DNA of 35,233 nt, taken from contig PNOB01000005.1 of assembly GCA_013824585.1 (NCBI GenBank), positions 1 to 35,233 on the forward strand. Direction: 5' to 3'. Below the pieces are notes generated by a model, which was not told the DNA's origin, did no database searches, and worked only from the letters and a program-made list of their open reading frames with translations. The stretch's first letter is position 1. Each line of letters starts with the position of its first letter. This DNA is from Desulfobacterium sp. (GTDB lineage Bacteria > Desulfobacterota > Desulfobacteria > Desulfobacterales > SURF-7). The position numbers were made by a program, and so were the translations under genes. Below, piece by piece: positions 1 through 35,233 of this stretch.

Positions 1-1152
1 TTTTAGATCACAGTGGATATTGGAGACCAGGTGCATCACATGGGAATACCGTTCCACGATCATAAGGTCGGTAACCTGCACGGTTCCGATTTCAGCGATC
101 CGTCCTAGATCGTTTCTTCCCAGATCAACAAGCATTAAATGTTCGGCGCGCTCCTTTTCATCTTTTAATAATTCATCTGCCAGGGCTCTGTCTTCCTGTT
201 CATTTTTTCCTCTGGGACGGGTTCCGGCGATGGGTCTGAGTGTGGCGACTCCGTTTTCAAGTCTTACCATGGTTTCAGGAGATGAGCCGACAAGGGCAAG
301 ATTGCCAAGATCCATGAAATACATATATGGAGAAGGATTGATATACCGCTGTGCCCGATACAGACTCCACAGATCCGGAGGGGGATCGCAGAGAAAGGGT
401 TGTGAGATCACAGCCTGAATAATATCACCGGCTTTGATGTATTCCTTTGTTTTTTCAACGTGGGTGCGAAATTGCTGTTCCTCAATCATTGGTGAAAGAT
501 GATACCGGCTCTTCTGCTGTTCAATCTTTTTTTCACGGATCGGGCTTTTCATGATAGAGAGCATGCTGCTGATTCGTTGGAAAGCCTTGTCATATGTCTG
601 ATCCGGGGATTCTGTTGAATCCTTGGTAAAGGTGATGACCATGGCCTTGAGTGTATTTTGTATGTTATCGAAAATAATGACTTCATCCGGGATTATAAAA
701 TGTGCCATTGGTTTGCTTTTTGGCCATTGATTCGGGATTTTTTCAAAAAAGGAAACCATTTCATAGGTGAGGTAACCGACCATTCCTCCCCAGAATCGGG
801 GTAAATCATTGATGATGGCAGGGGTATAGGATTTCATGAGATTCCGCAACACGGAAAGTGGCTTTCCATGATGAAGGATCTTTTCTGTCTCCTGGTTCTG
901 AATAATCTCAACGTGATCCGAAAAGATCCGGATATGGGACCGGGCAGAGGTCCCCAGAAAACTGTACCGGCCCCACCGCTCGCCGCCTTCAACGCTTTCA
1001 AACAGGAAGACCGGGCCCTTCCCATGGAATTTATTCAGAAGGGAAACCGGTGTTTCCGTGTCGGCCAATATTTCCATGCAGACCGGAATCACATTGTATT
1101 GGTTTGACAATTGACAGTATGTTTCTTTATCCGGAAATTTATTCAGCAACAT
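1..1152 (-). CDS. trpE: Anthranilate synthase component I (chorismate-binding), partial; 3' end lies outside the window
   Basis: Reverse-strand reading frame MLLNKFPDKETYCQLSNQYNV...GPVFLFESVEGGERWGRYSFLG...AGDIIQAVISQPF...RPIAGTRPRGKNEQED...MLVDLGRNDLGRI with GGAG ribosome-binding site before the ATG at 1152. It is absent from the ORF track because it is open at the window edge. Confidence 0.95.
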   Translation of the reverse strand, partial: MLLNKFPDKETYCQLSNQYNVIPVCMEILADTETPVSLLNKFHGKGPVFLFESVEGGERWGRYSFLGTSARSHIRIFSDHVEIIQNQETEKILHHGKPLSVLRNLMKSYTPAIINDLPRFWGGMVGYLTYEMVSFFEKIPNQWPKSKPMAHFIIPDEVIIFDNIQNTLKAMVITFTKDSTESPDQTYDKAFQRISSMLSIMKSPIREKKIEQQKSRYHLSPMIEEQQFRTHVEKTKEYIKAGDIIQAVISQPFLCDPPPDLWSLYRAQRYINPSPYMYFMDLGNLALVGSSPETMVRLENGVATLRPIAGTRPRGKNEQEDRALADELLKDEKERAEHLMLVDLGRNDLGRIAEIGTVQVTDLMIVERYSHVMHLVSNIHCDLK

Positions 1153-1173
1153 GATCAACTCCTCCATAAATAG

Positions 1174-1204
1174 AAAAAGGGGTCGCGGTGTTTCCCACGG
1201 CCCC
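1174..1204 (-). terminator. Intrinsic terminator/attenuator hairpin between trpL-like leader ORF and trpE
   Basis: On the minus strand: GGGGCCGTGGG-AAA-CACCGCGACCCC followed by TTTTT; about 10 paired bases with one mismatch. Confidence 0.8.
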
Positions 1205-1273
1205 TAAAAATGAAAAACCGTGGCATTTCTTGGAAGTGCTCACGGATTTAGATCTTTACTTATCTTATTTCTC

Positions 1274-1366
1274 TCAGACTGATATCGTCCCGCAGGCAAG
1301 CTTCCTGAAGCAGGTACGCCACCACCAGTAAAAACAGGTTACGGTTATGTTACGGTTATGTTTCAT
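1274..1366 (-). CDS. trpL: trp operon leader peptide MKHNRNITVTCFYWWWRTCFRKLACGTISV
   Basis: Minus-strand ATG AAA CAT ... TAC TGG TGG TGG CGT ... GTC TGA: three consecutive Trp codons upstream of a terminator and trpE. TTGACA (1428-1423) lies upstream as a candidate -35. Confidence 0.85.
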   Translation of the reverse strand: MKHNRNITVTCFYWWWRTCFRKLACGTISV

Positions 1367-1455
1367 TTTGTACAATTGCCTTTTTCTTTGATGATAAACC
1401 ATTACCCTCAGGCAGGAACATCTGTCAAGTCTTTTTTTAAAAGGGTTTCAAACAC

Positions 1456-2394
1456 ATGAGAATTATGGTAATGGTGGATCAGGATGAAATTTCAACCGTC
1501 AGAGGCAACCCTCTATCATCTAATAAACAGATCACTAATATAAATATTTCTGTCGGATTTGATACGATAATGACATACAGGAACAGTCAGATGCCTTTTT
1601 TACAGCATGTTCAGAATCTGTTTGCCGGTCTTGGAAAGCGTCCCATAGGATGGATCCGTGAGTTGGGAGCTGTGGCTATTTTTTTTATGAATGGACTGGT
1701 TTTTATTTTTTCCTATCCGTTTCAGATCCGGAAAATAGTCGATCAGATCCATTTTATCGGTGCCAAATCGCTGTTTGTTATCACGCTGACAGGGGCTTTC
1801 ACAGGCATGGTTCTGGGATTGCAGGGGTATTATACACTGGTCAAGTTCGGCTCGGAAGGGCTTTTGGGCGTTGTGGTGTCCTTAACCCTGATTCGTGAGC
1901 TCGGACCGGTATTTACGGCGATCATGATCGTCGGCAGGGCAGGATCAGCAATGGCGGCTGAAATCGGCATAATGAGGATATCCGAGCAGGTTGATGCGCT
2001 GCAAACCATGGACATCAATCCCATCCGGTTTATCGTAAGCCCAAAGGTTGCGGCGGCAATCATCAGCTTTCCTTTACTGACAGCGGTTTTTGATGTTGTT
2101 GGAATCTATGGGGGATACCTGACCGGCTGCGTGCTTCTGGGGATCAATCCAGGCGCTTATTTTTCAAGGATTGAGTTGAATGTCATGATGGATGACATCA
2201 TGGGCGGATTTGTTAAATCCATTGTGTTTGCAGTTGTGGTCGTGACCATTTGCTGCTATCAGGGATATTTTGTTCATATGCGGGAAGAGGGTTTTGGCGC
2301 AAGGGGCGTCAGCATGGCCACGACATCTGCAGTCGTGATTTCCAGCGTGCTGATTCTCGTTGTTGATTATGTGTTGACCTCATTTTTATTGTAA
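1456..2394 (+). CDS. mlaE: MlaE family ABC transporter permease (phospholipid transport); true start may be internal (about 1573 or 1591)
   Basis: MlaE-family permease signature (GAFTGMVLGLQGYYTL..., LIRELGPVFTAIMIVGRAGSAMAAEIG) and operon context. Confidence 0.93.
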   Translation: MRIMVMVDQDEISTVRGNPLSSNKQITNINISVGFDTIMTYRNSQMPFLQHVQNLFAGLGKRPIGWIRELGAVAIFFMNGLVFIFSYPFQIRKIVDQIHFIGAKSLFVITLTGAFTGMVLGLQGYYTLVKFGSEGLLGVVVSLTLIRELGPVFTAIMIVGRAGSAMAAEIGIMRISEQVDALQTMDINPIRFIVSPKVAAAIISFPLLTAVFDVVGIYGGYLTGCVLLGINPGAYFSRIELNVMMDDIMGGFVKSIVFAVVVVTICCYQGYFVHMREEGFGARGVSMATTSAVVISSVLILVVDYVLTSFLL

Positions 2395-2400
2395 GGAATC

Positions 2401-3615
2401 ATGGCGACTCCACTGATACAGTTTGAGAAGGTTGAAAAAGCCTTTGGATCCAACCGTATTTTAAAGCAAGTGGATATACAGCTTTTCCAGGGTGAGATCA
2501 CGGCCATCATTGGGAAAAGCGGTATGGGCAAGAGTGTTCTGCTCAGACATATCATCGGGCTGCTGCGACCGGATTCCGGCAGGGTATTGTTCCAGGGACG
2601 GCCCTTGTTGAAAATGAAACGGGAGGAACAGCGCGTATTCAGGGAAAAAGTAAGTTATGTTTTTCAGGGAAATGCGTTGTTTGATTCCATGACTGTGTTT
2701 GAAAATGTTGCTATGCCCCTTGTTGAGAAAACCAAGCTGTCCAAAAAAGAGATTCACGATAAGGTCCGGGAAAAATTGGAACAGCTTGAGCTTTTTAAAG
2801 TGGATGACCAATATCCGTCACAGATTTCCGGCGGCATGAAAAAACGGGTGGCATTGGCCAGGGCATTGGTGACGGATCCTGAGATTATTTTATTTGATGA
2901 ACCCACCACGGGTCTTGATCCGATCCGTAAACATGCTGTTCATCACATGATATCCGACTATCAGAAACGATTTGGATTTACCGGTATTATCGTGAGTCAT
3001 GCCATTCCGGATATCTTTTACATTTCTCAGCGGATTCTCATGCTGGATGAAGGAAATATTATTTTTGACGGCACACCCGGGGAAATTCAAAACGAGAAGA
3101 ACCCGATTGTCCAGGAATTTATCAAGGGACTGGGAAGCGGTCAGGATCATGTAAATGGAATGGCGCTTCAGCAGACTCAGGGTGAAAAACGGTTTCATGA
3201 GGAGATGGATCGGCTTGAGCGGTATGATATTCCATTTTCCATTATCCTGCTGACCATTGAGAATATGGATGAGATCAGTCTTCGTATCGGACATATGGCA
3301 GCCCAGACTGTAATGAAAGATTTTTCCACCCATGTTCAGAAACACCTCCGGATTATAGACTCCTGTTCCCGGTTTGAGTTGAGTAAACTGATGGTCATTC
3401 TTTCCGGCAGTAATCTGGAAAGGGCAAAGATCGTTTGCACCAGGCTTTCCATCGAATTGAGCAGAGCTGAGGTCGCCGGTGATCATCCTTTTCCTGATTT
3501 CTGTTTTTTCATCTCAGCCGGCTTTATCGGAGTCGGGAAGGGGGATCAACTGGCGAACCTGATTGCGAGTGCTGAGCAAAAGCAGGATATGCGATATGAG
3601 TTCCGGGTCTGTTAG
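2401..3615 (+). CDS. mlaF: MlaF-type ABC ATP-binding protein with a C-terminal degenerate GGDEF-like domain
   Basis: Walker A GKSGMGKS, signature ISGGMKKRVALARAL, Walker B IILFDEPTTGLDP; about 140 extra C-terminal residues resembling a GGDEF fold. Confidence 0.92.
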   Translation: MATPLIQFEKVEKAFGSNRILKQVDIQLFQGEITAIIGKSGMGKSVLLRHIIGLLRPDSGRVLFQGRPLLKMKREEQRVFREKVSYVFQGNALFDSMTVFENVAMPLVEKTKLSKKEIHDKVREKLEQLELFKVDDQYPSQISGGMKKRVALARALVTDPEIILFDEPTTGLDPIRKHAVHHMISDYQKRFGFTGIIVSHAIPDIFYISQRILMLDEGNIIFDGTPGEIQNEKNPIVQEFIKGLGSGQDHVNGMALQQTQGEKRFHEEMDRLERYDIPFSIILLTIENMDEISLRIGHMAAQTVMKDFSTHVQKHLRIIDSCSRFELSKLMVILSGSNLERAKIVCTRLSIELSRAEVAGDHPFPDFCFFISAGFIGVGKGDQLANLIASAEQKQDMRYEFRVC

Positions 3616-3708
3616 ATCATGTCTGACCGGAATCGAAGATTGCCGGGTGAACATAGTAGGATTTGTCTGTCAAAGAGAAGAAATAAGGATTCCCGTTGTG
3701 GAGGAAAC

Positions 3709-4155
3709 ATGAAAAAATCTTCAGTCGAAATTTCGGTTGGTTTGTTTGTTCTTGCCGGAATCATCTGTGTGGGGTATTTGGCCATTAAACTTGGCAAAAT
3801 GGAAATTATCGGGGAAAATACCTATACACTGTATGGTCAATTTGAATCTGTCACTGGTTTGACCAAAGGAGCCAGTGTTGAAATTGCAGGTGTCCAGGTA
3901 GGTCAGGTTGCAAATATCCATCTTGATCATGAGTCACAGGAAGCGGTCGTGACCATGAAAATCGAAAAAGAGGTCAAGCTGAGCGATGATGTGATTGCTT
4001 CTTTAAAGACAGCGGGATTGATCGGGGATAAATTTATCAAACTTACCCCGGGTGCTTCGGATATTGTTCTGAAGGACGGAGACAGGATAACAGAGACTGA
4101 GTCTGGTGTGGATATAGAGGAATTGATCAGCAAATATGTGTTTGGAGGGGTTTGA
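3709..4155 (+). CDS. mlaD: MlaD family (MCE domain) protein; start at 3709 preferred over the ORF-track start 3619
   Basis: MKKSSVEISVGLFVLAGIICVGYLAIKLG...TGLTKGASVEIAGVQVGQV; GAGGA RBS at 3701. Confidence 0.93.
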   Translation: MKKSSVEISVGLFVLAGIICVGYLAIKLGKMEIIGENTYTLYGQFESVTGLTKGASVEIAGVQVGQVANIHLDHESQEAVVTMKIEKEVKLSDDVIASLKTAGLIGDKFIKLTPGASDIVLKDGDRITETESGVDIEELISKYVFGGV

Positions 4156-4198
4156 TAGAACAGCCTGAAGTGAATGGAATGATAATTATGGAGGTGTT

Positions 4199-4816
4199 AT
4201 GAAATATGCGGCCCGGTTGATTTTAATTCTTGGTTGTTTCATCTATGTATCCCCATTGTTTGCAGCAGAGCCCATGGAAGACCTCAGGGGCCCGGTAGAA
4301 AAGGTAATCCAGATCCTGCAGGATCCGAAATACAAAGACAAGACACAAGGCGAGGCCCAACGAATCGAGATCATGGCCGTGATCCGGGAAATTTTTAATT
4401 TCCAGGAGATTTCAAAACGAACCATCTCCCGCCAATGGAAAAAGTTTACAAAAGAACAGCAGCAAGAGTTTCAGGATACATTCGCTGATTTTCTGGGTCA
4501 TACCTATTATCAGAAAGTCAGGGATGCCTATCAGGGAGAGAAGGTTGTCTTTTTATCACAGGAGCATTTAGAAAACGGCAAAGCGGTTGTGAAAACCAAT
4601 ATCCCGAGACAGAACGACGCGATTCCTCTGGATTATAAAATGTTAAATGGGAAAAACGGTTGGCGTATTTATGATGTTGTCATCGAAGGCGTTAGTCTGG
4701 TGAATAATTATCGAACCCAATTCAGTAAAATACTAGGCAAGGAAACTCCAGATCAGCTCATTGCCCGGTTGAAAAAGAAAATATCGGAACAGAAAAAGCA
4801 GGACGCTTCGACTTGA
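4199..4816 (+). CDS. mlaC: MlaC family (Ttg2D) phospholipid-binding ABC transporter substrate protein
   Basis: Signal peptide and MlaC-like sequence (FQEISKRTISRQWKKFTKEQQQEFQDTFADFL; YKMLNGKNGWRIYDVVIEGVSLVNNYR), operon context. Confidence 0.93.
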   Translation: MKYAARLILILGCFIYVSPLFAAEPMEDLRGPVEKVIQILQDPKYKDKTQGEAQRIEIMAVIREIFNFQEISKRTISRQWKKFTKEQQQEFQDTFADFLGHTYYQKVRDAYQGEKVVFLSQEHLENGKAVVKTNIPRQNDAIPLDYKMLNGKNGWRIYDVVIEGVSLVNNYRTQFSKILGKETPDQLIARLKKKISEQKKQDAST

Positions 4817-5679
4817 TTCATGATTTCCATAAGATAGGGATGAAAAGGGTATTCCTGTTTTTCTTGATGGCATGTTTTTGGTTTTTCAGTGAAGTAAACA
4901 CCTCTTTTGCCCAATCGGATTATCCATCAAAATCCACCATACACACGTCATCCGCTCAGAAACATTCTGAACCCATCGATGATCCGGTCAATACCGTTGG
5001 AAACAATGAAAACATGGCGGATGATGAGGAGTATGATGACGAAGAGGATTTTTCAGAAGAGGATGAGACAGCAGTCGAAATACCGGACCCGCTGGAGCCC
5101 TGGAACATGTTGATGTACCAGTTTAACGACAGGCTGTACTTCTGGGTATTGAAACCTGTCAGCCAGGGATACGGGTATGTGATGCCGTCGATGGTGCGTA
5201 AGGGTATATGGAATTTTTTTACAAACCTTGAATCGCCGCTTCAGTTTATCAACTGTCTTCTTCAGGGAAAAGGAAGTGATGCAGAAGCAACCTTTGCTCG
5301 GTTTCTGGTCAACACAACCATTGGGTTTCTGGGATTTGCTGATCCTGCAAGTGATTTCCCGAAATTAAAAAAAACAGATGAGGACCTTGGACAAACATTT
5401 GGATACTGGGGGATTGGCACTGGATGGTATTTTACCTTGCCGGTGCTGGGCCCTTCCACCATTCGTGATTCAGTAGGAATGGTCGGGGATATGTTTTTAA
5501 AACCCACGTATTATATTCGCGCGATCGAAATGTCTCTGGGGCTTTGGGCATTTGAAACCGTTAACACGACTTCTTTTCGAATCGGGGATTATGAGACCAT
5601 AAAGGAAGCGGCTATAGACCCTTATGAGGCCATACGGGACGGATACCTTCAACTGAGAAAAAACAAGGTGGCTCAATAA
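4813..5679 (+). CDS. mlaA: MlaA/VacJ family lipoprotein-like protein with acidic N-terminal linker; start uncertain (TTG 4813 or ATG 4840)
   Basis: DPLEPWNMLMYQFNDRLYFWVLKPVSQGYGYVMP...FARFLVNTTIGFLGFADPA...EDLGQTFGYWGIGTGWYFTLPVLGPSTIRDSVG, typical VacJ motifs. Confidence 0.93.
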   Translation: MIHDFHKIGMKRVFLFFLMACFWFFSEVNTSFAQSDYPSKSTIHTSSAQKHSEPIDDPVNTVGNNENMADDEEYDDEEDFSEEDETAVEIPDPLEPWNMLMYQFNDRLYFWVLKPVSQGYGYVMPSMVRKGIWNFFTNLESPLQFINCLLQGKGSDAEATFARFLVNTTIGFLGFADPASDFPKLKKTDEDLGQTFGYWGIGTGWYFTLPVLGPSTIRDSVGMVGDMFLKPTYYIRAIEMSLGLWAFETVNTTSFRIGDYETIKEAAIDPYEAIRDGYLQLRKNKVAQ

Positions 5680-5682
5680 ACC

Positions 5683-6939
5683 ATGAAAGCGGTAATCCTC
5701 TCCACAGGTGATGAAATACTGACCGGCGCCATCGTTGACAGTAACGCAGCTTATATTGCCGGAAAGCTGGTTGAAGCAGGGATTTTTGTATACCGGAAGT
5801 ATTGTGTCGGTGATAATCTCAATGAACTCATTTCGGTTCTTTTGGAAATTGGAACACGATCGGATATTGCAATTGTCACAGGCGGATTGGGTCCAACCGG
5901 GGATGATCTTACGGCAGAAGCGGTTGCAGGAGCAGCCAAAGTTCCGCTCATATTCAGCAAAGAGGCAGATCGATCCATAAAAGCTTATTTCCATTCACGG
6001 AATCGACCGGAGCATCTTGCAGATAAAAAACAGGCCATGCTGCCGGATGGTTCAATATGTTTGCCGAATCCAGTGGGGACCGCACCTGGTTTTATTACAA
6101 AAATCGGTCAGTGCCATGTGTTTTGTATACCGGGTGTTCCTTCTGAAATGCAATATCTGATGTCCCATGCTGTTCTGCCGGAGATGAAAAAGAGATTTGA
6201 ACATGAAAAGCAGGTTTTCCTGATCAAAAAAATGTCTTTGTTCGGGTTGCCCGAATCGGTTGTCGGAGAGAGGCTTGGCGAGTTGTCCTCCCATTTTCCG
6301 GAAGTAAAACTCGGGCTCAGGGCGCATTTCCCGATGATTCAGATCCGTCTTTACGCTGCCGGAAACCAGGAAGCCAGGATCCATGAACAGATTGAAAAGG
6401 CAGGCGCTTGGGTGATGGAGAGGCTCGGGCAATGGATTTTTTCCGAAGCAGGTCTTTCCATGGAAGAGGAGATCGGCAGACTGTTAACCAGTAAGAAGGC
6501 GACCCTGGGTGTTGCGGAGAGCTGTACAGGCGGTTTGATTTCCCATATGTTGACCAATATTCCGGGCAGTTCCGCTTACTTTATGTTTTCCGGTGTTACC
6601 TATTCTAATCAGGCAAAGATTCAGTTTTTGAATGTTTCCAGGGATTCCTTGGATTCTTTTGGGGCAGTCAGTGATCAGGTTGTCCGGGAAATGGCCAAAG
6701 GAGTCCGGGATGTTTCCGGAACGACCTATGGGCTGGCAACCAGTGGAATCGCAGGTCCGGATGGAGGAACTCCGGAAAAACCAACGGGAACCATCTGTAT
6801 CGGCATTGCAACACCGGAAAAGATTTATTCAAAAAGGCTTCAGCTTTCTTTTGAGGATCGCATAAAAAACAAAACCATTTTTGCCATGGCAGCTTTGGAG
6901 ATGCTGAGGAGAGAAATAACGGGAAATGATATTTTTTAA
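5683..6939 (+). CDS. cinA: CinA family competence/damage-inducible protein (nicotinamide-nucleotide amidohydrolase)
   Basis: MKAVILSTGDEILTGAIVDSNAAYIA...GGLGPTGDDLTAEA...GVAESCTGGLISHMLTNIPGSSAYF...TSGIAGPDGGTPEKPTGTI. Confidence 0.95.
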   Translation: MKAVILSTGDEILTGAIVDSNAAYIAGKLVEAGIFVYRKYCVGDNLNELISVLLEIGTRSDIAIVTGGLGPTGDDLTAEAVAGAAKVPLIFSKEADRSIKAYFHSRNRPEHLADKKQAMLPDGSICLPNPVGTAPGFITKIGQCHVFCIPGVPSEMQYLMSHAVLPEMKKRFEHEKQVFLIKKMSLFGLPESVVGERLGELSSHFPEVKLGLRAHFPMIQIRLYAAGNQEARIHEQIEKAGAWVMERLGQWIFSEAGLSMEEEIGRLLTSKKATLGVAESCTGGLISHMLTNIPGSSAYFMFSGVTYSNQAKIQFLNVSRDSLDSFGAVSDQVVREMAKGVRDVSGTTYGLATSGIAGPDGGTPEKPTGTICIGIATPEKIYSKRLQLSFEDRIKNKTIFAMAALEMLRREITGNDIF

Positions 6940-7284
6940 GGCTGTAATACGTAGTATGGTTTGATAAACCGTGTTTAATTTCTTGACACGCGTTTTATTC
7001 TAACATAAGACAATAACAATACTGAATGCAAGATGCAGGACCACACAGCAGCCTCTCACAGGCTGATAATCGTTGGGCTGTTTCTACGCTTTATTTCAAA
7101 AAAATGTTTGTACATCTTATATTTGCCAGGATCTGAAAAAGTTCAGTCCTGTTTATAGCTATTTTAAAAAGCTTATCTAAATATTATGTTTTGTGAATTC
7201 AAAGCTTAAAAAAGATTGGTTTTTGTGCTGAGGGGGTTTGGAATTTATCATTAATCATTTTTTTTGCTCAGGGGGGAGATATCT

Positions 7285-8967
7285 ATGGGAACATTGAGTG
7301 ATTGTAAGAATTTACTGGAATGTGCATTACACTGGGAAAAGAACGATCCAAATCGGGTGTATTTTACCCAGCCAATGGGGGGTGGTGACGCCAACGTCAA
7401 GACCTGGACATGGAAAGAGGCTGTCGGAGAAGCACGCCGCATGGCTTCATATCTGAAAAGCCTGAATCTGCCGGAAAAAAGCAATATCGCGTTATGTTCC
7501 AAAAACTGTGCTCACTGGATCATGGCAGATCTTGCTATCTGGATGGCAGGTCATGTCAGCATACCGATTTTTCCGATTCTCACAGCAGATATCGTTCAAT
7601 ACACACTCGAACATTCTGAATCCAAGCTCCTGTTCGTGGGCAAGCTCGATCCGATCTGGAATGAAATGAAACAAGGGGTAGCCGCTGATCTGCCAAAAAT
7701 CGCTTTCCCTCTGGCACCGGAAAATGATCATGATCAGTGGGATGCGATTGTCGCTAAGCAGAAACCACTGGCTGACGTGGCAGACCGTTCTCCAAAAGAC
7801 CTGGCCACGATTATTTATACCTCCGGAAGTACAGGAAAACCAAAGGGCGTTATGCTCAGCTTTGAGGCCATGCTCCGGAGCGCAAAAGGTATCACATCCT
7901 ATATGGAGATTAAAAAGGAGGACCGTACACTGTCATACCTTCCTTTGTCCCACAGTTTTGAGCGATTCGTAGTTGAATCCGTCTCCCTCTATGTGGGAGG
8001 TTCGTTATGGTTTGCCGAGTCGTTGGATACATTTTTACAGGATCTCCAGAGAGCACGTCCAACTTTGTTTATTTCTGTGCCGCGGCTTTGGCTGAAATTC
8101 CAGTTGGGTGTTTTCAAAAAGATGCCGCCTGCAAAACTCAATCGCCTGCTGAAAATTCCGATCCTCAACGGTATTGTGAAGAAGAAAATTCGAAAAGGAT
8201 TGGGCCTGGATCAGGTCAGATTCGCCGGTTCAGGATCTGCACCCATACCCAAGGAAGTCCTGGATTGGTATCGCGGGCTGGGCCTTGAGCTGCTCGAAGG
8301 CTATGGGATGACTGAAAATTTTGCTTACTCCCACTGCACCAAGCCCGGACAGGTACGCTCTGGTTATGTAGGGGCACCTTATCCGGACGTTCAGCAGAGA
8401 ATCAGCCCGGAAGGAGAGATCCTGGTCAAGAGTCCGGGTACAATGATGGGGTATTACAAAGATCCGGAAGAGACCAAGGCATCGTTTACAGCAGACGGGT
8501 TCCTGAAAACAGGGGATCTTGGTGAGGTTGACGAGATGGGCCGTTTGAAAATTACCGGCCGTGCAAAAGAGCTGTTCAAAACCTCAAAAGGCAAATACGT
8601 TGCCCCGGCCCCCATTGAGAATCTGATTGCAAATCATCCACGAGTCGAAGCTTGCGTGGTGACCGGTTCCGGATATCCTCAACCCCATGGTGTGGTAATG
8701 CTGTCCGAGGATGCTATGTTGGCAGTTAAAAATGGAGGAAGAGAGACCATTGAAAAAGAATTGGCAGCACACCTCAAAGAAGTTAACAAGAAGCTGCCTG
8801 AATACGAGCATTTGTCTTTTCTGGCTGTAACGAATGCTACATGGATGCCGGAAAACGGATTCCTGACACCGACCATGAAAATTAAACGCAGCAAACTGGA
8901 AAGCACTTATGGCCCTTCTGCTGACAAGTGGTACGGTTCTCGAAAACCGGTTGTATGGGAGAGTTAA
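7285..8967 (+). CDS. AMP-dependent synthetase, long-chain acyl-CoA ligase type
   Basis: ATIIYTSGSTGKPKGVMLS, LLEGYGMTEN, GDLGEVDEMGRLKITGRAKELFKTSKGKYVAP; GGGGGGAG RBS before ATG 7285 (ORF track starts at TTG 7264). Confidence 0.93.
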   Translation: MGTLSDCKNLLECALHWEKNDPNRVYFTQPMGGGDANVKTWTWKEAVGEARRMASYLKSLNLPEKSNIALCSKNCAHWIMADLAIWMAGHVSIPIFPILTADIVQYTLEHSESKLLFVGKLDPIWNEMKQGVAADLPKIAFPLAPENDHDQWDAIVAKQKPLADVADRSPKDLATIIYTSGSTGKPKGVMLSFEAMLRSAKGITSYMEIKKEDRTLSYLPLSHSFERFVVESVSLYVGGSLWFAESLDTFLQDLQRARPTLFISVPRLWLKFQLGVFKKMPPAKLNRLLKIPILNGIVKKKIRKGLGLDQVRFAGSGSAPIPKEVLDWYRGLGLELLEGYGMTENFAYSHCTKPGQVRSGYVGAPYPDVQQRISPEGEILVKSPGTMMGYYKDPEETKASFTADGFLKTGDLGEVDEMGRLKITGRAKELFKTSKGKYVAPAPIENLIANHPRVEACVVTGSGYPQPHGVVMLSEDAMLAVKNGGRETIEKELAAHLKEVNKKLPEYEHLSFLAVTNATWMPENGFLTPTMKIKRSKLESTYGPSADKWYGSRKPVVWES

Positions 8968-9041
8968 TAGTAACAATATCTTACGACGCATGATCGTGCA
9001 TGATCGGTGTTCATAAGGTTGTCTAAAAAATAGTACGATAT

Positions 9042-9077
9042 AAACAGATGGGGGTCTTTTGACCCCCATCTGTTTTT
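9042..9077 (+). terminator. Intrinsic terminator after the acyl-CoA synthetase gene
   Basis: Perfect 15-bp stem AAACAGATGGGGGTC-TTTT-GACCCCCATCTGTTT followed by TT. Confidence 0.85.
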
Positions 9078-9103
9078 CTGGTTGTAAGAAGGAAAAACAA
9101 AGG

Positions 9104-10312
9104 ATGACTGTTCCTTATTTTATTTCTCCGGAATGGCTGATCGATGGAACCGGTGCTGCCCCAAAAAAGAATGTGTTGATGGGTATTCAAGGTAGGACCA
9201 TATTTTCGATTACCGATTCCACAGGCATTGAAAAGAACAATCAGGATAATTCACGACCCAGCGTTATGGATCTCTCTGGTTTTACAGTATTACCTTGTCT
9301 GATTGACAGCCATGTTCACCTGGCCATGTCCGGAACAGATGATCCTGAAATCAGGAAACGGCAGATCGTTTCCGGGTATGCGGAAACCTGTGAACAGATT
9401 CAGCATCATCTGCAGGAACATTTTCGACATGGCGTTCTGGCAGTCAGGGATGGAGGCGATAAGAACGGGTATACCCTTCAGTACCGGGACACTGTGTTTG
9501 ATCCTTCCCGATTCCCATATATTCATGCGAGGTTTGCCGGAAAGGCGTGGCATCAATCAGGCCGATATGGCAGCTTAATCGGCAGGGTTCCTTTGAGGAA
9601 CAGAACGATTGCCGAGTCAATTGTCCTGGAAGGTGAATCGTCCGATCTGGTAAAGGTTGTAAATTCCGGTTTGAACAGTCTTCGGGAATTCGGCAAACAA
9701 ACTCTTCCTCAGTTTCATCTCCGGGAATTCAAAAACTTGGTATATACTGTAAGGCAGCTTGGGAAAAAAGTAATGGTTCATGCCAATGGAGAGGAGCCTG
9801 TGTCCATCTCAATGGATGCTGGATGTGATTCAATTGAGCATGGCTTTTTCATGGGCAGGGAAAACCTGAAAAAAATGGCTGATAAGGCAGTAACCTGGGT
9901 ACCTACGGCAGTGACCATGAAGGCCTATTCCCAGGTTATGAAATCCGAACCTATGCTTATGGGATGTTCCCAGCGAAATCTGGATCATCAACTGGAACAG
10001 ATTCAAATGGCCCGCGAGTATGGGGTCAGAACTGCCATTGGAACCGATGCTGGAAGTCCGGGTGTTGATCATGGAAAGGCTGTTATCCAGGAGATGAAAC
10101 TGTTTATGGATGCGGGGTATCCTATGGAAGAGGTGGTGATGTGCGCCACATCCGTTGGAGCCGAACTGTTGGGTTTTACGAAAATCGGGCGATTGACACA
10201 GGGAATGAACGCCTGTTTCCTTGTTGTTCCCGGTCCTCCGTCAAAACTGCCGGACAGTCTGGAATTCATTGAAAAGATCTTTATTGACGGCAGTATGGTA
10301 TATGAAAAATAA
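9104..10312 (+). CDS. Amidohydrolase family protein (imidazolonepropionase-like)
   Basis: Metal-binding motifs DSHVHL, VMVHANGEE, SIEHGFF, IGTDAGSPG; start at 9104 with upstream AAGG. The ORF-track start 9059 falls inside the terminator hairpin. Confidence 0.88.
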   Translation: MTVPYFISPEWLIDGTGAAPKKNVLMGIQGRTIFSITDSTGIEKNNQDNSRPSVMDLSGFTVLPCLIDSHVHLAMSGTDDPEIRKRQIVSGYAETCEQIQHHLQEHFRHGVLAVRDGGDKNGYTLQYRDTVFDPSRFPYIHARFAGKAWHQSGRYGSLIGRVPLRNRTIAESIVLEGESSDLVKVVNSGLNSLREFGKQTLPQFHLREFKNLVYTVRQLGKKVMVHANGEEPVSISMDAGCDSIEHGFFMGRENLKKMADKAVTWVPTAVTMKAYSQVMKSEPMLMGCSQRNLDHQLEQIQMAREYGVRTAIGTDAGSPGVDHGKAVIQEMKLFMDAGYPMEEVVMCATSVGAELLGFTKIGRLTQGMNACFLVVPGPPSKLPDSLEFIEKIFIDGSMVYEK

Positions 10313-10344
10313 AAAGGGACAATTCGAATGGAAAAAGCTAACCA

Positions 10345-10376
10345 GTCCATTCGGTGATATGAATCACCGAATGGAC
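10345..10376. terminator. Perfect 14-bp inverted repeat between convergent genes, possible bidirectional terminator
   Basis: GTCCATTCGGTGAT-ATGA-ATCACCGAATGGAC; no strong T-run on either side. Confidence 0.5.
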
Positions 10377-10387
10377 AATTGATCAGG

Positions 10388-11778
10388 TTAAGCTGCTTTT
10401 CGAAGAGTAGGTGCCACGGTAAATGGATCTTTGCCTGGTAACGAAGGCCAGGGATCACTTGTTGTTTCGAGATCCCGGGTCATCCAGCCGTTTTTATGAG
10501 GAGTCAACAGCGCGTAAAGGCTTATCCAGGACAAGCAGATCATCCAGTAGTAACTGTAAGGAAATGCCCAGATCGCCCTGTCGTTTTTATACCGAATAGC
10601 ATAGAAGATCCCCGGAGCGCATGATGCAATAGCTGCTCCTGACAACATTTGCGGGCCGACAACCAATGGCAAGCAGGCCAGCAAGACCATTGTAGCGAAA
10701 TGCATCACCTGTCCTAAGCTCATGTCCAGCAGGCTGACCAGAACATTGATTCTGAGTCCAAGTGCGCTTTCATTCCGGAATTTTCCGAATGCAAAGCGGG
10801 AATCATGAGTGTCTCACGGACATTGCTTCTGGCCCATCGCAAAAGCATCTTCCAAAGCTTTACAAAAGTGACTGGACAGGCGGTATGAACCACTGCATTT
10901 CGTTCATAATGAACAAAATAACCATTTTTCAGAATCAGATTGGTCATGGCCCTGTCTTCACCGATATTGGCCGGAACTCCGCAGAACTTCTGGTCTACCC
11001 ATTCATGAAGAACCTTCAGTGTCACTCCACGCCGATATGCAGACAAGGCGCCGGGAGTACACATTACAGAGTTGATGACACTCTGGCCCGCGCGTAAAAA
11101 ATCAAAACTGAAAGCAAAGGCGACCTCAAGCATCTTGGGGATGATACCTTCCTTGTGGTTCAGAATGCGCACATTGCCCGCAACAGCCCCAACACGATGG
11201 TTTCGGACAAACGGGCTTACCAGGTTCCGAAGGGTGTGGGGTTCCACGATGGAGTCACTGTCGATCGTCACATACACATCCCCCTGTCCCTGTTTGAAAC
11301 CCATGAATAAGGCATGTCGTTTACCGCGGTTAACCGGTTGTTTGAACAATTGAACGCGGTCAGGAAATTCTTTTTCAGCCTGATTAAGCCAATACCAAGT
11401 GTCGTCTTTGCTGCCATCGTCAACACCGACAATGGATATTTTCTCAGGTGGATAATCGCTTTGGCAAATACTTTTAATGGTATCCAAAACCTGGCGTCCT
11501 TCATTGTAAGCCGGGACAATTACGGTAACGGTCGGAAGTTCCTCGTCAGTACAGGGAATGACCGGTTTATATTTCATACTGAGAACAATACGCCAGATAA
11601 AGATTGAAAGATGTATTCCAAAAAAAATATTGGAGAGAATAAACAATACTTTACCCAGAGGATATTCATCGACAAGGTTCCAGATCGATTGGATATCGGT
11701 GTAGAAAGAGATTGTGATAGATGTCATTAAGATCAATAAAAAGGGAAGCAGCGCCTTTTTAGCACTAGCCGTAATCAT
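10388..11778 (-). pseudogene. Membrane GT2 glycosyltransferase (hyaluronan/chitin synthase-like), split into two ORFs (11778-10720 and 10723-10388) by an apparent frameshift near 10800
   Basis: N-terminal ORF has VIVPAYNEG, VDDGSKDDT, DSDSIVEP, GEDRAMTN and LLRWARSN. The conserved continuation RFAFGKFRNESALGLRINVLVSLLDMSLGQ is in the -1 frame and runs into the second ORF with C-terminal TM segments. Confidence 0.8.
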
Positions 11779-12359
11779 GAAAGTATTCCTTTTCAGTTTC
11801 AGTAAATAGTTTCTCGTCCAAACCCTTCAGAACGAATCCGCGAGATACTATACCTTTCCGAAGAACATATCAACAGATTTCGTATCGATGCTTTTAGAAC
11901 TAATGCTTTTACAAAGGCTGAAAGCTCCACCCGTTGTTATTTTGATGGAAATTGGAATGAATTAATTTCAATATTTTATTGGCTTTTTTGCTTTTACCGG
12001 AGTTGAAGAACCGAGGTTTTTTTTTAACTCATCATGGATGAAAATAAAAAAATATTTTCTGTTTTTAGCGGGATTTCTTAAAAAAAGCCCCTTTCAGATG
12101 GTCAATTGAAATGCTTTTCTATTCTTTTTACAAAAATTTAAATATATAAAATATTGAAATAAATATAGAATTTTATTTTTTCTATGTTTTTGGTTTTTTC
12201 CGGAATAACAATTAAGCGGAATATTTGACTGAATTATGAATTCATCAAAAAATAAAATCTTTCCAAATCAACAGATTACATACATTCAATTGTTCTCTTT
12301 CATTACGGGGAGATGAGTGGTAAACTGCATGAGCCGGTCAAGGACTTATAGCGTTATTT

Positions 12360-13238
12360 ATGAAAAGGTTTAAAAAAGTATATATTGAGATTACAAACAC
12401 CTGCAACCTGTCTTGCAACTTTTGCCTGAAGAGCGCAAGAAAGTCCGGTATGCAAACAAAAGAATCATTTCAATATATTCTGAATGAGATAAAACCATTT
12501 ACAGATTACATTTTTCTGCATGTGAAAGGGGAACCGTTACTCCACCCCGAACTGCTTGATTTTCTGGATTTAGCCGATAGTTTTGGTATTAAGGTGAATA
12601 TTACCACCAATGGAGTGCTTATTAATAAGGTTCAGGATGCCTTTCTTAAAAAGCCGGCAATCAGGCAGATTAATTTTTCTCTTCACAGTTTGACAGAAAA
12701 TAAAAAGGAAAATTACCTCGGGGATATTCTTCATTTTGTTCATGCAGCATTGACTCAAACCCATATCATCATATCATTACGCTTATGGAATTTGCACAAA
12801 AAGGATATGGCCGGCGACGGGAAAAATAAAGTGATTATCAGCGCCATTGAAGACCGGTTTTGTGGAGAGATAGAAGGGAATGTAATTGCCGGGAAAGGGT
12901 TAAAAATTAAAGAAAGACTCTATTTGAATACGGATTATGAATTTGAATGGCCAAATCTGGATACGGATTATCAGAATGAGAATGGATTCTGTTATGCCTT
13001 ACGTGACCAGATTGCAATTCTGGTAGATGGCACGGTTGTTCCTTGCTGCCTGGATGGAGATGGGATTACCGATCTTGGAAATATTTTTTATCAGAATTTT
13101 AGCCGAATTATCAACTCGGAAAGGGCGAAGGCAATCTATAATGGATTTTCGAACCATAAAGCAATAGAAGCATTGTGTACGAAATGCAGGTACAAGGAGA
13201 GGTTTGAAAAAATAGGGAGCCAATTTCAAAACGATTAA
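12360..13238 (+). CDS. Radical SAM protein with SPASM-like C-terminal cysteines
   Basis: IEITNTCNLSCNFCLKS (CxxxCxxC), GEPLLHPEL, DGTVVPCCLDGDG..LGNIF, CTKCRYKERF. Confidence 0.88.
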   Translation: MKRFKKVYIEITNTCNLSCNFCLKSARKSGMQTKESFQYILNEIKPFTDYIFLHVKGEPLLHPELLDFLDLADSFGIKVNITTNGVLINKVQDAFLKKPAIRQINFSLHSLTENKKENYLGDILHFVHAALTQTHIIISLRLWNLHKKDMAGDGKNKVIISAIEDRFCGEIEGNVIAGKGLKIKERLYLNTDYEFEWPNLDTDYQNENGFCYALRDQIAILVDGTVVPCCLDGDGITDLGNIFYQNFSRIINSERAKAIYNGFSNHKAIEALCTKCRYKERFEKIGSQFQND

Positions 13239-13335
13239 AAAGCGTCACCGGCGAAAGTCAGTGCCCAGAAAAGAGCCGAAAATACTGGATTCTAGTTTTC
13301 GCCGGAACTACAACAACAGACTTTTGAAATTGGCT
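13218..13335. repeat. MITE/REP-like inverted-repeat element, 118 bp
   Basis: Terminal inverted repeats AGCCAATTTCAAAA (13218-13231) / TTTTGAAATTGGCT (13322-13335) enclosing an inner imperfect palindrome CACCGGCGAAA...CTGGATTCTAGTTTTCGCCGG. Confidence 0.72.
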
Positions 13336-13417
13336 ATAGGGTCATAAAGATAGTTGAAAATCAAACAGGGTTGTTTATAGAATGTATTCTGGTATCATAA
13401 CGTAAAAGGAGAAAATT

Positions 13418-14077
13418 TTGCTTGTAGCTGGATTGACAGGTGGTATTGCGTCGGGAAAGTCCACGGTTTCCAGAATGTTCAGAGAGGCCGGGGCGAAACT
13501 CATCGATGCGGATGAAATTGCCCGTGAGGTTGTAAAAAAAGGAAAACCCGCGTGGAGCAAAATTAAAGTCCATTTTGGGGAAGAAATCCTGCTGCCTGAT
13601 GGTGAAATCAACCGGGATTTACTTGGGAAAATCATCTTTCATGATCATTCTCAGAAGAAAGAATTGAATAGGATTGTTCATCCGTTTGTTTTTCAAAAAA
13701 TAGAAGAGAATATTATCAACACTGAATCAGGCAACCCAAACGCAATCGTGATTCTGGATGTTCCGTTATTAATCGAAACCGGAATATACCATAACCTGTC
13801 TGAGATAATCCTGGTTTATATACCTGAAAATCTTCAGCTCGAGCGTCTCATTGCCCGCGATCATATTTCAGAGATCGATGCAAAAGCGCGTATCTGTTCC
13901 CAAATACCCATTGATGAAAAAAAGCAGTTTGCCAGTATCCTGATCGACAACAGCAAGAGTTACGAAAAAACAAAAGAAAAGGTTTTGGATGTTTTTCAAA
14001 TTTTACATGAAAAAGAAAAGGCAGAAAAAAAGCCTGGTCGATTTCATCTGTCCATCTCCCATGAAGCTTTTGAATAA
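13418..14077 (+). CDS. coaE: Dephospho-CoA kinase (TTG start)
   Basis: VAGLTGGIASGKSTVSRMFREAGAKLIDADEIAREVV...VILDVPLLIETG; AAAGGAG RBS before TTG 13418. Confidence 0.95.
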   Translation: MLVAGLTGGIASGKSTVSRMFREAGAKLIDADEIAREVVKKGKPAWSKIKVHFGEEILLPDGEINRDLLGKIIFHDHSQKKELNRIVHPFVFQKIEENIINTESGNPNAIVILDVPLLIETGIYHNLSEIILVYIPENLQLERLIARDHISEIDAKARICSQIPIDEKKQFASILIDNSKSYEKTKEKVLDVFQILHEKEKAEKKPGRFHLSISHEAFE

Positions 14078-14256
14078 CCTGTTTTTTTTTCTTGAAAATA
14101 ATCCATAACGACCTCTGATGGAAGCGGATCATGCCGGGATGCCCTTTTGTTTTGATGATATATGTGCTTGCTTTCAGAAACAAGCTGAGATAGGAAACAG
14201 TGCCTGTGATGATGAAATAATTATTACTTGATTGATAAAAACAAAAATTGAGAGTG

Positions 14257-15858
14257 ATGAAGATGCGTTTTTTATTGGTGAATCCATATTATCCTATGTC
14301 TGAAGGGCCTTCGCCTCCCCTGGGGTTGTCATTTCTTGGTGCGGCCCTGGAAAGAGCCGGAATCGAAGTCAAAGTCCTTGATCTGGTTGTTTTCCCATAT
14401 TCGAAAACCATACTCAGATCGGTTTTGAATGATTATAAACCTCATTTTGTCGGCTCTACAGCGGTTACGATGAGTTTTCATAACGCAATTCAGGTTATCA
14501 AGGATGTTAAGGAGATTGATCCTGCAATATTTACGGTTATGGGAGGCCCTCATGTTACCTTCTGCGCGGAAGAAACCATGGAATCCTTTCCTGAACTGAA
14601 CGTTATTGTATTGGGTGAGGGAGAGGATACCCTTGTTCAACTAGTAACAGCCGCTGGTAATGGCAAGAAATGGGATTCCATAAATGGCATTGTTTATCGA
14701 AACGGATCGGGTCTGCAACGTACAGCTGAAAAAAAAGCACATCTTGATGTTGATTCACTTCCGATGCCTGCAAGACACCTGCTTCCGTTAGGAAGATACC
14801 GGGCCTTGAACATGCCCATTAATATGACAACCAGCCGCGGCTGCCCTTTTAAATGTATATTCTGTGTTGGTAGAAAAATGGTTGGGGCAAAGGTTCGTTA
14901 CCGCAACGCGAAATTGGTTGTGGATGAAATGGAGCATCTAGTCCAGCTTGGTTTTTCTCAGATTAATCTCGCCGATGATCTGTTTACCGCCAATGAAAAA
15001 CATTGTATTGATATATGTAATGAGATTTTAAAGAGAAATTTGAAAGTCAAATGGTCCTCTTTTGCGCGTGTGGATACTGTATCTCCTGAAGTGTTATCGA
15101 AAATGAAAGAAGCCGGATGCACGGCCATCAGCTTTGGAATTGAGACCGGGAATGAAGAGATTTTGAAAACCATTCAAAAGAGAATCACGACTTCACAGAT
15201 AAGGGAAGCTGTGAAGATGTGTAACGATTCCGGGATTCAACCATGCGGTTCATTTATTCTGGGTTTGCCGGGTGAAACACCGGAAACGATTGAGGAAACA
15301 GTTGCCTTTGGCGAGTCATTAAAAAAGATGAATTTAGCCTATGGATTTCATCTTCTTGCACCTTTTCCGGGAACCCGCGTACGGGAAGAGGCAGATCAAT
15401 ATGGTTTGAAAATTCTAACGGATGATTGGTCCGAATACCATGCAAACCGGGCAGTTGCCGAAACCCCTTCCGTTAACAAGGAGATGCTCGATAACATTGC
15501 CATAGAATGGGAAGAAAATATCGAAAAATGGTTAGGGAGCATTCAGGAGAGAATCAAAACCGGCGAAGCCTCTGAGGAGGAAGCCTTTCCTCTCGTGAAC
15601 CTTGAACGTACCGTATTGATATATGATTTGATGATGCAGGATACTCTTGCCATGTATGGCTCCTGGGAACAGGAGAACTCAGCCTCTGTTTCAATGGAAG
15701 ATGCGCTTCATATGCTGATTCAGAGGATTCCGGATGATTCCATTCAACATCCACGGGAAAAGATATTCGCAGAGCTTCAGGTGCAAATGAGCAAAGAAAA
15801 TCTTCGATTTCGAAATGACAATGGAAGGATTTCGTTGGGGTGGATTGATTATCTGTAG
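14257..15858 (+). CDS. B12-binding domain radical SAM protein (start 14257 or 14263)
   Basis: LLVNPYYPMSEGPSPPLGLSFLGAALE..., TTSRGCPFKCIFCVGR, SFGIETGNEEILKTIQKRIT, PCGSFILGLPGETPETIEET. Confidence 0.93.
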   Translation: MKMRFLLVNPYYPMSEGPSPPLGLSFLGAALERAGIEVKVLDLVVFPYSKTILRSVLNDYKPHFVGSTAVTMSFHNAIQVIKDVKEIDPAIFTVMGGPHVTFCAEETMESFPELNVIVLGEGEDTLVQLVTAAGNGKKWDSINGIVYRNGSGLQRTAEKKAHLDVDSLPMPARHLLPLGRYRALNMPINMTTSRGCPFKCIFCVGRKMVGAKVRYRNAKLVVDEMEHLVQLGFSQINLADDLFTANEKHCIDICNEILKRNLKVKWSSFARVDTVSPEVLSKMKEAGCTAISFGIETGNEEILKTIQKRITTSQIREAVKMCNDSGIQPCGSFILGLPGETPETIEETVAFGESLKKMNLAYGFHLLAPFPGTRVREEADQYGLKILTDDWSEYHANRAVAETPSVNKEMLDNIAIEWEENIEKWLGSIQERIKTGEASEEEAFPLVNLERTVLIYDLMMQDTLAMYGSWEQENSASVSMEDALHMLIQRIPDDSIQHPREKIFAELQVQMSKENLRFRNDNGRISLGWIDYL

Positions 15859-15876
15859 TTACTGTTGAGCTGATGA

Positions 15877-16677
15877 TTATCCTTGCATCGTGAGGAAGTA
15901 CCAATCCACAATCGTGTTCCCGAAAAAAATGTAGGTGATGCTTCCGATTGAAAGGAACGGGCCAAAAGGGATTGCATACTTCATATTTTTTTTTCTGGCC
16001 AACATCAGGGGAAGGCCGATACATGTTCCAAGTGCGGAAGCCATATAGATTGTAAAAATAACACCTTGCCATCCGATCATCGCACCGATCATTGCAAGCA
16101 GCTTAATATCACCGCCACCCATTCCGTCTTTTTTCGTGATGGCTTTATATCCCCATGCAATCAGGAAAAGACTGCCACCGCCGATCATCAATCCCAGCAG
16201 TGCGTCTTTGAAAGGTAACTCCGGAAAAGCAAAAGAAGCAAGAAGACACAGAGGAATACCTGGTAAAGTGATCCGATTGGGTATAATTTTGTGGTCGATA
16301 TCAATATAGGTAATGACAATAAGGGCGGCAATAAAGGAGAAAATGATCAGGGCCTGGATGGATAATCCGTATTTCATAAAAGAGCAGAGGGCACAAAGTC
16401 CGGTTATAATTTCTACGCATACATACCGGAATGATATTGAATTTCTGCAATGTCTGCAACGGCCAAGGAGAAAAATATAGCTCAGAATCGGAATGTTGTC
16501 ATAGAATTTTATAGGGGTGTTGCAGACAGGACAACGTGAGGATGGTTTGACAATCGATTTATATGCCGGAAGTCTGAAAATGCATACATTTAAAAAGCTG
16601 CCGATGCATGCGCCAAAGACAAAAGCATAGATTTGAAAAATCGAGTCCGGCATGTGTATGAATATTCTCCGATCCAT
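15877..16677 (-). CDS. Prepilin peptidase (A24 family)
   Basis: GACIGSFLNVCIFRLP, CPVCNTPIKFYDNIPILSYIFLLGRCRHCRNSIS, TYIDIDHKIIPNRITLPG, GMGGGDIKLLAMIGAMIGW. Confidence 0.95.
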   Translation of the reverse strand: MDRRIFIHMPDSIFQIYAFVFGACIGSFLNVCIFRLPAYKSIVKPSSRCPVCNTPIKFYDNIPILSYIFLLGRCRHCRNSISFRYVCVEIITGLCALCSFMKYGLSIQALIIFSFIAALIVITYIDIDHKIIPNRITLPGIPLCLLASFAFPELPFKDALLGLMIGGGSLFLIAWGYKAITKKDGMGGGDIKLLAMIGAMIGWQGVIFTIYMASALGTCIGLPLMLARKKNMKYAIPFGPFLSIGSITYIFFGNTIVDWYFLTMQG

Positions 16678-16718
16678 GTCATAAATTTCTATTCCTCAAT
16701 GGCTTTATAGTGTATGAA

Positions 16719-16736
16719 AACTCAACCCGTTGAGTT
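16719..16736. promoter_or_regulatory. 18-bp palindrome AACTCAACCCGTTGAGTT in the divergent intergenic region between prepilin peptidase and lon
   Basis: Perfect 8-bp arms with 2-bp centre; operator-like. Confidence 0.4.
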
Positions 16737-16947
16737 CGACAATCATAGGTGTGTTGCAGAAAAAAAGCAAGGTTGATATTGTAAACATTGAATTTGTTCT
16801 TATATTAACGGATCATATTAGTTTATAGTTGATATTGAATAAATTGAAGCGCATAATATTGTCAGGAAAACAGGTTCTCATGGTACAGCGGCGAAAAGGA
16901 TATCTGCTGCCGCTTTCAGGGATGAGTTCGAATCAATAGGAGATGGA

Positions 16948-19368
16948 ATGGCTGAAACTGATAAAGACGATCTGATTAGTCTGATTCAAGATGATGAAGG
17001 GAAGACAGAAATACCGGATGAGCTTCCACTTCTGCCTGTACGGGATGTTGTTATATTTACAGATATGCTGTTACCCCTGTTTATTGGGCGGGAGAAGTCT
17101 GTCACGGCCATGGAAGCGGCTGTCGAGAATGACAAGCTTCTTTTTCTTGCAACACAAAAGGATCCTACAATTGAAAATCCGGATCCGGATGAGATCTATC
17201 TTGTCGGAACGGTCGGCAGAATTCTCAGGATGTTGAAATTGCCTGATGGCCGTCTCAAAGCCCTGGTCCAGGGGATTTCAAAAGCCAGAATTGTGAAATA
17301 CACACAGAAAAAGAACACCTATCGGGTTAAGATTGAGTTGATTGAAGAGCAGGCTGCAGGAGAAGTAAGCCTCGAATCTGAAGCATTGATGAGGAATGTC
17401 CGGGAGCAGTGCGAAAAGATTTTAGCGCTCAGGGGAGAAATGACAGGCGAAGTAGGTTCCATTCTGGATAACATAGTAGATCCAGGTAAACTGGCTGATC
17501 TGGTTGCTTCGAATCTCAGATTGAAAACCGAAGACGCTCAGATTCTTCTAGAACTCACGGATTCGATTCAACGTTTGAATAAAATAAACGAATTTTTATC
17601 CAAAGAGGTTGAGCTTTCTGCTGTTCAAGCAAAAATACAGTCAGATGTAAGGGATGAAATTTCAAAGAGTCAACGGGATTATTACTTGCGGGAGCAGGTC
17701 CGTGCAATCCATAAAGAATTGGGAGAGTCGGATGAAAAGACCCATGAGTTTGAGGATTACACAAAAAGAATAAAACAAGCAAAAATGCCCAAGGATGCTG
17801 AAAATGAGGCCTTGAAACAGTTGAAACGGCTTCAGTTGATGCATACTGATTCTTCGGAGGCATCCATTTCCCGAACCTATCTCGACTGGTTGGTGGAGAT
17901 GCCGTGGAGCAAATCAAGCAAAGACTATATCAATATCAAGAATGCACAGATCATTTTGGACAAGGAACACTATGGTCTTAGCAAAATTAAGGATCGGATT
18001 CTGGAATATCTGAGTGTTCGAAAATTGAATCCGAAAATGAAGGGCCCGATTCTTTGTTTTATCGGTCCGCCCGGGGTTGGAAAAACATCCCTGGGTCAGG
18101 CGATTGCAAAGTCCATGAAAAGAAAATTTGTTCGGATCTCTCTGGGAGGTCTGAGGGATGAAGCAGAAATCAGAGGCCATCGAAGGACCTATATCGGAGC
18201 CCTGCCAGGTCGTATCATTCAGGGTTTGAAACAGTGCGGTACAAATAATCCTGTGTTTATGATGGACGAGATTGATAAGATCGGTTCTGACTATCGTGGC
18301 GACCCCTCTTCCGCTCTTTTAGAAGTGCTTGATCCTGAACAAAATGTCGCATTCAGCGATCATTATCTCAATCTGTCATTCGATCTTTCCAAGGTTATGT
18401 TCATTTTAACGGCAAATCTGACAGATACAATACCGTCAGCCCTCATGGATCGAATGGAGATCATCAGTATTCCGGGGTATACGGAAGAGGAAAAAAGGAT
18501 AATTGCTGAAAAATATCTGCTTCCGAGGCAAATCAGAGAAAATGGTTTGCAGACCAGCAAGAGTCTGGCCATCAGCCAGAATGCCATGGATGAGATTATC
18601 ACAGGATATACATCTGAAGCAGGCTTGCGGAATCTGGAAAGGGAACTGGGGACGATCTGCCGGAAAGTCGCCAGAAGAAAAGCAGAGGGGGATAAAAAAC
18701 CGGTTACGATTACACGGACAAACCTTGAAAAATATCTTGGTGTTACAAAATTTATACCGGAAATGGATCAGGAAGAAAGTCAGATTGGTCTGGCTACGGG
18801 TTTGGCCTGGACACAGGTCGGTGGAGAAGTGTTGTATGTTGAAGCATCCCTTTTGCCTGGCAAGGGGGAGCTGATCATTACCGGGCAGCTTGGAGAAGTC
18901 ATGCAGGAGTCGGCTCGTGCAGCACTGAGTTATGCAAGAGCGAATATGAGCACATTTCATGTGGATAAGGATTTTTTTGAGAATCGGGATATTCATATTC
19001 ATGTCCCTGCTGGTGCGATTCCAAAAGATGGACCGTCTGCCGGTATTGCCATGGCAACTGCCTTGATTTCTGCAATGACGGGAGCTCCGATCAACAAGTA
19101 TGTGGCCATGACCGGTGAAATTACCCTGAGGGGTCGGGTTCTTCCCATCGGGGGTTTGAAAGAGAAGGCTTTGGGAGCTCTGAGAGCGGGTATTCGAACC
19201 ATTATTATTCCGGAAAAAAACAAAAAGGATCTATCCGAGATCCCGAAGAATGTGAAAAAGAAAATTAGCTTTATCCCTGTGAAACAGATGGATAAAGTAC
19301 TTTCGATCGCACTGGAAGAGATAAAAAAGAAATCCAGGACAAAAAAGACCGGTAAAAAGAAAAAATGA
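16948..19368 (+). CDS. lon: Lon ATP-dependent endopeptidase
   Basis: LPLLPVRDVVIFTDMLLPLFIGR, GPPGVGKTSLGQAIA, PKDGPSAGIAMATAL catalytic serine motif. Confidence 0.98.
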   Translation: MAETDKDDLISLIQDDEGKTEIPDELPLLPVRDVVIFTDMLLPLFIGREKSVTAMEAAVENDKLLFLATQKDPTIENPDPDEIYLVGTVGRILRMLKLPDGRLKALVQGISKARIVKYTQKKNTYRVKIELIEEQAAGEVSLESEALMRNVREQCEKILALRGEMTGEVGSILDNIVDPGKLADLVASNLRLKTEDAQILLELTDSIQRLNKINEFLSKEVELSAVQAKIQSDVRDEISKSQRDYYLREQVRAIHKELGESDEKTHEFEDYTKRIKQAKMPKDAENEALKQLKRLQLMHTDSSEASISRTYLDWLVEMPWSKSSKDYINIKNAQIILDKEHYGLSKIKDRILEYLSVRKLNPKMKGPILCFIGPPGVGKTSLGQAIAKSMKRKFVRISLGGLRDEAEIRGHRRTYIGALPGRIIQGLKQCGTNNPVFMMDEIDKIGSDYRGDPSSALLEVLDPEQNVAFSDHYLNLSFDLSKVMFILTANLTDTIPSALMDRMEIISIPGYTEEEKRIIAEKYLLPRQIRENGLQTSKSLAISQNAMDEIITGYTSEAGLRNLERELGTICRKVARRKAEGDKKPVTITRTNLEKYLGVTKFIPEMDQEESQIGLATGLAWTQVGGEVLYVEASLLPGKGELIITGQLGEVMQESARAALSYARANMSTFHVDKDFFENRDIHIHVPAGAIPKDGPSAGIAMATALISAMTGAPINKYVAMTGEITLRGRVLPIGGLKEKALGALRAGIRTIIIPEKNKKDLSEIPKNVKKKISFIPVKQMDKVLSIALEEIKKKSRTKKTGKKKK

Positions 19369-20045
19369 TTATTCTTGCTGTTGATACTGCTTCAAAGAGT
19401 TGCAGTGTTGCGATCGTGAGTGAGCATAGTGTCCTGTCGGAAATTACAATCGTTACCCAAAAGACCCATTCAAGATATCTGATGGAGATGATTGAGTCTG
19501 CTATTCGCCGATCCGGAATTTCAAAGCAGGAGTTGGACGGATATGCCGTAACCAAAGGACCGGGAAGTTTTACAGGATTGAGAATCGGAATCAGTACAAT
19601 GAAGGGCCTTTCCGAAGCAACGGGTAAACCGATCGTAGGAGTTTCCTCGCTGGATGCACTGGCTGTTTCTTTTTCCTTTTCAGTGTTTCCGGTATGTTCC
19701 ATGTTGGATGCAAGAAGAGGAGAGGTCTATTATGCATGGTACCACTTTAAAGATGGTGCCATGAAGAAAAGAAATCAGGACTCTGTTGCATCCCCAAAAT
19801 CGGTTTCTGCTGATTTGAAAACTCCATGTTTGTTTGTTGGCGATGGATCCGAGGTTTACCGGGAAGTCCTTATGGATCAGAACAAGGGGAATGTTTTTTT
19901 CTCCCCACCGTCTCAAAATATTATTCGTGCAGCTCATGTGGGATATCTTGGGATTGAGAAAATTCACAGTCTGGAAACCCTGGATAATGTACTTATCCCG
20001 CATTATATAAGGAAATGTGATGCAGTGTATAAAAATGAGTATTAA
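19365..20045 (+). CDS. tsaB: tRNA threonylcarbamoyladenosine biosynthesis protein TsaB
   Basis: MIILAVDTASKSCSVAIV...GPGSFTGLRIGISTMKGLSEA...SSLDALA; overlaps the lon stop. Confidence 0.94.
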   Translation: MIILAVDTASKSCSVAIVSEHSVLSEITIVTQKTHSRYLMEMIESAIRRSGISKQELDGYAVTKGPGSFTGLRIGISTMKGLSEATGKPIVGVSSLDALAVSFSFSVFPVCSMLDARRGEVYYAWYHFKDGAMKKRNQDSVASPKSVSADLKTPCLFVGDGSEVYREVLMDQNKGNVFFSPPSQNIIRAAHVGYLGIEKIHSLETLDNVLIPHYIRKCDAVYKNEY

Positions 20046-20176
20046 TTGAGTGAAACGTTTCTTCTGTTATCATTGACAATTGGGTCTGGTTTTGATATTT
20101 TTACAAAGTTTTTTATATTATTAATAATATATTCAATATGTTGGATATAGAATCAGGATAGCAAGCAAAGGCGTGG

Positions 20177-20848
20177 ATGGAAAAATATTTTTGGTCTGAA
20201 CCGATACACTTTACAGCTTTTCCAATTGCAAAACCAGGATATGGTGTAATTGGGGCATCTGCATTTGCAACAGCAATATTTGCATTGATCGGTTTTGCAG
20301 GGCTCTCATTTCTGGGCCTCATGGTTACTTTTTTTATCTGTTGGTTTTTCAGGGATCCGGATCGTGTTGTACCCACACAGGAAGGGGCAGTGGTTTCACC
20401 GGCTGATGGCAAGGTGATTATTCATGAAATTGTAAATGAAAATCCTTTTATCAAGGGCCCCTGCCTGAAAATCAGTATTTTCATGTCCGTGTTTAATGTA
20501 CATGTAAACCGGATTCCCCATGAGGGAAAAATCTCCCGGGTTGTGTATAATCCAGGTAAATTTTTTTCTGCCAATCTGGATAAGGCTTCACTAGATAATG
20601 AACAGAATGCAATAATTCTGGAGACAGAAGAAGGAAAGAAAATCTGTTTTATCCAGATTGCCGGTCTGATTGCAAGACGGATTCTCTGCAGAATCCAGGA
20701 AGGGGATGAGTTATTACGGGGGCAACGGTTTGGAATGATCTGTTTCGGGTCCCGTCTGGATCTGTTTTTGCCTCCTGATACCCGATCGGAAATCTCAATC
20801 GGAGACAAGGTACAGGCTGGTACATCCATATTGGGGTATCTAATTTGA
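20177..20848 (+). CDS. psd: Phosphatidylserine decarboxylase family protein (short form)
   Basis: FFRDPDRVVPTQEGAVVSPADGKV, ISIFMSVFNVHVNRIPHEG, RFGMICFGSRLDLFLP (GS processing site). Confidence 0.93.
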   Translation: MEKYFWSEPIHFTAFPIAKPGYGVIGASAFATAIFALIGFAGLSFLGLMVTFFICWFFRDPDRVVPTQEGAVVSPADGKVIIHEIVNENPFIKGPCLKISIFMSVFNVHVNRIPHEGKISRVVYNPGKFFSANLDKASLDNEQNAIILETEEGKKICFIQIAGLIARRILCRIQEGDELLRGQRFGMICFGSRLDLFLPPDTRSEISIGDKVQAGTSILGYLI

Positions 20849-20892
20849 GTCATTACTGAAATCAGATCATTTTGAATCAAGGAAATATGCCT

Positions 20893-20920
20893 CGCCGACC
20901 TTTTTGGTCGGCGATTTTAA
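20893..20920 (+). terminator. Intrinsic terminator downstream of psd
   Basis: CGCCGACC-TTTTT-GGTCGGCG followed by ATTTTAA. Confidence 0.75.
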
Positions 20921-20958
20921 TCTAAACTTTTAGATCAGGGACATTGGAGTAAAAGTAT

Positions 20959-22029
20959 ATGTCGAAGAAGTATAAAATTGCTGTAGTCGGAGGGGATGGA
21001 ACAGGTCCTGAGGTTGTTGCAGAAGGAATCAAGGTATTGAATGCTGTTGCAGAAAAGAGTGATTTTTCTTTACAATATACCCATTTCCATATTGGTGGTG
21101 AGCACTATAAGGCTACAGGAGAGATCCTTACAGACAAGGTTAAGGCATCACTACGAGAACACGACTCGATTTTTCTGGGTGCCATCGGGCATCCGGATGT
21201 GAAACCAGGGATTCTTGAGAAAGGACTTCTGTTGAACTTACGGTTTGATTTTGATCAATATATTAACCTGCGACCTGTCAAATTATATGAAGGTGTTGAA
21301 ACCCCGCTGAGGAATAAAAAGCCAGAAGATATTGATTTTGTTGTGGTTCGGGAAAATACGGAAGGGCTTTATTCAGGGGCAGGCGGCACCCTGAAGTATG
21401 GGACACCGGATGAGGTAGCTGTTCAGGAGTCGATCAATACACGAAAAGGTGTAGAAAGGTGTGTTCGATACGCATTTGAGTACTGTCGGAAACGCAATAA
21501 AAGAAAAAAATTGACCTTGTGTGGAAAAACCAATGTGCTGACGTTTGCCTTTGATTTATGGGAAAGAACTTTTCATGAAGTGTCCAAAGAGTATCCGGAT
21601 ATTGAGATAGACTACGCACATGTGGATGCGATCTGCATGTGGATGGTAAAAAACCCAGAATGGTTTGATGTCATTGTAACCGACAACATGTTTGGAGATA
21701 TCATTACCGATCTTGGTGCAATGATTCAGGGCGGCATGGGGATTGCCGCAGGCGGCAATATCAATCCACATGGTGTTTCCATGTTTGAGCCTATCGGTGG
21801 CTCAGCTCCGAAGTACACAGGGAAACAGGTAATTAACCCCCTGGCAGCGATCATGGCTGGACAGTTGATGCTGGAGACACTTGGAGAACAAAAAGCAGCA
21901 GAACGGGTTGAAACTGCTGTTCAGAAAGTCCTGCGGGAGGATATCAAAGACGTTGCTGCCGGTAAAATGGGTTACACAACAAGTGAAGTCGGAGATCTTG
22001 TTGCGGAGTTTATCGGAAAAACATCATAA
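20959..22029 (+). CDS. 3-isopropylmalate/isocitrate dehydrogenase family protein
   Basis: [91 protein letters not shown]. The subfamily is not decided from sequence alone. Confidence 0.92.
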
Positions 22030-22081
22030 TGTTTCATTTCATAAATGGTTTTTTTTAGAAGATTGCTTCAGGAGTGTAAGT

Positions 22082-22549
22082 GTGGAACGAGTACCGATAA
22101 CAAAAACTGGATATGAAGTTCTGAGAAAAGAGCTTATTCAGCTCAAGAGCGTTGAACGTCCATTGAACATTAAGGCGATTGAAGAAGCCAGAGCCCATGG
22201 TGATTTGTCTGAAAATGCTGAATTTGATGCGGCAAAGGATCGTCAGGGATTTATTGAGGGGAGAATTGGTGAGCTTGAATTTAAACTGGCCAATGCAGAT
22301 ATTATAGACCCCACGAAACTATCAAAAAATAAGGTTGTGTTTGGATGCCGGGTATTGCTTGAGAATGCGGCTACCGGTGATGAGGTTGAATATCAATTGG
22401 TTGGCCCGGATGAATCCGATATTGATGAAGGCCGGATTTCGGTTTCATCCCCTCTTGGGAAAGCAATGCTCGGGAAGGTACCCGGAGACGAAGTCGTTCT
22501 GAATGCTCCGGGTGGTAAAAGGAGCTATGAGCTGATTGAGATTCTATAG
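22082..22549 (+). CDS. greA: Transcription elongation factor GreA (GTG start)
   Basis: VPITKTGYEVLRKELIQLKSVERP...EARAHGDLSENAEFDAAKDRQGFIEGRI; AGGAG RBS before GTG 22082. The ORF-track N-terminal extension overlaps the upstream gene and is spurious. Confidence 0.95.
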   Translation: MERVPITKTGYEVLRKELIQLKSVERPLNIKAIEEARAHGDLSENAEFDAAKDRQGFIEGRIGELEFKLANADIIDPTKLSKNKVVFGCRVLLENAATGDEVEYQLVGPDESDIDEGRISVSSPLGKAMLGKVPGDEVVLNAPGGKRSYELIEIL

Positions 22550-22602
22550 GATGGATAAGCTTTTTATATATTTGAATAACAATTAACAGGAGGATACTAA
22601 CT

Positions 22603-22797
22603 TTGGCACGTGTAACGATTGAAGACTGCCTGGAAAAAGTCGAGAACCGATTTGAACTGGTACATATGGCTGCCAAACGGGTACGACAGATTCGAGAAGG
22701 TTCAGATTATCTGGTATATTCTCCGAAAAATGAGGATATTGTTGTTTCATTACGGGAGATAGCTGCTGGTAAGGTGCATCGGAAAAAGAACGAGTAA
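22603..22797 (+). CDS. rpoZ: DNA-directed RNA polymerase subunit omega (TTG start)
   Basis: [39 protein letters not shown]. Confidence 0.95.
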
Positions 22798-22820
22798 TTC
22801 TATTCGGATAGACTTATTTC

Positions 22821-23543
22821 ATGTCACGTCATCCCTATTCGACAATGAAGCGGTTGGTTGGAAAGGCTATCCACCAATACCGAATGATTTCCGATGGTGA
22901 AAAAATTGCAGTCGGGCTTTCCGGAGGGAAAGACAGTCTGTCCTTGATGTGGATTTTAACAGAACGTTTATCACGGATTCCAATTTCATACGAGTTGTTT
23001 GCGATTTACGTTGATCCAGGGTTCGAGGGCAGTGATCTTTCTTATCTGGAAGACTATTGCACAAAAATGAATTACAATCTGCGGGTGGAAAGATCTGATT
23101 TCGGCATCAGAGCTCATGGAGAAGAGAACCGGGAAAATCCCTGTTTTTTATGTTCCCGACTGAGACGAAAAAGATTGTTTGAAGTCGCATCTGAACTTGG
23201 TTGTAATAAGTTGGCACTCGGTCACCATAAAGATGATATTATTGAAACTCTCTTCATGAATATGTGTTATGGAGGGAACATTAGCACAATGATTCCGTCA
23301 CAATCTTTGTTTGATGGAGAGTTCACGATTATTCGTCCGTTGTCTTATATTGATGAAGATGTCATAATCCGGTTTGCACAACAGAATGATTTCCCGGTGT
23401 TTCGGAATGCTTGCCCTTCTGAAAAACATTCCAAGCGATATGAGATGAAACAGATGCTTGCGGAACTGTATAAAAACAATCGAAAAATTAAAGGCAATAT
23501 TTTTCGATCCATGTCCAATGTAAATACAGATTACCTTTTATGA
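22821..23543 (+). CDS. TtcA-family PP-loop ATPase (tRNA 2-thiocytidine biosynthesis-like)
   Basis: SGGKDS PP-loop, NPCFLCSRLRRKRLFEVASELGCNKLALGHHKDDIIETLFMNM. Confidence 0.88.
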   Translation: MSRHPYSTMKRLVGKAIHQYRMISDGEKIAVGLSGGKDSLSLMWILTERLSRIPISYELFAIYVDPGFEGSDLSYLEDYCTKMNYNLRVERSDFGIRAHGEENRENPCFLCSRLRRKRLFEVASELGCNKLALGHHKDDIIETLFMNMCYGGNISTMIPSQSLFDGEFTIIRPLSYIDEDVIIRFAQQNDFPVFRNACPSEKHSKRYEMKQMLAELYKNNRKIKGNIFRSMSNVNTDYLL

Positions 23544-23556
23544 CAGGAGGGCAAGG

Positions 23557-24375
23557 ATTATCACATTCGATTTCAATCCTTTTTCAAACATGAAAGATAT
23601 ACAGAACCAACTGGATGATCGAAACATTCCGATTAATAAGGTCGGTATCAAGAATATTAAATATCCCATTACCGTAATGGATCGGAAAGATAATAAACAG
23701 CATACAGTTGCAACCATTAATATGTATGTAGATCTTCCGCATGACAGCAAAGGAACTCATATGAGCCGATTTGTGGAGATGCTGCATGCATTCCGGCCAG
23801 AAGTATCCTTGAAATCTTTTTCTGTTATTTTGAATCAGATGAAGAAAGACCTCCACGCCGCATCCGCACATATTGAGGTTACATTCCCTTATTTTATCCG
23901 TAAAGAAGCTCCTGTCAGCAAATCTCCAGGTCTGATGGATTATACATGCCGGCTGATTGGAAATAGTGATCCAAAAGGAAGACTGGACCTTATATCCGAG
24001 GTAATTGTTCCCATCTCTTCTGTCTGCCCGTGCAGCAAGGAGATCAGCAACGGAGGTGCGCACAATCAACGCGGGGAAGTCTGTTTAAGTACCCGGTTTA
24101 AAAAATTTATCTGGATAGAAGATATGATAACACTTGTAGAAAGCGCAGCCTCCTGTGACGTTTTCTCGGTGTTGAAACGGGTTGATGAAAAATGGGTAAC
24201 AGAAAAAGGATTCAATAATCCGAAGTTTGTTGAGGATATCGTTCGTGATATTTCCAAGACCTTAATGGAGGATGACAATATTATCTGGTTTTCAGTGAGC
24301 GTTGAGAATTTTGAATCGATTCATCATCACAGCGCTTATGCATTTATCACAAGTGATAAAAAAAATAGAAATTAA
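23557..24375 (+). CDS. folE2: GTP cyclohydrolase I type 2 (FolE2/MptA); start either AUU 23557 (good SD) or ATG 23590
   Basis: MKDIQNQLDDRNIPINKVGIKNIKYPITVMDR...TVATINMYVDLPHDSKGTHMSRFVE..., VICPCSKEIS-like motif (SVCPCSKEISNGGAHNQRGEV). Confidence 0.93.
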   Translation: MITFDFNPFSNMKDIQNQLDDRNIPINKVGIKNIKYPITVMDRKDNKQHTVATINMYVDLPHDSKGTHMSRFVEMLHAFRPEVSLKSFSVILNQMKKDLHAASAHIEVTFPYFIRKEAPVSKSPGLMDYTCRLIGNSDPKGRLDLISEVIVPISSVCPCSKEISNGGAHNQRGEVCLSTRFKKFIWIEDMITLVESAASCDVFSVLKRVDEKWVTEKGFNNPKFVEDIVRDISKTLMEDDNIIWFSVSVENFESIHHHSAYAFITSDKKNRN

Positions 24376-24405
24376 TTTTATATTGGGGTTGTTTTTTTTG
24401 ACAGG

Positions 24406-25638
24406 CTAGTAGAAATGGTTCATCAATTTCATAATGTTTTCCATCGAATTTGGGTTGGAATTCAATATGACAACAAAGCTGAGCAGTTTACCTGTTCGCG
24501 TCTGTAAATATCCAACCCGCGACCGGACTCCGGTCAGGGTTCCTGTTTTATAAAGCTCACGTCCCTGTTTCCTCAGCAAATTCCGGTATGGAAAAAATTC
24601 CTTCAATATTTGGCTCATCATGTTTGCTGACAATCGATTTAAGGTTGAAAGCCCGGAACCTTCCTGAAATTGAATTTTAGACAATCCATGGTGGGTTGCG
24701 GCATATGAATGTGCAACCTGAATTCCTTTTGCAAGGGTTCCAGGTTCCCCGAACTTTGCAGCTCCGGCAGCGATCAGAATCTGGTTAGCTGTGAAATTAC
24801 TAGAATAATGGAGCATTTTTTCAATAATGTCCTGTATAGAGTAGGGAGATCGATATCGCAGAATGAGCGCATCATGATTTTTATCAATGGCACCTTGCCG
24901 GATCATTCCCTTGACAGAAACTTCACTTTCTAAAAAATGTTTGAATATATGGCCGGCGTATAGAAGATGCTCATGATTGTTATCAGACAGAATGATTCTA
25001 CCATGATCCAATGAAGAACGGGCTATTCTGTCTGCTATAAATGGCAGTAAGGGAGTTTGGGATTCTGCACTGATATATGCTCCATTTTGATCCTTTTTAA
25101 AAAAAACAGTATTGAAATTCACACACAGAGAACCATTTGGGGCATCATAGGGCTGGACTGATTTTTTTGTTGCACCGGGAATGGTCATCGGTGATTGAAA
25201 ATATGTATCATCCAGAATTATATCGTTTATTTCATGGATCTGGTCACCAATCTGATGAACCATTTCAGGAATGATTTCTGAAATGAGCAAAGGATCTCCA
25301 TAGCCTTTAATTTTTAAGTTTTTATACGGATCACTAAAAAAATCAGTATGAAAGTGATAATCATCCCCAAGTGCATTCATTGCAACCAGGGCTGTGAAAA
25401 GTTTTAAAATCGATGCTGGAATCAGCATCTGATCAGCCTGTATACGAATCAGATTCGTATCGGAACTGATTTCGGAAACGAGAAGTGAATCGTTTTTCCC
25501 TAGAAATTTTTTGAAGGAATCTTCAGTTACTGAAGCCTGGGATAATTTATGTCCCATGGAAAACACGCAGACACATATCATCAGGCACTTGAGTGATTGC
25601 AGAAAAGGGCGTGTATCGGGCAATTTATTATTTTTCAT
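24406..25638 (-). CDS. dacB: D-alanyl-D-alanine carboxypeptidase/endopeptidase (PBP4, peptidase S13)
   Basis: SxxK (PASILKLFTALVAM), SxN (HYSSNFTANQ), KTG (YKTGTLTGVRSRVGYL). Confidence 0.9.
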   Translation of the reverse strand: MKNNKLPDTRPFLQSLKCLMICVCVFSMGHKLSQASVTEDSFKKFLGKNDSLLVSEISSDTNLIRIQADQMLIPASILKLFTALVAMNALGDDYHFHTDFFSDPYKNLKIKGYGDPLLISEIIPEMVHQIGDQIHEINDIILDDTYFQSPMTIPGATKKSVQPYDAPNGSLCVNFNTVFFKKDQNGAYISAESQTPLLPFIADRIARSSLDHGRIILSDNNHEHLLYAGHIFKHFLESEVSVKGMIRQGAIDKNHDALILRYRSPYSIQDIIEKMLHYSSNFTANQILIAAGAAKFGEPGTLAKGIQVAHSYAATHHGLSKIQFQEGSGLSTLNRLSANMMSQILKEFFPYRNLLRKQGRELYKTGTLTGVRSRVGYLQTRTGKLLSFVVILNSNPNSMENIMKLMNHFY

Positions 25639-25839
25639 GAATCAGGTTAAGGTAAGATCAATAGAGTGTATTATATAATGTCTGTACTTTTTAGATATAG
25701 TCAAATCATGTACAACAATATCAAACAAAGGATGCTTTTTATCCTTTACTATTTAATCAACTATCGTTATGAGTGAAACCTATCTAAAGCGTAACATATT
25801 TTTTGACAGATTGGTATCATAAAGATGTAACGGAGATTT

Positions 25840-26454
25840 ATGAAGGGTAATACATTCCAGGAGTTGCGTGAAAGAGAACAGCATTTGCGCCGGGAAGTAA
25901 TCATCATTGCAACAGAAGATTTGTTTTCTCGAAAGGCGTTTCATGAAATCAGCATGAAGGATATTGCAAAGGCAGCAAAGGTATCTGTTGCAAGTATCTA
26001 TCGGTATTTTGATTCACAGGAGGATCTGCTGTTGGCTGTTTTATTGAAAGATATCGATAATGTGAATCAATTGATCAGAAATTTGACAGAGGCGGCTGAT
26101 TCCTCTCTGGAAGAGATATCATGCATCTTCGTTGATTATCTGCTTGATAATGAAGCCACTTTTCAGATTGCTTGTCATTTTTTAATCCGGGGAGACCGGG
26201 ATAGTGTTGTTTCTGAGAAATTTGAATCTGTGAAAGCTGTTTTCCTGGATCGTTTTGATTCCGGCCTCAATACAATGGATTATAAAAAACACAGTCGGGT
26301 TTTTTCAGAATCCTTTTTTGCAGCCATCCTTGGAATTGTGATTACCCATAGAGATCGTGAAGGCATGAGTATAGAAAACCGGGAGCACCTTTATGAACTT
26401 GCAAGATTTACTGCAAGGGCTTTCGATACTTCCATGAAAGCATTTTCAAGATAG
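25840..26454 (+). CDS. TetR/AcrR family transcriptional regulator
   Basis: N-terminal HTH ATEDLFSRKAFHEISMKDIAKAAKVSVASIYRYFDSQEDLLLAVL; TTGACA upstream at about 25803. Confidence 0.93.
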   Translation: MKGNTFQELREREQHLRREVIIIATEDLFSRKAFHEISMKDIAKAAKVSVASIYRYFDSQEDLLLAVLLKDIDNVNQLIRNLTEAADSSLEEISCIFVDYLLDNEATFQIACHFLIRGDRDSVVSEKFESVKAVFLDRFDSGLNTMDYKKHSRVFSESFFAAILGIVITHRDREGMSIENREHLYELARFTARAFDTSMKAFSR

Positions 26455-26461
26455 TGTGAGA

Positions 26462-28111
26462 TTATAATTCCATGATAACCGGAATAATTACAGGACGACG
26501 TTTAATAGTAAAATAAAAGTATTGACGTAAGGCAGTCTGAAGTTTTGCCTGGATAATTTCTATCCGGTTCGGGACTTCTGGACCGATATCTTCAATTATT
26601 TCAAGTACAACACATTGAGCATCATCCAGCAGATGCCCGGTTTCAGTCCAAAAAACAAATCCACGGGATAAAATTTCAGGACCGTGAATCACAATACCGG
26701 TTTCTTCATCAAAAACAAGGGTGACTACCACCACACCTTCTTCGGATAAAAAACGTCTTTCCTTCAGGACACTTCTGCCAACATCTCCAACTCCTTTTCC
26801 ATCAATCAGGACGCGGCTGGTTTCAATGCTTCCAGATATCCGGCCTCCGTTTTTATCAAATTCAATAATGTTCCCGTTTTCAGCCAGAATAATATTTTTT
26901 GGGGGAATACCGGTTTGTTCTGCCAATCTCGCATGGAGCAGCAGATGACGGTATTCACCGTGGGCAGGTATAAAAAATTTGGGTTTGGTCAGACCGATCA
27001 TCAACTTCAGCTCTTCTTGAAAAGCGTGTCCGGAAACATGGATGTTCGAGATTTTTTCATAAATAACATCCGCTCCCTTTCGGTATAAATTGTTAATGAT
27101 GTTTGTGATCGCTTTTTCATTTCCAGGTATGAATTTGGAAGAGAGGATAATGGTATCGCCTTTTTTAACTTTGATCTGCTTGTGGGTGTCAGAGGCCATA
27201 CGAGCCAGAGCAGACATGGGTTCTCCCTGGCTCCCTGTGGTGATCATCAGGATCTCATTGTCAGGAAAATTTTTGATATCATTGATAAAAATTTCCATAT
27301 TATCTGGAATGTTGATATGGCCGAGGGATTTTGCTATTTCTACTGTCATCTCAATGCTTCGGCCGTTCAATATGACTTTGCTATCTTTTTTGTTCGCAAT
27401 ATTAATTAATTGTTGAATTCTAGCGACATTTGAGGCAAACAGGGCAACAATCACCCTACCACTGGTGTTAAGAATGATCGATTCTAATTCCTGGCCAACA
27501 TGCTGATCTGATACGGTATATCCTTCTTTTTCAACATTGGTTGAATCTGACAGGAGGGCAAGAACACCTTGCCCGCCATACTTTGCAAGTTTATTGACAT
27601 CCGTAACCATGCCATCCACAGGATTATGGTTCATTTTAAAATCTCCGGTATGTATAATGGTGCCATAGGGTGTTTTGATCGCGATACCTACACAATCGAT
27701 TACACTATGGTTCACCCGAATGAAATCAAGTTCAAAAATACCGATTTTCAGTTTTTCATCAGGATGAATTTCATGTAATGACGATGTACCAAGAAGTCCA
27801 AATTCTTCCAGTTTTTTTCGGATTACACCGAGTGTATAGGGGGTTCCAAAAACCGGTGCGTTGACTTCTTTTAAAAGATATGGAAGGGCTCCGATGTGAT
27901 CCTCATGGGAATGGGTAATGACAATTCCGGAGATATGAGATTTTTTTTGTTTCAGATAGGTCATATCCGGAATGACGATATCAATTCCAAGCATATAATC
28001 TTCCGGGAACATCAATCCGGCATCAATGATGAAAATGGTATTTTGATATTCAAAAACCATCATATTCAATCCAATTTCACCAAATCCACCAAGTGGAATA
28101 ATTTTAAGCAT
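26462..28111 (-). CDS. rnj: Ribonuclease J
   Basis: MLKIIPLGGFGEIGLNMMVFEY, ITHSHEDHIGALPYLL, HTGDFKMNHNPVDG, ALLSDSTNVEKEGYT, PAHGEYRHL. Confidence 0.95.
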   Translation of the reverse strand: MLKIIPLGGFGEIGLNMMVFEYQNTIFIIDAGLMFPEDYMLGIDIVIPDMTYLKQKKSHISGIVITHSHEDHIGALPYLLKEVNAPVFGTPYTLGVIRKKLEEFGLLGTSSLHEIHPDEKLKIGIFELDFIRVNHSVIDCVGIAIKTPYGTIIHTGDFKMNHNPVDGMVTDVNKLAKYGGQGVLALLSDSTNVEKEGYTVSDQHVGQELESIILNTSGRVIVALFASNVARIQQLINIANKKDSKVILNGRSIEMTVEIAKSLGHINIPDNMEIFINDIKNFPDNEILMITTGSQGEPMSALARMASDTHKQIKVKKGDTIILSSKFIPGNEKAITNIINNLYRKGADVIYEKISNIHVSGHAFQEELKLMIGLTKPKFFIPAHGEYRHLLLHARLAEQTGIPPKNIILAENGNIIEFDKNGGRISGSIETSRVLIDGKGVGDVGRSVLKERRFLSEEGVVVVTLVFDEETGIVIHGPEILSRGFVFWTETGHLLDDAQCVVLEIIEDIGPEVPNRIEIIQAKLQTALRQYFYFTIKRRPVIIPVIMEL

Positions 28112-28271
28112 AGAGTATCACCCTTCTGCCATATCTATCAGGAGTCGATATATTTCTTTATGGTAAATTTCTTATCATTACCCAGTGATCATTTTATTAA
28201 TAATGATGCCCCGGGCATTGAAAAAAATGAGTACAAATGTGGAAACGCTGGAGCTGAGCCCCATGAGGAAG

Positions 28272-28622
28272 TTAAACATGGACTTCCAATTTTTCAAGAA
28301 TTGCATCAAGCAAACGGATAAACCAGTTTCGCTGGGATTCCGTTGCATAGCGAACACAATCGCACCTTACCCGATTGCCGGTTCGTACGAGAAGTTCACA
28401 TGATAGTTTATCCGGTTCAAGTTCAACAGCAAAGTAAAAGGGTTTGCACGCATCATGCGAAATCTGTATTTCAGCAAGAATTTTCGGATCTATATGTATC
28501 CAGTAAATGCCACCGATTTTTGATGCTTCGAAGTGGTCGTCAAAATATGTTTTAATCTTCTCGTAGTCTTCTATCCTCAGTTCGTCTATTACGTATTGTT
28601 TCATGGCATTTCGAGTTATCAC
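28272..28622 (-). CDS. Uncharacterised protein; start could be ATG 28604
   Basis: Intact ORF MKQYVIDELRIEDYEKIKTYFDDHFEASKIGGIYWIHIDPKILAEIQ..., codon use looks coding, same strand and upstream of RNase J; no family recognised. Confidence 0.7.
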   Translation of the reverse strand: MITRNAMKQYVIDELRIEDYEKIKTYFDDHFEASKIGGIYWIHIDPKILAEIQISHDACKPFYFAVELEPDKLSCELLVRTGNRVRCDCVRYATESQRNWFIRLLDAILEKLEVHV

Positions 28623-28701
28623 AGTTCAATTGATGGTGCAATATATATTCTGTCACTCACTTTCTTGACAAGATGAAAGATATCTGGTAACTGGAGTGAT
28701 C

Positions 28702-28803
28702 ATGAGTAACTTCCAAAATCAAAAAGGACCGGGTTATTTTTACAGCTATTATTGTTTTTTTGGTTTTTTTAGCTGGCTATGCGGCCTGGATGGAGGAGGT
28801 TGA
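28702..28803 (+). CDS. Candidate aromatic amino acid leader peptide MSNFQNQKGPGYFYSYYCFFGFFSWLCGLDGGG
   Basis: GGAG RBS at 28692-28695, ATG 28702, TGA 28801-28803; core YFYSYYCFFGFFSW; followed by a terminator and an aromatic-biosynthesis operon. Confidence 0.75.
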   Translation: MSNFQNQKGPGYFYSYYCFFGFFSWLCGLDGGG

Positions 28804-28829
28804 CCATCATATAAAGAGACATCTTTACA

Positions 28830-28864
28830 GGGCCGCAAGCAAAGCTTGCGGCCCTTTTTTTTTA
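28830..28864 (+). terminator. Intrinsic terminator (attenuator) upstream of ADH-synthase-like gene
   Basis: GGGCCGCAAGC-AAA-GCTTGCGGCCC followed by a run of 10 T; located 39 nt upstream of the downstream gene start. Confidence 0.93.
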
Positions 28865-28902
28865 ATCACAAAAAAAGTGATCCAACCTAAAAAGGAGGAA
28901 GT

Positions 28903-29694
28903 ATGCATCTCGGGAAAATGGTCAGACTGGAAAGAATCTTTAATCGCAATACAAGGAAAACAATTATTGTTCCACTGGATCATGGGGTCAGTGTAGGGCC
29001 TATTTTTGGTGTTGTTGATCTGAGAGATACAATTGACAAGGTGGCTGAGGGTGGCGCCAATGCTGTGCTGATGCATAAAGGATTGCCTCGGCGATCCCAT
29101 CGTGGTCATGGCCGCGATATTGGTCTGATCATTCATCTTTCAGCCAGCACTGACCTTTCTCCTTATCCCAATGCAAAGACATTGGTCGGGGAAGTTGAGG
29201 ATGCAATTCGTCTTGGAGCAGATGCGGTTTCGGTTCATGTGAACCTGGGTGACGAGACGGAAAGAAACATGTTGAATGAGTTTGGAGCGATCTCTACACG
29301 TGCAAACAATTGGGGAATGCCGGTTTTGGCCATGGTCTATGCAAGAGGGCCTAAGATCAAGAATGGGTTTGATCCGGAGGTTGTAAAACATTGTGCGCGA
29401 CTCGGAGAAGAGCTTGGGGCCGATGTTGTTAAAGTTCCTTATACAGGAGATGCAGAGACATTCCGGAATGTTGTTGAAAGCTGCTGTATTCCTGTCGTGA
29501 TTGCAGGTGGTCCAAAGATGGATAATCAAAGAGACATCGTTCAGATGGTGTATGATTCCATCCAGGCAGGCGGTGCAGGTTTGTCGGTCGGAAGAAATAT
29601 TTTTCAGGCAGAGGATCCCAGCAGGCTGGTTAGAGCATTACATGGAGTGGTTCATCAGAATTGGAATGTTGAGCAAGCCATGCATGAATTGTAA
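28903..29694 (+). CDS. 2-amino-3,7-dideoxy-D-threo-hept-6-ulosonate (ADH) synthase-like class I aldolase (DhnA/FbaB family)
   Basis: [40 protein letters not shown]...HKG...[30 protein letters not shown]...[15 protein letters not shown]; adjacent to pheA; AGGAGG RBS. Confidence 0.88.
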
Positions 29695-29704
29695 AGGTGA
29701 TAAA

Positions 29705-30841
29705 ATGGGTGTTAACCATCAATCAGACAATGTTTTTTTTGATGATAAAGGCGTGGATAAAAAAAAGTTAGAGGATATCCGTTCGAAGATTGATCGTATT
29801 GATATGGGATTGCTGGAACTATTAAACCATCGGGCAGAGTTATGCAAGGAGGTGGGAGGGATAAAGTCCGTATCCAAAGAATCGGTTTTTAAACCTTTTC
29901 GGGAAAAAGAGGTTATGAAAAAGCTCATTTCCCAAAATCCGGGGCATTTGCCGGATGATCATTTACGGGCGATTTACCGGGAAATACTATCCTCCTCGCG
30001 AAAATTGCAGCAGCCTCAGAAAGTGGTATATCTCGGTCCGGAAGGGACCTTTTCTTACTTTGCCGGAATCGAGTACCTTGGTCATAGCGCAGATTTGAAG
30101 CCTTGCAACAGTTTAAAAGAGGTGTTTCAGATTGTTGAAAAACATGAAGCCGAGCTGGGTATCATTCCTTTGGAAAATTCTCTTCAAGGCAGTGTCGGAC
30201 AAAGCCTGGATTTTTTTTTAACTTATAAAGTATTTATCCAGGCAGAAGTTTTCTGTAAAACCAGTCATTCTCTGTTGAGCGCAGATACATCTCTTGCCCG
30301 CATCCATACAGTGTATTCTCATCCTCAAGCGCTGGAACAGTGCTCCAACTGGCTCAGGACACACCTCCCGGAAGTCGGAATAATTCCAGTTGAAAGTACT
30401 TCCGCAGCAGCGATTAAGGTAATCGATGAACAGGGAAGTGCAGCCATTGGGCATGAAAAGCTGGGGGATATGTTTGGGCTTAATATTCTGAGTTGCCAGA
30501 TAGAAGATTTTCCGGATAACTGGACTCGTTTCATGATAATCGGGCCGACACTGCCCGAGGGTGGCCATCAGGACAAAACTTCCCTTTTATTTACACTGCC
30601 AGATAAATCCGGTGCTCTTGCCAGCGTATTGACAGTTCTGGCTCAAAATGGAATTAATTTAAAGAAACTTGAATCAAGGCCACTCCGATCGGAAAAATGG
30701 AAATATGTTTTTTTTGCAGATCTTGAATGTGACCTGTCCGGAGAACAATACCAGGATTTAAAAAAGGAGCTTTCAAAGCAATGCAGTAGTCTTCAGATTC
30801 TGGGAAGCTATCCAGCGGGGGCATATATCAGTACTTTATAA
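29705..30841 (+). CDS. pheA: Bifunctional chorismate mutase/prephenate dehydratase
   Basis: N-terminal chorismate mutase (LEDIRSKIDRIDMGLLELLNHRAELCKEVGGIK), prephenate dehydratase (YLGPEGTFSYFAG, PLENSLQGSV), ACT domain (KTSLLFTLPDKSGALASVLTVLAQNGINLKKLESRP); RBS AAAGGTG before ATG 29705. Confidence 0.95.
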   Translation: MGVNHQSDNVFFDDKGVDKKKLEDIRSKIDRIDMGLLELLNHRAELCKEVGGIKSVSKESVFKPFREKEVMKKLISQNPGHLPDDHLRAIYREILSSSRKLQQPQKVVYLGPEGTFSYFAGIEYLGHSADLKPCNSLKEVFQIVEKHEAELGIIPLENSLQGSVGQSLDFFLTYKVFIQAEVFCKTSHSLLSADTSLARIHTVYSHPQALEQCSNWLRTHLPEVGIIPVESTSAAAIKVIDEQGSAAIGHEKLGDMFGLNILSCQIEDFPDNWTRFMIIGPTLPEGGHQDKTSLLFTLPDKSGALASVLTVLAQNGINLKKLESRPLRSEKWKYVFFADLECDLSGEQYQDLKKELSKQCSSLQILGSYPAGAYISTL

Positions 30842-31015
30842 TGAATTCAATTGCCTACTTGACCATGGTATATGGATAGGATATATTCCTGTGCAATCCA
30901 ACGATCTTTTTTACAATTATATGCTTTTAAATAATATTTTTTAGATATGATCCATTTGGAAGCGCCACGTTTGCGTGGGGTATCGCTATTTCTCGGATAT
31001 GAGTGAGGTGCAGCT

Positions 31016-31396
31016 ATTATAGCCAATGTTAAAATCATTGTCGTCGAGGATGAAACACTCATACGTTCATTTCTTTCGAATGCATTAAAATATTGTGTGA
31101 ATCGTGACGTTAAGACCTTTGAAAATGGTGCTGTGGCGTGGGAATACCTTCAACATCAAGCAGATGTGGATATTGTAATTTCAGATGTTGATATGCCTGA
31201 GATATCTGGAATTGAACTTTTAAAAAAAATTAAGCAGCAGTTTCCTTCCATAATATGTATTATCATGTCAGGAAATCATCTGAATGAAGCATTGGCATTG
31301 GAAAATGGTGCAGATGGGTTTTTGGCAAAGCCATTTAAGCTAAGAAATCTTTTTGAAATTGTGCAAACGTTTGTAATAAATGGAGGGTCTTCCTGA
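31016..31396 (+). CDS. Stand-alone response regulator receiver-domain protein with non-canonical start (ATT 31016 or ATA 31019)
   Basis: (I)ANVKIIVVEDETLIRSFL...VDIVISDVDMPEISGIELL...IIMSGN...GFLAKPF. The acidic pocket lies upstream of the ORF-track GTG 31097; GAGGTG at 31005-31010. Confidence 0.82.
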   Translation: MIANVKIIVVEDETLIRSFLSNALKYCVNRDVKTFENGAVAWEYLQHQADVDIVISDVDMPEISGIELLKKIKQQFPSIICIIMSGNHLNEALALENGADGFLAKPFKLRNLFEIVQTFVINGGSS

Positions 31397-31449
31397 CCAT
31401 TCTCCAGGATTTGAGTCCGGTATACAGAATCCATTGTTTTTTATTGTCT

Positions 31450-33363
31450 TTATAAAAAAATTTCTGATTGCTCAAAAAACGGACAGAAAAAGATGTCAGT
31501 TGGGGTTGACTGAAAGGCTTTTTTTGCCAATGTAAAATTCGGGTCCAGTTGGATGGCTTTTTGAAATGCGTAACGGGCTTGTTCAAATTGCTGTTTATCC
31601 AAATACTCCAGCCCAAGGGAATAGACCAGAAACGCATCAAAATTTTTTGTGTGTGGTTTCTCGATTGAAAATATAGTCGCAGGGGGCAGGTCTTTCTTAT
31701 GTATTCCAATGGATTCAAGTATTCCAAATACCATTCGCTTCTCAAGCAGGGAAAATTCTTCCCGTGTACCCTTGATGTCAAACTTTTCATTTTTATCTGC
31801 TCGCTGGGAATTTGTAACTGTTGCCATAATGTGAAATGCATTTTCGCTTATATCGGTAAACTCCCCCCACACAGTGTATTTTGATGAAAGATATTGTCCT
31901 AGTGTTACAGCATCTTGATGGTCTGAAATTTGAATCAGATCTGGATTCATCAATTTGGACATTGTGTGTATCATAATTCGATCCGTAATCCGTATGTCTT
32001 CAATTTTTTGTAAATCATCCATGATCATAGCAACCAGCCCCTTTCCCATACCCGTCAGGGTAGAAAAGCAACGGTTTCGAAATTCTGAGATTACAATACT
32101 TTTGTCTTTCTGAATATGCGATTCCTGAATAGGCTTTTTGAGCGTTCCTACTGAATAAACTGCGGCATGATTTAACATAAGCAGTGTCATTTGCTTGCTC
32201 AAATTAATGGTTCTTTCGTTTTCCGGAGCTCTTGAAAGATATTTTTCCCATTCTCGAATTCCATCTTCAAGTCTTCCTTTTCTTATATCGATATATCCAA
32301 GGTAGTAGGAAACGGCTATATTATCTGGATCGTATTTTTGAACAGATCGCAATAATTTTTCAGAGCTGCTTCCGATCTGATAAAATTTTTGTGGAGGTTT
32401 TCGAACCTGGAATGCTGGATCGGGATTGTCATTTGAGTTTTTGGGTTTTTTCTTTTTGATGAGAAAATCCAGGATCAGTGGTAAACGATTTTCATCTTCC
32501 AGAAGAAGCCTTTTAATATGACCAATATGTTGAAGCATCTCCGAAGGTGGTTGGAAAGCTTTTGCCTTTTCAAGTTCTTCCAGCGCTTCATGGCCTTTTT
32601 TCTGTTTAAATAGAATCGCGGAAAGCTCAAGCATTACTTGGGGTGTGTTTGGTTCTTTTGCAAGAAGTAATGTCAGTTTTTCGGCAGCTTGATTGTAATT
32701 TCCGATCTTTGATTCACAAATTCCGGTCCAGAAAAGAAGGTCAATGTTGTCAATACTCTCGGAAATCTGGTTGAACAGGGTAAACGCTTTTGCAAACTGT
32801 TCGTCATGATAGTACCTGAGTGCACTCCCGAATACTTCAATAATGTTATTTTTTTCTCTTTCATTGGAAAGAATGATGAGAGGCGACTTTTCTGGAGTGC
32901 TGATTGGCTTAGAGAGTTTGACTTGTTGATCTATTGCAGAGGTTGGTTCAACTTCTTTGATTTTTAGTAGGTGATTTTGATCTGGAAAATCTGATTTTTC
33001 TTTCAGTATTGCGATTGCATATTGATCTGAAATATCAGAGTTCCATAACTTGTTGAGTGTTATGAGTGCTTGTGTTTTTGATGGGAAGGTTCCTACAAAA
33101 ATACGATATTGAATTCCTTCCTCAAATGAAGGCATATGTCGATAAAACGCATCGTATCCTTTTTGATTTAGTTTGGTTGTAATCTGTTCTGCAAGTTCAA
33201 GAGAATTTACAGTCTTGATATGAATAGAATAGATTATTCCATTGGCATCGGTGGGCCGGACATAGATGAATAAAATAGTAAGGAGTATAAAGAGTAATAA
33301 GCATTTCCTAATGTATATAACATTGTGCAAGAAAGATGAGATCGCAGACAGTGATGTTTTCAT
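31450..33363 (-). CDS. Membrane-anchored protein with N-terminal SPOR-like domain, TPR repeats and a CsgG/TolB-like middle region
   Basis: N-terminal TM, IYSIHIKTVNSLELAEQITTKLNQKGYDAFYRHM...YRIFVGTFPSKTQAL (SPOR-like), several TPR-like helices including YSLGLEYLDKQQFEQARYAFQKAIQLDPNF. Confidence 0.75.
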   Translation of the reverse strand: MKTSLSAISSFLHNVIYIRKCLLLFILLTILFIYVRPTDANGIIYSIHIKTVNSLELAEQITTKLNQKGYDAFYRHMPSFEEGIQYRIFVGTFPSKTQALITLNKLWNSDISDQYAIAILKEKSDFPDQNHLLKIKEVEPTSAIDQQVKLSKPISTPEKSPLIILSNEREKNNIIEVFGSALRYYHDEQFAKAFTLFNQISESIDNIDLLFWTGICESKIGNYNQAAEKLTLLLAKEPNTPQVMLELSAILFKQKKGHEALEELEKAKAFQPPSEMLQHIGHIKRLLLEDENRLPLILDFLIKKKKPKNSNDNPDPAFQVRKPPQKFYQIGSSSEKLLRSVQKYDPDNIAVSYYLGYIDIRKGRLEDGIREWEKYLSRAPENERTINLSKQMTLLMLNHAAVYSVGTLKKPIQESHIQKDKSIVISEFRNRCFSTLTGMGKGLVAMIMDDLQKIEDIRITDRIMIHTMSKLMNPDLIQISDHQDAVTLGQYLSSKYTVWGEFTDISENAFHIMATVTNSQRADKNEKFDIKGTREEFSLLEKRMVFGILESIGIHKKDLPPATIFSIEKPHTKNFDAFLVYSLGLEYLDKQQFEQARYAFQKAIQLDPNFTLAKKAFQSTPTDIFFCPFFEQSEIFL

Positions 33364-33367
33364 TCTT

Positions 33368-34552
33368 TCATTTTGTTATGGAAATCGTAGGTTTTTCCGT
33401 ATGTAGGAGATGAGATATATCTAATTCGTCTATGCTGAAATATTTATGGTTTGAGATAAACTCTCTCTCTCCGTGACTCTCAAATGATTCAAGATCCATT
33501 TTTTTAATCTTTTCGACAAGAGTTGTCCGGTTCATTTTTAAAAGAGAGGCTGCCTTGGCTTTAATCCAGTTGGTTTGGTTCAATGCCTGTAAGATAAGAT
33601 TTTTCTGGAATTGATCCACTGCCTGATTAAAACCAGGCCAGTTTCTCTCCATAATGCTCTCCGGTATATTCTGCCGGATTATCGCTTTTTCTTTCATTTT
33701 TTCCGGAAGGTCTTTATATCGAATTGTATCGTCATCTACCAGTATGGATAATCGTTCAATCAGATTTTCGAGTTCTCTGATATTCCCAGGCCAGTTGTAA
33801 TTTATAAGTGTTTCCATGGCACGCTTTGAAAATGTTTTTTTAATTTCACAGCTTTTGTTGGAATTGGCTTGTCGTTTTTCAATAAAGTGATTGATGAGAA
33901 GAGGGATGTCTGATCTTCGTTTATGAAGGGATGGCATGTTGATGGGGATGACATTAAGTCGGTAGTAAAGGTCTTCACGGAAAACACCTTCATGAATCGC
34001 TTTTTTTAAATTTTTATTTGTTGCAGATATGATTCGGATATTGATATGGATCGTTTTTACACTTCCTACGCGTTCGAAACATTGTTCCTGAAGAACTCGA
34101 AGTAGTTTTACTTGTAATCCTGGACTCATGTCTCCAATTTCATCAAGAAATATCGTCCCCCCATCGGCCATTTCAAAACGTCCTATACGAGGTTGATGTG
34201 CTCCGGTAAAGGCTCCTTTTTCATGGCCGAACAGTTCACTTTCAAGAAGCTCGCTAGGAATGGCACCGCAATTCAGTACAACCATAGGATTATTCCGACG
34301 ACTACTATTTTCATGGATCGCTCTTGCTGTTAATTCTTTTCCGGTTCCACTTTCACCGGTTATTAAAACAGTACTGTCTGTATCTGCAACTTTTTCAATT
34401 GTTTGAAAAACTTCCTTAATTTCAGGGCATTCACCAATGAATCCGTTATAGATGAGTGACATTTTTTTGTCATGTGAGGTTAGATGACTTTTATATGGCT
34501 GATTCATGCTATTACTACTTACTTTTTCTTTACCATCTGATTTTTTTTTCAT
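33368..34552 (-). CDS. Sigma54-dependent transcriptional activator lacking an N-terminal sensory domain (AAA+ plus Fis-type HTH)
   Basis: [72 protein letters not shown]-terminal [31 protein letters not shown]. Confidence 0.94.
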
Positions 34553-34632
34553 TTTTGCCTTTCACCTTTATCAAGTATAGTAGAAGGTAAGATCATTATT
34601 CAACGAATAACAGGTGTTTTACTGAAGAATGT

Positions 34633-34648
34633 ATCAACAACCGTGCCA
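34633..34648 (-). promoter_or_regulatory. Candidate sigma54 (-24/-12) promoter upstream of the 33368-34552 activator
   Basis: Minus strand TGGCACGGTTGTTGAT: strong -24 TGGCACG, -12 TTGAT (GA in place of consensus GC) with GG-N10 spacing. Confidence 0.5.
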
Positions 34649-34756
34649 AACATTTGACACTGGCTTGTAATGAAATTTTTCTTAAAAAAAACAATAGTAT
34701 AAGTGTGGCGGTAAATTTTTTAAATTCTTTTGGAGAAGACAAGTGAGCCCATCCTG

Positions 34757-34797
34757 TCTTGTTCTACAGGACAAACGTCCTGTTCGGAAGGACAAGA
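34757..34797. repeat. Nested inverted repeat between two sigma54-activator genes
   Basis: TCTTGTTCT-ACAGGAC-AAAC-GTCCTGT-(TCGGA)-AGGACAAGA: 7-bp inner plus 9-bp outer stem (one G-T wobble, 5-nt bulge). Confidence 0.7.
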
Positions 34798-34810
34798 AAT
34801 GCAAAAGAAG

Positions 34811-35233
34811 TTATAATTGAATATAGAGGGATTCATTGGGGCTCTGTTTTGTGTTTTTAAGTCGTTTTCCAAGGGCCTGACGTGTGATGCCAAGCATTCT
34901 GGCGGCAATGGTCTGATTCCCTTTTGCACGCGTTAAGGCTTCGTCAACTAGGAGACGGGTTGCATATTTGATTGTGGGCAATTCATCGGAGAAAGTTACA
35001 GGTGAATGTCCTTCTGATGAATGGGAATGACTTGTTTTTTGAATTTCTGCCCGTCTTTCTGTGATATGGTCATTCAACCGTTCCAGAGAAAGTATTTTTC
35101 CCGGATGTCTGCTTACAGCATCAAAAATTATGGATTCCAATTCTCGAATATTTCCCGGAAAGGAATAGGTTGAGAGAAGTGATAACAACTCTTTTGGGAA
35201 TGTCGGTTTTTTTTTGTTAAGCGCAAATGCTGC
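34811..35233 (-). CDS. Sigma54-dependent regulator, C-terminal part; 5' end outside the window
   Basis: [23 protein letters not shown] and C-terminal Fis-type HTH TRAKGNQTIAARMLGITRQALGKRLKN. Confidence 0.9.
   Translation of the reverse strand, partial: AAFALNKKKPTFPKELLSLLSTYSFPGNIRELESIIFDAVSRHPGKILSLERLNDHITERRAEIQKTSHSHSSEGHSPVTFSDELPTIKYATRLLVDEALTRAKGNQTIAARMLGITRQALGKRLKNTKQSPNESLYIQL

Follow-up and report, generated by a model that had tools for sequence, protein, structure and literature searches.

A predicted leader element precedes an ADH synthase gene in a 35,233-nucleotide stretch of Desulfobacterium sp. DNA (contig PNOB01000005.1), referred to here as the window. The ADH synthase gene is followed by pheA, and the neighboring gene upstream of the leader (28272-28622) lies on the opposite strand. 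The features of the locus are listed below.

28665-28670, plus strand: -35 element TTGACA, assigned from the sequence and the conserved spacing in related class I leaders
28687-28692, plus strand: putative -10 element GTAACT with a 16-nt spacer, assigned on the same grounds
28702-28803, plus strand: predicted leader peptide ORF MSNFQNQKGPGYFYSYYCFFGFFSWLCGLDGGG, 33 codons, ATG at 28702 and TGA at 28801-28803; aromatic-rich counterparts lie upstream of related ADH synthase and DAHP synthase genes
28735-28776, plus strand: regulatory codons 12-25, YFYSYYCFFGFFSW, assigned from the aromatic count; the predicted antiterminator forms with the A-site at or before codon 23 and is lost from codon 25
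28780-28787, plus strand: region 2, TGCGGCCT, the antiterminator 5' strand inside the leader ORF, assigned from folding and own-versus-cross pairing
28830-28840, plus strand: terminator 5' arm GGGCCGCAAGC, also the antiterminator 3' strand, assigned from sequence, terminator search, pairing, and folding
28844-28863, plus strand: terminator 3' arm GCTTGCGGCCC (28844-28854) and 9-nt U-tract (28855-28863), assigned from sequence and terminator search
28892-28899, plus strand: Shine-Dalgarno-like AAGGAGGA of the first structural gene, from sequence
28903-29694, plus strand: ADH synthase (2-amino-3,7-dideoxy-D-threo-hept-6-ulosonate synthase), aroA'; TIGR01949, 395.6 bits (cut-off 299.45), DeoC/LacD fold family
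29705-30841, plus strand: chorismate mutase/prephenate dehydratase (pheA); PRK11898, 243.7 bits (cut-off 219), Pfam CM_2, PDT, and ACT

The initial annotation had proposed a Tyr/Phe/Trp-sensing attenuator at this locus, and the coordinates it gave are right: TTGACA and the 33-codon leader ORF are present, as is the ADH synthase gene from 28903. The complementarity it described between GCGGCC (28781-28786) and GGCCGC (28831-28836), extended by flanking T-A and T-G pairs, is also present in the sequence. The terminator stem (28830-28840/28844-28854) is real, but the T run has 9 residues rather than 10, and the gap between the stop codon and the stem measures 26 nt rather than 27. The aromatic core is strongly enriched as claimed, but its composition is 9 Tyr/Phe plus one Trp, not 10 plus one: 4 Tyr, 5 Phe, and 1 Trp give 10 aromatics in 14 codons. 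Dinucleotide shuffling of the leader region equalled this count once in 20,000 trials, and the runner-up among all short ORFs of the window has 7 aromatics. Two terminator sites were found in the leader region, where shuffles lead one to expect 0.6, and the terminator described here is the stronger. Rfam searches at gathering scores detected no T-box, known riboswitch, or other leader in the window, and no leader family, T-box, or known riboswitch in the leaders of 20 related loci. Phe_leader (RF01859) scored 20.3 bits on the window, below its gathering score of 55, and Trp_leader (RF00513) scored 18.7 bits, below 41; all matches at relaxed thresholds were sub-threshold and driven by the terminator.

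Relatives of the ADH synthase were found in 45 of 59 related genomes, some of them distant aldolases at ~30% identity. Further loci were drawn from named genomes, the class, and the phylum, and most loci come from metagenome assemblies. A leader ORF rich in Phe, Tyr, and Trp, followed by a terminator, precedes most ADH synthase genes of Desulfobacterota. Genes closer than ~57% identity have upstream ORFs that are ~25-35 codons long and include 6-12 Phe/Tyr/Trp codons; one or two terminators come after most of them. A density of 7 or more aromatics in 12 codons is reached by an ORF in 106 of 162 upstream regions compared with 11 of 810 shuffled regions. Aromatic-rich leaders are present in most of the Desulfobacteria and Desulfovibrionaceae loci examined and also in other classes of the phylum; the carriers include Desulfosudis oleivorans, Desulfobotulus alkaliphilus, Desulfoluna, Fundidesulfovibrio, Nitratidesulfovibrio, and Pseudodesulfovibrio. 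The initial annotation had staked its proposal on conservation of the aromatic codon run and on GCGGCC/GGCCGC covariation in orthologous leaders, and this comparison of upstream regions bears out the first of these expectations, both of which were set beforehand.

The leaders fall into two main classes. In class I, the type in the window, the leader tail is GCCTGYGGYC, complementary to GGCCGCAGGC, and only one terminator is present, with GGCCGCAGGC as its 5' arm. This leader goes with an ADH synthase clade supported at 100/100 that includes the Desulfovibrionaceae. In class II, the tail GGTCTGCC is complementary to GGGCAGACC in a first hairpin, and there is usually a second hairpin too. Class II operons run ADH synthase, 3-dehydroquinate synthase II, chorismate mutase/prephenate dehydratase, and shikimate dehydrogenase. 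A tight search of the relatives with the class I DNA pattern returned two already-known class I leaders and one apparent chance site. The third ADH synthase class (L163-L170) and the Aquificota and archaeal genes served as natural negatives, and no convincing leader plus terminator was detected upstream of them. The L163-L170 proteins form a third clade within the same order, ~50-58% identical to the window protein, that goes without the aromatic leader. Counting against the attenuator reading, no leader was detectable at three class I genes of the same family (L006, L007, and L012); together with a misfit class I candidate, L083, they indicate that the element can be lost or mis-assigned. Upstream of the L007 ADH synthase gene TTGACA is retained, but neither leader ORF nor terminator is left, as would be expected from a deletion of the attenuator. 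Three class I ADH synthase genes (L013, L014, and L015) are followed by genes other than pheA (a YjbQ-like gene, a HisA-like gene, and an ORF of no assigned family), and these enzymes are possibly stand-alone isozymes. A further leader type precedes ADH synthase in deltaproteobacterial metagenome-assembled genomes (L055, L064, L072, and L073); it has a Tyr-rich run, then EGAVR or similar, and a single terminator.

The promoter also has a class-specific position. The distance from TTGACA to the ATG is 35-40 nt in 22 of 32 related class I leaders, and one more has TTGACT at 37. An exact TTGACA this close to the ATG places the predicted transcript start at the ATG or a few bases before it, about 28698-28702 in the window, so the predicted leader ORF would be nearly leaderless. 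The GTAACT -10 element was missed by a strict promoter consensus scan of the leader region. In class II leaders the distance from the promoter element to the ATG is mostly 49-100 nt. Class I leaders may thus be translated as near-leaderless messages; if so, the GGAG upstream of the window leader ORF falls outside the transcript.

Conservation also bears on the idea that the real product is a small membrane protein (VIFTAIIVFLVFLAGYAAWMEEVDHH...) encoded in the +1 frame, with the aromatic ORF as its out-of-frame by-product. In the window and its genus relatives the +1 frame stays open across the terminator and resembles a transmembrane helix, and the substitutions between L001 and L002, two species of the genus, are conservative in it. 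The same pair counts against the attenuator reading, since the aromatic run loses one Phe and one Tyr codon between them. The +1 frame has no usable start codon before the hydrophobic stretch, however, and stop codons interrupt it in 21 of 27 leaders of class I and in 61 of 86 of class II. Its Leu, Ile, and Val codons arise automatically from a T-rich run of Phe and Tyr codons. We rejected the +1-frame protein on the missing start and the stops, and consider it extremely unlikely.

The pairing between the leader tail and the terminator arm was examined by comparing each tail with its own arm and with the arms of other loci. Class I pairing scores -22.3 kcal/mol within loci versus -19.8 kcal/mol between loci (0 of 20,000 permutations), and class II pairing -21.9 versus -19.1 kcal/mol (0 of 5,000 permutations); these permutation figures are not strict probabilities because related sequences share ancestry. 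The class II leader tail paired with B, the 5' arm of the second hairpin, is a control with the same phylogeny and gave no within-locus excess (p=0.27). With the tail anchored by consensus rather than by complementarity, pairing holds in 91% of cells, and 4 of the 10 antiterminator positions show compensatory changes on both strands. L033 carries a compensatory swap of CTG/CAG to CAG/CTG, and L042 is another example. The inner TGCGCT:AGCGCA helix of class II showed no own-versus-cross signal (p=0.25), although single compensatory pairs are visible by eye, and we make no claim of coevolution for it. In the class II leader L079 a one-base deletion shifts the frame over conserved nucleotides (TGCLAV versus TGLPG), and the tail is therefore kept as RNA, not as peptide. 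These data supply the covariation that the initial annotation had called for. They also argue against reading the hairpin as an ordinary intergenic terminator beside an incidental ORF. A strong intrinsic terminator is indeed present, but the upstream gene is on the other strand and delivers no transcript to end, the terminator arm covaries with the leader tail, and the arrangement recurs over the phylum. We assign this reading next to no probability.

The position of the pairing relative to a translating ribosome was modeled with the leading edge assumed to lie 13 nt downstream of the start of the A-site codon. With this footprint and the RNA energies, both of which are approximations, the predicted antiterminator probability in the window before the 3' arm exists is 0.90 for every ribosome position through codon 23 and falls to 0 for those between codon 25 and the stop. 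Of 29 class I loci, 28 together have 234 aromatic codons before the predicted switch point and 6 after it; L083 is the candidate that fails. The corresponding counts in class II are 550 and 8 in 60 of 60 loci. Pooled over 88 loci, 784 of 798 aromatic codons are upstream of the predicted on/off point of the antiterminator, which is where the aromatic run ends. Region 2 of most class I leaders begins at a nearly constant distance, 24-27 nt ahead of the last stop-codon base, and this fits masking by a terminating ribosome. The folding check proposed in the initial annotation gave the expected outcome: the leader RNA is 4.6 SD more stable than its shuffles, and the switch point matches the proposed logic.

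Two folding results count against a simple switch. At equilibrium the full leader prefers the terminator (-37.3 kcal/mol) over the antiterminator (-29.9 kcal/mol), so antitermination must be kinetic, a kinetic trap. The pause/protector hairpin between regions 1 and 2 found in E. coli trp was not predicted in the window, where the antiterminator probability is still 0.90 with the ribosome at codon 1; we did not require this hairpin for family membership. Ribosome-free window RNA extending to the terminator loop folds with the antiterminator. Without the 1:2 hairpin the untranslated leader should read through, and the synchronization of ribosome and polymerase is left without an explanation. The stall and release logic of the initial annotation thus agrees with folding, but the protective hairpin of the classical scheme does not appear.

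These data identify the window element as a ribosome-mediated, leader-peptide transcription attenuator of the ADH synthase/pheA operon, with a probability of about 0.93. The predicted short ORF carries a codon run for the end products of the operon and is class-conserved in relatives. An intrinsic terminator (28830-28863) separates it from the first structural gene, as at most related loci. A mutually exclusive antiterminator, supported by the pairing tests and compensatory changes, has its 5' strand at the ORF end, and in the folding model a stalled ribosome frees it and a ribosome at the stop covers it. The operon encodes enzymes that make the cognate aromatic products, which counts for attenuation. 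Computation directly supports the ORF and the terminator, the alternative pairing with its covariation, the place of the switch point, and the conservation; translation of the ORF, the promoter, kinetic trapping, and the choice among the three amino acids are inferred. Transcription would start at the leader ATG or a few bases before it. With Phe, Tyr, and Trp tRNAs charged and plentiful, the ribosome would reach the stop and cover region 2, and the terminator would form. With any aromatic tRNA in short supply, the ribosome would stall in codons 12-23 and leave region 2 free to pair with the terminator 5' arm while the 3' arm is still to be transcribed, and polymerase would read through into the ADH synthase and pheA genes.

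The stall could in principle have another cause. Ribosome arrest by some nascent chains is triggered by free amino acids, by Trp in the case of TnaC, and by analogy free aromatic amino acids rather than tRNA starvation might act on this leader peptide. We regard such arrest as very unlikely. Only the number of aromatics before the switch point is conserved, not their order or spacing, and the sign of control would be wrong for a biosynthetic operon, since excess would switch it on.

How many amino acids an attenuator of this kind senses is a separate matter. One amino acid, most likely Phe, might effectively be sensed, with the Tyr and Trp codons as passengers. The window operon carries pheA, and Phe is the commonest aromatic in the class I leaders of Desulfobacteria (F 19.6%, Y 7.6%, and W 1.8% of residues). 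A precedent is the Corynebacterium glutamicum AroR leader, which has a Phe-Tyr-Phe run and controls aroF, encoding a DAHP synthase (PMC11802643, PMC4046766); in the work of Neshat et al. (2014), as reviewed in PMC11802643, its Tyr codon gave no response to Tyr, and the leader answered Phe only. Against Phe-only sensing, Phe, Tyr, and Trp codons all precede the switch point, Tyr is the commonest aromatic in class II leaders (Y 17.8%, F 14.0%, and W 2.9%), 51 of 82 of which contain Trp, and the operons feed all three products, as mixed control predicts. Sensing of Phe alone strikes us as possible but rather doubtful.

Most class II leaders differ from the window leader in their terminators. Leaders L016-L030, L054, L058, and L107-L162 carry a tandem pair of terminators, hairpin 1 (A:A') and hairpin 2 (B:B'), whose stems are nearly identical and each of which has its own U-tract. 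The stems match, so A' is able to pair with B. An independent second terminator is unlikely because the genes would stay off even with the first terminator relieved, and A':B pairing offers an escape. A':B pairing is stronger within loci (-16.7) than between loci (-15.0; 0 of 5,000 permutations), although A'/B likeness would also be expected from a duplicated terminator. If the first antiterminator, tail:A, holds, A':B is predicted to form before B' is made in 59 of 60 loci; at equilibrium A':B beats B:B' in only 7 of 60. The modeling suggests a kinetic domino in which tail:A and A':B together would open both terminators.

The class II pattern search also matched genomes that have neither a class I nor a class II ADH synthase. 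In these genomes the leader precedes an aroFGH-type DAHP synthase (475-477 bits versus 173.2). An aromatic leader is present at 28 of 30 DAHP synthase loci, nearly all with the class II signature. The class II-type attenuator lies before DAHP synthase at L190-L219 and at L179, L180, L184, and L187, from Desulfobacteria lacking ADH synthase. A by-eye comparison of 98 genomes of the class found ADH synthase in 53, aroFGH-type DAHP synthase in 38, and both in one. At one DAHP synthase locus the next gene is represented by a 100-residue fragment that resembles the start of an AroB-type dehydroquinate synthase but scores below the family cut-off. Retention of the leader before a non-homologous DAHP synthase indicates that the switch follows the pathway step through enzyme exchange. 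At L247, a DAHP synthase locus from another class, the tail of the leader MNPKTSIFFWYFSLWRAPGPTPCA is CTCCCGGG, which finds its complement in a different terminator stem; the architecture of this leader is shared with the other aromatic leaders and its RNA sequence is unrelated. A joint reading, to which we give even odds, is that an ancestral attenuator responding to any of the three aromatics was kept across Desulfobacterota through ADH/DAHP synthase exchange, with one branch acquiring the tandem-terminator domino and the window branch a near-leaderless leader ORF.

Leader-peptide attenuation is a textbook mechanism. The E. coli ilvGMEDA and thrA leaders are multivalent, with several amino acids per leader, as predicted for the mixed leader here. 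The his leader alternates domino pairings (AB/CD/EF versus BC/DE) and resembles the class II domino, but in class II both competing hairpins have their own U-tract. We know of no case among these leaders that senses the aromatic amino acids together. The E. coli pheL/pheA attenuator (RF01859) shares with the window a Phe-rich leader, overlapping terminator and antiterminator, and control of a chorismate mutase/prephenate dehydratase; the window differs in its added Tyr and Trp codons, in having ADH synthase first, and in lacking a predicted 1:2 hairpin. The initial annotation had called the element undescribed. This is only partly right: in the open literature searched, we found no account of this leader in Desulfobacterota, whether of its codons or of how widely it occurs, but two comparable elements are already published. 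AroR likewise represents leader-peptide attenuation of the first aromatic step with Phe and Tyr codons; it has a Phe-Tyr-Phe run rather than ten aromatics, belongs to another phylum, responds to Phe only, and controls DAHP rather than ADH synthase, and the text on it in PMC11802643 and PMC4046766 describes neither Trp codons nor tandem terminators. Given this distance, convergence is likely. The other is a putative attenuator before aroA'>aroB'>aroQ-pheA>aroF>tyrA>trp of Desulfovibrio vulgaris, from Merino's list (PMC1173090 Table 7, 2005), which shares with the window an aroA' (ADH synthase) operon head, a predicted attenuator, and the phylum. As tabulated there, the entry comes without a leader peptide, regulatory codons, conservation, or mechanism. 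What appears to be new is the mixed Phe/Tyr/Trp leader, its ADH synthase target, its persistence over the enzyme swap, and the tandem-terminator branch.

The archaeal-type (ADH synthase) entry to aromatic biosynthesis in bacteria would thereby gain a regulator, and a gap in Rfam, which has no matching model, would be filled for a phylum made up mostly of sulfate reducers. With well over a hundred natural variants of the mixed-codon leader, it becomes testable how a ribosome-based sensor weighs three tRNAs. One RNA switch appears to outlive replacement of the enzyme that it controls, which suggests that regulation stays with the step in the pathway rather than with the gene.
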